Below, one piece after another: positions 1 through 64,000 of a stretch of DNA of 64,000 bases (the first letter of the stretch is position 1; the number at the start of each line of letters is the position of its first letter). Source of the stretch: Cytobacillus sp. NCCP-133 (GTDB lineage: Bacteria > Bacillota > Bacilli > Bacillales > Cytobacillaceae); NCBI RefSeq assembly GCF_026011715.1, contig NZ_BRVM01000005.1, forward strand, positions 1 through 64,000, given 5' to 3'. The position numbers were made by a program, and so were the translations under genes. Below the pieces are notes generated by a model that saw nothing but the letters and a program-made list of their open reading frames with translations, searched no databases and had not been told where the DNA came from.

Positions 1-94
1 CAATTGAGCTGGACAACGTATTGGTGAATACTCGGCAGCACTTCTTCATGCATTATCTAGTTTTGAAGGAATGAATTTTCTTCAAACCAAATAG
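1..94 (+). other. 23S-5S rRNA spacer
   Basis: The 94 bases before the 5S gene do not contain the conserved 3' end of 23S rRNA. The text around position 20-60 (an arm ending in TTCATGCATTATCTAG) matches the style of Bacillus 23S-5S spacers, so the rest of an rRNA operon probably lies just left of the window. No ORF is supported here. Confidence 0.6.
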
Positions 95-211
<117 letters not shown>

Positions 212-217
212 ATATGA

Positions 218-246
218 AAGAGCACCTGAATGGGTGTTCTTTTTGT
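218..246 (+). terminator. Terminator of the rRNA operon
   Basis: A stem of about nine base pairs (AAGAGCACC with GGTGTTCTT, one G-U pair) followed by a T run lies directly after the 5S gene. Confidence 0.8.
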
Positions 247-402
247 TATAGTTTGTTTTAAGTAATTTCATCTTATTAAAAAGATGGTTGTGATGAATTA
301 AATAAGGCTATGTATGTACCTATCTTACCTTTTATGGCTGACTTTTTTGAAATATGCACTACTTTTAACATATATGAACCGATTTTTTTCATATTAGGAA
401 AC
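247..402. other. Intergenic, nothing recognised
   Basis: AT-rich stretch between the rRNA terminator and the convergent lysE-family gene. No ORF, repeat or RNA motif was seen. Confidence 0.5.
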
Positions 403-1026
403 TTAAAACAGCAGCTTATATGCCTCAACCCCGAAGTAAATACCAAAACCAATCAATGAAAAGCCTGACAGGATAGAAATAAAAGCTAGAATCTTTCCTG
501 TTAAAAACCTTCTAAAGCTACTGGCAACTCCGGCCATTGTTAAATCCCAAAGCAGCAGGCCGATAAATATGGCCCCGCTGTATAAGATGACATGGGCTTT
601 ATCGTATTCTGCAGCTGTTTTTGCAAGCACAGAACCATAAATCCCTAGCCAGAATAAAATAGTCAATGGGTTGGATAAGGATATGAGAAACCCTGACATA
701 AAAGACTTTATCGAGGATTCACCTTTTCCCCTATAGCTTGAAATAACCTTTCCAGCACTTAGAAGGCTTTTAATACCCGTATATATAAGTACAAAAAAAC
801 CAAAGCACCACAAAAAAGCTTTCATAAATGGAATTTCCAGAAAGTTAACTACTCCAAGGTAAACGGCAAGCATGTAAACTGCATCAGCCGTCATGGCGCC
901 AAGGCCGACGAGCCAAGCATGAAAGAAACCATTTTTAATCCCTTTATCGAGCTGTGCTGCATTGATTGGGCCAATTGGTGCTGCCAAAGAAATGCCTAAG
1001 AATATATACCCTAGAAAAATGCTCAT
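403..1026 (-). CDS. LysE/RhtB-family amino-acid exporter
   Basis: This encodes a 207-residue membrane protein of the LysE/RhtB translocator family, which exports amino acids or related small molecules across the cytoplasmic membrane. The N-terminus has the family signature SLAAPIGPINA, followed by about six hydrophobic segments, and the length fits the family. The start is placed at the ATG at 1026 because AGGAGTTG lies seven bases before it; an upstream in-frame start would add twelve residues without a ribosome site. It stands alone, convergent with the rRNA operon and divergent from mgtE. The substrate cannot be told from sequence. Confidence 0.85.
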   Translation of the reverse strand: MSIFLGYIFLGISLAAPIGPINAAQLDKGIKNGFFHAWLVGLGAMTADAVYMLAVYLGVVNFLEIPFMKAFLWCFGFFVLIYTGIKSLLSAGKVISSYRGKGESSIKSFMSGFLISLSNPLTILFWLGIYGSVLAKTAAEYDKAHVILYSGAIFIGLLLWDLTMAGVASSFRRFLTGKILAFISILSGFSLIGFGIYFGVEAYKLLF

Positions 1027-1195
1027 TTTTACAACTCCTAATTTCAAGCATTGTTTGTACAAATTCTATTCATCTATCAAGGAGTATAGGACAACTTTTA
1101 ACCTATTTATTAAACCTTGCTGTTTTATTGTTCAGGAGTTTCGGGAATAACAAGAGAGATAAAATTAGATTCAATGTGATTCCGGAGGGAAGTAT

Positions 1196-2551
1196 ATGGC
1201 GATAAATATATCTGAAAATCAGTTAACACTTGAAATAATTAAATCATTAAAAGATACAAAGAAAGTTAACTTTCAGAAAATTATTACTGAGCTTCAGCCT
1301 TATGATATCGCACGAATCTTTGAAGGAATGCCCGTAAAGCACCATCCACGCTTCCTCCTGTTCATGAAACCTGATCAGATAGCGGAATTAATTCAGGAAC
1401 TTGAGAAGGAAAACCAGGCAAGAGTGCTGTCACTTTTAGGAATTGAAAAGTCCGGTGCAATTCTTGACTTGATGGATAATGCCGATATTGCCGCTTTATT
1501 GGAAGGGATGTCGCCTGAAAGGATGGAAGAGCTCCTGTCAGGAATGAAGCTGGAAGAATCCCGAGTTGTCAAGTACATTATGAAATATCCACCTGAAACA
1601 GCAGGACGGCTGATGACAAACCGATTTGTCTGGATTCCGCAGCATTATACGGTCAGGGATACTGTAGAAAAAATGAAGTCTTTTGCCGAGTATTCGGAAA
1701 CCATCAATTACTTATATGTAATTGATGACGACAAAAAATTGGTTGGTGTTGTTTCTTATCGGGATTTAATTCTTGCAAATGAAAATGAAAAAATTCAGGA
1801 CATCATGTATAGCAGAGTAATTGCTGTATCAGCGGATACTGATCAGGAAGAGGTTGCAAGGCTGATCGAGAGGTACGATTTCCTGGCTATTCCCGTTGTA
1901 GAAGAAGATCAGCTGGTGGGGATCGTAACATTCGATGATATTATTGATGTTGTTATTAGTGAAGCAAACGAAGATATTGAGAAACTATCCGCTTCAGGAA
2001 GAGCGATTGACTTTGATACAAAGCCCCTCGTTGCTGCTTATAGGAGGCTTCCTTGGCTCATCCTGCTGTTATTCATCGGAATCGTATCCGGCACTATTAT
2101 AAGTGGTTTTGAAGAAACATTGTCTCAAGCAGTAGCGCTGGCTTTTTTTATGCCCATGATTGCTGGGATGACGGGCAATACAGGAACCCAGTCTTTGGCG
2201 GTTGTTGTGCGTGGGCTTATAAACAGAGATTTGGATAAAAAGCTGGTTACTAAATTGGTTTTTCGAGAGTTTAGTGTCGGCATCATCATAGGCCTTACAT
2301 GCGGAATTCTTATTGCAGTAATTGCGTATGTATGGCAGGGCAGCTTAGCTCTTGGGATGGTTGTAGGAACCTCGTTAATTCTCACACTCATTATAGGGAC
2401 CCTGGCAGGAACGGTCATTCCATTAATTTTATACAGATTTAACATTGACCCTGCTGTTGCATCCGGACCATTGATAACGACACTGAATGATATTTTATCA
2501 TTGTTCATTTATTTCGGGCTGGCAACCATTTTTATAACAAAATTGACTTAA
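1196..2551 (+). CDS. mgtE: Magnesium transporter MgtE
   Basis: This 451-residue protein is an MgtE-type Mg2+ channel. The cytoplasmic N domain (about 1-130) and a CBS pair (about 135-255) form the magnesium sensor that closes the pore. Five membrane helices fill about 285-450, and the segment GNTGTQSLAV around residue 325 is the conserved pore helix. Length is typical. The start follows a good GGAGGGA site. Many Bacillus mgtE genes carry an M-box (ykoK) riboswitch, but the 130-bp leader here shows no such structure, so control by Mg2+ is probably at the protein level. Confidence 0.95.
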   Translation: MAINISENQLTLEIIKSLKDTKKVNFQKIITELQPYDIARIFEGMPVKHHPRFLLFMKPDQIAELIQELEKENQARVLSLLGIEKSGAILDLMDNADIAALLEGMSPERMEELLSGMKLEESRVVKYIMKYPPETAGRLMTNRFVWIPQHYTVRDTVEKMKSFAEYSETINYLYVIDDDKKLVGVVSYRDLILANENEKIQDIMYSRVIAVSADTDQEEVARLIERYDFLAIPVVEEDQLVGIVTFDDIIDVVISEANEDIEKLSASGRAIDFDTKPLVAAYRRLPWLILLLFIGIVSGTIISGFEETLSQAVALAFFMPMIAGMTGNTGTQSLAVVVRGLINRDLDKKLVTKLVFREFSVGIIIGLTCGILIAVIAYVWQGSLALGMVVGTSLILTLIIGTLAGTVIPLILYRFNIDPAVASGPLITTLNDILSLFIYFGLATIFITKLT

Positions 2552-2628
2552 TTTGTGTTTTAAATAGCATACATAAAAATATTTCCCATGCAAAAAATAA
2601 AATGAAAAAATGCAGGGGAGTGTTTAAT

Positions 2629-2808
2629 ATGGATGCTAAACGTGTGAACCAAATCCTTTCATCTTCAGCTGATATCGAAGTAAAATATAATGGAGCTTCG
2701 GTTTGGATCGATAAGTTAAATGAAGATGGAAGAACAGCTACTGTTCATCTGCGCGGTCCGCTCGAGGAGAGATCTGAAGTGGAAATTGCAGAGCTAAAAG
2801 AACTGTAA
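2629..2808 (+). CDS. sspH: H-type small acid-soluble spore protein
   Basis: This 59-residue protein matches the SspH family of minor spore core proteins in both length and sequence, beginning MDAKRVNQIL and containing VWIDKLNE and ATVHLRGP. Such proteins are made in the forespore and packed in the core. The ATG at 2629 is preceded by GGGGAG; a reading frame open nine codons further upstream has no ribosome site. It is followed by its own terminator and is monocistronic, as in B. subtilis. It is direct evidence that the organism sporulates. Confidence 0.92.
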   Translation: MDAKRVNQILSSSADIEVKYNGASVWIDKLNEDGRTATVHLRGPLEERSEVEIAELKEL

Positions 2809-2814
2809 CATTAG

Positions 2815-2842
2815 AAAGGCCGCCTAAATGGCGGCTTTGTTT
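2815..2842. terminator. Terminator between convergent genes
   Basis: The stem AAAGGCCGCC / GGCGGCTTT with T-rich flanks on both sides can serve sspH and the convergent small gene. Confidence 0.8.
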
Positions 2843-2993
2843 AGTATCTCTCCTTTCTGGATTCTTTTTCAGATCGTTCATTTATATATTGATTTTCAGC
2901 TGCAGCAAAGTTTACCGATTGCAGGCTGACTTCTTTATCAATGCCATATAGGTCCTTGCTGGGGTCCTCCCTAAAAGTTTGTTCCCTTTCCAT
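2841..2993 (-). CDS. Small hydrophilic protein, unknown
   Basis: A 50-residue, highly charged protein starting MEREQTFRED, rich in Glu, Lys and Arg and without membrane segments. The ATG at 2993 follows a near-perfect AAAGGAGGCG site, and the gene ends in a shared terminator, so it is likely real. I do not recognise the family. It sits alone between the spore gene sspH and csoR, and a spore-related role is possible but only by position. Confidence 0.6.
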   Translation of the reverse strand: MEREQTFREDPSKDLYGIDKEVSLQSVNFAAAENQYINERSEKESRKERY

Positions 2994-3101
2994 ATAAATT
3001 CGCCTCCTTTGAAAGTTATGTTTCCCGTTAGTATGAACATGGATTGGAAAATCATAATAGGGAAAAATGAGCAAATGCCATTTAGATTATAAGCATATGA
3101 C

Positions 3102-3131
3102 TTTACATAGGATACCGGGGTATATTAAGAT
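3102..3131 (+). promoter_or_regulatory. csoR promoter with CsoR-like operator
   Basis: A -35-like TTTACA (3102) and an AT-rich -10 region flank the near-palindrome ATACCGGGGTAT (3112-3123). This resembles known CsoR sites (TACCC/GGGTAT halves around a GC-rich centre), and its place between -35 and -10 fits repression relieved by Cu(I). Confidence 0.55.
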
Positions 3132-3153
3132 ATTCTTAAAGGAGGCTGATCAA

Positions 3154-3492
3154 ATGGCTTTTGAAAATAATGATGAATTACTGGGTGAGGGCTGCTGTTC
3201 GATTGACTCCGATCGTAAAAGTCACCATTCTGAAAAAGTTAAAAAGAATTTAACCACTCGCTTAAATCGAATTGAAGGGCAGATTCGCGGAATCAAAGGT
3301 CTAATCGCGAAAGATACTTACTGCGATGATGTCATTACACAGATTTCAGCAACTCAATCTGCCTTAAACAGTGTTGCAAAGCTTTTGCTTGAAGGCCATT
3401 TAAAAAGCTGTGTAGTAGAAAGAATCCATGAAGGCGATGATGAAGTGCTGGATGAATTTCTGGTCACTATTCAAAAACTAATGAAAAAATAA
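3154..3492 (+). CDS. csoR: Copper-sensing repressor CsoR
   Basis: This 112-residue protein is a CsoR/RcnR-family all-helical repressor that leaves DNA when it binds Cu(I). The family core (RLNRIEGQIRGIKGLI) is present, and the three copper ligands can be seen as Cys in TYCDDV and the His and Cys of GHLKSC. It has an N-terminal extension with CC and HH residues. The ATG at 3154 follows AAAGGAGGC; the frame is open further upstream but without a ribosome site. It is co-transcribed with copZ, which begins 13 bases after its stop. The operator in its promoter implies autoregulation. Confidence 0.93.
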   Translation: MAFENNDELLGEGCCSIDSDRKSHHSEKVKKNLTTRLNRIEGQIRGIKGLIAKDTYCDDVITQISATQSALNSVAKLLLEGHLKSCVVERIHEGDDEVLDEFLVTIQKLMKK

Positions 3493-3505
3493 GGAGTTGT
3501 TCAAT

Positions 3506-3712
3506 ATGCAAAATGTTACATTAAAAGTCAGCGGCATGTCTTGCGGTCATTGTGTAAAGGCAGTAGAGGGCAGCGTTGGAAACTTAAACGGTGTAGAAAA
3601 TGTATCAGTTGATCTAGATAACGGCCAAGTACAAGTGAAATATGATTCTTCAGCGGTTACACTTGAGCAAATCAAGGAAACAATTGATGATCAGGGGTAC
3701 GATGTCGAATAA
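3506..3712 (+). CDS. copZ: Copper chaperone CopZ
   Basis: This 68-residue protein is a single heavy-metal-associated (HMA) domain with the Cu(I)-binding motif GMSCGHC near the N-terminus and the ferredoxin-like fold pattern of CopZ, ending DDQGYDVE. It carries copper in the cytoplasm and hands it to the ATPase CopA. The start is the ATG at 3506 with AAGGAG upstream; an in-frame start three codons earlier is less likely. It ends in a strong terminator, so copA just downstream needs its own promoter. Confidence 0.95.
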   Translation: MQNVTLKVSGMSCGHCVKAVEGSVGNLNGVENVSVDLDNGQVQVKYDSSAVTLEQIKETIDDQGYDVE

Positions 3713-3724
3713 ATTTACAAGCAG

Positions 3725-3757
3725 GAACGTGTGATTAAATACACGTTCTCTTTTTTT
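3725..3757 (+). terminator. Terminator of csoR-copZ
   Basis: The stem GAACGTGT / ACACGTTC is followed by seven Ts. Confidence 0.85.
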
Positions 3758-3782
3758 AAAAAAAATGTAGAATTATATTCAG

Positions 3783-3811
3783 TTGACATATAGGGTAGAT
3801 GGGTATAGTAT
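3783..3811 (+). promoter_or_regulatory. copA promoter with candidate CsoR site
   Basis: The -35 TTGACA (3783-3788) and a -10 TAGTAT 17 bases later bracket TAGGGTAGATGGGTATAG. Its complement has two TACCC halves, as in known CsoR operators, so copA is probably controlled by CsoR separately from csoR-copZ. The site is less symmetric than the one before csoR. Confidence 0.5.
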
Positions 3812-3856
3812 ATGAGTAGAAATAATTTACTTCACTTAAAGTAAGGAGTGGTATAT

Positions 3857-6292
3857 ATGAGCGATGCAGCATTAAAAGAAGTACAGCTGCCTATCTCAGG
3901 CATGACATGTGCAGCTTGTTCTACACGCATTGAGAAAGGGCTCAATAAGCTCAAAGGTGTCCAGGAAGCAAATGTCAATCTTGCACTGGAAAAAGCATCA
4001 GTCAAATATAATCCCAATGTAATTACAGTTGAGGCATTTGAAAAGAAAATAGAGGATCTCGGTTATGCCGTTGTTACTGAGAAAGCTGAACTTGATCTTA
4101 TCGGCATGACATGTGCTGTATGCTCAGGCCGTATTGAAAAAGGGCTGAATAAGCTTCCGGGAATCAAAAATGCTGTAGTAAATCTTGCTCTTGAAACAGC
4201 CTCTGTTGAATACAATCCAGAACAAACATCTATCCAGGATATGATTAAGAAAGTGGAGGACTTGGGATATCAGGCGAAAGTTAAACAGGATGAAAATCAT
4301 GATCGTGCTGATTATCGGGTAAAGGAAATTGAAAAGCAGAAGGGAAAATTTATTTTTTCTTTAATCCTTTCGATTCCATTGTTCTGGTCGATGGTGGGCC
4401 ATTTTGAATTTACACAGTTTATTTATGTTCCTGAAATGTTTATGAATCCTTGGGTACAGCTTGCACTTGCAACACCTGTTCAATTTTTCATCGGAAGCCA
4501 ATTTTACGTTGGTGCGTACAAAGCAATTAAAAATAAAAGTGCTAATATGGATGTTTTAGTGGCCCTGGGCACTTCAGCTGCTTATTTTTACAGTTTATAT
4601 CAGTCGATTTTGTCCATTGGTACAAATGCACATATGGTAGAACTTTATTATGAGACGAGTGCCATCCTAATCACCTTGATCATTTTGGGTAAATTATTTG
4701 AAGCTCGTGCGAAAGGCCGCTCTTCAGAGGCAATTAAAAAGCTGATGGGACTCCAGGCTAAAACAGCTACTGTGCTGAGAAACGGGGAAGAGATTGAAGT
4801 TCCTCTTGAAGATGTTCAGGCAGGGGATAACATTTATGTTAAGCCGGGCGAAAAGGTTCCTGTAGATGGTGAAATACTGGAAGGGCAATCCGCACTGGAT
4901 GAGTCCATGCTCACAGGTGAAAGCGTGCCAGTTGATAAAACAGCAGGTGACCTCGTCATTGGATCAACTATAAATAAAAATGGCTTCCTAAAGATTAAAG
5001 CAACAAAAGTCGGGAAAGATACAGCATTATCCCAAATCATTAAAGTGGTTGAAGAAGCTCAAGGTTCAAAAGCGCCTATCCAGCGGCTTGCAGACAGAAT
5101 ATCAGGAATTTTTGTGCCTATAGTGGTCTCAATTGCCGTAATTACATTCTTTGTTTGGTATTTATGGGTAAGCCCGGGAGAGTTTGCGGAGGCGCTAGAA
5201 AAGCTAATTGCTGTCCTTGTCATTGCATGTCCATGTGCGCTTGGTTTGGCAACGCCAACGTCTATTATGGCAGGGTCAGGACGTGCTGCAGAATATGGCG
5301 TTCTTTTCAAAGGCGGAGAGCATTTGGAATTAACACATGAAATCACTACGGTTGTTCTTGATAAAACTGGAACGGTCACACATGGGAAACCGGTTTTAAC
5401 AGATGTAGTAGTGGAAGGAAACATGGATGAAAATACTTTCCTTCAGCTTGTGGGCTCAGCTGAAAGACAGTCAGAGCATCCTCTGGCAGAAGCCATTGTA
5501 AAGGGAATAAAGGAAAAAGGAATCGGCCTATTGAATGCTGAAGATTTCAAAGCAATTCCTGGTTATGGGATTTCGGCAAAAGCAGAGGGAAAAGAGCTGC
5601 TAATCGGTACCAGAAGATTAATGCAAAAGTATGACATAAACATTGAGCCAGCAGAAACTAAAATGGTGTCGCTTGAGGATAATGGTAAGACAGCAATGCT
5701 TGTCGCGGTTGATGGACAATACATGGGTATCGTAGCTGTAGCTGATACGGTAAAGGAAACATCCAAACAAGCGATCAAGCGTCTAAAGGATTTGGGACTT
5801 GAAGTGGTTATGTTTACAGGTGATAACAAAAGGACAGCTCAGGCAATTGCCGGTGAAGTCGCCATAGATGTTGCTATTGCTGAAGTTCTTCCAGAAGGAA
5901 AAGCGGACGAAGTTAAGAAGCTGCAAGAACAAGGCAAGAAAGTCGCAATGGTCGGTGATGGCATTAATGATGCTCCTGCACTGGCTGTTGCGGATATTGG
6001 TATGGCTATTGGCACAGGTACAGATGTCGCAATGGAAGCAGCAGATATAACCTTAATGAGAGGCGATTTGAATAGTATTGCAGATGCTATTCTAATGAGT
6101 AAAAAGACGATTAGGAATATAAGGCAAAACCTATTCTGGGCCTTCGCATACAATACCCTTGGAATTCCTGTGGCAGCTTTAGGATTGCTTGCTCCTTGGC
6201 TTGCTGGGGCTGCAATGGCATTCAGCTCAGTATCAGTCGTATTGAATGCTTTGCGCCTGCAAAGAGTAAAATTGAGTGAAAAGAACGGATAA
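3857..6292 (+). CDS. copA: Copper-exporting P-type ATPase CopA
   Basis: This 811-residue P1B-type ATPase pumps Cu(I) out of the cell. Two N-terminal HMA domains carry GMTCAAC (Cys18/21) and GMTCAVC (Cys86/89). The intramembrane metal motif CPC is at about 458-460, the phosphorylated Asp in DKTGT at about 502, and the hinge motif [10 protein letters not shown] near 695. Eight membrane helices are expected. The ATG at 3857 has AAGGAG seven bases upstream; a GTG three codons earlier overlaps that site and is rejected. It is preceded by its own promoter and followed after 27 bases by two small ORFs that may be co-transcribed. Confidence 0.96.
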
Positions 6293-6319
6293 ACAAAAAC
6301 AATAAGGAAGGAGCTGGCT

Positions 6320-6469
6320 ATCAAGAAAAAATGGGCAGGAGCTGCAATAGCATACCTGGTTTTGGTGATGGCGGGGTATACGGTGTATGACACTGTTCTG
6401 GCTGAGCCGGAACAAGAACGGTATAATATGGAAATGGAGAACCATGAGAGTAAGAAGGAAACAGAATAA
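6320..6469 (+). CDS. Small membrane protein, apparent ATC start
   Basis: An open frame of 49 codons follows the very strong site AAGGAAGGAG (6304-6313) at ideal distance, but the codon in the start position is ATC. The product would begin with three Lys and Trp, continue with one membrane helix (about 5-27) and end in a charged tail of about 22 residues, which is a coherent small membrane protein. A CTG two codons upstream is the other start choice. It lies 27 bases after copA and 38 bases before the glutaredoxin-like ORF. I do not recognise the family. Either the start is truly non-standard or the start codon is mutated. Confidence 0.5.
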   Translation: MKKKWAGAAIAYLVLVMAGYTVYDTVLAEPEQERYNMEMENHESKKETE

Positions 6470-6507
6470 CAACAATAAAACTGGTATTCGAAAGGAATGC
6501 TGTTCGA

Positions 6508-6786
6508 ATGAAATTAAACCTCAAGCTTTATATGAGGCCAACCTGACAGGATTGCCAGGCAGCGAAGGATTTCCTTTCGCAGAACAATGTAACTTTTACT
6601 GAAATCGACCTCACAAAAGACCCCCAAAGGGAACAGGAATTAATGAATGCTACAGGCAGCCGTATTGTTCCTGCCTTTCTGTTTGAAAAGAAGAAATGGT
6701 ACGGTGGGACTAAGAAAAAGCATCTGATATGGTTTGAAATGAATCAGGATGAAATAAAAAGGAGTATTGCTGATGATCTATTTTAA
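6508..6786 (+). CDS. Probable selenocysteine glutaredoxin-like protein (TGA at codon 13)
   Basis: Read through one in-frame TGA (6544-6546) this is a 92-residue glutaredoxin-fold protein. The N-terminal strand (KLNLKLYMRPT) is followed by TGA-Q-D-C, exactly where the CxxC active site of glutaredoxins stands, then the helix QAAKDFLSQ, strand VTFTEIDLTKDP, and the cis-Pro loop GSRIVPAFLF. So TGA probably encodes selenocysteine (Sec13-Gln-Asp-Cys16). A hairpin at 6562-6580 sits about 20 bases after TGA with GG at the start of its loop, as in bacterial SECIS elements. The ATG at 6508 has GAAAGGA upstream. It ends in a strong terminator and lies behind copA. If the host lacks selABCD it would instead be a truncated pseudogene. 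Confidence 0.72.
6562..6580 (+). promoter_or_regulatory. Candidate SECIS hairpin
   Basis: Immediately after the in-frame TGA, GCGAA (6562-6566) pairs with TTCGC (6576-6580), leaving the loop GGATTTCCT. The loop starts 21 bases after the TGA and its first two bases are G, meeting the usual bacterial SECIS rules (apical loop 16-37 nt from UGA, a G in its first two positions). GG/CC pairs could shorten the loop, leaving one bulged T. Confidence 0.6.
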
Positions 6787-6790
6787 TAAA

Positions 6791-6822
6791 GCAGAAGGAG
6801 GTTAAGCCTCCTTCTGCCTTTT
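6791..6822. terminator. Bidirectional terminator
   Basis: The stem GCAGAAGGAGG / CCTCCTTCTGC with a T run on the plus side and A run before it closes the copA unit and the convergent gene. Confidence 0.85.
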
Positions 6823-7064
6823 TAGTAGGTCATGTTATCCATTTGATTAAAGTCGCTCGGTTTTGCCCCGTTTGTTCCATGGCAGTTTTCATACATAGCT
6901 TTTAGTTCCTGTCCGGAAAGGTTGGGGTGCATTTCCTGCATATGCGGCTTCAGCTTCCCGAAGTTAAAAAGTCCCTCAGGTGATTCGTCCCCAGCTGCTA
7001 GTATGGCAGTGCCTGAACCAAGAATAAGGGAAACAGAGAATATTCCGGCAATGAATTTTTCCAT
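6822..7064 (-). CDS. Small secreted protein, unknown
   Basis: An 80-residue protein with an N-terminal signal peptide (hydrophobic stretch about 5-22, likely cleavage after ILAAG or nearby). The mature part of about 55 residues contains LKPHMQEMHPNLS and MYENCHGTNG, with a single Cys followed by His. I know such short exported proteins from other Bacillus genomes only as uncharacterised. The ATG at 7064 follows AGGAGTG. It is monocistronic, convergent with the glutaredoxin-like ORF and divergent from the nrdAB riboswitch. The CH/MH residues could bind metal, but this is not shown. Confidence 0.75.
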   Translation of the reverse strand: MEKFIAGIFSVSLILGSGTAILAAGDESPEGLFNFGKLKPHMQEMHPNLSGQELKAMYENCHGTNGAKPSDFNQMDNMTY

Positions 7065-7239
7065 TTTGAATCACTCCTTTATGTTCTGGACCCTTATGTT
7101 ACATCGTAATTGTCGAGAAAATATCGAGGAAGATTGAACTAAATGTGAAATGTTTCCTCCAAAATAATTGTAATCTGATTTTCTGTATGATAGAATTACC
7201 TACAATATATTGTGTTATTTAAGTGATTGAAAACTACAT

Positions 7240-7430
7240 ATGGATCGTGATTGGCGTCCTTAAAGGACTTAATAGGGAATCCGGTGAAAATCCGGAGCTG
7301 TCCCCGCAACTGTAAGAGCAGACGAACAAAGCATGCCACTGTACAAGACGCTTTAAGGCGCTTGTATGGGAAGGGCTTTTAGTAGATTGAAGCACAAGCC
7401 AGGAGACCTGCCAAGGCGATCGATAGTTTC
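7240..7430 (+). promoter_or_regulatory. Cobalamin riboswitch (aptamer)
   Basis: The region has the conserved adenosylcobalamin aptamer core GGGAATCCGGTGAAAATCCG then GAGCTGTCCCCGCAACTGTA (7275-7314) and the B12 box AGCCAGGAGACCTGCC (7397-7412). GATCG and CGATC segments near the ends can form the closing P1 helix. About 170 nt of expression platform follow, ending in an intrinsic terminator just before the nrdA ribosome site. Confidence 0.93.
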
Positions 7431-7602
7431 TAATCTCCGGGGACTGAGGTGATGAAACGATGGCGTAATGGTGTTTTCTATAGGACTAAGTTATGAAAAA
7501 CTCATGATTGATTTTGGCACATCGTACTTTATCTGGTGGAGTAAAAATCAACAGTAGAGCTCAGGTAAAATAACTTTTGTTCCTGCTATTATTCTTTCGT
7601 TT

Positions 7603-7636
7603 GATCCGCTCATTTTCCGGGCGGATTTTTATTTTG
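7603..7636 (+). terminator. Riboswitch-controlled terminator
   Basis: The stem ATCCGC / GCGGAT is followed by TTTTTATTTT and lies five bases before the GGAGGA site of nrdA. It is the natural output of the upstream cobalamin riboswitch: B12 present, transcription stops. Confidence 0.65.
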
Positions 7637-7652
7637 CCAAGGAGGAAGCAAA

Positions 7653-9875
7653 ATGGTACAAACCATACAAATGAATGCAATATTAGAGGAACTGCGAACG
7701 GATTTTCCGAACCTTGACTTCGAATTGCTGCTGGAGAGGATCGAAGAGATGAATCATCTCCAGGAAAACTCAATATATGATCAGCTAATTTTGGAATGTT
7801 TATCCTGGATCAGCATGGATGAGCCTGATTGGACCTTTGCGGCCGCACGTTTGCTATTAAAAAAGCTATATAAGGAAGCTGGCAAAAACAGAGAGTGCTG
7901 GCCTGAGGATTGCTATGGAAACTTTTATCATTTAATTAAGCGGCTGACGTCTTTGGGAATTTATGAGACCGACTTATTGGAAACTTATTCGAAGGATGAA
8001 ATCGCAGATTTGGAAAAGGCCATTAGGAAAGAAAACGATTATTTATTTACATATTTGGGGCTAAAAATGCTGACAGACCGCTATCTTGCCAGAGACAGGA
8101 AGAAAAATTTGTTTGAGCTGCCGCAAGAACGTTTTATGGTCATTAGCATGGTCTTAATGAAAAAGGAGAGCCAGGAAAAGCGGCTTGAGCTTGTGAAAGA
8201 AGCTTATTGGGCGATGAGCGGTTTATACATGACAGTTGCCACGCCTACTTTAGCCAACGCGGGTAAAAATTGGGGGCAGCTTTCAAGCTGTTTTGTCGAA
8301 ACGGTTGATGATAGTCTTGAGGGCATTTATGACAGCAATACGGATATCGCCTCTCTGTCCAAGAATGGCGGAGGAATTGGTGTCTACCTAGGGAAAATCC
8401 GCAGCAGAGGTAGTGAAATTAAAGGTTTTAAAGGCGCATCATCCGGGGTGATCCCATGGATGAAGCAGCTGAATAATACAGCCGTCAGCGTGGACCAGCT
8501 TGGCCAAAGGCAGGGAGCAATCAGCGTTTTTCTGGATGTCTGGCATAAAGACATTTTCTCTTTCCTGGATGCGAAGCTAAACAATGGAGATGAAAGGCAG
8601 CGCACGCATGATTTATTTACAGGTGTCTGCATTCCGGATCTGTTTATGGAAAAGGTCGAAAGCAGGGGCTATTGGTATCTGTTTGATCCACATGAAGTCC
8701 GTTCAGTTATGGGGTTTTCGCTGGAGGATTTTTATGATGAAGGGAATGCAGAAGGTTCATTCCGTCAACAGTATAAAGAATGCATTGACAGTCCGATTCT
8801 GTCAAGAGAAAAGGTACCTGCAATCGAGATCATGAAATCCATTATGAGAAGCCAGCTTGAGACAGGTACACCCTTTATGTTTTATCGGGATGAAGTCAAT
8901 CGGAAAAATGCAAATTCACATTCCGGAATGATTTATTGTACGAACCTTTGTACAGAAATCGTTCAAAACCAAGGTGTGACTAAGAGGGCTGAAGAATATA
9001 CGAAAGATGGAAGAATTATAATTGAAAAAATCCCCGGGGATTTTGTAGTTTGCAACCTATCATCTATTAATCTGGCGAAAGCTTGTCATCATAATGTGCT
9101 TGATAGGCTTATACCAATCCAGGTACGGATGTTGGATAATGTAATTGATATTAATAATATTCCTGTGCATCAGGGACAGATCACCAGCAAAAAATATCGG
9201 GCCATTGGGCTGGGAACCTTTGGCTGGCATCATCTGCTCGCGTTAAAAAAGATTCCATGGGAGAGCGAGGAAGCAGTAGACTTTGCAGATAGTCTATATG
9301 AAAGCATCGCTTATTTAACGATAACAAGTTCTATGAAACTTTCAAAAGAAAAGGGGAAATATTCAGCGTTTAAAGGCTCTGATTGGGAGAGTGGTGCTTA
9401 CTTTGAAAAACGGGGCTATTTGGATGCAGAGTCACGCTTCGATTGGACGGCATTGAAAGAAGAAGTTAGGGAATTTGGTATTCGAAATGGCTATCTGCTG
9501 GCAGTAGCTCCTAATGCATCTACTGCATTGATTGCAGGAAGCACGCCAAGTATTGATCCGATTTTTAACAAACAGTATTCCGAGGAAAAAAAAGACTATC
9601 GGATCCCTGTAACAGCTCCGGATTTAAACAGTGAAACGACTTGGTATTATAAATCAGCCTACCATATTGGACAGGAATGGAGCATTCAGCAGAATGTAAA
9701 ACGGCAAAAGCATATTGATCAATCCATTTCGTTTAATTTTTATATTCCTAACAATATTAAAGCAATCGATTTATTGAATTTGCACCTTTTGGCCTGGAAG
9801 AAGAAATTAAAAACAACTTATTATATTCGCTCAACTTCGTCCGAAATTGAAGACTGCGAATCTTGCTCTAGTTAA
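7653..9875 (+). CDS. nrdA: Class I ribonucleotide reductase alpha subunit
   Basis: This 740-residue protein is the catalytic subunit of class I ribonucleoside-diphosphate reductase, making dNDPs in the cytoplasm. The cysteine set is present: Cys in SSCFVE near 215, the thiyl-radical loop NLCTEI near 430, the partner Cys in VVCNLSSINLAK near 468, and a C-terminal redox pair CESC. The radical-transfer region follows PNASTALIAGSTPS. There is no N-terminal ATP-cone, so it resembles NrdE in layout, although nrdI is absent nearby. It starts after AAGGAGGAAG and is followed ten bases later by nrdB. A cobalamin riboswitch precedes it, which implies that the cell also owns a B12-dependent reductase. 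Confidence 0.93.
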   Translation: MVQTIQMNAILEELRTDFPNLDFELLLERIEEMNHLQENSIYDQLILECLSWISMDEPDWTFAAARLLLKKLYKEAGKNRECWPEDCYGNFYHLIKRLTSLGIYETDLLETYSKDEIADLEKAIRKENDYLFTYLGLKMLTDRYLARDRKKNLFELPQERFMVISMVLMKKESQEKRLELVKEAYWAMSGLYMTVATPTLANAGKNWGQLSSCFVETVDDSLEGIYDSNTDIASLSKNGGGIGVYLGKIRSRGSEIKGFKGASSGVIPWMKQLNNTAVSVDQLGQRQGAISVFLDVWHKDIFSFLDAKLNNGDERQRTHDLFTGVCIPDLFMEKVESRGYWYLFDPHEVRSVMGFSLEDFYDEGNAEGSFRQQYKECIDSPILSREKVPAIEIMKSIMRSQLETGTPFMFYRDEVNRKNANSHSGMIYCTNLCTEIVQNQGVTKRAEEYTKDGRIIIEKIPGDFVVCNLSSINLAKACHHNVLDRLIPIQVRMLDNVIDINNIPVHQGQITSKKYRAIGLGTFGWHHLLALKKIPWESEEAVDFADSLYESIAYLTITSSMKLSKEKGKYSAFKGSDWESGAYFEKRGYLDAESRFDWTALKEEVREFGIRNGYLLAVAPNASTALIAGSTPSIDPIFNKQYSEEKKDYRIPVTAPDLNSETTWYYKSAYHIGQEWSIQQNVKRQKHIDQSISFNFYIPNNIKAIDLLNLHLLAWKKKLKTTYYIRSTSSEIEDCESCSS

Positions 9876-9885
9876 GGAGGAACTT

Positions 9886-10923
9886 ATGGTTACGATAAAA
9901 AAACGCTTATTAATCAATCAATCAGCTCCGAATAAAGCAACTTCCATTATAAACGGTGAATGCTCCAATATCCTTAACTGGGATGATGTGCGTTATGCAT
10001 GGGCATATCCGAAATATAAAAAAATGCTAGCGAATTTCTGGACTCCTTTTGAAATCAATATGTCCCAGGATATAAAGCAATTTCCTGAACTTAAAGCTGA
10101 CGAACAAGAAACGTTTCTGAAAATCATCGGTTTGCTTGCACTTCTGGACAGCATCCAGACAGATTATGCCGGTAAGGTGGCGGATTACTTAACGGATTCA
10201 AGCCTCTCAGCACTTATGATTATGCTGGCGCAGCAGGAGGTGATTCATAATCACTCCTATTCCTATGTACTTTCGAGTCTTGTACCAAAACAAAAACAGG
10301 ATGAAGTGTTTGGATTCTGGCGTACTGAGCCTAATTTAGCAGAAAGAAATGACTTCGTTGTAAATGGATATAGAGATTTTGCAGAGGATCCTAGCCCTGA
10401 GAATTTATTGAAATCTACAGTCTTTGATGTCGTTCTCGAAGGTTTATTTTTCTATTCAGGTTTTGCATTTTTTTATCATTTGGCCAGGAATCAAAAAATG
10501 GTAGCCACCTCTACAATGATCAATTATATAAATAGGGATGAACAAATTCATGTTGATTTGTTTGTAAAAATATTTAAAGAAATACTTCAGGAATATCCAG
10601 GATTGAAGACGAAAGAGCTAGAGGAATTTGTCCTGGATACTTTTAAACGGGCTGCAGAATTGGAAATCGAGTGGGCACGCTATGTGATAGGAGAAAAAAC
10701 AAAAGGCATCCTGCTGTCTGATGTGGAAGCTTATATCAAGTTTTATGCCAATGTGCGCTGCAATCAGCTGGGCTATGAACGTCCATTTGATGGCTATCGC
10801 AAAAATCCGCTCCGCTGGATCGTTGCTTATGAAGAAGTAGACCATGGCAAATCGGATTTCTTCGAACAAAAATCAAGGCAATATACAAAGGTGCAAGTTG
10901 ATAATGGATTTGATGAATTGTAA
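9886..10923 (+). CDS. nrdB: Class I ribonucleotide reductase beta subunit
   Basis: This 345-residue protein is the diiron, radical-bearing partner of the alpha subunit. Ligand motifs are visible: LLDSIQ (first Asp/Glu region), QEVIHNHSY (Glu, His and, seven residues after the Glu, the radical Tyr), VLEGLFFYSGF, and RDEQIHVDLF (Glu and His). The kept Tyr suggests a normal Fe-Tyr or Mn-Tyr cofactor. The ATG at 9886 follows TTAAGGAGGA; an earlier in-frame start inside nrdA is less likely. It ends in a terminator shared with bioB. Confidence 0.93.
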   Translation: MVTIKKRLLINQSAPNKATSIINGECSNILNWDDVRYAWAYPKYKKMLANFWTPFEINMSQDIKQFPELKADEQETFLKIIGLLALLDSIQTDYAGKVADYLTDSSLSALMIMLAQQEVIHNHSYSYVLSSLVPKQKQDEVFGFWRTEPNLAERNDFVVNGYRDFAEDPSPENLLKSTVFDVVLEGLFFYSGFAFFYHLARNQKMVATSTMINYINRDEQIHVDLFVKIFKEILQEYPGLKTKELEEFVLDTFKRAAELEIEWARYVIGEKTKGILLSDVEAYIKFYANVRCNQLGYERPFDGYRKNPLRWIVAYEEVDHGKSDFFEQKSRQYTKVQVDNGFDEL

Positions 10924-10950
10924 GTGTTTACAGAAATAAACATAGTAAAA

Positions 10951-10986
10951 ATAGATCCTGCTTTTTATAGCAGGATCTATTTTTAT
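10951..10986. terminator. Terminator shared by nrdB and bioB
   Basis: The perfect stem ATAGATCCTGC / GCAGGATCTAT has Ts on the plus side and As before it, serving both convergent genes. Confidence 0.85.
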
Positions 10987-11979
10987 TTAAGGATAAACAG
11001 GTGCTTCAGAAACAAAATCGATTTCAAAGCCGAGATCTTTCAGCATTTGATGGTCAGCAGTGCTTTCCTGGCCGGCAGTGGTCAAGTAATCGCCGACAAA
11101 AATGGAATTGGCCGGATACAGACCAAGCGGCTGCAGGCTGCGGAGATTCACTTCCCGTCCGCCGGATATTCTTATTTCCTTTGTTGGATTGATAAAACGC
11201 ATCAGACAGAGAACCTTTAGGCAATAACGCGGATTCAGCTCATCTGTTCCTTCAAGAGGGGTACCGTCAATCGCATGCAAAAAGTTAACCGGAATTGAAT
11301 CTGCGTCAAGTGCTTTTAGGCTTTTGGCCATTGCAATGACATCCCCTTTGGTTTCTTTCATGCCGATAATGACACCGGAGCAGGGTGAAATTCCGGCTTT
11401 CTTGATTAATTGGACAGTATTTATTCTATCGTGATATGTGTGGGAAGTCGTGATGCTTTCATGATGATTTTCTGAAGTATTGATATTATGATTGTATCGA
11501 TCCACTCCAGCTTCCTTCAGTTTTTCAGCCTGTTCAGGTTTTAGAAGTCCAAGGCAGGCACAAACCTTCATATTATAGTTTTCCTTTATTTCTTTTACAG
11601 CTGAAACAACTTCATCTAGTTCCTTTTTGCTTGGACCTCTACCGCTTGCAACAATGCAATAGGTACCGACATTTAAATGATGTGCTTGTGACGCTCCTTT
11701 TATGATAGATTTTCTGTCCATCATTCGATATTTTTCAATAGGTGCGTTCGAAATGCTCGATTGGGAGCAATAACCGCAGTTTTCAGGGCAAAGGCCTGAT
11801 TTGGTATTAATTATCATATTTAATTTAACTTGATTGCCATAATAATAATGTCGAATTTTAAAGGCACTATGCAATAAATCCAGCAGTTCTTCATCTGGAC
11901 AATTCAAGATTCCCATTGCCTCCGAATCTGTCAGTTCAGAACCTTCCAGCACGCTTTTTGCTAAATCTCGATAATTCAT
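10987..11979 (-). CDS. bioB: Biotin synthase
   Basis: This 330-residue radical-SAM enzyme inserts sulfur into dethiobiotin, the last step of biotin synthesis. The SAM-cluster motif CxxxCxxC is seen as CPENCGYC with SQSS behind it, and the family motifs YNHNINTSE and SGGREVNLR are present. Length is normal. It follows bioY on the same strand with a gap of 24 bases and probably shares its BirA-controlled promoter. No other bio genes are in the window. Confidence 0.95.
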   Translation of the reverse strand: MNYRDLAKSVLEGSELTDSEAMGILNCPDEELLDLLHSAFKIRHYYYGNQVKLNMIINTKSGLCPENCGYCSQSSISNAPIEKYRMMDRKSIIKGASQAHHLNVGTYCIVASGRGPSKKELDEVVSAVKEIKENYNMKVCACLGLLKPEQAEKLKEAGVDRYNHNINTSENHHESITTSHTYHDRINTVQLIKKAGISPCSGVIIGMKETKGDVIAMAKSLKALDADSIPVNFLHAIDGTPLEGTDELNPRYCLKVLCLMRFINPTKEIRISGGREVNLRSLQPLGLYPANSIFVGDYLTTAGQESTADHQMLKDLGFEIDFVSEAPVYP

Positions 11980-12003
11980 GTAATCACTCCTAAATTTCTG
12001 TTA

Positions 12004-12600
12004 TTATGCTGCCCGATTTATCTTTCTGAATTGGCTTCGTGCAATAACTCTATGTTCAAGCCGGTGGGCCATTAATCCAGCAAAAACGGCTAGAAGAATA
12101 TCTTTTGGAAGAGGGACGGCCATCCACAGCCATGCCATTTGATAAGTAAATCCTTCAGGTGCTGTAAACCAAAGTTTGTAGGCCAGATACATCCAATTTG
12201 TACCGAAAACATAGTTGATTACCATTCCTAGTATAGCTGCAGCAATATAGACAGGAATTGATCTTTTCTTTTCAACAATTTTTCCTGTTACATAGGCTGT
12301 AATAATAAAAGATAGGATGAATCCAAAAGTGGGATTTAATAATGAAGCAAAGCCTCCGCCAAATTTAGCGAAAATGGGAGCACCAGCTAGTCCGGCAAAA
12401 GCATAAACGCACAATGTAATGGCGCCTAATCGGCTTCCCAGGACTGCGCCTGCCAAAATAGCAAAAAAGGTTTGCAGTGTGATCGGTACACCGCCAATAA
12501 TCATAAATGGAACAAAGGAAGTGATGTTTGCTCCAACTGCCATAAGGGCAACAAACATGCTTGCCAAAGTTAAATCAATCGTTCTCAAGCCTCTTTTCAT
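12004..12600 (-). CDS. bioY: Biotin transporter BioY
   Basis: This 198-residue membrane protein is the substrate-binding S component of a biotin ECF-type transporter. About six hydrophobic segments and the family features GGVPITLQTFFAILAG and FAKFGGGFASLLNPT are visible. The start is the ATG at 12600 with CCAGGAGGAA upstream; the frame is open 22 codons earlier but that part overlaps the promoter. It heads the bioY-bioB unit. The pairing of transporter and last-step enzyme suits uptake of biotin or conversion of dethiobiotin. Confidence 0.93.
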   Translation of the reverse strand: MKRGLRTIDLTLASMFVALMAVGANITSFVPFMIIGGVPITLQTFFAILAGAVLGSRLGAITLCVYAFAGLAGAPIFAKFGGGFASLLNPTFGFILSFIITAYVTGKIVEKKRSIPVYIAAAILGMVINYVFGTNWMYLAYKLWFTAPEGFTYQMAWLWMAVPLPKDILLAVFAGLMAHRLEHRVIARSQFRKINRAA

Positions 12601-12657
12601 ATGATTCCTCCTGGTAGAATAATATTTATACAATTTAGAATAATAGGAGTAAACCAT

Positions 12658-12691
12658 AATTGTCAACCTGTTTTTTTTATAGTTAACAAAT
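12658..12691 (-). promoter_or_regulatory. BirA-type operator and promoter of bioYB
   Basis: Read on the minus strand, TTGTTAACT and GGTTGACAATT stand as an inverted pair about 14-15 bases apart, the typical form of the Bacillus biotin repressor site. TTGACA in the inner arm can serve as -35, so bound BirA would block the polymerase. Confidence 0.75.
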
Positions 12692-12861
12692 GTTCAGTTT
12701 TGCTTATTTATAATGGAAATTTATTACTTAAATAAAAATAGACGTCCAAACCGAACGGGCCTTATCCCCGGCATTCCTGGTTTTCTTTCATTCTAAAAGG
12801 GTAAAGTGATATTGCTCATCACTTGATGGCCTAAGGCAAACTAGAAGCAGGAGGTATAATC

Positions 12862-13137
12862 ATGGGAAAAAATAAAGATAACATCCATAGTGAAGAACAG
12901 GAACAGTATTTTAAAGACCGTGCTGATACAGACGAAGCAAGATTCCATGTAGTACCGCATGATGAAGAAGGGTGGGCAGTCAAAAAAGAAGGGCAGGATA
13001 ATCCTGAATATACTTCTGAATCCAAATCAGATGCTGTAGTTGAAGCCAAGCGTATGGCGGGAGAAGCGAGAACAATGGCTATCCTCCATGCTGAAGATGG
13101 GAAAATAGAGGACCTGGTAAATTATGAAGAATATTGA
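12862..13137 (+). CDS. DUF2188 domain protein
   Basis: A 91-residue acidic soluble protein. The central part (RFHVVPHDEEGWAVKKEG followed by AVVEAKRMAGEA) matches the DUF2188 pattern, a short domain in which a His-Val-Val-Pro strand and a GWAVK strand precede one helix. The N-terminal 25 residues are highly charged. The start follows AGGAGG and the gene ends in its own terminator. Function is unknown; it is monocistronic, with a 260-base leader shared with divergent bioY. Confidence 0.8.
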   Translation: MGKNKDNIHSEEQEQYFKDRADTDEARFHVVPHDEEGWAVKKEGQDNPEYTSESKSDAVVEAKRMAGEARTMAILHAEDGKIEDLVNYEEY

Positions 13138-13152
13138 TAGATAACTTGCGCT

Positions 13153-13189
13153 TAGAGCATTGCTATTTGATTAGTAGTGCTCTTTTTTT
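13153..13189 (+). terminator. Terminator of the DUF2188 gene
   Basis: AGAGCA and TGCTCT arms around an AT-rich loop, followed by seven Ts. Confidence 0.75.
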
Positions 13190-13230
13190 GTTTAGAAATT
13201 GCTACTTATACAATGTATTGCTGAAAATAA

Positions 13231-13379
13231 GAAAAGCGCACGGCGCCTTGTCCACGAGGGAATGGCTTATAACCCCAAGTCCCTAGGAGCCGCAACTAGA
13301 CAAGCTTGTGATCTCGAGGGGAGTAGGCTGCTTGCGCTAGACAGTTCTCTAAATTCAAAGGGATATAAATTCTGATATC
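13231..13379 (-). repeat. Dispersed repeat, longest copy
   Basis: Read on the minus strand, this 149-bp block begins GATATCAGAATTTATATCCC, continues through GAACTGTCTAG and GCGCAAGCAGCC, and ends GGCGCCGTGCGCTTTTC. Shorter relatives occur at 28249, 40685 and 55680. It has no ORF and lies in intergenic DNA, like the GCGC-rich small repeats common in Bacillaceae. Confidence 0.75.
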
Positions 13380-13387
13380 ACAAAAAA

Positions 13388-13412
13388 ATTCCGCTTTCAA
13401 AAGAAAGCGGAC
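13388..13412 (-). terminator. Minus-strand terminator-like hairpin
   Basis: CCGCTTTC and GAAAGCGG form a stem with loop AAAA. On the minus strand it is followed by seven Ts. No minus-strand gene ends here, so it may belong to the repeat next to it. Confidence 0.5.
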
Positions 13413-13451
13413 AAAAAAGAGACCTTGGAACGAGTAAAATCAATAATAAAA

Positions 13452-13497
13452 AACAATATATAGTGTTGTAGTTGGAATAATAAAACTATATATTGTT
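13452..13497. repeat. Perfect 13-bp inverted repeat
   Basis: AACAATATATAGT (13452-13464) and ACTATATATTGTT (13485-13497) are exact complements separated by 20 bases. No gene ends or starts directly at it. It lies about 225 bp before fruR. Role unknown. Confidence 0.7.
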
Positions 13498-13601
13498 ATT
13501 TATGATTTTAGCATAATAATACTTATAGAGCAAACTGTTATTTTGATCTATTTAAAATATTCTTTTTTTTTAAAGTGAAAAAGAAAAATTTTCAAAAAAC
13601 T

Positions 13602-13675
13602 TTCAAAAACATTCACTATATGATTGTTTTTGAATTTTTTTGAAAGAAAATGATTGATTTCTGCAATCGTTTTCA
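13602..13675 (+). promoter_or_regulatory. fru operon control region
   Basis: A 10-bp inverted repeat TTCAAAAACA / TGTTTTTGAA (13602-13611 and 13625-13634) is a candidate FruR operator. TGCAATCGTTTTCA (13662-13675) fits the cre consensus for CcpA with one mismatch. Both lie upstream of fruR, suggesting induction by fructose 1-phosphate and glucose repression. Confidence 0.5.
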
Positions 13676-13720
13676 GTATGATGATATCAAGGCAGGAAAC
13701 AGAAATAAGGGGGTGATGTT

Positions 13721-14473
13721 TTGTTGACACCAGAGCGCCATAAATTGATTCTGCAGCTTTTAAAAGCGAAAGGTGTAGTGAAAATTCAGGATCTCGTTGA
13801 CATTACAGAGACATCAGAATCAACGATCAGAAGGGACCTGACTCAGTTAGAGGAAGGAAAACATCTAAAAAGGATTCACGGAGGGGCAGCTAGGCTTCAA
13901 GGAAAGCTGGAGGAACCAAGCATGTCTGAAAAATCCTCCAAAAACCTTCAGCAAAAACGCCAAATCGCCCAATATGCCGCAAGCCTTGTTGAAGAAGGAG
14001 ACTCCATCTATCTGGATGCAGGTTCGACTGTGACAGAAATGATCCCGTATTTGCCTGCAAAAGAAATTGTTGTTGTGACGAATGGCTTAATGCATATCAA
14101 CGCATTGCTTGAACGAAATATAAAAACATATGTGATTGGCGGGTTTGCAAAGGAGCAGACAAAAGCCATCATCGGCAGAGGAGCGCTGGCAAGCCTAGAG
14201 CACTATCGCTTTGACAAGTGTTTTATGGGCGTTAACGGAATCCATCCTCAATTCGGATATACAACACCGGACCAGGATGAGGCAATGATAAAACAAATGG
14301 CCATATCGCTATCAAGGGAGGCTTTTGTGCTTTCTGACGATACTAAGTTTTCAGAAATAGCCTTTGCCAAAATAGCCGATTTGCACACAGCAGCAATTAT
14401 TACTAATGAGCTGGATGAGGAGCAGCAGGAGCCTTATATCAGCAAAACGACAATAAAGGTTGTGACATCATGA
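13721..14473 (+). CDS. fruR: DeoR-family fructose operon repressor
   Basis: This 250-residue protein has an N-terminal DeoR helix-turn-helix (about 5-58, with SESTIRRDLTQLE) and a C-terminal sugar-phosphate sensing domain (about 75-235, with YLDAGSTVTEM and DDTKFSE). In this setting the ligand is likely fructose 1-phosphate. The start is TTG at 13721, seven bases after AAGGGGG; a second TTG follows directly. It overlaps fruK by four bases and therefore controls its own operon. Confidence 0.92.
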   Translation: MLTPERHKLILQLLKAKGVVKIQDLVDITETSESTIRRDLTQLEEGKHLKRIHGGAARLQGKLEEPSMSEKSSKNLQQKRQIAQYAASLVEEGDSIYLDAGSTVTEMIPYLPAKEIVVVTNGLMHINALLERNIKTYVIGGFAKEQTKAIIGRGALASLEHYRFDKCFMGVNGIHPQFGYTTPDQDEAMIKQMAISLSREAFVLSDDTKFSEIAFAKIADLHTAAIITNELDEEQQEPYISKTTIKVVTS

Positions 14474-15399
14474 TACACACATTGACGTTAAATCCATCCG
14501 TGGATTACATTGTAGAACTGGATGAAATTATAATTGGCGGCCTTAACCGCATGCAAAGTGATACAAAATTCCCTGGCGGAAAAGGTATAAATGTTTCAAG
14601 AGTGCTGAACAGAATGGAAGTTAAAAGCAAAGCGCTTGGGTTTGTCGGCGGTTTTACAGGAAACTATATTGCTGATTATTTAAAAAATGAAAATATAGAG
14701 ACTGACTTTGTCCCCGTGACGGAGGATACCAGAATAAATGTAAAAGTAAAAGCCGGGAAAGAAACAGAAATCAATGCCAAAGGGCCTGCTATTTCTGAAG
14801 AAAATCTCGAAGATCTTAAAAAGAAGGTCTCAAATCTTTCAAATAAGGATTTACTCGTATTAGCAGGCAGTATTCCTGCTACATTGCCAGAAACAACCTA
14901 TGAGGACCTTGTAAAAGTCTGTTCAGAAAATGGGGCGGCCTTTGTGGTTGATGCCGAGGGAGAGCTGCTGAAAAAGGTGCTTCCTTATAAGCCGTTTTTA
15001 ATTAAGCCAAATCATCATGAATTAGGAGAAATCTTTAATGCTGAATTTGCTTCAGCTGAAGAAGTTATTCCATACGGCAAAAAACTTGCAGACATGGGCG
15101 CACAAAATGTCATTGTTTCATTAGCAGGAAAAGGGGCTGTTTTGATTACTGATGAATCCGCCTATATCGCGAGTGTTCCTAAAGGACAAGTGAGAAGTTC
15201 AGTAGGCGCTGGTGACTCGATGGTAGCTGGTTTTCTGGCAGCTTATGAGAAATATAGAGATATAGAAAAAGCTTTTCAATACAGTGTTGCTTCCGGAAGT
15301 GCCACCGCATTTTCAATAGGGCTTTGCACGAAGGAAAAAGCAGAGGAATTACTTTCTCAGGTTTCGATTACAAAGGTCAACCTAAAAGGGGAGAATTAG
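14470..15399 (+). CDS. fruK: 1-phosphofructokinase
   Basis: This 309-residue PfkB-family kinase turns fructose 1-phosphate into fructose 1,6-bisphosphate. The N-terminal TLTLNPSVDYIV and PGGKGINVSRVL motifs bind the sugar phosphate, and the catalytic motif SSVGAGDSMVAGF lies near residue 245. It overlaps fruR by ATGA and is separated from fruA by one base, indicating translational coupling. Confidence 0.95.
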   Translation: MIHTLTLNPSVDYIVELDEIIIGGLNRMQSDTKFPGGKGINVSRVLNRMEVKSKALGFVGGFTGNYIADYLKNENIETDFVPVTEDTRINVKVKAGKETEINAKGPAISEENLEDLKKKVSNLSNKDLLVLAGSIPATLPETTYEDLVKVCSENGAAFVVDAEGELLKKVLPYKPFLIKPNHHELGEIFNAEFASAEEVIPYGKKLADMGAQNVIVSLAGKGAVLITDESAYIASVPKGQVRSSVGAGDSMVAGFLAAYEKYRDIEKAFQYSVASGSATAFSIGLCTKEKAEELLSQVSITKVNLKGEN

Positions 15400-15400
15400 G

Positions 15401-17266
15401 ATGAAAATAACTCAATTGCTGACAAAGGATACAATCCTGCTCTCTATGAGCGGAACTGGAAAAATGGATGCTATAGATGGATTGGTCGACCAGCTTGACA
15501 GAGCAGGAAAACTAAATGACCGCTCAAGCTTTAAAGAAGCGATTCTAAAAAGGGAAGAGCAAAGCACAACAGGCATTGGTGATGGAATTGCCATCCCGCA
15601 TGCAAAAACAGGTGCAGTAAAAGAACCTGCCATTGCGTTTGGAAAATCTGCTGCAGGGGTGGATTATGATTCACTTGATGGGCAGCCAGCACATTTATTC
15701 TTTATGATTGCAGCCCCAGAAGGTGCCAATAATACACATTTAGAAGCTTTATCAAGGCTTTCCTCCATTTTGATGAACGAGGAAGCGCGCAAAAAGCTGC
15801 AAAATGCTGCGTCAGCAGATGAAGTGGTTGAAATTATTGACAGCTATGATGAAGCAGGAGAAGAGGAAGACCAAAATATGGAGGGCAGCAAACGATTTAT
15901 TGTTGCTGTAACAGCATGCCCTACAGGTATTGCCCATACTTATATGGCAGCTGATTCGCTAAAAGCAAAAGCAGCTGAGATGGGTGTTGATATTAAAGTT
16001 GAAACCAATGGTTCAAGCGGCGCAAAAAATGTTTTGACACCTGAAGAAATTGCAAATGCAACCGCTGTCATTGTTGCTGCTGATACGAAGGTTGAAATGA
16101 ATCGGTTCAGCGGAAAGCATGTCCTGGAAACGGCTGTGGCAGAGGGCATACGCAAGCCAAAAGAGTTAATAGAAAAAGCACTAAAACAGGATGTTCCAGT
16201 ATACCAAGGCGGAAGCAAAACGGATTCCTCTGAAGGCAAAAAGGAACAAAAGGCCGGAATCTATAAGCACCTGATGAACGGTGTTTCAAATATGCTTCCA
16301 TTTGTTGTAGGAGGCGGTATTTTAATAGCAATTTCCTTTATGTTCGGATATAAAGCTGCAGACCCGAACGATCCTTCTTATCATCCTATTGCCGAAGCGC
16401 TCATGACAATTGGCGGCGGTAATGCATTTGGGTTAATCGTACCGATTTTGGCAGCATTTATTGCAATGAGCATTGCTGACCGCCCTGGTTTTGCTGCTGG
16501 TGCAGTTGGAGGCATGCTGGCAGCTTCCGGCGGTGCAGGCTTTCTTGGCGGCATTATTGCCGGTTTCCTTGCTGGATATGTCGTAGTTGGCTTGAAAAAG
16601 GTCTTCGCAGGGTTGCCTGCTTCCCTTGAAGGAATTAAAACCATTTTGCTTTATCCGCTATTTGGAATTGCGATCACTGGATTATTGATGCTTTATGTAG
16701 TTAACCAGCCTGTGGGAGCTTTAAATACAGCCATTACGGAGTGGCTCTCAGATCTGGGAACTGGAAATGCTGTGCTTCTTGGAGCCGTCCTTGGATTAAT
16801 GATGGCGTTTGATATGGGCGGCCCGGTGAATAAGTCGGCCTACGTATTTGGGACTGGATTGCTGGCAAACGGCGTTTACGAACCAATGGCTGCCATAATG
16901 GCTGCTGGTATGGTTCCTCCTCTTGCCATAGCACTTGCAACAACATTGTTTAAAAATAAATTCACAAAACAGGAACAAGATGCAGGAAAAGCAAATTACA
17001 TTATGGGATTCTCATTTATCACTGAGGGGGCAATTCCATTTGCTGCTTCAGACCCATTGCGTGTTATTCCATCGATCATGGCAGGCTCTGCTATAGCGGG
17101 TGTCATTTCCATGATAGCTGAAATTGGATTAAGAGCGCCTCATGGCGGAGTATTTGTTGTGCCGCTTGTTGACGGCCCTTGGGCTGTCTATCTTGCTGGG
17201 ATTATCGCAGGGGCTTTTGTTTCAGCTATCCTGATTGGTTTCCTGAAAAAACCGATAAGTAAATAA
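15401..17266 (+). CDS. fruA: PTS fructose transporter EIIABC
   Basis: This 621-residue protein imports fructose and phosphorylates it at C1. The EIIA domain (about 1-145) has the active His in GIAIPHAKT near 67. The EIIB domain (about 165-265) has the active Cys in VTACPTGIAHTYMAA. The EIIC membrane domain (about 290-615) has about nine helices. Domain order A-B-C and length match B. subtilis FruA. It ends the fruRKA operon before a terminator. Confidence 0.95.
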   Translation: MKITQLLTKDTILLSMSGTGKMDAIDGLVDQLDRAGKLNDRSSFKEAILKREEQSTTGIGDGIAIPHAKTGAVKEPAIAFGKSAAGVDYDSLDGQPAHLFFMIAAPEGANNTHLEALSRLSSILMNEEARKKLQNAASADEVVEIIDSYDEAGEEEDQNMEGSKRFIVAVTACPTGIAHTYMAADSLKAKAAEMGVDIKVETNGSSGAKNVLTPEEIANATAVIVAADTKVEMNRFSGKHVLETAVAEGIRKPKELIEKALKQDVPVYQGGSKTDSSEGKKEQKAGIYKHLMNGVSNMLPFVVGGGILIAISFMFGYKAADPNDPSYHPIAEALMTIGGGNAFGLIVPILAAFIAMSIADRPGFAAGAVGGMLAASGGAGFLGGIIAGFLAGYVVVGLKKVFAGLPASLEGIKTILLYPLFGIAITGLLMLYVVNQPVGALNTAITEWLSDLGTGNAVLLGAVLGLMMAFDMGGPVNKSAYVFGTGLLANGVYEPMAAIMAAGMVPPLAIALATTLFKNKFTKQEQDAGKANYIMGFSFITEGAIPFAASDPLRVIPSIMAGSAIAGVISMIAEIGLRAPHGGVFVVPLVDGPWAVYLAGIIAGAFVSAILIGFLKKPISK

Positions 17267-17276
17267 AATTATTTCG

Positions 17277-17302
17277 CCGGTACATTTAGTACCGGTTTTT
17301 TC
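17277..17302 (+). terminator. Terminator of the fru operon
   Basis: The stem CCGGTAC / GTACCGG (with loop ATTTA) is followed by six Ts. Confidence 0.85.
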
Positions 17303-17356
17303 TTATTGCGAAGAAATCAGATAAAAGGATTTTTTGATGGCTTTCCTGAGGGAATA

Positions 17357-17545
17357 ATGATTTTTAAAAGAAGTAAAAACTTTTATTTTTTTCACAGTGT
17401 TGATTGGGAAGGTTGTCCTCAAATGATTGAAAAAGGTCAGCTGGAGGAAATGGAGTATTTACTAAATAAAGAAATGAGGCTACTAGATGGTTATGTGAGA
17501 CGGAAATCCTCAGCAGAATCTAACAGCAGGAATGTAAATAATTGA
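17357..17545 (+). CDS. Small protein, unknown
   Basis: A 62-residue frame beginning MIFKRSKNFYFF, with an acidic middle (MIEKGQLEEMEYLL) and a polar tail. The ATG at 17357 has TGAGGGA upstream; the frame is open 17 codons earlier from a TTG without a good site. No known family, no membrane helix. It sits between the fru terminator and the toxin locus. Moderate chance that it is not a gene. Confidence 0.4.
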   Translation: MIFKRSKNFYFFHSVDWEGCPQMIEKGQLEEMEYLLNKEMRLLDGYVRRKSSAESNSRNVNN

Positions 17546-17684
17546 AAAAAATAGGAAGGAAGACTCAATTTCCGTATAACAGAACACTTGTTCGTCTAAA
17601 AAGATAAGGATGTGTTATACTAGAGAGGCAATGGGAGTTTCTCAAGGGTGGTCGGCTAGCCCCATGTGAAAGGGGGTGATGCCT

Positions 17685-17780
17685 TTGACAGTTTTCGAAT
17701 CGATCATGATGATGATTTCTTTTTCTAGTCTGATCATTGCTGTCATGACTTTTAACCATAAAAAATAGACCTCCCTTGAT
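17685..17780 (+). CDS. Holin-like type I toxin
   Basis: A 31-residue peptide starting MTVFESIMMMISFSSLIIAV is nearly all one membrane helix and ends with a short tail (FNHKKIDLP). This is the form of the putative holin-like toxins of Firmicutes, related to TxpA and BsrG, which damage the membrane when over-made. The start is taken as TTG at 17685, eight bases after GGGGG; an ATG two codons earlier is too close to that site. The strong stem at its 3' end and the structured region beyond fit a convergent antisense RNA antitoxin. Too short for normal ORF calling. Confidence 0.7.
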
Positions 17781-17806
17781 CTGATAATTGAGGGAGAGGT
17801 CTATGT
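17767..17806. terminator. Bidirectional hairpin at the toxin 3' end
   Basis: TAGACCTCCCT and AGGGAGAGGTCTA pair into a long stem spanning the toxin stop codon. Such stems are shared by toxin mRNA and antisense RNA in txpA/ratA-like loci. Confidence 0.65.
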
Positions 17807-17883
17807 CTTTGACAGGCCGATCCCCTAAGGGAACGACTATTGCGAATGACCGTGGGTGCGGCAACACCTGCGGTCGTTTTTTC
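17781..17883. ncRNA. Candidate antitoxin RNA region with terminator
   Basis: Downstream of the toxin lies a structured, gene-free block ending in the hairpin GACCGTGGGTG / CACCTGCGGTC plus TTTTTT (17847-17883). It is conserved in style with regions next to holin-like toxin genes. The antisense promoter itself was not identified, so strand and ends are open. Confidence 0.45.
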
Positions 17884-18042
17884 ATAATCTTAATTAAAGG
17901 ATACCATATAAGGCTCAGGAAGTCACGGAGCATTACTCTTATTGTTAATAGTATATGCCTGAATGCCTTTTAAAATTCACTAATGATAAAAAGCACCTCG
18001 TGCCATACTATGTTTGCAAGCTCTAAAAAAGGAGGAACTGCC

Positions 18043-18168
18043 ATGACAAAGCGCAATATAAAAACCAAATCAGGATTGCAAAGCACAAAGAAAAGCATAA
18101 ATGATATGGAATTTTCGAAGGATCTAAATCCTGAAAGCAAGAAGGCTGAGAAGTCACGGCCAAACTGA
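18043..18168 (+). CDS. Small basic protein, unknown
   Basis: A 41-residue basic, Lys- and Ser-rich hydrophilic protein (MTKRNIKTKSGLQS at the start, EKSRPN at the end). The ATG at 18043 follows an excellent AAAGGAGGAAC site and the gene ends before a terminator, so it is likely expressed. It resembles small spore-associated proteins in composition, but I cannot assign a family. The frame is open 20 codons further upstream without a ribosome site. Confidence 0.6.
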   Translation: MTKRNIKTKSGLQSTKKSINDMEFSKDLNPESKKAEKSRPN

Positions 18169-18191
18169 TGTTGGCATAAAAGTATTTGACC

Positions 18192-18224
18192 AAATGGGGC
18201 AGACTAAAACTGTCCCATTTTTTT
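18192..18224 (+). terminator. Terminator
   Basis: AAATGGGGCAG / CTGTCCCATTT stem followed by seven Ts. Confidence 0.8.
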
Positions 18225-18255
18225 GTGTGAATGGGACCTGCTAGAAGAAAGTGAA

Positions 18256-19035
18256 ATGGAAAGGACGATTGATGTGCCTGCATTTCTTCATGGGGACACC
18301 AAAATTTTTTATGACATTAAAGGGGACGGAGTGCCGATTATCTTTATTCACCCTCCTGCTATGGGAAGGAAAGTATTTTACTATCAAAAAGAATTGTCTA
18401 AACATTTTCATGTAATATTCCCTGACTTAAGCGGGAACGGTGATACCAGCGGACCTGAAAAAGAGGTATCTATTCGGGGATATGCCAACGAAATTAAGGC
18501 CTTGATGGATCATTTACAAATAGAAAAGGCAGTCGTTTTGGGATATTCCTCAGGAGGAATCGTTGCCCAGGAGTTTGCACTTTCTTATCCTGAAAGGACT
18601 TTAAGTGTTATACTTTCTGGTGGTTTTCCAGAAGTATTATCTGAAACGTTTAGGTATGAACATATACTGGGCATGTATTTTGTGAAACACTTTCCAGGCT
18701 TTCTCCGCTATGTAATTGCGACAAGCCATACAAACGATAAACAGGTAAGAAACCTAATACTGAGCCATATGAAAAAAGCGAACCATACGATGTGGTTTCA
18801 ATTTTACGAGAGATCCCTTCATTATTCTTGTACTGACCGCCTAGGGGGCTTAGACATGCCTCTTCTCCTCATATATGGCTCAAGGGATTTTGTTAATCAG
18901 CATATCCGGAGCTACAGCCGATATGTCAATTTCCAGTCTGCCATAATCAAAGGGGTTTCGCATCAGGTGCCTACAAAGAAGTGGCAGCTGTTTAATCAGG
19001 TTATAACCGGTTTTGTTCAGCAGCAATGTAATTAG
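18256..19035 (+). CDS. Alpha/beta hydrolase
   Basis: This 259-residue protein is a cytoplasmic alpha/beta-hydrolase. The oxyanion region (FIHPPAMGR), the nucleophile elbow GYSSGG (Ser near 111), the acid in YGSRDF and the His in GVSHQVP complete the triad. A cap region lies in the middle. It is close to the many esterase/lactonase-like members and no substrate can be named. The ATG at 18256 has only a weak site; a TTG eleven codons upstream lies in the preceding terminator. It stands alone, convergent with the MFS gene. Confidence 0.85.
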   Translation: MERTIDVPAFLHGDTKIFYDIKGDGVPIIFIHPPAMGRKVFYYQKELSKHFHVIFPDLSGNGDTSGPEKEVSIRGYANEIKALMDHLQIEKAVVLGYSSGGIVAQEFALSYPERTLSVILSGGFPEVLSETFRYEHILGMYFVKHFPGFLRYVIATSHTNDKQVRNLILSHMKKANHTMWFQFYERSLHYSCTDRLGGLDMPLLLIYGSRDFVNQHIRSYSRYVNFQSAIIKGVSHQVPTKKWQLFNQVITGFVQQQCN

Positions 19036-19041
19036 CAAAAA

Positions 19042-19077
19042 AGTCCGTATCGTCAAATATACGATACGGATTTTTTT
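19042..19077. terminator. Bidirectional terminator
   Basis: CCGTATCGT / ACGATACGG stem with T run on the plus side and A run on the other, between convergent genes. Confidence 0.85.
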
Positions 19078-20332
19078 ATGCTTCGTTTTCAGGCTTAATT
19101 GCTATAAAAGTTGCTAAGGCTGCAAGAATGGTTAAGCCGCATAAAATATAGAAGAGCGCCTTATCAGAATGCTTCATAAGAATTGCAATGGCAGGAGGTC
19201 CGCAAGCAACCCCAATGAATCTCATAGAGCTGTATATTGAAGTAATGGTTCCTCTTTCCTGTTTTTCAATACCTTCTGTAATAAGAGCATCCAATGATGG
19301 GAGTGCGACTCCTATCCCAATTCCAGCAAGCAGAAACATGCTGATTAAGAACCACATATTGTTTGAGAAACTTAGGATTGCTGTTGAGGAAGCAACCAGT
19401 ACTGACCCTAGAAAGATTATCCATTTCATCAGTATTTTGTTTTCCTTGATTTTTTTTCCGGTAACATATGATGAAATGCAAAGCGCTCCGAGAGGTACTG
19501 CAAGGAGCAGCCCTTTTTTAACATCCTTAATACCATAGGTTTTTTCCAGGACATCAGATAAATAAAAAAGGATGCCAAAAAGGACAAACATGAGAATCGC
19601 ACCGATAAAAAAGATTGCATATAGCCATTTCCCATTGCTATTAAAGGTCTCCTTAATATTACTCCTAAACTTTTTCAGTGGCAGCGGTTCCTCACGCTTG
19701 TTTGGTGTTTTTACAAGGAAGAAGACCAGCAATATGGAAATGGTGCAAAATACCGGAAATGAAAAAAATGGAAAAAACCAAATAAATCCAGCCAAAAATG
19801 CTCCAAGTATTGGGGATAGAACTTTTCCGAAAGTATTGGAAGTTTCTATTAGTCCAAGGGAGCTGCTTACATCATCATCATTTTTAAACATATCTCCGAC
19901 CAAAGGGATAACAATAGGCGCAGCACCGGCAGCACCGACTCCCTGTAATGCGCGTCCTGCTAATATAATCCAGTATGCGTCCTCCATCTTCCAAGCCGCC
20001 CATCCAGAAATCAGGCCCCCAATTCCTGCAATAAGCAGGCTGGGTATGATAACTTTTTTACGACCGATATGGTCCGACAAAAAACCCGCGATTGGAATTA
20101 GTATGATGGCTACAATACTGTATACAGTAATAATCATACTTGATTGAAATGCTGAAATATTCAGCTTATTTTCCATTTCCGGCAAAACCGGAATTAACAT
20201 GGAATTCCCAAGGGTCATAACTAGAGGAATTGAAGAAAGAGAAAGAATGGCCCATTTTTGGTTATGAACATCATCACCGGACTTCTTTTTTGCTTTAGAA
20301 TTTACAGATTGTAAATTTTCAACATGCTCCAT
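19076..20332 (-). CDS. MFS drug-efflux-type transporter
   Basis: A major-facilitator protein of about 418 residues with twelve membrane helices. The loop signature GFLSDHIGRKKVI between helices 2 and 3 and GRALQGVGAAGAAPIV in helix 5 (the antiporter motif) point to proton-coupled export, as in Bmr/Blt-like multidrug pumps. The hydrophilic N-terminus (about 25 residues) is charged. The start is uncertain: ATG at 20332 has a GGATGG-like site, another ATG lies at 20344. Single gene, divergent from the MOSC gene. Confidence 0.85.
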   Translation of the reverse strand: MEHVENLQSVNSKAKKKSGDDVHNQKWAILSLSSIPLVMTLGNSMLIPVLPEMENKLNISAFQSSMIITVYSIVAIILIPIAGFLSDHIGRKKVIIPSLLIAGIGGLISGWAAWKMEDAYWIILAGRALQGVGAAGAAPIVIPLVGDMFKNDDDVSSSLGLIETSNTFGKVLSPILGAFLAGFIWFFPFFSFPVFCTISILLVFFLVKTPNKREEPLPLKKFRSNIKETFNSNGKWLYAIFFIGAILMFVLFGILFYLSDVLEKTYGIKDVKKGLLLAVPLGALCISSYVTGKKIKENKILMKWIIFLGSVLVASSTAILSFSNNMWFLISMFLLAGIGIGVALPSLDALITEGIEKQERGTITSIYSSMRFIGVACGPPAIAILMKHSDKALFYILCGLTILAALATFIAIKPENEA

Positions 20333-20509
20333 ATTTCTTACCATCCTTTTCGTTAATCAAACTAATCTTAATATGGGCTTATTAATGAAAAACTAATAAT
20401 ATAAAGCGCTGACTTTTTATGGGAAAATCAAATCCTGGAAATAAATGTTTCGATTTGCTATTAAGAAAAAGTTAAAATATAAGAAAAGTGAACTGGTGAG
20501 GGGAATTAA

Positions 20510-21148
20510 ATGGAGTTAGTCAGGAAATTCATATCGTTAAGTGTAGGAAAGCCAAAAGAACACAAATGGAAAAATAAGCTGGAATTATCAGGAATCAGCA
20601 AAGAGAAAATAGAAAATGCATTTTTAACGAAGGAAGGCTTCATAGGGGACGGTGTAGCAAATACGGAATTTCATGGAGGTCCCGACAGGGCTGTCTGCCT
20701 ATATCCTTATGAGCATTATCAAATGTGGGGGAAAGAATTCAACAAGAGTTTCACTCCGCCATCTTTTGGCGAGAATATTTGTGTAAGCAATATGCTTGAA
20801 AAAGAAGTTTTTATTGGTGATATTTTTTCGCTGGGGGAGTCTCTTGTACAAATAACACAGGGAAGAATTCCATGTTCAACAATATCAAAGCATAATGGGG
20901 AAGATACTCTATTAGGGAGAATCGTTGTAACAGGATATACCGGTTATTTTTTCAGGGTACTTGAAGAAGGAAGAGTGGCATTTGATTCCGAATTGAAGCT
21001 TGTGGAAAGGAAACAGAAAAGGGTTTCGGTTCTCCAGGCGAATTACATACTGTTCCATGGCCGCAAAAATCGGAAAGCTGTGGAGGAATTGCTGGAGGTA
21101 CAGGAGCTTGCAGGTATTTGGAAAAAAAAGCTTAAAAAAATTTTATAA
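20510..21148 (+). CDS. MOSC domain protein
   Basis: This 212-residue protein has the MOSC fold of molybdenum-cofactor sulfurase C-terminal domains: GFIGDGVANTEFHGGPDRAVCLYPYEHY early on, then FGENICVSNM and the conserved Cys in RIPCST. Related proteins (YiiM, YflK) reduce N-hydroxylated compounds using Moco. A 3-alpha C-terminal extension (about 170-212) is present as in YiiM. It is monocistronic and followed by the trp leader. The presence of Moco use agrees with the molybdoenzyme operon at 42 kb. Confidence 0.88.
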   Translation: MELVRKFISLSVGKPKEHKWKNKLELSGISKEKIENAFLTKEGFIGDGVANTEFHGGPDRAVCLYPYEHYQMWGKEFNKSFTPPSFGENICVSNMLEKEVFIGDIFSLGESLVQITQGRIPCSTISKHNGEDTLLGRIVVTGYTGYFFRVLEEGRVAFDSELKLVERKQKRVSVLQANYILFHGRKNRKAVEELLEVQELAGIWKKKLKKIL

Positions 21149-21164
21149 AAATTTGCAAGAATCC

Positions 21165-21193
21165 TTGACATTTTTTATTTATCGGAATATTAT
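21165..21193 (+). promoter_or_regulatory. Promoter of the trp operon leader
   Basis: TTGACA (21165-21170) and TATTAT (21188-21193) are 17 bp apart, just upstream of the first T-box. Confidence 0.7.
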
Positions 21194-21211
21194 AATAAGC
21201 AATATATCGAT

Positions 21212-21484
21212 CGGCAATGACAAAGAGTAGTAACTGCTGTTGAAGCTAAAGAGAGCTGATGGTTGGTGCAAATCAGTGCGGATGCAGAAGTGAATGGACT
21301 TTCGAGCCTCCAAACCGAACCTTTTTTAAAGCTGTAGGCTTTGGCGAACAGTCTCATCGTTACAAGGGACAGATATTTAAGCGGTTATCCGTTTTGATAT
21401 CTGTTAAAGTGAGCTGAATTTCAGCTAATGAAGGTGGCACCACGGGTTTCTCGTCCTTTTTAAGACGGGAAGCCCTTTTTGTTT
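21212..21484 (+). promoter_or_regulatory. T-box riboswitch 1, tRNA-Trp
   Basis: A full T-box leader: an AGTA-containing stem I, the specifier region GAATGGACTTTCGAG with TGG (Trp) at 21295-21297, the T-box AAGGTGGCACCACGG at 21431-21445 and a competing terminator (GGGTTTCTCGTC / GACGGGAAGCCC, T run). Uncharged tRNA-Trp would stabilise the antiterminator. Confidence 0.92.
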
Positions 21485-21511
21485 TAAAAAACTTTATCAC
21501 TTTAAATCGTT

Positions 21512-21776
21512 AAACAAGAGGAGTAGATTGATTTTTATCCGTTCCAGAGAGCCGGGGCAGGTGGAAACCCGGTACGGAAAATCAATCGAATGGACTTGCG
21601 AGAGGCTTCTTGAATCCAGTAGGGAAGCACGGATTTCCGCCGTTAAAAGGATAGGGTATCGACTTTATTCTGTACCCGAAAGAGGGAGCAGCTTTATGCT
21701 CTAAAAAGAGGTGGCACCACGGTCATGAGATACGTCCTCTATACACACAATTTCTGTGTTGTATAGGGGACTTTTT
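21512..21776 (+). promoter_or_regulatory. T-box riboswitch 2, tRNA-Trp
   Basis: A second complete T-box follows at once: GAGTAGATTGA near the start, specifier GAATGGACTTGCGAG with TGG at 21591-21593, the T-box AGGTGGCACCACGG at 21709-21722, and the terminator GTCCTCTATAC / GTATAGGGGAC with six Ts. Both must be open for trpE to be read. Confidence 0.92.
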
Positions 21777-21809
21777 TATTTTCCACATAAGAACTGGAGG
21801 AATTAGAAC

Positions 21810-23216
21810 GTGAAAACGAAAACGAATGAGCCATATATAATCGAACAGCTTGAGGGTGATACTCTAACGCCTATTTTGATTTATCAGAGAATGATCGGGA
21901 AAAAGAAGTTCCTTTTCGAAAGCTCGTTAAAGCATGAAAAATCAGGAAGATATTCATTCATTGGCGCAGATCCAGTGATGGAGCTTAAAGGCGAGGGCAG
22001 CCTTACAACAGTCATAACAAATGAAAGTAAAAAAGTTTACACAGAAAAACCTCTTGATGTCCTAAAAAAGCTTATGCCGGAAGATAAAAGATCCGGGCTT
22101 GAGCGATTTCCATTTTGCGGAGGGGCTGTTGGCTATGCAGGCTATGATGTTATTCGAGAGTACGAAGATATCGGAAATATTCCCAAAGATGAATTAAATG
22201 TTCCGGATGTCCACCTGATGTTTTTTGAAGAGGTAGCTGTATTTGATCATCTGGAGCAAAAAGTTTACCTTGTCGCAATGCCTCTTACAGAAAAAACGGA
22301 TTTATTCCATCTCCGTGAAAAAGTAGCGAAAAGGAAAACAGAAATCCAAAGCGGAAAACGCCAATTGAAATCAACTCAGGCACACCTAACCGCTTTTAAA
22401 GCCTCTATTTCAAAAGAAGGCTTTGTTGAAAAAGTTAAAAAAGCGAAAGCATATATCGAAGAAGGCGACATTTTTCAAGTAGTGCTGTCACAGAGGCTGA
22501 AAGCTGAAATGACAGGTGATCCTTTCTCCTTCTATCGGAAATTAAGAGTGCAAAACCCTTCACCATATATGTACTATCTTGATTTTGAAGATTATGCTGT
22601 AGCGGGGGCTTCACCTGAAAGCCTGATAAAATCAACAGGAGATAAGGTGATTACGAATCCAATTGCAGGTACAAGGCCAAGAGGGAAAACAGAAGAGGAA
22701 GATCGCAAACTTGAAAAAAGCCTGACTGAAGATGAAAAGGAGTTGGCTGAACACCGCATGCTTTTGGATCTTGGACGAAATGACCTCGGACGTGTATGCG
22801 AGTTCGGTTCAGTCAAAATTGAAAAAAACATGGCAATCGAAAGATATAAGCATGTCATGCACCTCGTTTCAGAAGTTGGAGGCAAGCTTAAACAGCCAAA
22901 CTCAGCGGTTGATGCATTAATCGCCTGCTTACCTGCCGGAACGGTTTCCGGAGCACCGAAAATCAGGGCGATGGAAATCATCAATGAACTCGAAACAGTG
23001 AAAAGAGGGATCTATTCAGGAGCAGTCGGCTATTTTTCCGGCAATGGCAATATGGATTTTGCCCTTGCCATCAGAACCATGATGATAAAAGATGGCAATG
23101 CCTACATTCAGGCTGGTGCAGGCATTGTTCATGACTCAGTGCCTGAAAAAGAATATGAAGAAACAATTCATAAACTAAAAGCATTTTTGGAGGTTAAACA
23201 TGATTCTGCTGATTGA
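21810..23216 (+). CDS. trpE: Anthranilate synthase component I
   Basis: This 468-residue chorismate-using enzyme makes anthranilate with ammonia from TrpG. The C-terminal chorismate-binding half carries IFQVVLSQR, GASPESL, NPIAGTRPRG, DLGRNDLGRV, LPAGTVSGAPK and AGAGIVHDS. An N-terminal LESS-like tryptophan-binding site (FESSLK near 34-40) suggests feedback inhibition. The start is GTG at 21810 after GGAGGAATT. It overlaps trpG by 17 bases. Confidence 0.95.
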   Translation: MKTKTNEPYIIEQLEGDTLTPILIYQRMIGKKKFLFESSLKHEKSGRYSFIGADPVMELKGEGSLTTVITNESKKVYTEKPLDVLKKLMPEDKRSGLERFPFCGGAVGYAGYDVIREYEDIGNIPKDELNVPDVHLMFFEEVAVFDHLEQKVYLVAMPLTEKTDLFHLREKVAKRKTEIQSGKRQLKSTQAHLTAFKASISKEGFVEKVKKAKAYIEEGDIFQVVLSQRLKAEMTGDPFSFYRKLRVQNPSPYMYYLDFEDYAVAGASPESLIKSTGDKVITNPIAGTRPRGKTEEEDRKLEKSLTEDEKELAEHRMLLDLGRNDLGRVCEFGSVKIEKNMAIERYKHVMHLVSEVGGKLKQPNSAVDALIACLPAGTVSGAPKIRAMEIINELETVKRGIYSGAVGYFSGNGNMDFALAIRTMMIKDGNAYIQAGAGIVHDSVPEKEYEETIHKLKAFLEVKHDSAD

Positions 23217-23811
23217 TAATTATGATTCCTTTACTTATAACCTGTATCAATATTTAGGAGAGCTTGGAGAAGACATTGAAGTTGTACGCAATGACCGGAT
23301 TACTGTGGGACAAATAGAAAAATTGAACCCAGAAGCCATTGTCCTCTCCCCTGGTCCAGGCAGGCCGGAGCAAGCAGGTGTCATTGTAGAAGTTATTCGT
23401 CATTTCTATCAAAAGCTGCCAATCCTCGGAATTTGCCTTGGCCATCAGGCAATTGGCTATGCTTTTGGAGCCAAAATTGAAAAAGCAAGAAAAATTATGC
23501 ATGGGAAGATTTCAAAGCTGAAGCATAATGGCTCGGAATTGTTTCAATATATGCCTCAGCCGATCAGCACCATGCGATATCATTCTTTAATCATTCAATC
23601 CGGTACCTTGCCGGGCAGTTTTAAAGTTTTAGCCAGGTCAATGGATGACAATGAAATCATGGCCATCAAGCATGAAAAATTTCCGCTATATGGCCTGCAA
23701 TTCCACCCGGAGTCTGTAGGCACAGATCTCGGCAAGGAAATATTGGAAAATTTTTTACAAACAATCGGGAGGGAATCGAAACATGAAAACAATACTTCAG
23801 CGGTTATCTGA
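23200..23811 (+). CDS. trpG: Anthranilate synthase glutaminase component
   Basis: This 203-residue class I glutamine amidotransferase supplies ammonia to TrpE. The triad is seen as Cys in GICLGHQAI (near 79) and His/Glu in LQFHPESV (near 168). In B. subtilis this role is filled by PabA of the folate operon; here a copy is inside the trp operon, overlapping trpE and trpD. It may still also serve PabB, which is common for such subunits. Confidence 0.92.
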   Translation: MILLIDNYDSFTYNLYQYLGELGEDIEVVRNDRITVGQIEKLNPEAIVLSPGPGRPEQAGVIVEVIRHFYQKLPILGICLGHQAIGYAFGAKIEKARKIMHGKISKLKHNGSELFQYMPQPISTMRYHSLIIQSGTLPGSFKVLARSMDDNEIMAIKHEKFPLYGLQFHPESVGTDLGKEILENFLQTIGRESKHENNTSAVI

Positions 23812-24808
23812 TAGAGAATCATTAACAGAGGCGGAAATGAAGGAAGCTATGGACAATTTATTCAGAAGTGATGTAACGGACAGTGAAATTGCCGCTTTTA
23901 TGGTCAGTTTGAAAACGAAAGGGGAAACAGTCGAGGAGATTGCAGGAATTGTTAGGGCGATGCGAGATAAATCCCTTACGTTTAGCAAGAAGATTCCTAA
24001 TGTTTTGGATAATTGCGGTACTGGTGGAGATGGCTCAAGCAGTTTTAATATTAGCTCCACCTCCGCATTTGTGATTGCGGGAGCGGGAATTCCGGTTGCA
24101 AAGCACGGCAATAGAAGTATCTCCAGCAAAACAGGAAGTGCTGATGTCCTAGAGCATTTGGGCATTAATCTAAATCATCCGCCTGAACGTACAGAAGAAA
24201 TTCTCGGGGAAATCGGAATAGCTTTCCTGTTTGCCCCCCACGTTCACCCGAATATCAAGAGAATCCTGAAGGTACGCAAGGATTTACGGATTCCTACAAC
24301 ATTTAATTTAATTGGACCATTAACCAATCCAGTAGAGCTTGAAAATCAGCTGTTGGGTATATACCGCAGAGACTACACGATGATGTTTGCAGAAGTATTG
24401 AAAACTTTGGGCAGAAAAAGGGCCGTCGTGTTGAATGGAGCTGGATATATGGATGAAGCTTCCCTGCAGGGAGAAAATCACCTTGCTATTCTGAATAATG
24501 GGGAGATCATTGAAAAAATTCTTCACCCCGAAGAGGTCGGTCTCCCGGTATACAGCAATGATGCGATCAGAGGCGGAGATTCCGGGGAAAATGCAGAAAT
24601 ACTTTTGAATGTTCTTAAAGGAGAAAAAGGGGCAAAGAGAGATACGGTACTGCTCAATGCGGGAATTGGAATCTTTGCTGGCGGCAAAGCTGACACCATC
24701 CAAATTGGAATTGACCTGGCTAGGGAAAGCATTGACTCGGGAGCTGCTTTAGATAAGCTCCAGCAATTAATTAAAACAAGCAAAAGCTTACAAAAAGAGG
24801 TGATTTAA
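23783..24808 (+). CDS. trpD: Anthranilate phosphoribosyltransferase
   Basis: This 341-residue enzyme joins anthranilate and PRPP. The PRPP-binding motif GTGGDGSSSFNIST and the second motif KHGNRSISSKTGSADVLE are both present, as is the NPVE loop. Length is standard. The start lies inside trpG (29-base overlap) after a GGGAGG site. Confidence 0.95.
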   Translation: MKTILQRLSDRESLTEAEMKEAMDNLFRSDVTDSEIAAFMVSLKTKGETVEEIAGIVRAMRDKSLTFSKKIPNVLDNCGTGGDGSSSFNISSTSAFVIAGAGIPVAKHGNRSISSKTGSADVLEHLGINLNHPPERTEEILGEIGIAFLFAPHVHPNIKRILKVRKDLRIPTTFNLIGPLTNPVELENQLLGIYRRDYTMMFAEVLKTLGRKRAVVLNGAGYMDEASLQGENHLAILNNGEIIEKILHPEEVGLPVYSNDAIRGGDSGENAEILLNVLKGEKGAKRDTVLLNAGIGIFAGGKADTIQIGIDLARESIDSGAALDKLQQLIKTSKSLQKEVI

Positions 24809-25603
24809 ATGGGGACCATTTTAGATAAGATTTTAGCTGAAAAAAGGAACGATATAAGGAATTTGAAGAAGGAAAATGAAGCTTGGAATTTACATGCAAA
24901 ATATGAAAAACGATCATTTATCGCTAGGCTTGAGTCTGGACATGAACTTGCTGTCATTGCTGAATTCAAACGGGCTTCACCCTCAAAAGGTGATATAAAT
25001 ATTTTACGGAAACCTGAGGAACAGGCACTGTATTATAAAACCTTTGGTGCTGATGCGATTTCAGTTTTAACTGACAACGCTTTTTTCAAGGGGAGCTTTT
25101 CAGACTTAACCATGGTCAGAAATACTGTCGATTTGCCTATTCTTTGCAAGGATTTTATTCTTGATGAAATCCAAATTATGAAAGCAAAGGCAGCAGGTGC
25201 GAATCTTATTTTGCTGATTGTTGCTGCTATGGATGCAGGAAGACTGAAAGAACTTTATCACTTTGCTCTGCAACAGGGTCTCGAAGTGCTAATGGAGATC
25301 CATGATGAACAAGAATTGGAAATTGCACTGGAAGTCGGAGCAAAAATCATCGGAGTAAATAATCGAAATCTAAAAACCTTTGAAGTGAATTTAGAGGTAA
25401 CGGAAAAATTAGCGCCGGCCATTAAAAAGGCGGGCAGGTACCTGATCAGCGAAAGCGGAATCAAGACAGGGGAAGATGTACAGCGCGTTATTGCGTCAGG
25501 GGCTAACGGTATACTTGTCGGAGAAGCATTTATGACATCAGATAATTTAGAAGGTCTGCTAACGGCCATGAAGCTTCCCTTGGAAGGGGCTGTGAAACAA
25601 TGA
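24809..25603 (+). CDS. trpC: Indole-3-glycerol phosphate synthase
   Basis: A 264-residue TIM-barrel enzyme that closes the indole ring. Motifs EFKRASPSKG (catalytic Lys), LCKDFILDE, GVNNRNLKTF and SESGI are all visible. It starts directly after the trpD stop and overlaps trpF by four bases. Confidence 0.95.
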   Translation: MGTILDKILAEKRNDIRNLKKENEAWNLHAKYEKRSFIARLESGHELAVIAEFKRASPSKGDINILRKPEEQALYYKTFGADAISVLTDNAFFKGSFSDLTMVRNTVDLPILCKDFILDEIQIMKAKAAGANLILLIVAAMDAGRLKELYHFALQQGLEVLMEIHDEQELEIALEVGAKIIGVNNRNLKTFEVNLEVTEKLAPAIKKAGRYLISESGIKTGEDVQRVIASGANGILVGEAFMTSDNLEGLLTAMKLPLEGAVKQ

Positions 25604-26223
25604 AAGTGAAAATATGCGGAATTAAGGACATCACAACAGCTTTGTCGGCAATTGAAAGCGGAGCCGATGCTTTAGGTTTTGTTTTCGCAGAAAGTAAACG
25701 AAAAATAGATCCTGAAACAGCTGGAGAAATTATCAGACAGCTTCCCGCAGATATCTTAAAAGTTGGTGTATTTGTAAATGAAACAAAAGAGAAAATAGAG
25801 AAAATTGCTGAAGTTTCAGGAATAAATACGATCCAGCTGCATGGGGATGAACCAACTGAATTTTGCAGCAGCTTTTCAATTCCTGTTATTAAAGCTTTGA
25901 GTGTCAGCTCAGCAGAAGATTTATTCAGGATGGATGAATACTCTTGTGATTTTTTCCTGCTTGATAGCCCAAAGGGAAAGTATCGTGGCGGAAATGGCAT
26001 TTCATTCGATTGGAGTGTTCTTGCCGATAGTCAATTTTTAGATAAAAAAATCATCCTCGCTGGAGGGCTGAATCCCGAAAATGTGGCTGAAGGGATTAAA
26101 GCGGCTAATCCATATATGGTAGATGTGAGCAGCGGGGTAGAAACTGAAGGAAAAAAAGACCTTGGTAAAATAAAAAGATTTATAGAGAAAGCAAAAAGCA
26201 CGGAGAAGGAGGAAGTAAAATGA
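25600..26223 (+). CDS. trpF: Phosphoribosylanthranilate isomerase
   Basis: A 207-residue TIM-barrel isomerase. The N-terminal VKICGI contains the catalytic Cys, the catalytic Asp is in the LLDSPKG strand, and [10 protein letters not shown] and DVSSGVE bind phosphate. It overlaps trpC and trpB by four bases each, so the operon is tightly coupled. Confidence 0.94.
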
Positions 26224-27425
26224 CAGCGACTTATACACTGCCCGATGAACGGGGCCACTTTGGAGATTATGGTGGCAGATATGTACCCGAAACCTTAATG
26301 CAGGCCATTCTTGAATTGGAAAAGGAATATAAAAAGGCACGGGAAGATGAGATCTTCCAGGCGGAACTTCAAGCTTTATTAAGGGATTATGTCGGCCGCC
26401 AAACACCTTTATATTATGCTGATAACCTCACAAAATACGCAGGCGGTGCGAAAATCTATCTTAAGAGGGAAGATTTAAACCATACGGGTGCGCATAAAAT
26501 CAACAACTCATTGGGCCAGGCCCTTTTAGCGGCTAGAATGGGCAAAAAGAAAATTGTGGCTGAAACAGGTGCAGGGCAGCATGGAGTGGCTACGGCAACG
26601 GCTTGTGCTCTTCTGAATCTCGAATGTACCATTTTCATGGGCGAAGAGGATATCCGGAGGCAGCAGCTGAATGTATTCAGAATGGAGCTCTTGGGAGCCA
26701 AAGTAGTAGGAGTTAAATCGGGAAGCGCTACTTTAAAAGATGCAGTAAACGAAGCTCTACGCTACTGGGTTACAAACGTGGAGGATACCCATTATATTCT
26801 TGGGTCTGTCATGGGTCCGCATCCTTTTCCAATGCTTGTCCGCGATTTCCAAAGTGTGATCGGAAATGAAACGAGGCAGCAGTATCTTGAGAAGGAAGGG
26901 AAGCTGCCAGATACCGTAGTGGCGTGCATTGGCGGAGGGAGCAATTCGATGGGAATGTTTTATCCTTTTATAAAAGATGAAAGTGTCCGCCTAATTGGTG
27001 TGGAAGCAGCGGGCTTGGGAACGGATACAGACAAACATGCCGCATCATTAACAAAGGGATCTCCAGGTGTTCTTCATGGAGCGCTTATGTATTTGCTGCA
27101 GAATGAGCATGGTCAGATTCAGGAAGCTCATTCCATTTCTGCTGGGCTTGATTATCCAGGCGTAGGTCCTGAACATAGCTACTTAAAAGATAGCGGAAGA
27201 GCGCAATATGAATCGATAACGGATGATGAAGCGATGGAAGCATTAATGCTATTATGCAAACTTGAAGGCATTATACCTGCACTGGAAAGCTCTCATGCAG
27301 TTGCATATGCTTTAAAGCTGGCACCTCAAATGAAAAAAAGCGAGGGACTTGTAATCTGCTTGTCTGGCAGAGGAGACAAAGATGTAGAGACAGTAAGAAC
27401 TAGATTAGGAGGGGAAGGGAAATGA
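26220..27425 (+). CDS. trpB: Tryptophan synthase beta chain
   Basis: A 401-residue PLP enzyme that joins indole and serine. The PLP lysine is in [15 protein letters not shown] (near 91), with the [13 protein letters not shown] indole site loop, the PLP-phosphate loop GGGSNSMG and the C-terminal LSGRGDKD. It is the normal TrpB1 type that pairs with TrpA. GGAGGAAG precedes the start. Confidence 0.96.
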
Positions 27426-28207
27426 ACCGGATTGAAAAAGTATTCCAAAATCTAAAAGAAAGCAATGAAAAAGCATTTGTACCCTATATTATGGCTGGTG
27501 ATGGCGGATTGGACACGCTGGCTGAAAAAATTACATTCCTGGAAAATGCGGGGGCAACGGCGATCGAGATTGGAATTCCATTTTCCGATCCGGTCGCCGA
27601 TGGCCCAGTTATTCAGCAAGCAGGGATTAGGGCTCTGCAATCTGGCACAACACTTAGAGAAGTATTGGCAAAAATAAGGGAAATTCGCCCCATCGTCCAC
27701 ATTCCGCTGATTTTCATGACATATATGAATCCGATAATGGCTTATGGGATTGGGAATTTTATTGCTGATGCTTCAAAATCGGGTGTGGATGGCTTGATTC
27801 TGCCGGATCTTCCTGCTGAGGAAGAAGGTATCATAGCGACAATTGCAGAGAGGGCCGGCATTGAGATTGTCCGGCTAGTTACTTTAACAAGTCCGCTAGA
27901 ACGAATCCAGGAAATTGCTAATAAAGGAAAAGGCTTTTTATATGCAGTGACGGTTAATGGGATTACAGGTGCCAGAAAAGGATTTAATGAAGAGCTAGGC
28001 AAGCACTTGCAAAATGTTAAGAATGTCAGCCCAATACCTGTTCTGGCTGGATTCGGCATTTCAGAACCTTCTCATGTTGAAGAAATGATTCAGCACTGTG
28101 ATGGGGTAATAGTCGGAAGCAAAATCATCGAACTGTTTGAAAGCGGAAAGCTGGATGAAATTGAGACTTTAATAGCTGCATCAAAACCTGAAAGTATTAA
28201 ACTGTAA
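27422..28207 (+). CDS. trpA: Tryptophan synthase alpha chain
   Basis: A 261-residue TIM barrel that cleaves indole-3-glycerol phosphate and channels indole to TrpB. The catalytic Glu is in [16 protein letters not shown] and the Asp in [11 protein letters not shown]. Phosphate-binding GFGIS is present. It ends the trpEGDCFBA operon, and a terminator follows. Confidence 0.95.
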
Positions 28208-28211
28208 AGTG

Positions 28212-28246
28212 AAAAGCTTTCTCCTTGATGGAGGGAGCTTTTTATT
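28212..28246 (+). terminator. Terminator of the trp operon
   Basis: AAGCTTTCTCC / GGAGGGAGCTT stem followed by TTTTATTTT. Confidence 0.8.
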
Positions 28247-28248
28247 TT

Positions 28249-28306
28249 AATATCAGAATTTATATCTTATTGAACTTAGATAACGTTCTAGTGTAAGCAG
28301 CCTGCC
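28249..28306 (+). repeat. Dispersed repeat, degenerate copy
   Basis: AATATCAGAATTTATATC, then GAACTTAGATAAC, TTCTAG and GTAAGCAGCCTG follow the same order as the 149-bp copy at 13231, with several changes. Confidence 0.6.
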
Positions 28307-28387
28307 GGACCGCATGCGGAAATCAGTGCCTGGCAACATAGACTTTATTTGAAAGAAGCCCATTTTTAAAAAAATTCACAGGAAAGG

Positions 28388-28415
28388 TTGACATGCATAG
28401 TGAATACATTATAAT
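28388..28415 (+). promoter_or_regulatory. Promoter of the ABC transporter operon
   Basis: TTGACA (28388-28393) and TATAAT (28410-28415) with a 16-bp spacer, about 50 bp before the first gene. Confidence 0.65.
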
Positions 28416-28466
28416 TACAAGTAATCCGAGTAAATTAATAAGGTTTATAGGAATAGGTGATTTTTT

Positions 28467-29255
28467 ATGTTCATTCAGATAAATGAAGTTAATAAACAGT
28501 ATAACGATAAAGAAAATCAGCCTGTAGACGTGCTTAAAGAAATTAACCTATCAATTGATAAAGGGCAATTTGTATCAATATTAGGTCCATCTGGATGCGG
28601 TAAGTCCACGCTTCTTTCAATTGTTGCAGGACTGACCAAGACAACTTCAGGCCAGATTCTTATCGATGGGAAAACCATAAGCAAACCTGGAAAAGACAGG
28701 GGAATGGTTTTCCAGCAGGCAGCCTTATTCCCTTGGTTAACCGTAATGGAAAATGTTACATTTCCTCTGAAAAAAGAGATGAAAAAGAAGGTTGCAGAAA
28801 CATCCGCACTGAAGTACTTGCAAATGGTTCAGCTAGGAAAATACTTATCTCACTATCCGCATGAACTTTCTGGGGGAATGCAGCAGCGTGTGGCAATTGC
28901 AAGAGCCCTGGCGATGAATCCCGAGACCCTTTTAATGGATGAACCATTTGGAGCACTGGATGAGCAGACTCGTTCCCGTTTGCATCTGCAGCTCGAAAAT
29001 ATCTGGATGGAGACAAAGAAAACGATTTTGTTCGTTACTCATAGTATTTCTGAATCTATTAAGCTATCAGACAGGATCATTGTAATGGGAACCAAACCAG
29101 GCACCATCCTGCAGGATATCACCGTAGATATACCACGACCGCGGGAAGAGTACAAGAAGGAAATCCTTGAGATTGAAGATCATATCATGAGCTATCTTAA
29201 AAAGGAGATCGACAAAGTCGTAAGTGAGGAGCTCGAATATGCAAACAGCCATTAA
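28467..29255 (+). CDS. ABC transporter ATP-binding protein (Nrt/Ssu/Tau type)
   Basis: This 262-residue ATPase has Walker A GPSGCGKST, the Q-loop FQQAALFPW, signature LSGGMQQR and Walker B LLMDEPFGALD, the last typical for nitrate/sulfonate/taurine importers. It is the first gene of a three-gene import operon and overlaps the permease by 17 bases. The substrate is likely an anion such as an alkanesulfonate or nitrate, but could be a thiamine precursor. Confidence 0.9.
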   Translation: MFIQINEVNKQYNDKENQPVDVLKEINLSIDKGQFVSILGPSGCGKSTLLSIVAGLTKTTSGQILIDGKTISKPGKDRGMVFQQAALFPWLTVMENVTFPLKKEMKKKVAETSALKYLQMVQLGKYLSHYPHELSGGMQQRVAIARALAMNPETLLMDEPFGALDEQTRSRLHLQLENIWMETKKTILFVTHSISESIKLSDRIIVMGTKPGTILQDITVDIPRPREEYKKEILEIEDHIMSYLKKEIDKVVSEELEYANSH

Positions 29256-29994
29256 ACGAATGATCTTCTTTGCAGCCATTATTGCTTTTTGGGAATTAGG
29301 TTCCCGAATGGAGCTTTGGCATCCGCTTATTTTTCCTTCATTATCGAGTGTTTTCAGTGCATTGGCTGAAGGACTTCAGGATAAAACGCTCATTTATGAT
29401 TTAATTGCGAGCTTTAAGCGGCTTGCAGTCGGATTAGCCATCAGCCTAGTGATTGGAACTTTAATCGGCATCCTGCTCGGGAAGTCAAAAACAGCTGATG
29501 ATACACTCGGTGCTGTCATCCTTGCGCTCCAAAGCGTACCTAGCATTGTTTGGCTTCCAATCGCCATTATGTGGTTTGGGTTAAATGAAAAAGCCGTTAT
29601 CTTCGTAACCATTCTTGGCGGGACATTTGTAATGGCACTGAACATGCGTACAGGAATTAAGAATGTTTCTCCATTATATATAAAGGCAGCACAAACGATG
29701 GGGGCAAATGGAATTGATCTTTTCATTAGGGTAATTTTCCCCGCGTCTATCCCGTATGTTGTTACGGGATCACGTCTGGCATGGGCCTTTGCCTGGCGTG
29801 CGTTAATGGCCGGAGAACTTTTAAGCACAGGCCCAGGCCTTGGATACACATTAAGATATGCTTCAGATTTCGGAAGAATGGATATCGTAATCGGTGTCAT
29901 GATTATCATTGGTGCAATCGGCATGATAGTCGATCAATTGATTTTCCAGCGTATTGAAAAATCAGTCATTAAAAAATGGGGACTTGAGTCTTAA
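29239..29994 (+). CDS. ABC transporter permease (Nrt/Ssu/Tau type)
   Basis: A 251-residue inner-membrane permease with about six helices and the EAA-like loop AAQTMGANGIDLFIRVIFPASIPYV that contacts the ATPase. The start is ATG at 29239 preceded by GTGAGGAG; a GTG five codons earlier overlaps that site. Second gene of the operon. Confidence 0.9.
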   Translation: MQTAIKRMIFFAAIIAFWELGSRMELWHPLIFPSLSSVFSALAEGLQDKTLIYDLIASFKRLAVGLAISLVIGTLIGILLGKSKTADDTLGAVILALQSVPSIVWLPIAIMWFGLNEKAVIFVTILGGTFVMALNMRTGIKNVSPLYIKAAQTMGANGIDLFIRVIFPASIPYVVTGSRLAWAFAWRALMAGELLSTGPGLGYTLRYASDFGRMDIVIGVMIIIGAIGMIVDQLIFQRIEKSVIKKWGLES

Positions 29995-30010
29995 TTCAGG
30001 AGGGTTAAAT

Positions 30011-31003
30011 ATGAAAAAGGCATTGGTATGGATTGCATTATTCATTACATTTGCAGGGCTGCTTGCAGGCTGCGGTACATCTGAAAAAAGCAGCGGAGGC
30101 GAAGATAAGATTGTCATTGGCTATTTTCCGAATATCAACCATGTTCCAGCGATGATTGCGAAAGACCAAGGATATTTTGAAAAACAGCTTGGCGATGGAA
30201 GTAAAGTGGAATACAAGACGTTCGCAGAAGGTGGTTCATTCATGACTGCCCTGAAAACAGGCGACATTGATGCAGGTCTTGTGGGACCTGGTCCAGCGAT
30301 GAATAACTTCTCAACAGGAGCAGATGTAAAAATCATTGCAGGTGCTTCTACTGGCGGTACCGTTGTCCTTGCCAGAGAGGGAGTTGACATCAACTCTCTT
30401 AAGGATTTTGAAGGGAAAACTTTTATTACCCCTGGTGTGGGCTGCACACATGACGTTCAATATGAAACATATTTAGAAGAAGCAGGCGTAACTTCTGCAC
30501 GCATTGGCGGTACGATGAAGCACTTAACAGGCAATCCTGCGCAGTATGCAAGCATGCTAAAGACTGGAAAAGTTGATATTGCAGTTGCACCAGAACCATG
30601 GGCTGCAGTTATTGAACAGGAAACAAATGCTGAAGTTGTAATTGGCTGGGATGAAGTATCGTTCGGTGAAACGCTCCCGGCATCAGTGCTTGTAGCAACG
30701 GGCGATGCTGTGAAAAATAGTCCGGAAAAAGTTCAAAAAATTGTTGATGCCCATAAGGATGCAGTGAAATTCATCGAAGAAAACCCGGAAGAAGCAAAAG
30801 CGATCACCATTAAAGATATTAAGGAAGTAACCGGCCAAGAGCTTGAGAAAGAAGTAGTAGACCGGGCGTGGGATAGAATCGGATTCACATATGATGTTGA
30901 TTCTGAAACAATCCAGGCATTTGCGGATTCCTCCTACACTTTAAAATTCCTAAAGGATAAACCTGAATTCAGCGAGCTTATTGCGAAGAACTTTATACAG
31001 TAA
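30011..31003 (+). CDS. ABC transporter substrate-binding lipoprotein
   Basis: This 330-residue lipoprotein has a signal peptide with lipobox LLAGC (Cys near 20), then an NMT1/SsuA-like binding fold (IGYFPNINHVPAMIAKDQGYF, LKTGDIDAG, APEPWAA). It catches the substrate outside the membrane. The ATG at 30011 follows CAGGAGGG; the frame is open 19 codons earlier inside the permease gene. Related proteins bind sulfonates, nitrate, bicarbonate or pyrimidine precursors. Nothing here decides between them. Confidence 0.88.
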   Translation: MKKALVWIALFITFAGLLAGCGTSEKSSGGEDKIVIGYFPNINHVPAMIAKDQGYFEKQLGDGSKVEYKTFAEGGSFMTALKTGDIDAGLVGPGPAMNNFSTGADVKIIAGASTGGTVVLAREGVDINSLKDFEGKTFITPGVGCTHDVQYETYLEEAGVTSARIGGTMKHLTGNPAQYASMLKTGKVDIAVAPEPWAAVIEQETNAEVVIGWDEVSFGETLPASVLVATGDAVKNSPEKVQKIVDAHKDAVKFIEENPEEAKAITIKDIKEVTGQELEKEVVDRAWDRIGFTYDVDSETIQAFADSSYTLKFLKDKPEFSELIAKNFIQ

Positions 31004-31011
31004 GATATTTT

Positions 31012-31039
31012 GACCGGAGCCTGGTTGGGTTCCGGTTTT
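31012..31039 (+). terminator. Terminator of the ABC operon
   Basis: ACCGGAGCC / GGTTCCGGT stem with TTTTA after it. Confidence 0.7.
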
Positions 31040-31111
31040 ATGTTTGTTAGCTGGGAAATGGTTCTTTCGGAGGTGGAGGAGCGAGCCGCGGCTGTAGAGC
31101 ACTATAATAAA

Positions 31112-31146
31112 AGCATGGGAATTTTATTATCCCCACGCTTTTTTGT
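31112..31146. terminator. Terminator before the methyltransferase stop
   Basis: AAAGCATGGG / CCCCACGCTTTTTT arms around an AT-rich loop; can act on either strand and serves the convergent methyltransferase gene. Confidence 0.55.
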
Positions 31147-31743
31147 TTATTTTATTCCTGTTACACAAACAGTTAATACTGGCCGAGCCGTTTTGTAAGA
31201 AACAGAAATGGAATGGAATCCGGCTGCTTCCATATCTGCTTTAATGACCTGCCCGAGATTTTTGCTGATGGTATCATTTGCTCCCTTTTCCCGCGGTTGA
31301 ACAGTTATTACAATTCTGCCGTTGTTATCAAGCATTCCATATAAATACTGAAGCGATTCCCTCGGTTTGGTCCAGAGAGGGTAGTTATTGACGGAAAAGA
31401 TTTTATTATATTTTTTTTCAGGGAAGAAATCAAAAATATCTTTCACGAATAATCTGACTTTCCCTTGCTGGATGCAATCGCCGTTCAACTTTGCGGCTGC
31501 AGTTCTCATATCTTCAGAAACGTCCACTCCATCAGCTTCAACTTGGCGGTAATTGTCCATGATGTACCGGATGCTGTATCCTGGACCGAATCCAACTTCT
31601 AAAATAGTGTCTCTGCGTTTGATTTTCAGTTTACCTACAGTCCATCTATTGATCTTACGGTTCTTAAAATACATGATTTTTCCCGCTAGCTTTCCTAGTA
31701 TTCCTTCAGGCTTTTCAAATTGTTTTGCAAATATATCTAACAT
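31147..31743 (-). CDS. SAM-dependent methyltransferase
   Basis: A 198-residue class I methyltransferase. Motif I is ILEVGFGPGYS (near 47-58), the acidic motif II is DGVDVSEDM, and motif IV is FSVNNYPLWTKP. The N-terminal 40 residues form a basic lead (GKLAGKIMYFKNRKINRW). This pattern is found in ubiquinone/phospholipid-like methyltransferases, but no substrate is clear. The ATG at 31743 has GAGGTGA upstream. Monocistronic. Confidence 0.85.
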   Translation of the reverse strand: MLDIFAKQFEKPEGILGKLAGKIMYFKNRKINRWTVGKLKIKRRDTILEVGFGPGYSIRYIMDNYRQVEADGVDVSEDMRTAAAKLNGDCIQQGKVRLFVKDIFDFFPEKKYNKIFSVNNYPLWTKPRESLQYLYGMLDNNGRIVITVQPREKGANDTISKNLGQVIKADMEAAGFHSISVSYKTARPVLTVCVTGIK

Positions 31744-31857
31744 GTCTCTCACCTCGTTGCATAATACTAATATTTAGTCATTTTTGCCGGCTTTTAAACC
31801 TCTTTTTGAAAAGTAGGTTTGCGGATAAATTTTTTATGAACAGGAGAAGGTACTAAT

Positions 31858-31896
31858 ATGAAAAAGGATTGGAGGAAGTCCGGTGATTTATGGTGA
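31858..31896 (+). CDS. 12-codon leader ORF before cdaS
   Basis: ATG at 31858 with AGGAGAAGG upstream opens a 12-residue frame (MKKDWRKSGDLW) that ends at 31896, 14 bases past the cdaS start in another frame. The cdaS ribosome site lies inside it. It may couple cdaS translation or be the relic of an older cdaS start. Confidence 0.35.
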   Translation: MKKDWRKSGDLW

Positions 31897-32482
31897 GGAA
31901 CAATACCGCAATGATTTAAACCGATATATTAGCAGCATAGATGAGCAGCTTCATTCACTTTCCAAAACGCTTGAGGACTTCAACTGCTGTATTTTATCCG
32001 ACTTTGAAAAATTGCAAAAAATGGTAACTGAAGCGCAAAATATTGCTTCAACCTATTATTTGCAGTCTTATTTATCTCCCTATACAAAGGTATATTCAAG
32101 CTTATCGCTGGCTGCACAGCATTTGTCCGAAAAAAGGCATGGAGGCCTCGTTGTCGTAGAAAGAAGGCAGCCGCTTGAAGACTATTTGCATAATGGAACG
32201 CCAATCGGTGCCAAAGTCAGCCATACCTTGCTGGAAACTATCTTTTATCCAGGAAACCCTCTCCATGATGGCGGAACTCTTATAAAAGAAGATATGATTA
32301 TCTCAGCAGGCAATATATTGCCTCTTGCAAGGAAAAGCATAGAAGGGAAAAAGCTTGGAACCAGGCATAGAGCAGCATTGGGAATCACAGAAAAATCGGA
32401 CGCAGTTGTCATTGTAGTATCTGAGGAAACAGGCCGAATTTCATTTGCGGTTGAAGGGCAGCTGTATACAGTGAGAACTTAA
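31883..32482 (+). CDS. cdaS: Sporulation-type diadenylate cyclase
   Basis: This 199-residue protein joins two ATP to c-di-AMP. An N-terminal pair of helices (about 1-75), which autoinhibits CdaS, precedes a DAC domain with NPLHDGGTLI and GTRHRAALG. The first motif reads DGG instead of the usual DGA. There are no membrane helices, unlike CdaA. CdaS is made in the forespore in B. subtilis. The start is GTG at 31883 after GGAGGA. Confidence 0.88.
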   Translation: MIYGEEQYRNDLNRYISSIDEQLHSLSKTLEDFNCCILSDFEKLQKMVTEAQNIASTYYLQSYLSPYTKVYSSLSLAAQHLSEKRHGGLVVVERRQPLEDYLHNGTPIGAKVSHTLLETIFYPGNPLHDGGTLIKEDMIISAGNILPLARKSIEGKKLGTRHRAALGITEKSDAVVIVVSEETGRISFAVEGQLYTVRT

Positions 32483-32516
32483 AAATCCCCCACGAACGGG
32501 GGATTTCATTTTTTAA
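32482..32516. terminator. Bidirectional terminator
   Basis: AAATCCCCC / GGGGGATTT stem between cdaS and the convergent small gene. Confidence 0.85.
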
Positions 32517-32517
32517 T

Positions 32518-32673
32518 TTATTTTTTATTAACTTGTCTTCCGCTCTTCTTCTGGCTTTGTGATTTATTATTGCCAATCTGAAATTCGCTTCCTAGTTCAA
32601 TATCATTCCTTTTATCCTGTTTTTCAATCTGTTCTCTTGTTTGGTTAGAATTTTGTCTGCCTTGTTTTGTCAT
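32518..32673 (-). CDS. Small polar protein, possibly gamma-type SASP
   Basis: A 51-residue Gln/Asn/Lys-rich protein starting MTKQGRQNSNQTREQIEKQD with a middle ELGSEFQIG that recalls the germination-protease site of gamma-type small acid-soluble spore proteins (GTEFASE). The ATG at 32673 follows AAGGAGGAAC, and it ends in a strong terminator. Neighbouring cdaS is also a spore gene. Too short for standard ORF lists; the family assignment is tentative. Confidence 0.6.
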   Translation of the reverse strand: MTKQGRQNSNQTREQIEKQDKRNDIELGSEFQIGNNKSQSQKKSGRQVNKK

Positions 32674-32847
32674 ATAAGTTCCTCCTTAAATAAAGTACAC
32701 AACAGTTTTAATATGCTCCAGTCTGTAAAATAGATTTATGTTATTACAAAATTGTAAAACGATAAAAATTTAACTTGCATGAAATCAATTTTTGAATTAT
32801 CGTTATGGTATTTCAAACCTAAAACTAAAATGAAATCGGTGAGGCAA

Positions 32848-34197
32848 ATGAAATGGATTAAGGAGAAAATTAATTCCTTAACACCAACACAGCTAATCGT
32901 ATCCTTTTATATTGTTGCAGTTACAGTATCTGTTATTTTATTAAGTTTGCCCGTTGCGCATAAACCGGGCACACCGTGGTCCTTTACAGATGCGCTCTTT
33001 ACTGCAGTCAGTGCTATAAGCGTAACCGGGTTATCAGTTGTATCAACTGTCGATACATTTAGTACAACAGGCATTTTCTTTTTGATGTTTATCCTCCAAT
33101 TTGGGGGAATTGGGATTATGACACTGGGTACTTTCTTATGGCTTGTCGCCAGAAAAAGAATCGGCCTTAAGGAAAGGCGCCTGATCATGATTGACCAGAA
33201 CCAGACAACCTTTGCCGGACTTGTTGTCCTTGTAAAGCACATTTTGCTTTTAATCCTTACCATTGAATTGATAGGTGCTATCATTCTGGGGTTTTACTTC
33301 TTGAACTATTACCCAACTTGGCAGGAAGCTTTTCTGCAAGGTGCCTTTGCGTCAGTTAGTGCGACAACCAATGCAGGCTTTGATATAACCGGCTCTTCAC
33401 TAGTTCCGTTTGCCAATGACTATTATGTGCAATTGATTAATATCTTATTGCTGACACTTGGTGCGATTGGGTTTCCTGTGCTAATTGAAGTTAAGGATTT
33501 CTTGTTTAAAAGAGAGCCGTTTTTCCGTTTTACACTTTATACAAAGTTAACGACACTTACATTTTTCTTTTTAATGGGTCTTGGCACGATCTTAATCCTT
33601 TTATTGGAGTTTAACCGCTTTTTTATGGGCAAAGAATGGCATGAGGCTTTTTTCTATGCATTTTTCCAGTCTTCTACAACGCGTAATGGCGGTTTGGCTA
33701 CAATGGATGTTTCGCTGTTTTCAGAGCCCACTTTACTGGTGATCAGCTTTCTAATGTTTATCGGCGCTTCACCAAGCTCCGTTGGCGGGGGAGTCAGGAC
33801 CACTACCTTTGCTTTGAATATGCTTAAAATTTATCATTTTGCAAAGGGGAAGAAGACAATTAAAATTTTCAAAAGGGAGATACATGAAGAGGACGTAAAT
33901 AAATCTGTTGTTGTAACAATGATGGCAGTAGGCCTGTGTTTTGCTGCAGTTATTCTCTTATCCATCTCTGAAAAATTTTCGCTTATGGAAATCATCTTTG
34001 AAGTTTGTTCTGCCTTTGGCACCACAGGGTTGTCGATGGGAATTACACCGGAATTAAGTACTTTCGGAAAGTATGTTATTATCGCTCTGATGTTTATTGG
34101 GAGAATCGGAATTCTGTCGTTCTTGTTTATTATTAATAAGAATGAACAATACGACGATAAGTATCATTATCCAAAAGAAAGGATTATCGTTGGTTAA
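32848..34197 (+). CDS. Ktr/Trk-type potassium uptake membrane subunit
   Basis: This 449-residue protein is the ion-conducting subunit of a KtrB/KtrD-type K+ (Na+-coupled) system. Four M1-P-M2 repeats are seen through their filter turns: VTGLSVV, TNAGFD, RNGGLATM and GTTGLSMG. The start ATG at 32848 follows GGTGAGG and gives normal length; an ATG 23 codons earlier lacks a site. No RCK subunit (KtrA/C) is adjacent, as for ktrD in B. subtilis. c-di-AMP from nearby cdaS is known to control Ktr systems in this group. Confidence 0.9.
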   Translation: MKWIKEKINSLTPTQLIVSFYIVAVTVSVILLSLPVAHKPGTPWSFTDALFTAVSAISVTGLSVVSTVDTFSTTGIFFLMFILQFGGIGIMTLGTFLWLVARKRIGLKERRLIMIDQNQTTFAGLVVLVKHILLLILTIELIGAIILGFYFLNYYPTWQEAFLQGAFASVSATTNAGFDITGSSLVPFANDYYVQLINILLLTLGAIGFPVLIEVKDFLFKREPFFRFTLYTKLTTLTFFFLMGLGTILILLLEFNRFFMGKEWHEAFFYAFFQSSTTRNGGLATMDVSLFSEPTLLVISFLMFIGASPSSVGGGVRTTTFALNMLKIYHFAKGKKTIKIFKREIHEEDVNKSVVVTMMAVGLCFAAVILLSISEKFSLMEIIFEVCSAFGTTGLSMGITPELSTFGKYVIIALMFIGRIGILSFLFIINKNEQYDDKYHYPKERIIVG

Positions 34198-34214
34198 AGA
34201 GAAAGGTGATGAAT

Positions 34215-34886
34215 ATGTGCGGGCGATTTACCCTGACTGAAACAATTAATAACCTGCAGAGGGTGTTTGAATTTGAATATTTTGGAGGGGAAATTGTACC
34301 AAGATATAATATTGCACCGAGCCAGAATATATTGACAGTTATGAACAACGGCAAACAGCGTATTGGCAGGCAGATGAAGTGGGGGCTAGTCCCTTTTTGG
34401 GCCAAGGATGAAAAAATTGGCTATAAAATGATCAATGCCAGAGCAGAAGGCATTGATTCCAAACCTAGTTTTAAAACACCTTTTAAAAGAAAGAGGTGCC
34501 TAATCCTGGCTGACGGTTTTTATGAATGGAAGAAGACAGAAGAAGGGAAGCAGCCTTACAGATTTATACTGAAGAATGAAAAGCCATTTGCCTTTGCAGG
34601 CGTATGGGATACTTGGAATAATGGTGATCATTCTTTAATGAGCTGCACGATTATAACAACTGAGCCTAACGAAGTTACAGAGGAAGTCCATGATCGGATG
34701 CCGGTTATACTAAATGAAGGTGATTATAATGATTGGCTTAACCCCAATTTCACGGATGTCGAATACCTGAAATCATTGCTCGTACCATTTTCTGCTGATA
34801 AAATGGATATGTATCCAGTCTCAATCAAGGTCAACTCTCCCAAAAACGAGTTGGCTGAATTAATCTCTCCGCTTAATAGTTTTTAA
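34215..34886 (+). CDS. SRAP/HMCES-family abasic-site protein
   Basis: This 223-residue SOS-response associated peptidase-like protein crosslinks to abasic sites in single-stranded DNA. The catalytic Cys is residue 2 (MCGRFTL), followed by PRYNIAPSQ, MKWGLVPFWA, NARAEGI, FYEWKK (Glu) and HDRMPVIL (His). The ATG at 34215 exposes Cys2 after Met removal, which fixes the start. AAAGGTGATG precedes it. Monocistronic behind the potassium gene. Confidence 0.93.
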   Translation: MCGRFTLTETINNLQRVFEFEYFGGEIVPRYNIAPSQNILTVMNNGKQRIGRQMKWGLVPFWAKDEKIGYKMINARAEGIDSKPSFKTPFKRKRCLILADGFYEWKKTEEGKQPYRFILKNEKPFAFAGVWDTWNNGDHSLMSCTIITTEPNEVTEEVHDRMPVILNEGDYNDWLNPNFTDVEYLKSLLVPFSADKMDMYPVSIKVNSPKNELAELISPLNSF

Positions 34887-34916
34887 AGGAAAAGTACGTC
34901 CCAAGCGTCCTTTTTC

Positions 34917-35381
34917 TTATCCTCTGTTCACAAACATCGGTAAATCTGTGTGTCCCATTTCACGGACATAAACAAATAGATTCCCTTTATGATGAATTTC
35001 ATGATCCATGGCAATCTGAAGAAGCTGGCTTCCTGTAAGCTCCATTCCGAATATCCGGATCATATCAATCCTATTTTCCAATTCTTCATTTGTCAGGAAA
35101 GAAATCAGTTCTTTAGTCTTATCTGTGTAAATAGCTGCAGCCTCCGAAAGATTCTGCGGAATATATTCAGCCTTTTCTCCAAATACAGCTGCGTTGCCGT
35201 CTTTTACTGTCTTTGCAAACATATAAAAAGAAGTAAGCATATGTGTAACAAGCTTGCCTACAGGCATACTTGTTTCAGTAGGTTTGTAATCAAAGTTTTT
35301 CCTTTCAATTTTACTGATAAGGTCGTTGGTTACGCTTCGGTGCGATAAAAAATAATTTAAGAACTTTTGTGTTCTTTCCAT
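34917..35381 (-). CDS. DinB-family protein
   Basis: This 154-residue four-helix DinB/YfiT-like protein binds a metal through three His: one in LVTHML (near 48) and two in the DHEIHHKG motif (near 130). Related members transfer bacillithiol or hydrolyse thiol adducts. The ATG at 35381 follows AGGAGGG; the frame is open upstream for 34 more codons without a site. Single gene, convergent with the SRAP gene. Confidence 0.88.
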   Translation of the reverse strand: MERTQKFLNYFLSHRSVTNDLISKIERKNFDYKPTETSMPVGKLVTHMLTSFYMFAKTVKDGNAAVFGEKAEYIPQNLSEAAAIYTDKTKELISFLTNEELENRIDMIRIFGMELTGSQLLQIAMDHEIHHKGNLFVYVREMGHTDLPMFVNRG

Positions 35382-35625
35382 TATAATCCCTCCTAAAATG
35401 AATACTTCGTTTACTCTTTTCCATATCATTCCCGGAAAATCCTGCCACAGTTTTTTTCTATGTGAAATTTTTCTCTTTGCCAAGTCAAGTCTTAAGAATA
35501 ATTTTATTCAGCACATTATTTGGCAGGAAATTTACAATGTCTGTGGAATAAATTAACAAGGATATTAATTAAAAGAATCTCTGCAAAAACAGACACAGCG
35601 TTCAAAAAAGGGGGGAGATTCAAAC

Positions 35626-37758
35626 ATGGGAAAAAAGAAAAAGAAAAGCCATTTGCCATTTAGGGTGAATTTATTATTTTTTACAGTTTTTATTCTTTTT
35701 TCATTGCTTATTTTAAGGCTTGGGGTCGTTCAAATCGTCAATGGAGAGACATATAAAAAGGAGGTTGAACGAACGGAGGACGTTATCATCGCCAATCCAG
35801 TTCCAAGGGGGAGAATGCTGGACAGAGATCATCAAGTGATTGTCGATAATTTCCCAAAGAGTGCAATAACATACACGAACCGGAATGCTAAGCAAGAAGA
35901 AATGCTGGAGGTGGCAGAGCTGCTGGCTTTGCTGATTCAAAAAAATGATGACAAAGTAAGGGAACGCGATAAAAAGGATTTTTGGATTATGAAAAATCCT
36001 GAAACAGTAAAACAAAAAATCACCGAAAAGGAATGGGATCTTTTTAATAATAAAAAACTCATAGATAAAGAAATCTATGAGATGCAGCTTGAGAGAATTA
36101 CAGAAGAAGATCTTAATCGCTTGAGTGAGCACGATCTTGAAGTACTCGCAATCTATAGGGAGTTTACAAGCGGCTATGCCATGACTCCGCAAATAGTTAA
36201 AAATGAAAAGGTAACTCCAGAAGAATATGCAGCGGTAAGCGAAAACCTTCAATATTTGCCAGGAGTCAATACGACAACTGACTGGGACCGCACCTATGCG
36301 TTTGGCAATACACTTCAGACTGTTCTCGGGAAAATTACAGATTCTAACGAAGGACTGCCGAGTGAAAAGCTGGATTACTTTCTGACTAGAGATTACAGCA
36401 GAAATGAACGGGTTGGAAAAAGTTATCTTGAAATGCAATATGAGGATGTCCTTCATGGACAAAAGTCAAAAGAAAGGCTAATTACGCAAAAAGGTGAAAT
36501 ACTTGGAAGCGAAATGATATCGGAAGGCCAAAGGGGTAAAGATCTTATACTTACCATTGATATGGATCTCCAGCAGGCAGTGGAAAAAGTATTAGAGGAA
36601 GAAATTTGGGCAGCAAAACGGACTGGCGGAACCTACCTAATGGATCGAGCCTTTGTCGTGCTGATGGATCCCCACACAGGCGAAGTCCTTACGATGGCAG
36701 GAAAGATGATCGGTAAAGATCGTGGAGGCAAAACGGTTCTTCAGGATTATGCGCTTGGAACAATTGCTTCCTCTTATAATGTTGGCTCCTCCGTAAAGGG
36801 AGCAACGGTACTAACGGGCTATAAAACAGGTGCCATTACACCAGGAACCACTTTTTTGGATGCCCCTATGAAAATCGCAGGAACTCCGCAGGTAAAGAAA
36901 TCCTGGTTTAATTTTCAGGCTATAATGAATGATACAAGAGCTTTGCGTATTTCTTCCAATGTTTATATGTTTAAAACAGCTGTGGAAATTGCGGATGCAA
37001 GATATGCTTATGACCAGCCGCTAGGATTTAAAAATCCTAGAGCCTTTGAAGATATGAGAGAGTCATTTGGCCAATTCGGGTTAGGAGTCAGAACAGGAAT
37101 TGACCTGCCAAATGAATCAATCGGCTATGAGGGGCCGCTGCGCTTGCCGGGTTTTTTATTGGACCTTGCAATTGGCCAGTATGATACCTATACGCCGATG
37201 CAAATGGCACAATATATTTCTACTATTGCTAATGGCGGGTACCGAATCCAGCCGCGGCTTGTAAAAGAAATTCGGGAGCCTTCCATAGAACAAAATGAGC
37301 TGGGGCCAGTTTGGAAAGATATTCAGCCTAAGGTTCTAAATACAATCGGCGTATCGGAAAGAGAGCTTAACACTGTGAAAGAAGGATTAAGGCAGGTTAT
37401 GCAGCATCCGGAAGGAACTGCTTATCGAAGATTTGCAGATGCACCTTATTCTCCTGCTGGCAAAACGGGCACAGCGGAGGCTTTTTATGATGGCCCGCTT
37501 AGGAAAACAGGTGATCCTTTGATTGATGTCATGAATTTAAGCCTGGTTGCCTATGCACCGCATAACAATCCTGAAATTGCCATGTCAGTCATCGTTCCAT
37601 GGGCATATCAGGGAAGAAGCGGGCACACAGCAAACTATGAAATTGGCAGAAGGGTTTTGGACATCTATTTTGAATTAAAAAAGCAGCGTTTGTCCGGTGA
37701 AGAAAACGAGCAGCAAGCAGATGAATCAGAAGAAAATGATGAAGCAGATGAGTCCTAG
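35626..37758 (+). CDS. pbpA: Class B penicillin-binding protein (PbpA/PbpH type)
   Basis: This 710-residue cell-wall transpeptidase has a short basic N-tail, one membrane anchor (about 15-37), a PBP dimer domain (PRGRMLDRD) and a transpeptidase domain with SSVK (near 388), SSN (near 445) and KTGT (near 616). An insert of about 120 residues rich in Glu and Lys lies in the dimer domain, as in B. subtilis PbpA and PbpH, which maintain rod shape. The acidic tail (ENEQQADESEEND) is variable. GGGGGGAG precedes the start. Confidence 0.9.
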   Translation: MGKKKKKSHLPFRVNLLFFTVFILFSLLILRLGVVQIVNGETYKKEVERTEDVIIANPVPRGRMLDRDHQVIVDNFPKSAITYTNRNAKQEEMLEVAELLALLIQKNDDKVRERDKKDFWIMKNPETVKQKITEKEWDLFNNKKLIDKEIYEMQLERITEEDLNRLSEHDLEVLAIYREFTSGYAMTPQIVKNEKVTPEEYAAVSENLQYLPGVNTTTDWDRTYAFGNTLQTVLGKITDSNEGLPSEKLDYFLTRDYSRNERVGKSYLEMQYEDVLHGQKSKERLITQKGEILGSEMISEGQRGKDLILTIDMDLQQAVEKVLEEEIWAAKRTGGTYLMDRAFVVLMDPHTGEVLTMAGKMIGKDRGGKTVLQDYALGTIASSYNVGSSVKGATVLTGYKTGAITPGTTFLDAPMKIAGTPQVKKSWFNFQAIMNDTRALRISSNVYMFKTAVEIADARYAYDQPLGFKNPRAFEDMRESFGQFGLGVRTGIDLPNESIGYEGPLRLPGFLLDLAIGQYDTYTPMQMAQYISTIANGGYRIQPRLVKEIREPSIEQNELGPVWKDIQPKVLNTIGVSERELNTVKEGLRQVMQHPEGTAYRRFADAPYSPAGKTGTAEAFYDGPLRKTGDPLIDVMNLSLVAYAPHNNPEIAMSVIVPWAYQGRSGHTANYEIGRRVLDIYFELKKQRLSGEENEQQADESEENDEADES

Positions 37759-37989
37759 TTACAGAGATATCCTATATTGCAGGATGTCTCTGTAATGGAA
37801 TAAAAGGAAAAACCATGGAAATGAATGAAGTTAGAGAAAAATGGACGGTCAAATAAATTTTGTATAAATAGAATAAACTGGATACAATTTGATTCCCTGC
37901 CTATACAGGTTCTATCATTTCTGAAAAAGCAGACTATCCATCAATTGCGCTGCCAGCAGGTCATCCACGCAGCCATCGCTTTATTTACA

Positions 37990-38024
37990 CAAAAAAAAGC
38001 CCTTCCTTATTGGGAGTGGCTTTT
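37990..38024 (-). terminator. Terminator of the small membrane gene
   Basis: On the minus strand AAAGCCACTCCC / GGAAGGGCTTT forms a stem followed by eight Ts. The plus-strand frame over it is a shadow. Confidence 0.7.
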
Positions 38025-38186
38025 CTTATACTTGAATTTATTCTTTGCATCCCTTAGTTTCTCTTTAATTGAAAACTGTCTTTCACTCGTTTCAAAAACT
38101 TTTCGGTTAACAAGGAATTGAATCGTTTCTTCTAAAATAGCCAAAATAATAATAGGGATGGAGATTACCAGAATCCAAAACCACAT
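38007..38186 (-). CDS. Small single-helix membrane protein
   Basis: A 59-residue protein with an N-terminal membrane helix (MWFWILVISIPIIILAIL) and a basic cytoplasmic tail (KEKLRDAKNKFKYKK). The ATG at 38186 follows GAAAGGAG and it has its own terminator. No family recognised. Lies between pbpA (convergent) and another small gene. Confidence 0.65.
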   Translation of the reverse strand: MWFWILVISIPIIILAILEETIQFLVNRKVFETSERQFSIKEKLRDAKNKFKYKKSHSQ

Positions 38187-38288
38187 ACTTCTGCTCCTTT
38201 CTTCCGTCAGCATACTATACATGTATATTCATAACTTCAAAAGGAATGAGCCGATTAAAAAATTCGGCCTTCACTGGAGTTGAACAGT

Positions 38289-38426
38289 TTAATAAAGTGC
38301 CTCTCCGATTAACTGGATATCTGCAAGGAGAATTAGTCTTATCTTCTCATCCCTGCATTTATAATAGTCATTGAACAGACGTCCAATTTCCTTAATAAAT
38401 GTCAAATACTCTGTTTCCTTAATCAT
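38289..38426 (-). CDS. Small protein, unknown (45 residues)
   Basis: A 45-codon frame starting MIKETEYLTFIKEIG and ending LIGEALY, predicted as two helices. GGGAG lies eight bases before the ATG at 38426. No family recognised. Too short for usual ORF lists; support is the ribosome site and the protein-like composition. Confidence 0.45.
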   Translation of the reverse strand: MIKETEYLTFIKEIGRLFNDYYKCRDEKIRLILLADIQLIGEALY

Positions 38427-38592
38427 TTATCAAGCTCCCGTTCTAGTTGTTATTTTACATTTAACCTATTTTTAGCAACATAAACAACTTATTGGGAAAA
38501 AATTATGAACTTGGGTTTTTTATGGAAAAAAGGGATATGACCACTTTGGATAAAATTTACAAAAGGGAAACTTAAGCGGGAGGGATTCGTGA

Positions 38593-39055
38593 ATGAGGCA
38601 ACGACTTCTTAGAGTTGGAACAGCCTACATACCTGTAACAGATGTAAATAACTCATTAGCATGGTATCTAGAAAAACTCGGAGTGTTGAAAGCTATAAAG
38701 ATGACAAGGGGAAAATGGCTATTATCAATATGGCAAGCCAAAGTTTCTTTATGGTTAAGTGTGCAAAAAATCAAAGCATGAACTTTTTGATTCAGACGGG
38801 ATAAAACGTTTTTCACTTACTTTTGAAGTTGATGGATTAAGGGAGTTGGAGGCACTTCATGAAGAGCTTATCAATAAAGGTGTAAAAGCGGGGGATATTG
38901 AGGATCGAGGACACCCTGGCCGCAATTTTCTTTTTTCTGATCCGGACGGAAATCTCTTTGATGTGTGGAGTGAATTAAGCCCCAGCTTTAAAAAGAGACA
39001 ATTAACAAATAAAGTGGCAGAGCAGGCTGAATCTGGGCCTGCTCTTTCCATTTAA
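38593..39055 (+). pseudogene. Glyoxalase/VOC-family gene with two frameshifts
   Basis: Three reading frames together give one complete vicinal-oxygen-chelate protein: VGTAYIPVTDVNNSLAWYLEKLG in the first, SYKDDKGKMAIINMASQSFF in the second, and FDSDGIKRFSLTFEV to FSDPDGNLFDVWSEL in the third. The shifts lie at about 38680-38690 and in the T5 run at about 38786-38790. GGAGGG precedes the ATG. Either a recent pseudogene or two sequence errors. Confidence 0.8.
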
Positions 39056-39063
39056 TTAATTCA

Positions 39064-39576
39064 TTAGCAATTATCAGTTTTATGAAGATGAAGCGGTGGA
39101 GGAATCACCCAGCCCTTTTCTTTGTTCATACGGAGAATTTTAACTCCCAATGCTGCTTTTTGAATATGGAATTGACCAAACATTCCTGCGATATCTTCCC
39201 GGATGCATTGTCCTATGATGGTACTGCACCCAACTAATCCTGCAGCAATGTCCCCTGATAATTTGGCTGCTACTTCTGGATCCATGAATCTGGCTCCAGG
39301 AGGGATATCATTTACACACGCTTCAGGACGATCCGGCGGTGCTGGAGGCAGACCGATTCCATTCTCCTTTAACAGTGCCTCGATTTGTTCTTCTTCCTGC
39401 TTGGATAGGCGAATTGCTTCTTCAAGCAGCTTTTTCAAGTCTTCGTCTCCGGAATGGCTTAGCATGGTTTGATATGCGGATGCCATGCCTTTGCCGGCCA
39501 ATAAGTAAGACCAAGTGCTGAAAACTTCGCCATAATGCATTGGTTCGTCTTTTGGATTACCACTTAGAATACCCAT
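39064..39576 (-). CDS. DUF3231 family protein
   Basis: A 170-residue ferritin-like four-helix protein of the DUF3231 family, found widely in Bacillus. Features include GEVFSTWSYLLAGKG, PPAPPDRPEACVNDIPPGARFMD and a C-terminal HIQKAALGVKILRMNKEKGW. The ATG at 39576 follows TAAGGAGG; the frame is open 17 codons earlier without a site. Function unknown; spore association is often suggested for such proteins. Monocistronic. Confidence 0.82.
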   Translation of the reverse strand: MGILSGNPKDEPMHYGEVFSTWSYLLAGKGMASAYQTMLSHSGDEDLKKLLEEAIRLSKQEEEQIEALLKENGIGLPPAPPDRPEACVNDIPPGARFMDPEVAAKLSGDIAAGLVGCSTIIGQCIREDIAGMFGQFHIQKAALGVKILRMNKEKGWVIPPPLHLHKTDNC

Positions 39577-39740
39577 AGTATACCTCCTTAAAAAATTCAT
39601 AATTGTGCCACCTTTCTTATATTGCACAGCTATATCATGCCCCTCAAACGTTTTTAAAATGCTTTTAGATTAAAAAAGGAATGATTAAACTTCATTCATC
39701 TGTGGTAAATATGCTATAAAAGAATGAGGAGATGAAAATA

Positions 39741-40055
39741 ATGGAACAAATAAAAAAAACATATTATATTGATATTGAAAATACACAGGTTTACTCAGAG
39801 CCTGTAGAAGATGCTGACTGGCAGTTTAAAATTTTTGCCACAGATGAAGAGTTAGCCCAGTTAAATCATTGTATTAACGAAAATTATGACTCAGATCTTA
39901 AAACGTTCACCCGTGCTCATGTACCTTTTCTTGAGTATCATAAAGAATCAAAAAATGATGAATACGATGAAACAATGGCTGGCATATATAGATTGATTTA
40001 TGATCTGGGTGATGAGGAAGCTCGCAGACATATAGAAGGGATGGGGATATTATAG
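39741..40055 (+). CDS. Small acidic Bacillus protein, unknown
   Basis: A 104-residue acidic protein with KKTYYIDIENTQV at the start, RAHVPFLEYH in the middle and IYDLGDEEARRHIEGMGIL at the end. Related short proteins occur in other Bacillus genomes, some labelled hydrolase without evidence. GAGGAG lies nine bases before the ATG at 39741. A terminator follows at 40121. Confidence 0.75.
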   Translation: MEQIKKTYYIDIENTQVYSEPVEDADWQFKIFATDEELAQLNHCINENYDSDLKTFTRAHVPFLEYHKESKNDEYDETMAGIYRLIYDLGDEEARRHIEGMGIL

Positions 40056-40120
40056 CGGGAAAATGTGGCTGGACATTATATGGTATTGCTAAATTTACAG
40101 TTGAAAGAAATTTCTTCAAA

Positions 40121-40170
40121 AAAAGAACCGACTATTCTGCTTTTATCAGAGTAACGGTTCTTATATTTGT
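40121..40170 (+). terminator. Terminator-like hairpin
   Basis: AAGAACCG and CGGTTCTT arms around a 24-base loop, followed by TATATTTG. Confidence 0.5.
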
Positions 40171-40684
40171 TTCTGTATAAATAATCTTTTTTGGTTTTTG
40201 TTATCCTTGGAAGCTGTCTGTTAATGCAAATGGACTACGATCGCATTCAGGATTTCTTTTTCCCTCACGGACTGCTTTATCCCGTGCTTTCTTGGCAACT
40301 GATTTAGCTATTTTTAACCAATTATACCATATTTTCCTGCACCGGAATAATTCCACAAGTTTACAGTAACTAAATTCCTCCCTTTTTGTTAAGAAAACGA
40401 GTGGTGCTAGAAGTACAATCCATGAACCTCATCAGCATTCTTCAGATTCCTGAGAACCATTTGATTAGTATTTTATATACCTTCTGCAAAAAATATGATT
40501 TCAATGAAATGAAATGATAAGGCAAACAAAACGATCCGGGTTCTTAGCGTTTCTGCAGTGAATGCATTAAACAGTATAAGTTTATCTTTTTAATCCCGCG
40601 ACCTATCGATTAGTGGATAATTTTTTGAAAATAAATTTTTGAAAATAATTTTTTCTCAAAAGGCCATTGAATGGTCTTTTTTTT
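40171..40684. other. Gene-poor stretch
   Basis: This 500-base stretch holds one weak candidate ORF (minus strand, 40201-40356), AT-rich direct repeats near 40610-40660 and a plus-strand hairpin AAAGGCCATT / AATGGTCTTTT at 40660-40683. No conserved gene is seen. Confidence 0.5.
40201..40356 (-). CDS. Possible small basic protein (GTG start)
   Basis: A 51-codon frame with a protein-like content (WLKIAKSVAKKARDKAV, then NPECDRSPFALTDSF). The only start in frame is GTG at 40356, and a GGGAGG site lies about 19 bases upstream, which is too far. It may be a real gene with an unusual start or a decayed one. Confidence 0.3.
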   Translation of the reverse strand: MELFRCRKIWYNWLKIAKSVAKKARDKAVREGKRNPECDRSPFALTDSFQG

Positions 40685-40750
40685 GATATCAGAATATATA
40701 TCCCTTTGAACTTAGAGAACTGTCTAACTCCAGGCGCCTTGCGCTTTTCT
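40685..40750 (+). repeat. Dispersed repeat, short copy
   Basis: GATATCAGAATATATATCCC, CTTAGAGAACTGTCTAA and GGCGCCTTGCGCTTTTCT match both ends of the 149-bp copy at 13231 with the middle missing. Confidence 0.7.
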
Positions 40751-40809
40751 TAAGTGCTTGCTGTAGTTTCCCTGCACACACAGTAAATCTGATCCTTTTT
40801 TTAAAGATA

Positions 40810-40874
40810 GGGGAATTTCCCCCGCCGAATGGGGAAGTTCCCCGATATGGAAAATCTCTTCCCGCTATTACAAT
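40810..40874 (+). promoter_or_regulatory. Nitrate operon promoter with two palindromic sites
   Basis: GGGGAATTTCCCC (40810-40822) and GGGGAAGTTCCCC (40831-40843) are both perfect GGGGAA-N-TTCCCC palindromes with centres 21 bp apart. A -10-like TACAAT lies at 40869-40874 without a good -35. If transcription starts near 40881, the sites centre at about -44 and -65, as for a class II activator. The best candidate binder is the LuxR-type regulator encoded at 48.3 kb. Confidence 0.6.
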
Positions 40875-40913
40875 AAGAGTAAGGTAATTGTTTGGGAATA
40901 AGGAGGAGTTAAT

Positions 40914-41996
40914 ATGCAGGCAAAAGCTTCAGTCAATCAGAAAACAGGAAACACATTAAATAACGCGTTTGCATCACATTTCGCAAAGTCAATGTTTTTA
41001 TCGGTTACAGCACTTGCAATCTTATCTTTTATCGGAACAAGAATGTTTACACACGTCGATTTGAATCTTTATGGATATATGGTTGGAACAATTGTTTTCC
41101 TCGGAGGATTTTTCTACAGGTTCATCGCCTGGGGTGAAAGGCCGCCAACAAAGATTATCCTAAAAAAAGGCCTTAAATTGCTATTTAGAAAGTCAACGCC
41201 CAAAACTTCTGTCGAACATCTTGCTACTTACAATTTCATCTGGAATAGGGGAATTTACCGATGGACCCAGCACGTGTTAATAGGATGGGGATGTATTCTT
41301 TCCTGTTTCGTTACTTTTCCTCTCGTTTTCGGATGGATGTATTTTACGATGGATGACAATGGCCACTACAACATCATTGCATTGGGAATGCAGGTGATGA
41401 CAGTCCCTGCGGACGGAATCATCGCAAACCTTTCATATAACGCTTTGAATATTACAGCTGTAATGGTAATCGCTGGAGTTTGCATGGCTCTTTACCGCCG
41501 CCTTAAAAATATGCAGGCAAGGGCGGAACAGAAATTCCTTTATGATTTTATGCCATTATACATGTTGCTTTTAGTAAGCATCACTGGATTGGCTTTAACC
41601 TTTATGAACATCTTTTTACACGGTGCAGGACAGCCGGCAATGTCACTGATCCATCAGTGGTCAGTCATCATTACACTGATATACCTGCCATTTGGAAAGC
41701 TTGCACACATTCCTTTCCGCCCGATGAGTGTTCTGGCAAGAAACTATAGAGAACACTATGCCGAGCAAGCCATGAAGGAATGCAAAGTGTGCGGAGATCA
41801 ATATGTTTCATCAGAACAATCACAAGATGTCGTCGATGTGCTCGGAGTGAATGATATTCAATTTAAAACAAAGGAAGGCCACCATCTTGCAGAAATGTGC
41901 CTTCCTTGCCGAAGAAAATACCGGATCGCACAATTTTCCGGATTCCCTACTCATGAAGTGAAGGTCAAGGAGGCAAACCAGAATGCAAAGGGATAA
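40914..41996 (+). CDS. Membrane subunit of the nitrate reductase-like complex
   Basis: A 360-residue protein with six membrane helices (about 25-290) containing in-membrane His residues (TQHVLIGWG, LIHQWSV, KLAHIPF) that could hold two b hemes, as in NarI-like cytochromes. A soluble C-terminus (about 290-360) has CKVCG and CLPCRRKY, a metal-ribbon-like pair. It would take electrons from menaquinol and pass them to the iron-sulfur subunits. It is the first gene of the operon, after AAGGAGGAG, and overlaps the next gene by 14 bases. Similarity to NarI is in pattern only. Confidence 0.65.
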   Translation: MQAKASVNQKTGNTLNNAFASHFAKSMFLSVTALAILSFIGTRMFTHVDLNLYGYMVGTIVFLGGFFYRFIAWGERPPTKIILKKGLKLLFRKSTPKTSVEHLATYNFIWNRGIYRWTQHVLIGWGCILSCFVTFPLVFGWMYFTMDDNGHYNIIALGMQVMTVPADGIIANLSYNALNITAVMVIAGVCMALYRRLKNMQARAEQKFLYDFMPLYMLLLVSITGLALTFMNIFLHGAGQPAMSLIHQWSVIITLIYLPFGKLAHIPFRPMSVLARNYREHYAEQAMKECKVCGDQYVSSEQSQDVVDVLGVNDIQFKTKEGHHLAEMCLPCRRKYRIAQFSGFPTHEVKVKEANQNAKG

Positions 41997-44151
41997 GTTT
42001 TTTAAAGAAATCGAGAATTTAAATCATCCAAATGAAAAATTAATTAAAACGCATTGCAGCTATTGCGGCATGCAGTGCGGTATGAACTTAAGGGTTAATA
42101 CTCAGACAAATAAAATCATCGGGGTTGAACCTCGTTATGACTGGCCGGTTACAGTTGGAAAAATGTGTCCGAAAGGTGTTACAGCTTATCAGCAAACAAA
42201 CCATAAAGACCGTCTTTTAAAACCGCTAATCAGGGATGATGCTTCATTAAAAGGAACAACTGAAGGATTCCGCGAAGCAAGCTGGGATGAAGCGTACGAT
42301 CTGATTGTAAAGAAATTCAAAGAGCTTCAATCGAAATATGGAAAAGATTCACTATCCGTATTCAGCGGCGTTTCTATGACAAATGAAAAATGTTATCTGA
42401 CTGGAAAGTTTGCACGTGTTGCGCTTGGAACTCGCTATATTGACTATAATGGACGCTTCTGTATGTCAAGCGCAGCCGGCGGCTTCCTCCGTTCTTTCGG
42501 AGTGGATAGAGGTTCTACGCTGCCATGGACAGATATCCATGAAACCGATTGCTTATTTATTGCAGGAAGCAATACAGCCGAATGCCACCCAACTTCCATG
42601 TTCCGCATCTGGAATGTACAGGAAAGAGGCGGTTATATCATCGTGGTGGATCCACGCGAAACCCCGATTGCAAGAAGGGCAGATCTGCATCTGGATCTGC
42701 AGCCGGGAACTGACTTGGCTCTTGCGAATGGAATCGTTAATCAACTAATTGAATTAGGCTATCTAGATGATGAATTTATTAATAAGCATACAAATGGTTT
42801 TGAAGAAACAAGAGAGCTCGTGAAAGAATTCACACCTGAATACACTAGCATGCTCACAGGTGTTGCGCCTGAAAAAATCGTCCGTGCAGCCGAGCTTTAC
42901 GGCAAGGCTCCAAATGCAATTGTGATGTTTGCGCGTGGGGTAGAACAGCAGCATAAGGGTGTTGACAATGTGTCAGCTTACACAAATATGGCGCTTATAA
43001 CAGGGAAAATTGGCCGTCCAAAGTCAGGGGTAGCTACTTTTACCGGCCAGGGAAATGGCCAGGGAGGAAGGGAACATGGGCAAAAGTCCGACTTGCTGCC
43101 AGGCTACCGCAAGATAACAAACCCTGAACATGTTAAAGAGGTTTGCCAGGTGTGGAATATCACACCGGATGAGATGCCGAAACCGGGTGTATCAGCATAC
43201 GAAATGTTTGAACTAATGGAAGAAAAAACAATCCGCGGATTGTATCTGCTTTGCTCAAATCCTGCAGTATCCGCACCAAATCAAAACTTTGTAAGGAAAG
43301 CACTAAAGAACTTGGATTTCATGATTTGCTCTGATTTCTACCTTTCCGAATCAGCGGAATTTGCAGATGTTATCCTTCCGGCAGTAACTTGGTCAGAAGA
43401 TGAAGGAACAGTAACAAATATTGAAGGACGTATCATCAAAATCAATAAAGCACAGGAGCCAGTAGGAGAATCCAAGCCAGACTGGCAGATTCAAGTGCAA
43501 TTGGCTGAGCGGCTGGGCAGAGGAAAGCAATTCTCTCATCTGAAAACGGCAAGAGATGTTGCAGATGAATTCAGATTGGCAAGTAAAGGCGGATATGCAG
43601 ATTACTATGGTGCCACATGGGATAAGATCGAGAAGCAGGACGGTGTTTTCTGGCCTTGTAAGGATGAAAATGACAAAGGGACTCCTCATATGTTCCTTGA
43701 TAAGAAATTCTACCATCCGGATGGAAAGGCGAAAATTTGTGCATTGCCATATCGTCCACCGGCTGAAGAGCCATGCGAAAAGTATCCTCTCCGATTAACA
43801 ACCGGGCGTGTAGTATACCATTATTTATCAGGCAACCAAACTAGAAGAATTCCCTTCCTGCATGACATGTGTCCTGAACCCTACGTTGAGGTACATCCTG
43901 AAACAGCGGCGAAATACTATATGGAACACGAAGAAAGAGTCCGCCTGTATACCAGAAGAGGCGAAGCAGTCTATAAGGTGAAAATCACGGAAGCGATCCG
44001 AAAGGATACAGTCTTTGTTCCTTACCATTTCGGACACGAAGATTCTATTAATCTATTAACTATCGCAGCACTTGACCCAATCTCCCGTATGCCGGAATTT
44101 AAGGCATGTGCTGCACAGCTGGAAAAAGTCGAAATAAAGAAGGTGCAATAA
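41983..44151 (+). CDS. NasC-type molybdopterin nitrate reductase catalytic subunit
   Basis: This 722-residue bis-MGD enzyme has an N-terminal 4Fe-4S site (Cys25, 28, 32 in CSYCGMQC and Cys in KMCPKG), the Mo-ligand Cys in GRFCMSSA (about 160), and motifs typical of assimilatory nitrate reductases: SNTAECHP, GREHGQKSDLLPGYR, LLCSNPAVSAPN and a C-terminal KDTVFVPYH with ALDPISRMPEFK. It lacks a Tat leader and the C-terminal 2Fe-2S domain of some NasA proteins, so it acts in the cytoplasm. Its partners here are membrane proteins rather than NasB or nitrite reductase, so a respiratory use is likely. Formate dehydrogenase is less likely. Confidence 0.85.
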   Translation: MQRDKFFKEIENLNHPNEKLIKTHCSYCGMQCGMNLRVNTQTNKIIGVEPRYDWPVTVGKMCPKGVTAYQQTNHKDRLLKPLIRDDASLKGTTEGFREASWDEAYDLIVKKFKELQSKYGKDSLSVFSGVSMTNEKCYLTGKFARVALGTRYIDYNGRFCMSSAAGGFLRSFGVDRGSTLPWTDIHETDCLFIAGSNTAECHPTSMFRIWNVQERGGYIIVVDPRETPIARRADLHLDLQPGTDLALANGIVNQLIELGYLDDEFINKHTNGFEETRELVKEFTPEYTSMLTGVAPEKIVRAAELYGKAPNAIVMFARGVEQQHKGVDNVSAYTNMALITGKIGRPKSGVATFTGQGNGQGGREHGQKSDLLPGYRKITNPEHVKEVCQVWNITPDEMPKPGVSAYEMFELMEEKTIRGLYLLCSNPAVSAPNQNFVRKALKNLDFMICSDFYLSESAEFADVILPAVTWSEDEGTVTNIEGRIIKINKAQEPVGESKPDWQIQVQLAERLGRGKQFSHLKTARDVADEFRLASKGGYADYYGATWDKIEKQDGVFWPCKDENDKGTPHMFLDKKFYHPDGKAKICALPYRPPAEEPCEKYPLRLTTGRVVYHYLSGNQTRRIPFLHDMCPEPYVEVHPETAAKYYMEHEERVRLYTRRGEAVYKVKITEAIRKDTVFVPYHFGHEDSINLLTIAALDPISRMPEFKACAAQLEKVEIKKVQ

Positions 44152-44712
44152 ATGAAAAAGAGGCTGTACTTGGAACTTGAAAACTGTATAGGATGCCGTT
44201 CATGCCTGGCAGCATGTACGCAATGCGGAGGACATGAGGAGCGCAACAGGAATTATGTTTACGACGTAAATCCTCTCGTCAACCGGCAGACAATGCCTCT
44301 AATGTGCCTTCACTGTGAAAATCCGGCATGTGCTCGAAGCTGCCCAGCTCAGGCAATCCAGATTCATGAATCAGGGGCTGTTTTATCAGCCCTCGTTGAA
44401 AAGTGCATTGGGTGCCAAAACTGTACGATCGCCTGCCCTTATGGCATACCGAAGTTTGATACTGAACAGAACTTAATGTATAAATGCGACTTATGCATCG
44501 ACCGGACAAAGGATGGCATTCCGCCAATGTGTGCGAGTGTTTGCCCATCCAATACATTGCAGTGGCTAACTGATGAGGAAATTGAAAACAAAAAGAAGCA
44601 ATTTAATCTTGATAACGGCAAATGGGTAACAAGCATGCCGTACCTTGAAGGCGAAACAAACGTTAAAGTAAATCTGCCGGGAATCCTGCAGGGCATAACA
44701 AAGCTGTATTAG
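44152..44712 (+). CDS. Four-cluster ferredoxin subunit (DmsB/NrfC type)
   Basis: A 186-residue protein with 16 Cys in four cluster motifs: CIGCRSCLAAC, CLHCENPACARSCP, CIGCQNCTIACP and CDLCIDRT with CASVCP. This is the standard electron-wire subunit of molybdoenzyme complexes. It has no leader, matching a cytoplasmic catalytic subunit. The ATG follows the catalytic gene stop directly (TAA-ATG), so both are translationally coupled. Confidence 0.9.
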   Translation: MKKRLYLELENCIGCRSCLAACTQCGGHEERNRNYVYDVNPLVNRQTMPLMCLHCENPACARSCPAQAIQIHESGAVLSALVEKCIGCQNCTIACPYGIPKFDTEQNLMYKCDLCIDRTKDGIPPMCASVCPSNTLQWLTDEEIENKKKQFNLDNGKWVTSMPYLEGETNVKVNLPGILQGITKLY

Positions 44713-44724
44713 GAGGGATTAGGG

Positions 44725-45249
44725 ATGTCAGATAAAAATAAGAAAATTCCCTTTAATGAAGATAATTATACCCATAATATCGAACGGAATAATGAACGAA
44801 GGCTGGATAGACGGGGATTTATGAAGACTTTGGTAGGAGCTGCGGGTGTATTTGCTGTATCTTCCCTTCCATGGGGTGCGGTTGCTGCAAAAGAATTAAT
44901 GGGGCTGGCTGAAAAAGAATATCCCCACAAGAAAATTACAGATGTAAGCCGATTGCCGGTTGGGGATGCAGTTGAATTTAAATTTCCTGGAGAACATGAT
45001 GATGCCATTTTGATTCGGTTGTCTGAAAACAAATATGCAGCTTACCAAAACGCCTGTACTCATTTGCGCTGTCCGGTGTTCTGGGTTAAGGATCAAGGAG
45101 AAATGATTTGCCCTTGCCACCATGGGAAATTCGATGTGGAAACAGGCGCACCTACTGCAGGACCGCCTAGAAGGCCGCTTCCGGAAATTCAGGTGAAAGT
45201 GGAAAATGGGGCAATTTATGCAGTGAGGGTGAAGCGTTATGAAGCGTAG
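44725..45249 (+). CDS. Tat-exported Rieske 2Fe-2S protein
   Basis: A 174-residue Rieske protein. RRGFMK at about 29-34 with a following hydrophobic stretch is a Tat signal or anchor. The cluster site is CTHLRC (Cys111, His113) and CPCHHGKFD (Cys and His near 128-131), including the disulfide pair of bc-type Rieske proteins. It therefore sits on the outer membrane face while the catalytic subunit is inside, which suggests a quinol-oxidising site with the membrane subunit. GGAGGG precedes the start. The last 11 bases overlap the next ORF. Confidence 0.9.
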   Translation: MSDKNKKIPFNEDNYTHNIERNNERRLDRRGFMKTLVGAAGVFAVSSLPWGAVAAKELMGLAEKEYPHKKITDVSRLPVGDAVEFKFPGEHDDAILIRLSENKYAAYQNACTHLRCPVFWVKDQGEMICPCHHGKFDVETGAPTAGPPRRPLPEIQVKVENGAIYAVRVKRYEA

Positions 45250-45430
45250 CTATATCGGCGTCATCATACTAGCCGCAATATTAATGATGAATCTTGTATT
45301 TACTCAGTATATGGTCCATCAATACTATTACGAAAACTATGTGAATGTATTAATTTTTGGCGGGTTAAATATTGTATTATTTCCCTTGGCTGTATTCGCT
45401 TATAAAAAGACGATTAACATGAGGGCGTGA
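45239..45430 (+). CDS. Small two-helix membrane protein
   Basis: A 63-residue protein with two membrane helices (about 5-24 and 36-54) and few charges. It overlaps the Rieske gene by 11 bases and is followed closely by the next gene, so it belongs to the complex operon, perhaps as a small structural subunit. No family recognised. Confidence 0.75.
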   Translation: MKRSYIGVIILAAILMMNLVFTQYMVHQYYYENYVNVLIFGGLNIVLFPLAVFAYKKTINMRA

Positions 45431-45435
45431 TTTTA

Positions 45436-45747
45436 ATGAACAGTGAGACTTATCTTGATTTTTGTTTTGTCAGAGAGGCATCTGGAAACTTTGCATCAGA
45501 GGTTGATCAAATGCTTTCCGAGTTATTTAAAGGGGTTCGCTTGAACTGGTACCTTGATGAAAAGAATGAGGGCGGCATGGATATTGTTATAGCTGAAGTA
45601 AAAGGCATGAGCAAATGGAAGTCAGAAGAGGAAACCATGAATTTTATTGAAGACCATGCCGGCGGCTCTTTCTGGAAATATTTGCAGGGCTACCAAATGT
45701 ATATCTATCCTGCAAAGAGAGGGTGCGGCAGCTGTGGAACTCATTAA
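45436..45747 (+). CDS. Operon protein with C-terminal CGSC, unknown
   Basis: A 103-residue soluble protein starting MNSETYLDFCFVREASGNF and ending KRGCGSCGTH. The CxxC at the end could bind metal or act in thiol exchange. By place it may be a maturation factor or chaperone for the molybdoenzyme, in the position where narJ or napD stands in other operons, but I see no sequence match. The ATG at 45436 is preceded by GAGGGCGTGA; a GTG three codons earlier is possible. It overlaps the next gene. Confidence 0.6.
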   Translation: MNSETYLDFCFVREASGNFASEVDQMLSELFKGVRLNWYLDEKNEGGMDIVIAEVKGMSKWKSEEETMNFIEDHAGGSFWKYLQGYQMYIYPAKRGCGSCGTH

Positions 45748-46009
45748 AAAAGGAGATTTGGATGCATTTGTTATGCAGAATGTTCAGGTAGCGATTTTAG
45801 ATGAAGAGGGGAATGACAAAGCTCCCTTTGTTTCTAAAATCATACAAAAAACCGGGCTATGCCCTGATGGAACACACTTGCGCATTTATTTTGACCATAT
45901 GAATTTCTTTGCGGTTCCTTTAACCTCCGCTGTGGAAGCATCGGAGAAGGAATGGGCCGCATTTGATCAGGATGCTGGTTTAAAATATGTAATTAAGAAG
46001 AGAGCGTGA
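45734..46009 (+). CDS. Small operon protein, unknown
   Basis: About 91 residues with a beta-rich pattern (VQVAILDEEG, HLRIYFDHMNFFAVPL) and a basic end KKRA. The start is unsure: GTG at 45734 overlaps the previous gene by 14 bases; ATG at 45773 is far from the AAAGGAG site. It is wedged between the CxxC protein and the transporter, so it is probably specific to this nitrate system. No family recognised. Confidence 0.55.
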   Translation: MELIKKGDLDAFVMQNVQVAILDEEGNDKAPFVSKIIQKTGLCPDGTHLRIYFDHMNFFAVPLTSAVEASEKEWAAFDQDAGLKYVIKKRA

Positions 46010-46014
46010 AAACA

Positions 46015-47523
46015 ATGATAAGAAAAATACAGCTTCCTCTGCAGACAATGAATTTAATAGCCGGTTTTATGGTATGGGTATTAATATCATCACTTATGCC
46101 ATTTATCAAGGAAGATATTAATATTCCAGCCGATAAGCTGGCGCTTGTAACAGCAGTTCCGGTAATCCTCGGATCCCTGCTTCGCATTCCGCTTGGCTAC
46201 TATGCCAATCAATTCGGCGCAAGAAAGATTTTTATGTTCAGCTTTATCCTGCTATTATTTCCTGTTTACTATATCAGTATAGCGGATTCTATTACAGATC
46301 TATTGATTGGCGGGTTATTCCTAGGACTCGGAGGAGCCGTTTTCTCAGTTGGGGTGACATCGCTTCCAAAGTATTACCCTAAAGAACGCCACGGCTTTGT
46401 AAATGGGATTTACGGTGCTGGTAACCTGGGAACAGCTGTTACTGCATTTGCTGCTCCGGTTGTAGCAACTAAATTTGGATGGTCTCTAACGGTGCAAATT
46501 TACCTTATCATTCTTGGAATCTTTGTTGCCGCAAACTTCTTTCTTGGTGATAAAAAAGAGGTTAAGGTTAATACGCCACTCCTTGAACAAATCAAAGGGG
46601 TCTATAAAAATGAAAAACTTTGGCTTCTAAGCTTGTTTTATTTTATTACTTTTGGCTCCTTTGTTGCTTTTACCATTTATCTACCAAGCTTCCTTGTTGC
46701 GCATTTTGAACTGGATAAGGTGGATGCAGGATTAAGAACGGCAGGGTTTATTGTCCTTGCAACGGCGATGAGGCCGATTGGTGGATGGCTTGCTGACCGT
46801 TTTCACTCTTTGATTCTGTTAATGTTCGTCTTTGGAATTTATACAGTTTCCGCAGTCATTCTTTCATTATCTCCATCTATCACATGGTATACATTCGGCT
46901 GCTTAAGCATTGCTTTCTCTGCGGGAATAGGGAATGGTGTCATCTTTAAGCTAGTGCCAATGTATTTTCAAAAACAGGCTGGGATTGTTAACGGAATTGT
47001 CTCTGCCATGGGCGGGCTTGGCGGATTTTTCCCGCCGTTGATCTTGACGCTTCTGTTTAATTTAACAGGCCACTATGCAATTGGTTTTATGGCGTTGTCT
47101 GAAGTGGCGCTTGCAAGCCTTATACTTGTGATTTGGATGTACTTCCAAGGAAAAATGGAAATTGCCAGCCAGGTGATTGACCACACTGTTGAAGGGATTC
47201 TGGTAACAGACAGAAGCGGGAAAATTATTTCTGTCAACCCTGCCTTTACAGAAATCACTGGTTATGAAAAAGAAGAGGTTATCGGAAAGAACCCTAATAT
47301 ACTAAAATCAGGCAGACAGTCCAAAGGCTTCTACCAGGAACTATGGAAGTCAATTGAAACGAACGGTTTTTGGCAAGGAGAAATATGGAATAGCCGCAAA
47401 GATGGCGAAGAATATCTGCAATGGCTGACGATAAGTGCAATTAAGAACGATGCTGGAGATGTTGTTCAGTTTGCAGGTATGTTTAGCGATATTTCAAGCC
47501 ATCGTGTGAAACAGGCAAAATAA
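46015..47523 (+). CDS. narK: NarK-type nitrate/nitrite transporter with C-terminal PAS domain
   Basis: A 502-residue fusion. Residues about 1-380 are a twelve-helix MFS transporter of the nitrate/nitrite porter family, with the glycine-rich motifs GIYGAGNLGTAV and GIVSAMGGLGGFFPP. Residues about 385-495 form a PAS domain (VEGILVTDRSGKIISVNPAF, GYEKEEVIGKNP, and a PAC part). Ordinary NarK ends at about 395-400 residues, so the PAS part is an addition. The start may also be GTG at 46006, which overlaps the previous stop. The next gene is a kinase without a sensor, so this PAS may deliver the signal. Confidence 0.85.
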   Translation: MIRKIQLPLQTMNLIAGFMVWVLISSLMPFIKEDINIPADKLALVTAVPVILGSLLRIPLGYYANQFGARKIFMFSFILLLFPVYYISIADSITDLLIGGLFLGLGGAVFSVGVTSLPKYYPKERHGFVNGIYGAGNLGTAVTAFAAPVVATKFGWSLTVQIYLIILGIFVAANFFLGDKKEVKVNTPLLEQIKGVYKNEKLWLLSLFYFITFGSFVAFTIYLPSFLVAHFELDKVDAGLRTAGFIVLATAMRPIGGWLADRFHSLILLMFVFGIYTVSAVILSLSPSITWYTFGCLSIAFSAGIGNGVIFKLVPMYFQKQAGIVNGIVSAMGGLGGFFPPLILTLLFNLTGHYAIGFMALSEVALASLILVIWMYFQGKMEIASQVIDHTVEGILVTDRSGKIISVNPAFTEITGYEKEEVIGKNPNILKSGRQSKGFYQELWKSIETNGFWQGEIWNSRKDGEEYLQWLTISAIKNDAGDVVQFAGMFSDISSHRVKQAK

Positions 47524-47552
47524 ATGAATAATCCAGAAGGAGGAGGGGTGAA

Positions 47553-48203
47553 ATGGAAACTCAGCCAGTGAAGAAAAATATTAGTTCTTATATAATCCAA
47601 TCTCAGGAAGATGAGATTAAGCGCATAGCTCTGGAGCTTCATGAAGGGGTAGGGCAAACGCTTTATAGCCTATACACTGGTATGGAGTTTATTGAAAGTG
47701 CTGTAGAACAGCAGGAAATGAAAGGCTATGTAGCTGATATGGCGCAGATGCTCGAAAGAACGATACAGGAAATCAGGCTGCTGGCTGTGGAGTTGCATCC
47801 CCCTACTCTTGGAACCCTTGGCCTGCTTCCAGCCATGAAGAGTTACCTGAAATTATATACTTCCACTTATGGAATTGTTATTGATTTGCATAATCAGGGG
47901 ATAGAAGCGGCAATCAGCGAGAGGGAGAGCATTACACTATTTCGCGTCTGCCAGGAAGCACTTGCGAACATTGCCAGATTTGCTGATACGATGAGTGCGA
48001 GTATAACTTTTCAGTGGAAGCCGAACCAGCTTTCAATCAACATAAAAGATCAGGGCAAAGGGTTTGATGTAAGTGAGGCAATGAAAAAATCAACAGGCAT
48101 TGCTGCAATGATTGAGCGCATGTGCTTAATAAATGGAGAATGTAAGATAACCTCTAAAATTAGTGAAGGGACTTCAATAGATATTACCCTTCCGTTATAC
48201 TAA
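47553..48203 (+). CDS. Sensorless histidine kinase (NarL/NreB-type kinase core)
   Basis: A 216-residue cytoplasmic protein made only of a HisKA_3 dimerisation domain (phospho-His30 in ELHEGVGQ; the usual residue after His is Asp, here Glu) and an HATPase domain (QEALANIARFA, DQGKGFD). It has no PAS, GAF or membrane part. It follows the NarK-PAS gene by 29 bases, with its own GGAGGAGGGG site and a different frame, so the pair is two proteins. It probably phosphorylates the response regulator downstream. Confidence 0.85.
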   Translation: METQPVKKNISSYIIQSQEDEIKRIALELHEGVGQTLYSLYTGMEFIESAVEQQEMKGYVADMAQMLERTIQEIRLLAVELHPPTLGTLGLLPAMKSYLKLYTSTYGIVIDLHNQGIEAAISERESITLFRVCQEALANIARFADTMSASITFQWKPNQLSINIKDQGKGFDVSEAMKKSTGIAAMIERMCLINGECKITSKISEGTSIDITLPLY

Positions 48204-48215
48204 GAATATATTTAT

Positions 48216-48270
48216 CAAGGGATTGCGCAAAGCGGATCCCTTGTTTGCCTATTGGGATGGCATTTTTTTA
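48216..48270 (+). terminator. Terminator after the first kinase gene
   Basis: Two hairpins, CAAGGGAT / ATCCCTTG and TGCC...GGCA with seven Ts. Transcription of the regulator genes may therefore be lower or have its own promoter. GGAGG-ATAA-CCTCC at 48285-48298 is a further small inverted repeat. Confidence 0.6.
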
Positions 48271-48347
48271 ACGCAATTATTGGGGGAGGATAACCTCCTA
48301 CTGATTGAAGTTTCACTTTATACGAACAATGGTTAGGGGGAGCAGGC

Positions 48348-49001
48348 TTGATAAAAATTTTACTGTGCGATGACCATGCAGTGGTTAGAATGGGTTTAAA
48401 AATGCTTTTAAATAATCATAAGGATATGCAGGTGGTCGGTGAAGCTTCGGAAGGCAATGAGGGGATCCAGCAGTCACTTGACTTAAAGCCTGATGTGGTT
48501 GTAATGGATTTGAGCATGCCGCATGGAAAGGACGGCTTGTCCGCAACTTCAGAATTAAAAAAATTGATGCCTGATGTTGAAATTCTAATCTTAACTATGC
48601 ATGATGATGAAGAATATTTATTCAGAGCTATTCAGGCCGGAGCGTCAGGATGCATTTTAAAAAGTGCGCCGCATGATGAGCTGCTTGCAGCAATCCGTTC
48701 GGTTGCCGGCGGAAATGCTTATTTGCATCCATCAGCTACAAAAAGGCTTATGGAAGAATATATCGGAAGCGTCAAACAAGGCAACACTGACACATTCAAT
48801 CTTTTGTCTGACCGTGAAAAAGAAGTTTTGACCCTAATAGCCAAAGGCTTTTCCAATAAGGAGATTGCTGTACAGCTTGTCATTAGTGTGAAAACAGTTG
48901 AAACACATAAAGGAAATTTAATGGAAAAGCTTCAAATGAGAACAAGACCCGAGCTGGTTGCCTATGCTTTAAAGAAGGGGCTGCTGGGTTATGGTATATA
49001 A
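48348..49001 (+). CDS. LuxR-type response regulator (NreC-like)
   Basis: A 217-residue regulator: receiver domain (about 1-120, acidic pocket DDH, phospho-Asp54 in VVMDLSMP, Lys in ILKSAP) and a LuxR helix-turn-helix (about 150-210, LSDREKEVLTLIAKGFSNKEIA). The layout equals NreC, NarL and DegU. The start is TTG at 48348 after AGGGGGAG. It overlaps the GAF gene by 11 bases. It is the likely activator of the 40.8-kb promoter. Confidence 0.9.
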   Translation: MIKILLCDDHAVVRMGLKMLLNNHKDMQVVGEASEGNEGIQQSLDLKPDVVVMDLSMPHGKDGLSATSELKKLMPDVEILILTMHDDEEYLFRAIQAGASGCILKSAPHDELLAAIRSVAGGNAYLHPSATKRLMEEYIGSVKQGNTDTFNLLSDREKEVLTLIAKGFSNKEIAVQLVISVKTVETHKGNLMEKLQMRTRPELVAYALKKGLLGYGI

Positions 49002-49443
49002 TGGGTGTGGGCAGACTGGGTCTGGCCGGATTAATCAAGCCTGTGAAGTGGTTCTATCGGAATTGAAATGTGATTTTGTTGGTCTAGCCCTGCAGAATAC
49101 GGATGGCCCGGATGTTAAGTGGCATTATGCTGCTGGCAATATCAATGAAAAATTTAAGCGGATCACGGTCAGGTATGGAAAAGGAATTGCCGGAAAAGTT
49201 ATTTCAACCGGCAGAGCGATGTCTGTGGAAAACTTTCCTGAGAATATTTCTGGAAAGGCTTTGGAATATCCAATCATGCTCGCTGAAGGCCTTAAGTTTG
49301 CATATGCAGTCCCAATCCATTTTAAGGGTATTCCTAAAGGGGTGCTGCTGATTGGAAGCCGGACGGGACAGTCTATCAATGAAAATCAAAAAAGCTTTGT
49401 AAGGGAAGCCGCCAGAAGGCTCGAGCAGAAATTGAATGGATAA
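48991..49443 (+). CDS. GAF-domain protein (NreA-like)
   Basis: A 150-residue protein made of one GAF domain (CDFVGLALQN, ITVRYGKGIAGKV, AVPIHFKGIPKGVLLIG). In size, fold and place next to an NreB/NreC-like pair it resembles NreA of Staphylococcus carnosus, a nitrate receptor that restrains the NreB kinase. It overlaps the regulator gene. The ligand here is inferred. Confidence 0.75.
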   Translation: MVYNGCGQTGSGRINQACEVVLSELKCDFVGLALQNTDGPDVKWHYAAGNINEKFKRITVRYGKGIAGKVISTGRAMSVENFPENISGKALEYPIMLAEGLKFAYAVPIHFKGIPKGVLLIGSRTGQSINENQKSFVREAARRLEQKLNG

Positions 49444-49469
49444 ATCTAAATGCAACTGGAGGAAAGAAA

Positions 49470-51197
49470 ATGGATGGGAATGATCAATTACATACTAAAA
49501 GAAAGATTGCTCCTGATTCCAGTGAAGCTACCATTCTCGTTAATGAGGCAGGGAACATTGCCTACGCGAACCAGCAGGCCCAAGAGCATTTTGGATATAA
49601 AGAAATCGATTTGCTAGGGAAGAATATAAAGGAATTAATGCCTGAGATCACTCCGCTTGCAGCGGAAGAAGGAAAAGTGGTTCACGAATTTGGCCGGCAT
49701 AGGAATGGACAGACGTTTTCAATTTTTCACCGAATAAATTCTTTTGTACTTAGCGGAGAGAGCTTTTTTTTAATTGTCTTTCACTCAGTAAAAGACCGTT
49801 CCCGCTTAAAGAAACAGCAATCATATCCACTAAATGAATTGGTTGACCTCCAATTTGCTCTTGATGAATCGACGATTGTTGCCTTTACAGACCAAAAAGG
49901 CAAAATCAAATACGTTAATGAAAAGTTTTGTGAGGTATCCAAATATTCACCAGAAGAGCTAATTGGAAAAGACCATAGGATTATAAACTCCGGCTATCAT
50001 TCCAAAGAATTTATGCAGGATTTATGGGAGACGATATCAAGCGGAAATGTATGGCGGGGAGAGATTAAAAACAAAGCAAAGGATGGCGCCTTTTATTGGG
50101 TTGACACGACAATTGTCCCTTTTATTGATGAGAAAGGAAATCCTTATAAATATTTGGCCATCCGCAAAGAAATTACCGAATATAAACGTGTTGTGGAAGA
50201 ACTGAAAAAATCCGTCAATGAACTGATTGATTTAAAGTTTGCCCTTGATGCTTCCTCCATCGTGGCAATTACAGACCAAAGAGGCACCATTAAATATGTG
50301 AATGATCAGTTCTGCAACATCTCAAAATATGCAAGAGAAGAATTGCTTGGTCAGGATCATAGAATCATCAACTCCGGTTACCACTCAAAAGAGTTTTTCA
50401 GCGAATTATGGGAAACGATTTCTTCCGGGAAGGTGTGGAAAGGTGAAATTAAAAACAAGGCAAAAGATGGAACGTTTTACTGGGTAGATACCACTATTGT
50501 TCCATTCCTTGACGAACAAGGAAAGCCATATCAGCATCTTGCCATTCGCCATGAAGTCACACAAAGGAAGAATGCAGAAGAAGAACTGCAAAAAATGATG
50601 ACGCGAATTATTGATATTCAGGAAGATGAGAGGAAACGGCTGTCACGGGAGCTTCATGATGGGATAGGGCAGAACCTTTATAGCCATCTGATAACAATAA
50701 ACCGGCTTCAAGCGGAAATGAGCCATCCGCTTCTTGACCAAATGCAGGATGAAGCCACTGAAATCATTGAAGAGCTTCGAGATATTTCCTGGGAGCTTCG
50801 TCCTTCTGTTCTGGACGATCTTGGACTGATCCCGGCGATCCGTTCTTATTTGGTCCGGTTTTCAGAACACCATAATATTAATGTGCATTTTAACTGCTAT
50901 CTGACATCCCGTCTTAACTCAAATAAAGAGCTTACGATTTACAGGATCATACAAGAAGCTCTGACGAATGTAAGAAAGTATGCTAATACAGATGAAGCAG
51001 AAGTCACAATCAGACAAATGGATGAGGAGATTCGGGTAGTCATCGAAGATAAGGGCAGGGGCTTTAATGTTCAAGAAGTCGCAAGAGGGGTCGGCTTGTT
51101 TAGTATGGAAGAGAGAGCTAAAGCTGCAGAAGGATCTATTAAGGTACATTCAGAAGAAAATAAAGGAACAAGAGTGGTGCTTGAAATCCCTTTATAG
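49470..51197 (+). CDS. PAS-PAS-PAS histidine kinase (NreB-like)
   Basis: A 575-residue cytoplasmic kinase with a degenerate N-terminal PAS (about 15-120), two almost identical PAS-PAC units (about 125-245 and 250-370), a HisKA_3 domain (His396 in ELHDGIGQ) and an HATPase (QEALTNVRKYA, EDKGRGFN). The two PAS units share IINSGYHSKEF, EIKNKAKDG and FYWVDTTIVPF, so one arose by recent duplication. No four-Cys iron-sulfur site like that of NreB is seen, though each PAS keeps one Cys (FCEVS, FCNIS). Second kinase of the locus; 26 bases after the GAF gene. Confidence 0.88.
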   Translation: MDGNDQLHTKRKIAPDSSEATILVNEAGNIAYANQQAQEHFGYKEIDLLGKNIKELMPEITPLAAEEGKVVHEFGRHRNGQTFSIFHRINSFVLSGESFFLIVFHSVKDRSRLKKQQSYPLNELVDLQFALDESTIVAFTDQKGKIKYVNEKFCEVSKYSPEELIGKDHRIINSGYHSKEFMQDLWETISSGNVWRGEIKNKAKDGAFYWVDTTIVPFIDEKGNPYKYLAIRKEITEYKRVVEELKKSVNELIDLKFALDASSIVAITDQRGTIKYVNDQFCNISKYAREELLGQDHRIINSGYHSKEFFSELWETISSGKVWKGEIKNKAKDGTFYWVDTTIVPFLDEQGKPYQHLAIRHEVTQRKNAEEELQKMMTRIIDIQEDERKRLSRELHDGIGQNLYSHLITINRLQAEMSHPLLDQMQDEATEIIEELRDISWELRPSVLDDLGLIPAIRSYLVRFSEHHNINVHFNCYLTSRLNSNKELTIYRIIQEALTNVRKYANTDEAEVTIRQMDEEIRVVIEDKGRGFNVQEVARGVGLFSMEERAKAAEGSIKVHSEENKGTRVVLEIPL

Positions 51198-51345
51198 AAT
51201 AACTCTCTGTCGAAGTATCTGGTGATACTGGCACCCTATTGATGTAATTATTGGGAATGAACTCAATGCTTAGTTCGAAAATCATTAGGTAATATTAGCA
51301 TTGCTAAAAAAGCTGCAGGAGCTTCGGCAGCTTTTATTCTTGTAA

Positions 51346-52539
51346 TTAAAAGATAGACCCAAGGACAATCCCGCCAATAGCACCAGTGACAACTATAACC
51401 CAAGGCGGCAGCTTCCAATAAACGAGCATGCTGAATAAAGCAGCAGCAAAAGCGAAATCAACTGGTTCGAGTATGCTGCTTGTCCAAATCGGATTGTAAA
51501 AGGCAGCTATTAAGATTCCGACCACAGCGCCATTCACCCCCATTAAAGCTCCTTTAATCTTAGGATTGCGGCGAAGAGTGTTCCAAAAAGGCAGTGTACC
51601 TAAGATCAAAAGAAGGGCAGGGAGGAAAATGGCTGCTGTTGCTAGCAAGCCCCCTTGCCATCCATTTATAACAGCTCCAATATAAGCGGCAAATGTAAAT
51701 AATGGTCCCGGTACAGCCTGCGCGGCACCATAACCTGCCAGAAAAGCTTCCTCACTAAGCCATCCGGCAGGAACAAATTCACGCTCAAGTAATGGAAGGA
51801 CAACATGGCCCCCGCCAAAAACAAGAGAGCCTGAACGATAAAAACTATCGAATAAGGCTATCCAGTTCAGAGCAGTTAATTCTCTTAAGATTGGAAGTGC
51901 TATTAAAAGGCCAAAAAAGAGTAGTAAGCATCCAATAGCAAAGCCCTTTGATATAGGAAAATGAATTTTTGCTTCATCTTGCTCAGTATGATTTTTATAA
52001 ATTAAGAAACCAATGAAACCCGAAACAAGTATGATTGCGACTTGAGTAAAGGCTGTTTGCCACAATAACGTTGCAATGATGGCAAGTAAAGCCAGTGTTT
52101 TTCTCGGGAGGTCAGGTACAAGCTTTTGTGCCATGCCTAGGATCGCATGTGCAACGACAGCAACAGCAACAATTTTTAGTCCATGAATCCAGCTTTCATC
52201 ACCTACATCTATTCCTTGAAGCAGGATAGAAAAAATAATCAAAGCGATAACCGATGGCAATGTAAATCCAAGAAAGGTCATGATGCCACCGGCAACTCCA
52301 GCTCTCATAACTCCGATGCCTATGCCAACCTGGCTGCTAGCCGGACCCGGAAGGAACTGGCATAACGCAACCAAATCAGCATAGCTTTTTTCATCCAGCC
52401 ATTTTCTTCTTCGTACATATTCCTCATGGAAATAGCCAAGATGTGCAATTGGGCCACCGAAAGAGGTGAATCCCAGTCTGGTTGACACGATTAATATTTC
52501 AAGTAACGATTTAAAACTTGGTTTGGTATTGCTCATCAT
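51346..52539 (-). CDS. chrA: Chromate transporter ChrA
   Basis: A 397-residue CHR-family protein with two homologous halves, about ten to twelve membrane helices, and the signatures FTSFGGPIAHLGYF and LCQFLPGPASSQ in the first half and GSLVFGGGHVVLPLLE with GAAQAVPGPLF in the second. It exports chromate, or sulfate-like anions. It lies ten bases after the PadR regulator gene, forming a padR-chrA operon as in other Bacillus. Confidence 0.92.
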   Translation of the reverse strand: MMSNTKPSFKSLLEILIVSTRLGFTSFGGPIAHLGYFHEEYVRRRKWLDEKSYADLVALCQFLPGPASSQVGIGIGVMRAGVAGGIMTFLGFTLPSVIALIIFSILLQGIDVGDESWIHGLKIVAVAVVAHAILGMAQKLVPDLPRKTLALLAIIATLLWQTAFTQVAIILVSGFIGFLIYKNHTEQDEAKIHFPISKGFAIGCLLLFFGLLIALPILRELTALNWIALFDSFYRSGSLVFGGGHVVLPLLEREFVPAGWLSEEAFLAGYGAAQAVPGPLFTFAAYIGAVINGWQGGLLATAAIFLPALLLILGTLPFWNTLRRNPKIKGALMGVNGAVVGILIAAFYNPIWTSSILEPVDFAFAAALFSMLVYWKLPPWVIVVTGAIGGIVLGSIF

Positions 52540-52549
52540 GCATCCCCTT

Positions 52550-52858
52550 TTAATCCTTAATTTCTTTAAATAGCTCGTAGGCTTTCTTTCTGGCTTCCTC
52601 TAAAACAGTAACTCCCTTTTCAGTAGCTGTATAATACTTGCGAATCTTGCCATCTACATTTTTTTGCTCCTGATGAAGAAGGCCATCTGATTCCATTGAA
52701 TGAAGAATTGGGTACAAGGTTCCTGAGCTTATGCTATAGCCGTGCTCCTTCAGTTCCTCACGCATCCACATTCCAAAAATGGGGTGCTCTTTAGCGTGAT
52801 GCAGAATGTGTATCTGAATAAATCCCAAAAACAGTTTCCGCAATATTTTATCTTCCAA
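52550..52858 (-). CDS. PadR-family regulator of chrA
   Basis: A 102-residue winged-helix repressor of the short PadR type (GMWMREELKEHGYSISSGTLYPILHSME, then KYYTATEKG). The start is TTG at 52858 after AAGGGAGG; the frame is open seven codons earlier but that part contains the ribosome site. As the first gene of the chrA operon it is likely autoregulated through the inverted repeat upstream. Confidence 0.85.
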   Translation of the reverse strand: MEDKILRKLFLGFIQIHILHHAKEHPIFGMWMREELKEHGYSISSGTLYPILHSMESDGLLHQEQKNVDGKIRKYYTATEKGVTVLEEARKKAYELFKEIKD

Positions 52859-52888
52859 ACTAAAACCTCCCTTAATCAATTTCGTAAG

Positions 52889-52907
52889 CCGATATCGGAA
52901 ATCGATA
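52889..52907. promoter_or_regulatory. Candidate PadR operator
   Basis: CCGATATCGG overlaps the inverted repeat TATCG-gaaat-CGATA (52893-52907), 30-50 bp before the PadR start. Its symmetry fits a PadR dimer. Confidence 0.5.
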
Positions 52908-52965
52908 ATGAAATGGTAACAAATTAATTACAGGCTGAAAAGGGGAAAGAATTCCCTATCGCATA

Positions 52966-52993
52966 AAAAGAACGCTTTTATCAAGCGTTCCAT
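52966..52993 (-). terminator. Terminator of the small minus-strand genes
   Basis: On the minus strand GAACGCTT / AAGCGTTC with loop GATAA is followed by CTTTTTA. Confidence 0.75.
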
Positions 52994-52994
52994 G

Positions 52995-53132
52995 CTAATT
53001 ATTCTGTACATTTCTTAAAATTTCATAAGCCTCATCCCCGTCCGCTGCAGCAAAGCTTTCCCGCATTTGGTCATGCAATAAATCCAGTTCAATTATTTTT
53101 TTCGCAAGGTCAATTGCATCTTTCGATTTCAT
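52995..53132 (-). CDS. Small protein next to fbpA-like gene
   Basis: A 45-residue acidic helical protein (MKSKDAIDLAKKIIELDLL, ending EILRNVQNN). The ATG at 53132 follows GGGGA and a terminator closes the gene. It follows the broken fbpA-like gene by 17 bases, so the two probably form a unit. No family recognised. Confidence 0.6.
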   Translation of the reverse strand: MKSKDAIDLAKKIIELDLLHDQMRESFAAADGDEAYEILRNVQNN

Positions 53133-53149
53133 CCATCCCCATCTACTTT

Positions 53150-53313
53150 TCAAAACCGATTCATGTTCTTATGTTTCTTAAAAATACTTTCGAGCTCTGT
53201 TAAAGTCAGTTTTTGCAGCACTGGTTCTGAGTGCTGGTATTCACCGCCGGATTTCATCAGTAAATCAATCAAATAGTGGCGTTTTTTTCTATAGCCTTCC
53301 TTAAATATCGCAT
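53150..53313 (-). pseudogene. FbpA-like small basic protein gene with frameshift
   Basis: ATG at 53313 after AGAGGAG opens MRYLRKAIEK, then the frame stops; one base out of frame the text continues RHYLIDLLMKSGGEYQ to LTLTELESIFKKHKNMNRF. Together this is a 54-residue protein of the Fur-regulated basic protein A type. The break is in a run of seven Ts at 53282-53288 (A7 in the coding strand); eight would restore the frame. Mutation, slippage or sequencing error are all possible. Confidence 0.65.
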
Positions 53314-53379
53314 ATGAATCTCCTCTTTTCTTTAGGTTTCTGTCATTCTATAAAAAAATTATGCAACCGTCATTCATTA

Positions 53380-53462
53380 TGTTAGATTTTCTCACGCAGT
53401 ATTTGAAATTATGTTAGATTTTCTTATACGATAGATGAGAAATGCTTTATGATTAGTATAAT
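53380..53462 (+). promoter_or_regulatory. tnrA promoter with two TnrA boxes
   Basis: TGTTAGATTTTCTCACG (53380-53396) and TGTTAGATTTTCTTATA (53412-53428) match the TnrA consensus TGTnAnATTTTnTnACA well (16 and about 15 positions) and are 32 bp apart. TATAAT at 53457-53462 puts the second box near -49, the known TnrA activation position. They could also act on the divergent fbpA-like gene. Confidence 0.75.
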
Positions 53463-53497
53463 AAAAGAAAACATTTTTAAAATTGAGGTGACAATTA

Positions 53498-53821
53498 TTG
53501 GAGAATGAAGCTTCCTATAAAAGCAGAAAAGTTATTTCGATTGGTACGGTCAGTGAGCTGACAGGTCTAAGTGAGCGGCAGATACGCTATTATGAAGAAA
53601 GGAAATTAGTCTTTCCGGAAAGGTCAGACCACGGAAGCCGAAAATATTCTTTTTCAGATGTTGAGAGGCTCATTGATATTGCAAACAAAAGGGAAGAGGG
53701 AGTCAGAACAGAAGAAATACGGACAGAATTAAAAAGGAAAAAGAAGAAGGACGATCAACAGGCGCGCAATAAAATGATCCAAGGGCAGCTAAATGCACGA
53801 TTTGGGCTTCGAAAAAAGTAA
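53498..53821 (+). CDS. tnrA: Nitrogen regulator TnrA
   Basis: A 107-residue MerR-family regulator of nitrogen limitation. The winged helix ([26 protein letters not shown]) and the C-terminal tail [12 protein letters not shown], which contacts feedback-inhibited glutamine synthetase, match TnrA rather than GlnR, and no glnA follows. TTG start at 53498 after TTGAGGTGA. TnrA activates nitrate assimilation, ammonium and amino-acid uptake genes under poor nitrogen supply, and itself. Confidence 0.93.
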
Positions 53822-54055
53822 TCTAGATTAAAGCTGAACATTTGCAGTGCTGGGATGATTGATAACAAGATCAGCATATCAGTCGAGAGCCAGATAAATA
53901 ATTAGAGACGCGGCTATCAAAATGAATAGCTGATTTTTATGTAATTGTTATAAGTTTTTCTCTCAAAGGTCTTCCTTTTGGCTTTTATTTCCTTTAAGAT
54001 GTAACCTTATAAAAGTGAATTTTAAAAAATTTGGAAATGAAAAGCAGGTGAGAGA

Positions 54056-54808
54056 ATGGAAAATGAATATTCGCCAACTATAGAAGTCATTGAATTATGC
54101 TTACTTGCGGGTAAAATCATGCTGCAAGGGGGTGCAGAAACATATCGCGTGGAGGACACGATGACGAGGATTGCTGCCTCTTTGGGAATTCCTGATTCCC
54201 ACAGCTATGTTACCCCAACAGGTATCATCTTTTCAACTGATGGTATTGAACCTGCCAAACTTATCCGAATTTCAGAGCGTTCAACGGACTTGTACAAAGT
54301 AACTTTGGTTAATGGGATATCGCGAAAAATCGGCAGCGGTGAGCTCGATGGGAAAAGGGCACTTGCCAGGCTGAAGGAAATAGAAACTGCAGACTACACC
54401 TTCCCTGTTTATCAGCAGGTCTTGGCGGCTTCGATTGCCAGCGGCTGTTTCCTGATCATGTTTCTGGGACAGTGGATGGATTTTATTCCTGCCATGATTG
54501 CAGGGGGATTGGGTTTTGCTACTTTTATTTATGTGCATCGGGTGGTTCAGATCAAGTTCTTTTCCGAGTTCATTGCCTCGCTATTCATTGGAATATTAGC
54601 TTATGTGTTTGTAAAAGCTGGAATAGGGACTGAACTTGATAAAATCATTATCGGTTCGGTGATGCCCTTGGTTCCGGGGCTGCTCATTACTAATGCGATC
54701 AGAGATTTAATGGCTGGCCATCTTGTTTCCGGTTTGTCCAAGGGTGCTGAAGCTTTTCTCACAGCCTTCGCCATAGGGGCAGGCATAGCTCTAGTGTTTA
54801 CTTTTTAA
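54056..54808 (+). CDS. Threonine/serine exporter, ThrE N-terminal part (YjjP type)
   Basis: A 250-residue protein of the ThrE/DUF1212 family. A soluble N-terminal domain (about 1-115, with LAGKIMLQGGAETYRVEDTM) precedes five membrane helices ending VPGLLITNAIRDLMAGHL. It works with the small YjjB-type subunit encoded 123 bases downstream to export threonine, serine or a dicarboxylate. GCAGGTGAGAG precedes the start. Confidence 0.88.
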   Translation: MENEYSPTIEVIELCLLAGKIMLQGGAETYRVEDTMTRIAASLGIPDSHSYVTPTGIIFSTDGIEPAKLIRISERSTDLYKVTLVNGISRKIGSGELDGKRALARLKEIETADYTFPVYQQVLAASIASGCFLIMFLGQWMDFIPAMIAGGLGFATFIYVHRVVQIKFFSEFIASLFIGILAYVFVKAGIGTELDKIIIGSVMPLVPGLLITNAIRDLMAGHLVSGLSKGAEAFLTAFAIGAGIALVFTF

Positions 54809-54931
54809 ACGCTATGATTCCGGATTAACAGATAAAGCAGTAAAACCCTCTGCTTATTAATCCTAAGTGGGGGATAGACTAACCATCAGTTACTCACTGT
54901 TGGAAGTTTTTATTATGCGGAGGAAGTTTGT

Positions 54932-55375
54932 ATGTTCATACACTTAATTACAAGTTTTATTGCATCAGCGGGATTTGGTGTCTTATTCAACGCACCAAAA
55001 AAGTCATTGCTGAAATGCGGATTTGTCGGGATGGTTGGCTGGTTCATTTATATATGGCTGGTAACCCTGGATTACGATGCGGTCATATCTTCACTGATTG
55101 CAGCTTTTACAATTGCCGTGATCAGTCAGATCTTTGCCAGAATGTATAAAACGCCCATCATCATTTTTAGCGTTGCTGGCATCATACCGCTTGTACCAGG
55201 CGGACTGGCTTATGATGCCATGCGTAACTTTGTTGAGAACGATTATAATACCGCCATTCAGCTTGCTGCCAAAGCATTTATGATTTCTGGAGCAATCGCG
55301 GTTGGGCTGGTGATATCCGAGGTGATTAATCAAATCATCCGCAAGGTTCAATTTAAATCGAAAAGAAGTTATTGA
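54932..55375 (+). CDS. Threonine/serine exporter, small subunit (YjjB type)
   Basis: A 147-residue membrane protein with four helices and the motif IIPLVPGGLAYDAMRNFVEND, the second half of the split ThrE exporter. The ATG at 54932 follows GGAGGAAG. It is on the same strand as its partner and likely in one operon. Confidence 0.88.
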   Translation: MFIHLITSFIASAGFGVLFNAPKKSLLKCGFVGMVGWFIYIWLVTLDYDAVISSLIAAFTIAVISQIFARMYKTPIIIFSVAGIIPLVPGGLAYDAMRNFVENDYNTAIQLAAKAFMISGAIAVGLVISEVINQIIRKVQFKSKRSY

Positions 55376-55446
55376 TTACTGAAAATTCATCCTCTATAAA
55401 TTGAACAGCATAAATTCCGTATTGCTAAATATAATAGAGGAGTTAA

Positions 55447-55524
55447 GTGCTGGCGATGCAAACAAGTATAGAAGAGATTTATAGAGAAATACATACACAC
55501 ATACCGGAAAAGGGAGAAGAGTGA
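55447..55524 (+). CDS. Possible tiny ORF 1
   Basis: GTG at 55447, five bases after AGAGGAG, opens a 25-codon frame with an amphipathic middle (MQTSIEEIYREIHTHI) that ends in TGA overlapping the next ATG. Not recognised; weak evidence. Confidence 0.3.
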   Translation: MLAMQTSIEEIYREIHTHIPEKGEE

Positions 55525-55646
55525 TGATCAGCCGTTTCTTAATTTATTATAAGCCACACCACACTTGTAATTGCCCACAGGCACGGCAGCCAATCGAAAC
55601 GATGACCGGATACGGAAGAAGGTATAATGTTCAATTTCGAAAATAA
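55524..55646 (+). CDS. Possible small ORF 2
   Basis: ATG at 55524 (TGATG overlap with the frame before) after GGGAGAAGAG opens 40 codons: MISRFLIYYKPHHTCNCP at the start, ending GYGRRYNVQFRK. It contains HHTCNC, a possible metal site. A terminator follows directly. Two small coupled genes with ribosome sites and a terminator are more than expected by chance, but no family is known. Confidence 0.4.
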   Translation: MISRFLIYYKPHHTCNCPQARQPIETMTGYGRRYNVQFRK

Positions 55647-55676
55647 AGTGGAATCTGAATAGGGTTCCGCTTTTTT
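55646..55676 (+). terminator. Terminator after the small ORFs
   Basis: AGTGGAATC / GGTTCCGCTT stem (one G-U pair) followed by six Ts. Confidence 0.7.
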
Positions 55677-55679
55677 GAT

Positions 55680-55747
55680 GATATCAGAATTTATATCCTT
55701 TTGTACTTAGAGAACTGTCTAGCTTTAGGTGCCCTAGGCTTTTCTTA
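55680..55747 (+). repeat. Dispersed repeat, short copy
   Basis: GATATCAGAATTTATATCC, CTTAGAGAACTGTCTAG and GGTGCCCTAGGCTTTTCTT match the ends of the 149-bp copy with the middle missing, as at 40685. Confidence 0.7.
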
Positions 55748-56033
55748 TGGTTTCGAAGTAAATTAGTACTCTGCAAATTGAGCGGTTTAGCGATTAAATT
55801 CAGCAAATAAGCGAAGAAATCTATAAACTAGCAAACACACTCAAAGTGTTGTATATAGTGAGATAATAATTAAAATCCTTTAATAGTCAAGGTGCTTGAA
55901 ATTGAAAAATATTACTCATCTAAAAAAAGAAAAGAAAAAAGATAGTTTTAGCAATATAAATTTTCAGAATAGTCTAAAAGTACTATCCGACAGTCTCTTT
56001 AGATTGGAAGTTTTTAACTAGAACAGGACTTAT
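55748..56033. other. AT-rich leader region
   Basis: No ORF is supported in this stretch. It carries AT-rich text and a short CACACTCAAAGTGTTG inverted repeat near 55837. It leads into the cell-wall recycling operon. Confidence 0.4.
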
Positions 56034-56053
56034 GTGGTATAGACAACTATACT
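56034..56053 (+). promoter_or_regulatory. Candidate NagR (dre-like) operator
   Basis: GTGGTATAGACAACTATACT contains the palindrome GTATAG-ACAA-CTATAC and resembles the NagR/DasR site core TGGTnTAGACnA. TATACT inside it could be a -10. A cre-like TGTAAACCTTTTCA (one mismatch in the central CG) lies at 56082-56095. Confidence 0.45.
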
Positions 56054-56115
56054 CAAATTCTATTAAGCTAAAAGTATGTAATGTAAACCTTTTCAAACGC
56101 AAAGGAGGTTATTGT

Positions 56116-57858
56116 ATGGGCAAAAATCATAAGAATAAGGGAGGAAATATGAAAAAAACATATATGCATATTGCGCTTACTGCAGCAATTACCACATCAC
56201 TCTTTATTCCAGCAGAATTTCCAGTAGCTGCGCAAGGCGGGGAAGGAGCTGGATCAACGATGGAAATGAGAGATAAAAAGAGTCCGCATCACAAAGTACA
56301 TCCGGTATTTTCATGGGATCGCCCTGGACCGATTTCTCCAGTACTGCATCCTGGGTCTGCAACAGGTGCTGGAATGGTTCAGCAGCCGCTTAATAAAATC
56401 GATTCAATTATGGAAGGTATGATCGAAGATGGCGTCATGTCTGGGGCTGTAGCTTTTGTTGCAAGAAGGGGCCAAATCGTTAAACAGGATGCCTATGGGT
56501 ATGCTTACCGTTATAAGGATGATAAATTCACCGAAGCAGAAAATCAAATTGAAATGACAGAAGATACAATCTTCGACCTGGCTTCGATCAGCAAAATTTT
56601 TACCACTACCGCTGCTATGCAGTTATATGATGAAGGTTATTTTAAGCTTGATGAACCTGTAGCAAAGTATATACCCGAGTTTGCTGAAAACGGCAAAGAG
56701 AGTGTTACAATTCGTCAGCTGATGACTCATACATCAGGTTTCACTGCCTGGATCCCTTTACATTCACAGGGCGGCAGCCGAAAGGACCGTTTGCAAATTG
56801 TCTTTAACTATCCATTAGCCAATGAGCCGGGACAAAAGTATTCATACAGCGATCTGAATATGATTACGCTGGGAGCCATGATCGAACGCCTATCAGGACA
56901 AAGACTTGATGAGTTTGTAAAAGAGCATATTACTAAACCGCTGGGCATGAAAGATACTATGTATAACCCGCCTGAATCTTTGAAACACAGAATTGCAGCA
57001 ACTGAATATCAGCCTGCCATAAACCGCGGACTCGTATGGGGCGAAGTTCATGATGAGAATGCATGGTCACTCGATGGTGTCGCAGGCCATGCCGGTGTCT
57101 TTTCAACCGCCTCAGATCTTGCGAAATTCGCACATATGTATGTGAATAACGGGCGATATGGCGGAAACCAAATTTTAAAAGAAGAAACAGTTAAAATGCT
57201 TATTGAAAATCAAATTCCGCAATTTCCTGGAAATGATCATGGTCTCGGCTGGGAGCTGGGCCAGGGGTGGTTTATGGATGCATTGTCTGAAGGGAATTCG
57301 CTTGGGCACACAGGGTATACGGGAACTTCCATTGTAATTAACCGAAATAACGGCACAATTGCGATTCTCCTAACAAATCGTGTACACCCTTCAAGAAATA
57401 CAGTTACAACGAATATTGCTAGAAGAGCCTTTGCGAGGCAAGTAGCCGATGCCATTCCGGTATCCATTCCTGGAAAAGGCGACGCCTGGTTCTCTGGATA
57501 TGGTGATAAAGCCCAGCACCTTTTAACAGCTAAAGTGGATGTTGAAAAAGATGCGGTCCTGTCTTTCGAGACATGGTACAGAACCGAAACCAATTATGAT
57601 AAGGGCTATGTAGAATTTTCTGAGGATGGCTTTAATTGGACAAAAGCTACAGAACCAATCACAGGAAGCAGTGTTGATTGGAAAAATGAAGAAGTGGAGA
57701 TTCCTGCTGGAACAAAACATGTTCGATTCAGATACGAGACAGATGGTTCCACAAACGGACGAGGATGGTATGTTGATAACATTAAAGTGAAGAGTTCAGA
57801 AAGCCAAACAGTTGAACCAGAGTTCACAGGAAATGGCTGGCAAGAGAGAAATTACTAG
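56116..57858 (+). CDS. amiE: Secreted N-acetylmuramoyl-L-alanine amidase-type serine hydrolase
   Basis: A 580-residue exported protein of the beta-lactamase (serine hydrolase) fold. A signal peptide (helix starting IALTAAITTSL) precedes the catalytic domain (about 60-430) with SISK and the YSDLN motif, and a C-terminal beta-sandwich of about 120 residues. By order with nagZ and namZ it corresponds to B. subtilis AmiE (YbbE), which removes peptides from MurNAc. Two good ribosome sites exist: AAAGGAGG before 56116 and GGGAGG before the ATG at 56149; the latter gives a more usual signal peptide. Confidence 0.85.
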   Translation: MGKNHKNKGGNMKKTYMHIALTAAITTSLFIPAEFPVAAQGGEGAGSTMEMRDKKSPHHKVHPVFSWDRPGPISPVLHPGSATGAGMVQQPLNKIDSIMEGMIEDGVMSGAVAFVARRGQIVKQDAYGYAYRYKDDKFTEAENQIEMTEDTIFDLASISKIFTTTAAMQLYDEGYFKLDEPVAKYIPEFAENGKESVTIRQLMTHTSGFTAWIPLHSQGGSRKDRLQIVFNYPLANEPGQKYSYSDLNMITLGAMIERLSGQRLDEFVKEHITKPLGMKDTMYNPPESLKHRIAATEYQPAINRGLVWGEVHDENAWSLDGVAGHAGVFSTASDLAKFAHMYVNNGRYGGNQILKEETVKMLIENQIPQFPGNDHGLGWELGQGWFMDALSEGNSLGHTGYTGTSIVINRNNGTIAILLTNRVHPSRNTVTTNIARRAFARQVADAIPVSIPGKGDAWFSGYGDKAQHLLTAKVDVEKDAVLSFETWYRTETNYDKGYVEFSEDGFNWTKATEPITGSSVDWKNEEVEIPAGTKHVRFRYETDGSTNGRGWYVDNIKVKSSESQTVEPEFTGNGWQERNY

Positions 57859-57925
57859 GGTTCCATGAATTGGAGAAAGGTAAGCATAAGGGATTCGAAA
57901 AAATGCAGTTAGGAAGGTGTAAGAA

Positions 57926-60040
57926 ATGATAAAAGCGCGGAAAGGAATCTTTCTTTCTCTTCTCGCCTTAATGCTGGCAGTCTCGCAGCTCTGGTTAGGT
58001 GCACAAATGAAGAAGGTTTCGGCGGAAGGAAACATTAAGGATCTAATCATCCTGCAAAATGTGCCGCAAATAGCCGCTGATGCGAGTGGCGAGAAAATTG
58101 AGTTAAATGCCATTCATGTCTTTAAAGAAGGACATTTCATGAAAGTCTCTTCTGGTGTTGAATGGAAGTCTTCCAATAAAAATATTGCGACCGTTGATCA
58201 GAATGGCCATGTGACCTTAACCGGTCACAACGGCAGAACGTTCATCAGTGTGAAGGATGGCCAGTTTAAAGACCGGATCGCTATTGATTACAAAGTGGAT
58301 TCAAACCGAACTGTCAAAGGCAAGCCAGCTTCAAAAGCGACTGTGATCAAGCAACAGGGAGATCGTTATAATATTATCAGCCATGCAATCAGCAAACTTT
58401 CAATTGAAGAAAAAGTTGGCCAGATGCTGATGCCTGATTTCCGCAATTGGAAGGGCAACAATGTAACTGAAATGCTTCCTGAGATTGAACAGCTTGTACA
58501 GGATTATCATTTAGGCGGAGTCATACTATTCCGTGAAAATGTTGTTACAACTGAGCAGACAGCGAAGTTAGTATCCGGCTACCAAGCTGCTTCTGAAAAG
58601 TTCGGTTTGTTAATGACAATTGACCAGGAAGGCGGTATCGTTACTCGTCTTCAATCCGGAACAGATATGCCGGGGAATATGGCACTTGGAGCGGCCAAAT
58701 CAGAAGAAATTTCCCGTAAAGTCGGGAAAACGATTGGTGAAGAGCTGGCTTCCCTTGGAATCAATATGAATTTTGCACCTGTCATGGATGTAAACAATAA
58801 TCCGGATAACCCGGTAATTGGAGTGCGATCATTTGGTGAAGACCCTGAGCTTGTCGCAAAAATGGGTGTCGCCTATACAGAGGGACTGCAAACAGCGGGT
58901 GTAGCGGCAACAGCCAAGCACTTTCCAGGGCATGGAGATACAGCAGTAGACTCCCATCTTGGTTTGCCGGAAGTACCTCATGAAAAGGATCGCTTAAAAG
59001 AAGTTGAATTATATCCTTTCCAAAAAGGGATGGAAGCAGGAATTGATGCCATCATGACTGCTCATGTAACCTTCCCTAAAATCGATGATACAAAAGCGAT
59101 CTCACAAAAAACAGGTGAGGAGATCGCGGTTCCTGCCACACTTTCGTATAAAGTGCTAACCGAATTAATGAGAGATGAAATGGGCTATGAAGGTGTCATA
59201 ACAACAGACGCCATGAACATGAAAGCTATTGCAGACCATTTTGGTCCGATTGATGCTGCTATCCGTGCAGTAAAGGCAGGAACAGATATTGTACTCATGC
59301 CTGTGGGACTCGAAGAAGTTGCTGATGGTCTGCTCGACGCAGTGGAAAGCGGTGAGATTACAGAAGAACAGATTGAGGCTTCCGTTGAAAGAATTCTAAC
59401 GCTGAAACTCAAACGCGGAATTATTAAAGAAGAAACACCCCTCCCGATTGAAGAAAAAATTGCACAAGCACTTGAGGTTGTTGGATCTCTAGAGCATAAG
59501 CAAGTGGAAAAAGAGGCAGCTGAGCGCTCCATTACATTAGTAAAAAATGAAGGAGCTGCATTGCCGTTAAAGGTTGAAGAAGCTGATGAGATTGTAGTCG
59601 TCGGGAATACGTACATTGCAAGCCTGGGGGAGGCAATTAGTAAGCGTCACAAAAATACAGCTGTTATGCAAACATCAGAATATATATTAACGGACGCTCA
59701 GCGTCAGCAAATAAAGGATGCCAGTGCAGTAATTGTTGGATCCTACACTTATAATGTATCGGGCCGATCACCGAACAGCGATCAAATGAAACTGATTAAC
59801 TCCATTATAGATGAAACCGACGCACCGGTAATAGGTGTTGGCATCCGCAACCCATATGACATAATGGCATATCCGGAAGTTGATGCCTACCTTGCACAAT
59901 ACGGATTCAGAACAGCAAGCTTTGGGGCAACGGCAGCAGCCATCTTCGGCCAAGTCAACCCTTCCGGTAAATTGCCGGTGACAATTCCCGGGCAGGATGG
60001 CAGTGGTTTATATAAATTTGGACATGGGTTGCGCTATTAA
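57926..60040 (+). CDS. nagZ: Exo-beta-N-acetylglucosaminidase
   Basis: A 704-residue secreted glycoside hydrolase family 3 enzyme. A signal peptide (about 1-31) and a small Big-like beta domain (about 35-120, SGVEWKSSNKNIATVDQNG) precede the GH3 barrel with the NagZ motif KHFPGHGDTAVDSHLGLP (His/Asp acid-base dyad) and nucleophile in VITTDAMNMKAI. A second alpha/beta domain follows. It cuts GlcNAc from muropeptides outside the cell. The Big-like part is an addition compared with the usual NagZ length of about 640. Confidence 0.9.
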   Translation: MIKARKGIFLSLLALMLAVSQLWLGAQMKKVSAEGNIKDLIILQNVPQIAADASGEKIELNAIHVFKEGHFMKVSSGVEWKSSNKNIATVDQNGHVTLTGHNGRTFISVKDGQFKDRIAIDYKVDSNRTVKGKPASKATVIKQQGDRYNIISHAISKLSIEEKVGQMLMPDFRNWKGNNVTEMLPEIEQLVQDYHLGGVILFRENVVTTEQTAKLVSGYQAASEKFGLLMTIDQEGGIVTRLQSGTDMPGNMALGAAKSEEISRKVGKTIGEELASLGINMNFAPVMDVNNNPDNPVIGVRSFGEDPELVAKMGVAYTEGLQTAGVAATAKHFPGHGDTAVDSHLGLPEVPHEKDRLKEVELYPFQKGMEAGIDAIMTAHVTFPKIDDTKAISQKTGEEIAVPATLSYKVLTELMRDEMGYEGVITTDAMNMKAIADHFGPIDAAIRAVKAGTDIVLMPVGLEEVADGLLDAVESGEITEEQIEASVERILTLKLKRGIIKEETPLPIEEKIAQALEVVGSLEHKQVEKEAAERSITLVKNEGAALPLKVEEADEIVVVGNTYIASLGEAISKRHKNTAVMQTSEYILTDAQRQQIKDASAVIVGSYTYNVSGRSPNSDQMKLINSIIDETDAPVIGVGIRNPYDIMAYPEVDAYLAQYGFRTASFGATAAAIFGQVNPSGKLPVTIPGQDGSGLYKFGHGLRY

Positions 60041-60203
60041 AGTTTGAAGTTCTTTCTGTTTAGATCAGTGAAGAAAAGTGATATCAACGGAATTTCCAAT
60101 ATATCTATTAAATTTAGAGATATATCATCGAAACCGAAATGGACTGGACAAGCCTTTTTCAGGTTTTGTCCAGATCCCGTTTTCAAACACGGAGGGAAAT
60201 CAA

Positions 60204-61463
60204 ATGAAAAAGTGGTTTATGTCTTTCTTGACAATGATTCTAGTACTCTCTTCTTTATCTGTAGTGCTTGCAGACAATGGAAATGGCAAAGCGAAAGGCA
60301 AGGATAAAAAGTTCCAGCTGGGTGTTGAAGTGCTTTTAAAAGAGCAAAAGCATCTGATTGAAGGAAAAAAAGTAGGGCTGATTACAAATCCAACTGGGGT
60401 GGATCAGGATCTTAACAGCATTGTTGATCTCTTGCATAATGACCCGGATGTTGAGTTGACTGCTTTATATGGACCGGAGCATGGAGTCCGCGGAAGCGCA
60501 CAGGCGGGGGAATATGTTGAATTTTATATCGATGAAATAACAGGCGTGCCAGTATACAGTTTATACGGGAATACAAAAAAGCCTACACCGGAAATGCTTG
60601 AAAATGTAGATGTGCTTCTATTTGACATCCAGGATGTAGGAACCCGTTTCTACACATACATTTATACAATGGCTAATGCAATGGAAGCTGCCGAAGAGAA
60701 CGATATTCCTTTCATCGTCTTGGACCGTCCAAATCCCCAGGGAGGGACAAAAGTTGAGGGACCTGTGCTTGACATGAAATATTCTTCATTTGTAGGAAAC
60801 TATTCAATTCCGCTTCGCCACGGCATGACTGTAGGTGAGCTTGCAGAGTTGTTCAATAAGGAATTTGGTATAGGCGCAGATTTAACGGTTGTAGAAATGA
60901 ACGGATGGAAGCGCAATATGTATTATGACGACACGAATCTCCCATTTGTCATGCCTTCACCCAATATGCCAACAATAGAGACAGCGTTGGTATATCCCGG
61001 TGCTGCATTAATCGAAGGAACAAATGTCTCTGAGGGACGTGGAACAACTAAGCCATTCGAATTAATCGGTGCACCGTTCATCAATGCTGATGATTTGGCA
61101 TCTCACTTGAACAGTCTGAATCTGCCTGGTGTGGCTTTCAGAGCTGCTTCCTTTATGCCGAGCTTTTCAAAACATGCTGGGAGACTCTCACATGGTATTC
61201 AAATCCATATTACACAACGCAATGCGTTCAAGCCGGTAGAGACAGGACTTCATATCGTCAAAGCGATTCATGATATGTATCCGGATCACTTCCAATTCCG
61301 TGCTGAAAATAATGCAGGCATTTCATTTTTTGATAACCTCATGGGGAATGGATGGATCCGTGCTGCAATTGAAGATGGGCAATCTGTAGAGGAAATCTCT
61401 GTCCGATGGCAACAGGAATTGAACGAGTTCAATCAAACACGTGAACAATACTTGCTCTACTAA
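60204..61463 (+). CDS. namZ: Exo-beta-N-acetylmuramidase (DUF1343)
   Basis: A 419-residue secreted DUF1343 protein (B. subtilis YbbC/NamZ), which releases MurNAc from the non-reducing ends of peptidoglycan chains. After a signal peptide (about 1-22, ending VLA) come VGLITNPTGVD, YGPEHGVRGSAQAGE, FDIQDVGTRFYTYIYTM, VLDRPNPQGG and EGRGTTKPFE. The start is ATG at 60204 after GGAGGG; the frame is open 42 codons further upstream. A strong terminator follows, so nagP has its own or read-through transcript. Confidence 0.92.
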   Translation: MKKWFMSFLTMILVLSSLSVVLADNGNGKAKGKDKKFQLGVEVLLKEQKHLIEGKKVGLITNPTGVDQDLNSIVDLLHNDPDVELTALYGPEHGVRGSAQAGEYVEFYIDEITGVPVYSLYGNTKKPTPEMLENVDVLLFDIQDVGTRFYTYIYTMANAMEAAEENDIPFIVLDRPNPQGGTKVEGPVLDMKYSSFVGNYSIPLRHGMTVGELAELFNKEFGIGADLTVVEMNGWKRNMYYDDTNLPFVMPSPNMPTIETALVYPGAALIEGTNVSEGRGTTKPFELIGAPFINADDLASHLNSLNLPGVAFRAASFMPSFSKHAGRLSHGIQIHITQRNAFKPVETGLHIVKAIHDMYPDHFQFRAENNAGISFFDNLMGNGWIRAAIEDGQSVEEISVRWQQELNEFNQTREQYLLY

Positions 61464-61478
61464 ACTAGCAAAAAGAAA

Positions 61479-61516
61479 AAAGAACTTGGTGAGGAACCTC
61501 ACCAAGTTCTTTTTTC
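61479..61516 (+). terminator. Terminator after namZ
   Basis: A 16-bp stem AAAGAACTTGGTGAGG / CCTCACCAAGTTCTTT followed by TTTT. Confidence 0.9.
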
Positions 61517-61617
61517 CTATTCTGTGACTTTCGACATATTTCGGGTGGTGCCTGGTTCTGAAAAATAAAGCCTGTTCATAGAAATTATAAAAATGTAAAA
61601 AGAAAGAGGTGTTTGGA

Positions 61618-62994
61618 ATGTTGGAGTTTTTACAAAGGATTGGTAAGTCTTTGATGCTTCCGATTGCGATTATGCCGGCTGCGGCACTATTGCTGAGGCT
61701 TGGACAGGATGACCTTTTAGGAATTCCGTTTATCTCTGCAGCCGGGAATGCGGTATTTGGCCACTTGGCTCTTCTGTTTGCGATAGGGATTGCTATTGGG
61801 TTCTCGAAGGATGGCAGCGGAGCAGCGGCGCTTGCCGGCGCAGTTGGCTATTTCGTGTTGTCAGAAGGTGCTGTTGCTATTAATGACACAATCAATATGG
61901 GGGTTTTCGGAGGGATCATTTCCGGTATTATTGCAGGGCTATTATACAATAAATATCATAATATTAAACTGCCGGATTGGCTTGGATTCTTTGGCGGGAA
62001 GCGATTTGTTCCGATTATTACATCGCTTGTGATGCTAATCATCGCGTTCCTGTTTGGCTATGTTTGGCCGCCGGTCCAGGCAGGGATCAACAGCGTCGGG
62101 GACTGGATTATCGGCGCTGGAGCTGCGGGTGTAGGTGTTTTCGGCTTCATGAATCGCCTTTTAATTCCAATTGGTCTGCATCATATTCTAAACACACTAG
62201 TATGGTTTGAGTTTGGAGAATTTACAAATGCAGCAGGGGATGTCATTAAAGGAGACTTATGGCGCTTCCTTGCTAAAGACCCATCTGCCGGTATTTTTAT
62301 GGCCGGATTCTTCCCAATCATGATGTTCGGATTGCCTGGAGCGGCGTTCGCAATGATTGCAGCAGCTAAAAAGGAAAGAAGAAAAGTGATGACCGGTGCA
62401 TTGGCGGGCCTCGCATTTACCTCCTTCTTGACTGGTATTACAGAGCCGATTGAATTCTCATTTATGTTCTTATCGCCTGTTTTATATTTCATTCATGCTA
62501 TATTAACAGGTTTGGCTATGTCTATAGCATATATTCTTGATATCCATCATGGATTTGGATTTTCAGCAGGGGCATTGGATTATTTTCTGAACTTTGGTAT
62601 TGCAGAGAAGCCGATACTCCTGACTGGAATCGGCCTCATCTATGCACTTCTCTATTTTGTGATCTTCTATTTCCTTATAAAAAAATTAGACTTGAAAACG
62701 CCAGGACGAGAAGATGAGATAGAAGGCGAAATTGAAGAGAACTCCTCTGTTAAAGACAACTACGTGGAAGCAGCAAATCAGTATCTTGCTGCACTGGGCG
62801 GAAATGATAATCTTGTGGAGGTTGACAACTGTGTCACCCGCCTTAGGTTAAAGGTCAGAGATATGTCGCTGGTGGATGAAGCTCGATTAAAACAGCTCGG
62901 TTCAAAAGGGGTCATTAAACTGAGCAAAACCAGCCTCCAAGTCATTGTTGGGACGGATGTTGAATTCCTTTCAAATGAATTAAAGAAAATATAA
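61618..62994 (+). CDS. nagP: PTS N-acetylglucosamine transporter EIICB
   Basis: A 458-residue PTS permease with an EIIC domain (about 1-360, ten helices, LLIPIGLHHILN and GITEPIEFSFMFLSP) and a C-terminal EIIB domain with the phospho-Cys in VDNCVTRLRL (near 406). It lacks EIIA. The sequence follows B. subtilis NagP (MLSFLQKLGKS, KTPGRED linker) more closely than MurP. It imports the GlcNAc freed by NagZ. The ATG at 61618 follows AAAGAGGTG; a GTG three codons earlier overlaps the site. Confidence 0.92.
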   Translation: MLEFLQRIGKSLMLPIAIMPAAALLLRLGQDDLLGIPFISAAGNAVFGHLALLFAIGIAIGFSKDGSGAAALAGAVGYFVLSEGAVAINDTINMGVFGGIISGIIAGLLYNKYHNIKLPDWLGFFGGKRFVPIITSLVMLIIAFLFGYVWPPVQAGINSVGDWIIGAGAAGVGVFGFMNRLLIPIGLHHILNTLVWFEFGEFTNAAGDVIKGDLWRFLAKDPSAGIFMAGFFPIMMFGLPGAAFAMIAAAKKERRKVMTGALAGLAFTSFLTGITEPIEFSFMFLSPVLYFIHAILTGLAMSIAYILDIHHGFGFSAGALDYFLNFGIAEKPILLTGIGLIYALLYFVIFYFLIKKLDLKTPGREDEIEGEIEENSSVKDNYVEAANQYLAALGGNDNLVEVDNCVTRLRLKVRDMSLVDEARLKQLGSKGVIKLSKTSLQVIVGTDVEFLSNELKKI

Positions 62995-62998
62995 AGTG

Positions 62999-63036
62999 AA
63001 AGCTGGCACTCTTTATTTAAGGGGCCAGCTTTTTGC
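62999..63036 (+). terminator. Terminator of nagP
   Basis: AAGCTGGC / GCCAGCTT stem followed by TTTTG. Confidence 0.8.
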
Positions 63037-63370
63037 ATCCTAAGGGTAATACATAGAAGGAGTAAAAGTTCTTTTGGTTTAGTTACTTTCGTAAAATTAG
63101 TTGCTTTCGAACTAATATTAATCAGCGGTAAAAAATTTTTAAGTGAAAAAAGCAATCTACGAGAAAAGAGCCTTTGATTTTTAGCTAAATGGGAAAAAAT
63201 TCTTGTCATTTTCTTCAGATGATTAATTAGAAATTTAATAGAGAAATAAAAAAACTAATGGACAAGCGCACTTTTTTACTGGACTATGATGTTCGCTTAT
63301 GCATGTCCACACATTATACATAACATGACTACGTAAGGGTTCCCTTATTAAATGACTATAGAGGGGGGAT
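63037..63370. other. Gene-free, AT-rich region
   Basis: No ORF is supported. Near 63260-63310, TGGACAAGCG and CGCTTATGCATGTCCA form an imperfect inverted repeat that may be part of the promoter or leader of the next small gene. Confidence 0.4.
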
Positions 63371-63376
63371 ATGACC

Positions 63377-63505
63377 ATGCTAGCACCTTTAACAATTTTG
63401 GTTGTTATTTTATTGGCTGTCGTTTTATTATTAGCAAGTATTCTAGCACCTTCAACAGCAGGCGCGATCAGAAACGCAATCTGCTCACTCCTGGAGTGTG
63501 CCTAG
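63377..63505 (+). CDS. Small hydrophobic peptide, possibly secreted
   Basis: A 42-residue peptide: a membrane or signal helix (LTILVVILLAVVLLLASIL) followed by APSTAGA, a possible signal-peptidase site, and a short tail IRNAICSLLECA with two Cys. GGGGGG lies nine bases before the ATG at 63377 (an ATG two codons earlier is also possible) and a strong terminator follows, so it is very likely expressed. It could be a signalling peptide, a bacteriocin-like peptide or a membrane toxin. No family recognised. Confidence 0.6.
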   Translation: MLAPLTILVVILLAVVLLLASILAPSTAGAIRNAICSLLECA

Positions 63506-63525
63506 GACAGAAAGGATATTTGCGA

Positions 63526-63553
63526 GAAACCCCGGAAGCACCGGGGTTTTTCC
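63526..63553 (+). terminator. Terminator of the small peptide gene
   Basis: AACCCCGG / CCGGGGTT stem followed by TTTCC. Confidence 0.85.
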
Positions 63554-63662
63554 TATATTAGGGACATTCCCCCAATTCATAATCCAAATAGATGTTTGTC
63601 CACTGCCAATAGGGCGCAGATTCATAGAATGATAAGAGAAAACGAAAAGGCGGGCTTAAATT

Positions 63663-64000
63663 ATGAAAGAAAAAAACAAGGAATATAGAAACAATAACAA
63701 AAAAATATCATCTGAGAAATCGGAAGCTGTGCAAAAGCTGGCGGCAAACTTAATTGAAGACGAGAAAAATCTTGATTTCGGGTCTATTTTCAAGATGGCC
63801 AACAAATTATTAAAGGATGATTCATTAAAGGAATTAGTAGAAGAAATCAATAAAGAGCCTAGGGGAACTATAAAGGATTTAGTGGAAGAGGCAAACGAAG
63901 ATAACACTGATCTTACTAATTTGAGAAAAGAAATAGGTCAATTAAAGAAAGAACTCGAAAAAACACAAATAGAAGTAGCCGAATTAAAAAAGCAAAATGC
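63663..64000 (+). CDS. Coiled-coil protein, cut by window end
   Basis: The first 112 residues of a charged, helical protein. After a polar lead (MKEKNKEYRNNNKK), heptad-like segments follow (LAANLIEDEK, LRKEIGQLKKELEKTQIEVAELKKQ), predicting a coiled coil. No membrane segment so far. The start follows AAAAGGCGGG. The family cannot be named from this part; the stop lies beyond the window. Confidence 0.65.
   Translation, partial: MKEKNKEYRNNNKKISSEKSEAVQKLAANLIEDEKNLDFGSIFKMANKLLKDDSLKELVEEINKEPRGTIKDLVEEANEDNTDLTNLRKEIGQLKKELEKTQIEVAELKKQN

Follow-up and report, generated by a model that had tools for sequence, protein, structure and literature searches.

Glutaredoxins that carry selenocysteine (Sec) in the active site are a described kind of selenoprotein. 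In Table 1 of PMC13188914, within the portion of that paper available to us, a Sec-glutaredoxin with the PF00462 domain and a UxxC motif is listed as experimentally verified, and Sec-containing glutaredoxins are also found in the accessible text of PMC9312934 and PMC1794560. The available part of PMC9312934 divides selenoprotein subfamilies by domain together with Sec motif. The UXX-star families (NF041212, NF041211, and NF047338) likewise comprise small glutaredoxin-like selenoproteins, for which a role of Sec as a metal ligand has been suggested, and Sec has been predicted in a CopZ-like 2Fe-2S protein, a cation ATPase, a mercuric transport protein, and SO_0444-type Cu/Zn efflux (PMC13188914, in the sections available). 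The window analyzed here, a stretch of 64,000 nucleotides from Cytobacillus sp. NCCP-133, contains an ORF that is very probably an intact gene for a Sec-containing glutaredoxin, broken by a stop codon in appearance alone. Its product shares the PF00462 domain and the UxxC motif with the verified Sec-glutaredoxin, which we take to come from Clostridium sp. OhILAs (Alkaliphilus oremlandii), and by the rule of domain plus Sec motif, as set out in the available part of PMC9312934, it is a member of this known kind. It differs from the UXX-star proteins in being a UxxC protein with a resolving Cys, and from the metal-transport selenoproteins, which belong to other families, in that the Sec protein here is a redoxin encoded beside a CopZ and a CopA, neither of which contains an in-frame TGA in the window. 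A search by titles and the beginnings of abstracts, with the subscription literature mostly outside its reach, found no paper on a Sec-glutaredoxin of copper operons in the Bacillales, nor does the main text of the deep-Sep paper (PMC12013277) hold a match; judged by those titles and abstract openings, neither the Bacillales branch nor its association with copper operons features in the literature looked at.

A first-pass annotation of the window had described the ORF as a glutaredoxin with TGA in place of the first active-site Cys. The ATG at 6508 opens twelve codons, MKLNLKLYMRPT, followed by the TGA and then by QDC, just as described, and the frame is open to its end apart from that TGA; the count of sense codons after QDC needs correction from 77 to 76, with a TAA stop at 6784-6786 (Table 1). 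When the TGA is read as Cys, the translation matches the PF00462 Glutaredoxin model at 4e-15 (56.2 bits against a cut-off of 22.9), in agreement with the proposed identity, and the TGA falls on the first Cys position of the CxxC motif, where relatives carry either TGA or Cys. An AlphaFold2 model with Cys substituted for Sec has a confident thioredoxin/glutaredoxin fold (mean pLDDT of 87.2), and the structural matches listed for it at E <= 0.001 are mostly thioredoxins and glutaredoxins, including cGrx1 and cGrx2. Among solved structures, the closest in sequence is 7c10, 'dithiol cGrx1', presumably the clostridial Sec protein named above, and the five best structures by fold include both 7c10 and cGrx2 (4tr0/4tr1). 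No NCBIfam model reaches its cut-off for the window protein. Membership was rejected for the YruB-family glutaredoxin-like proteins (TIGR02196, 55.2 bits against 88.55) and for the UXX-star families (NF041212, 46.1 against 66; NF041211, 39.7 against 100; NF047338, 38.2 against 97), and 16 members of alignment A1 match the same kinds of NCBIfam model as the window protein does.

Table 1. Features of the probable copper operon and its surroundings, in window coordinates
Feature	Position	Strand	Basis or remark
csoR, copper-sensing repressor	3067..3492	+	PF02583, 3e-28
copZ, copper chaperone, start probably ATG 3506	3497..3712	+	NF033795, 112.9 bits, cut-off 91
Terminator-like hairpin after copZ	3724..3749	+	terminator scan
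Promoter-like TTGACA-17-TAGTAT	3783..3811	+	two spacer G-tracts, possible CsoR operator
copA, copper-exporting P-type ATPase	3848..6292	+	TIGR01511, 628.7 bits, cut-off 397
Small ORF, 49 codons from ATC	6320..6469	+	expression presumed
Possible Shine-Dalgarno AAAGGA	6491..6496	+	predicted from sequence
Sec-glutaredoxin gene	6508..6786	+	92 residues including predicted Sec at 13, UQDC motif
Putative Sec codon UGA	6544..6546	+	Sec decoding predicted
Putative SECIS hairpin	6562..6580	+	bases 6562-6569 pair with 6573-6580 in the conserved helix
Terminator, stem of 12 pairs followed by a run of T	6791..6817	+	terminator scan; would end the copA transcript before nrdAB
Cobalamin riboswitch before class I ribonucleotide reductase operon nrdA-nrdB	7235-7428		112.6 bits

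The Sec machinery on which this reading depends is complete in the NCCP-133 genome (4.3 Mb in 62 contigs, 99.96% complete). The tRNA-Sec scores 58.3 bits against an Rfam cut-off of 47, and SelA, SelB, and SelD reach 559.7, 388.6, and 422.3 bits against curated cut-offs of 267.9, 242.25, and 125, respectively. The selD gene (C18:27521-28447) itself contains one in-frame TGA, within GGUGCKIG, followed by a hairpin with the loop UGA; from these features it is a probable second selenoprotein gene, and it is therefore likely that the genome holds at least one other selenoprotein gene besides the one in the window. Formate dehydrogenase is not a further candidate, as none of its nine matches in this genome has an internal TGA (one has a TAA), and KCU-star has no match there.

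It is clear from the relatives that the TGA is not peculiar to this strain. Among 151 genomes around and including that of the window (the relatives set), there are 29 family matches at E <= 2.2e-11, 21 with TGA and 8 without a stop. TGA (18 loci) or Cys (7 loci) occupies one shared codon in all 25 aligned loci, in the context RPx(U/C)xDC in 22 of them (the exceptions are L034, L035, and L036), and no second stop is found in these loci from 10 codons before that codon to 71 after it. The alignment thus yields the Sec/Cys exchange in intact frames that the first-pass annotation had named as a supporting check, and places the window gene in a family with TGA (predicted Sec) and Cys versions at one codon. 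In a survey of the order (397 genomes, threshold E <= 1e-14), 46 genomes match, 21 with the TGA form and 25 without, TGA forms being counted from in-frame stops, which for eight TGA rows without loci was the sole basis. selA exceeds its cut-off in 181 of these 397 genomes and in 113 of the 151 in the relatives set; it is present in 21/21 TGA-form vs 11/25 Cys-form genomes of the order survey (Fisher p = 1.9e-5) and in 18/18 vs 3/7 of the relatives set (p = 0.0028), where both values are uncorrected for kinship and the two sets share genomes. A search of the phylum gave matches in 26 of 398 genomes, of which 24 lie outside the order and are all distant, with 50-63 bits and an end at model position 62-80 of 86; 10 of these 24 rows have TGA, counted by stop. 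What sets the Bacillales family apart from these outside matches is an extended segment between its last strands, a motif resembling IGFExN, and its copper operon context. On the best tree, which is poorly resolved (86 rows and 93 columns, with six loci dropped as duplicates and 31 of 80 loci, distant or partial, excluded), there are at least five changes between Sec and Cys, only two of which are forced by starred branches.

A hairpin downstream of the TGA had been proposed as a SECIS element, with the stem GCGAA/TTCGC and a loop opening with GG. The stem is present and begins at the 16th base after the TGA (15 bases between), and RNAfold extends it to seven pairs, one of them G-U. The loop fares less well: the favored hairpin has the loop AUUUC and, taken alone, -7.6 kcal/mol, vs -3.2 kcal/mol for an open nine-base loop starting with GG. 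The bSECIS model of PMC13188914, as given in the available text, calls for a stem of 4-16 bp, a distance of 16-37 nt between UGA and loop, a loop of 3-9 nt with G in one of its first two positions, and a minimum free energy of at most -7.5. Stem, distance, and energy of the window hairpin fit; the loop is atypical, the G being absent from AUUUC, and the G rule, which the family consensus loop GUU fits, is matched in the window only by the open nine-nucleotide loop, at a cost of about 4.4 kcal/mol. Single-sequence folding was rejected as proof of a SECIS, as the window hairpin is no more stable than its shuffles (z = -0.29, with 68 of 200 as good).

The evidence for the SECIS is its conservation across relatives rather than the folding of the window hairpin alone. 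In 18 Sec rows (16 distinct), the eight-pair helix is paired in 96.9% of cells, vs 43-74% for slid versions, and two of its pairs show changes on both sides. The percentage paired and the covariation score were reached by none of 500 shuffles, the both-side changes by 30, and the number of further pair types by 45. The seven Cys rows are 55.4% paired, like their slid versions (25-57%), yet they too beat most shuffles in covariation, with only 2 of the 500 attaining their score; kinship therefore feeds these scores and can by itself carry them far. A wider set, which leaves out one further row later resolved as Sec, gives the same picture: all seven counted pairs are kept in 21 of 22 Sec rows (five in the remaining one) but in none of 63 Cys rows (range 2-6). 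Codon use in the hairpin is constrained as well. A Leu codon in the stem is CTT in 21/21 distinct Sec sequences vs 6/52 Cys sequences, all of which encode Leu, so the pressure that has frozen CTT in the Sec forms is on the RNA; a Glu codon is GAG in 20 of the 21 distinct Sec sequences. The hairpin is thus kept with the TGA and has decayed in the Cys forms. The window copy is the only one of the 21 distinct Sec-form hairpins with GAT for GAG and without the apical-loop G (position 6570 is T), and like one other row it does not form the top pair, 6569/6573. Sec insertion may be weaker in the window copy than in its relatives, because a G at the start of the loop is available only in the costly nine-base loop.

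The gene lies behind a copper resistance locus, and the first-pass annotation had suggested a role in copper stress. The true start of csoR is probably further in than the table gives, because the domain covers residues 59-137. According to the part of PMC3902906 available to us, the operators of CsoR are pseudopalindromes with G-tracts in them, and the promoter hexamers before copA, together with the two G-tracts between them, are conserved across an alignment of the window with four relatives, although a promoter scan of the region was not above chance (9 sites vs 11.0 expected); the terminator scan gave 9 terminator-like sites vs 3.3 expected in shuffles. Both in the window and in the four relatives closest to it, copA stands directly upstream of the Sec-glutaredoxin gene, with only the small ORF between them, and in the window no terminator separates the two. 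By position, the gene is probably the last of a copA operon controlled by CsoR, and a copper-induced transcript that carries copA together with the glutaredoxin is likely. Among 21 neighborhoods of about ten kilobases (16 Sec and 5 Cys), CopA is encoded within about 5 kb in 8/16 Sec-form and 5/5 Cys-form regions; any tested copper-operon gene is nearby in 10 of the 16 Sec-form regions, and the other six are in different settings. A separate scan recovered 50 Cys-form loci, one of them a partial match and the other 49 full; almost all are labelled as Bacilli, and some come from genomes shared with the relatives set. The scan's pattern contained Cys and therefore finds Cys forms only, so its copper count is silent on Sec forms. 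In 48 of these loci, CopA is encoded no further than about 6 kb away (upstream in 36, downstream in 12), and an upstream CopA ends within 80 bases of the glutaredoxin match in 25 of the 50, vs CopA near 1 of 30 loci of distant glutaredoxins in the same scan, which are shorter on average and from other phyla. Also near the 50 Cys-form loci are a repressor that we label CopY-like by assumption (26), CsoR (19), an anchored protein that we call His-rich (22; two examples have no Pfam match), a nitrite/sulfite reductase domain protein (13), and a multicopper oxidase (9), with several of these last matches weak. The copper-stress role is accordingly supported at the level of gene context.

Other explanations of the TGA have to be weighed against Sec decoding. 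If an ordinary glutaredoxin gene had suffered a random nonsense mutation or been misread in sequencing, the result would be what is seen in the window on its own, a single in-frame stop in an otherwise normal ORF. The stop recurs, however, in 21 of the 29 family matches of the relatives set, always at one shared codon in the 18 that were examined, and 21 genomes of the overlapping order survey have it too; the hairpin is tied to it, and selA is found in every TGA-form genome of both sets. We regard such an accident as extremely improbable, and the machinery, the Sec/Cys exchange, and the hairpin bear out the earlier preference for a selenoprotein over it. Next to no weight can be given to read-through of the UGA as tryptophan or by a near-cognate tRNA either: it would be compatible with a frame open on both sides of the UGA, yet the seven examined relatives without TGA all have Cys and none Trp, the genome has the complete Sec machinery, and the TGA form is tied to selA. 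It is also conceivable that the family is a true selenoprotein family that is decaying in this strain, with the apical G lost and mostly a 12-residue stub made. The G is indeed lost uniquely in the window hairpin, the nearly invariant Gly75 is replaced by Trp, and the ATG of the small upstream ORF is gone, so that some loss of constraint in NCCP-133 is possible; against outright decay, the frame is fully open to its end, the seven-pair stem is kept (with its one G-U pair), and dN/dS between the window gene and four orthologues, computed over the 9 codons ahead of the Sec codon and the 77 behind it, is 0.12-0.15 (a rough ratio, because dS is near or above 1), in line with purifying selection and similar to the values among the four orthologues themselves (0.11-0.16 in five pairs, 0.33 in one). 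We consider decay unlikely.

The alternative that concerns function rather than decoding is that the protein is a Sec-containing NrdH-type donor for the adjacent ribonucleotide reductase, without a special copper role. The first-pass annotation had also pointed to nrdAB as a sign of a role in thiol supply. nrdA starts about 870 bases downstream of the Sec-glutaredoxin gene, the NrdH model picks up the 16 members of alignment A1 at E <= 0.001, the glutaredoxin fold is common to both proteins, and the GFE motif near the C-terminus of the window family is reminiscent of the SGFRP of NrdH. The operon differs, however. The gene has its own terminator, which is followed by an ORF on the opposite strand and by the cobalamin riboswitch, and an operon link to nrdAB was rejected on these grounds. 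NrdA is encoded near only 5 of the 21 regions, those of the window and its four closest relatives, which form one close clade, and the window protein scores 37 bits against a cut-off of 85.75 for NrdH redoxin (TIGR02194), so that membership in that family was rejected as well. The proposed connection to nrdAB is therefore not supported, and a role as an NrdH-type donor seems improbable.

Our preferred explanation, held with considerable confidence, is that the ORF is an intact selenoprotein glutaredoxin with a UQDC active site, in which Sec is inserted with the help of SelB and the hairpin; it would probably be transcribed with copA and reduce thiols oxidized by copper. In this scheme, SelB and tRNA-Sec would decode the UGA as Sec, aided by the hairpin just downstream, to give the 92-residue glutaredoxin-fold protein, and its gene would probably be co-transcribed with copA from the CsoR-controlled promoter, so that the protein would be made at high copper. 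In the cytosol, the selenol would then reduce disulfides or other oxidized thiols caused by copper, for example at the copper-binding CxxC motifs in CopZ and CopA, and the protein would be recycled by the thiol system of the cell; we infer Sec insertion itself, copper induction, the substrate, and the electron donor from the features described above. A bolder proposal, which we regard as doubtful, is that selenium contributes actively to copper resistance in these Bacillales, in that the selenol of the redoxin handles copper itself. It might strip or reduce copper on the thiols of CopZ and CopA or, alternatively, pass electrons to the nitrite/sulfite-reductase-like protein that adjoins it in many copper operons. 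If this were true, copper tolerance would depend on the supply of selenium.

The family also has implications for genome annotation. In seven plasmid records, 80% or more of the query finds a match, and four records with the Sec form were inspected. The annotated CDS of NZ_CP015507 begins directly after the UGA, shorter fragments called hypothetical are annotated in NZ_CP107028 and NZ_CP033045, and NZ_CP097350 has no gene at the site in the PLSDB table, which is incomplete. Three of the four records thus have fragments that start after the UGA, and one lists no gene in that incomplete table. Beyond this annotation gap, the gene represents a likely job, besides SelD, for Sec decoding in ordinary Bacillales and a testable link between selenium and copper detoxification, and the occurrence of Sec and Cys versions in near relatives amounts to a natural experiment on what a redoxin gains from selenium.

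Several further observations were made along the way. Some Sec-form copies (L170, L173, and L177) have a two-component system and a DUF2269 protein as neighbors and no copper genes nearby, and in two of these genomes that copy is a second one, on a plasmid; such copies possibly serve another role. A copY-like-copA-glutaredoxin locus lies on a contig labelled Segetibacter koreensis, yet its glutaredoxin row does not differ from the one of Staphylococcus equorum, and this locus is likely to reflect assembly contamination or recent transfer. The small ORF between copA and the Sec-glutaredoxin gene encodes one hydrophobic segment and an acidic tail, possibly a membrane peptide, and its N-terminal segment resembles, by eye, the anchors of multicopper oxidases and His-rich proteins of other cop operons; it starts with ATG in four relatives, whereas the window has AAG there, which leaves an ATC preceded by a Shine-Dalgarno-like sequence as a possible start. 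The product of the small ORF on the minus strand (6822-7064), between the Sec-glutaredoxin gene and nrdA, has a signal-like N-terminus and no Pfam match. Elsewhere in the window, there is an Rfam match (17628-17872, 93.9 bits) to BsrG, which we take to be a type I toxin-antitoxin RNA, and two tandem T-box leaders occupy 21208-21742 (129.2 and 127.1 bits).
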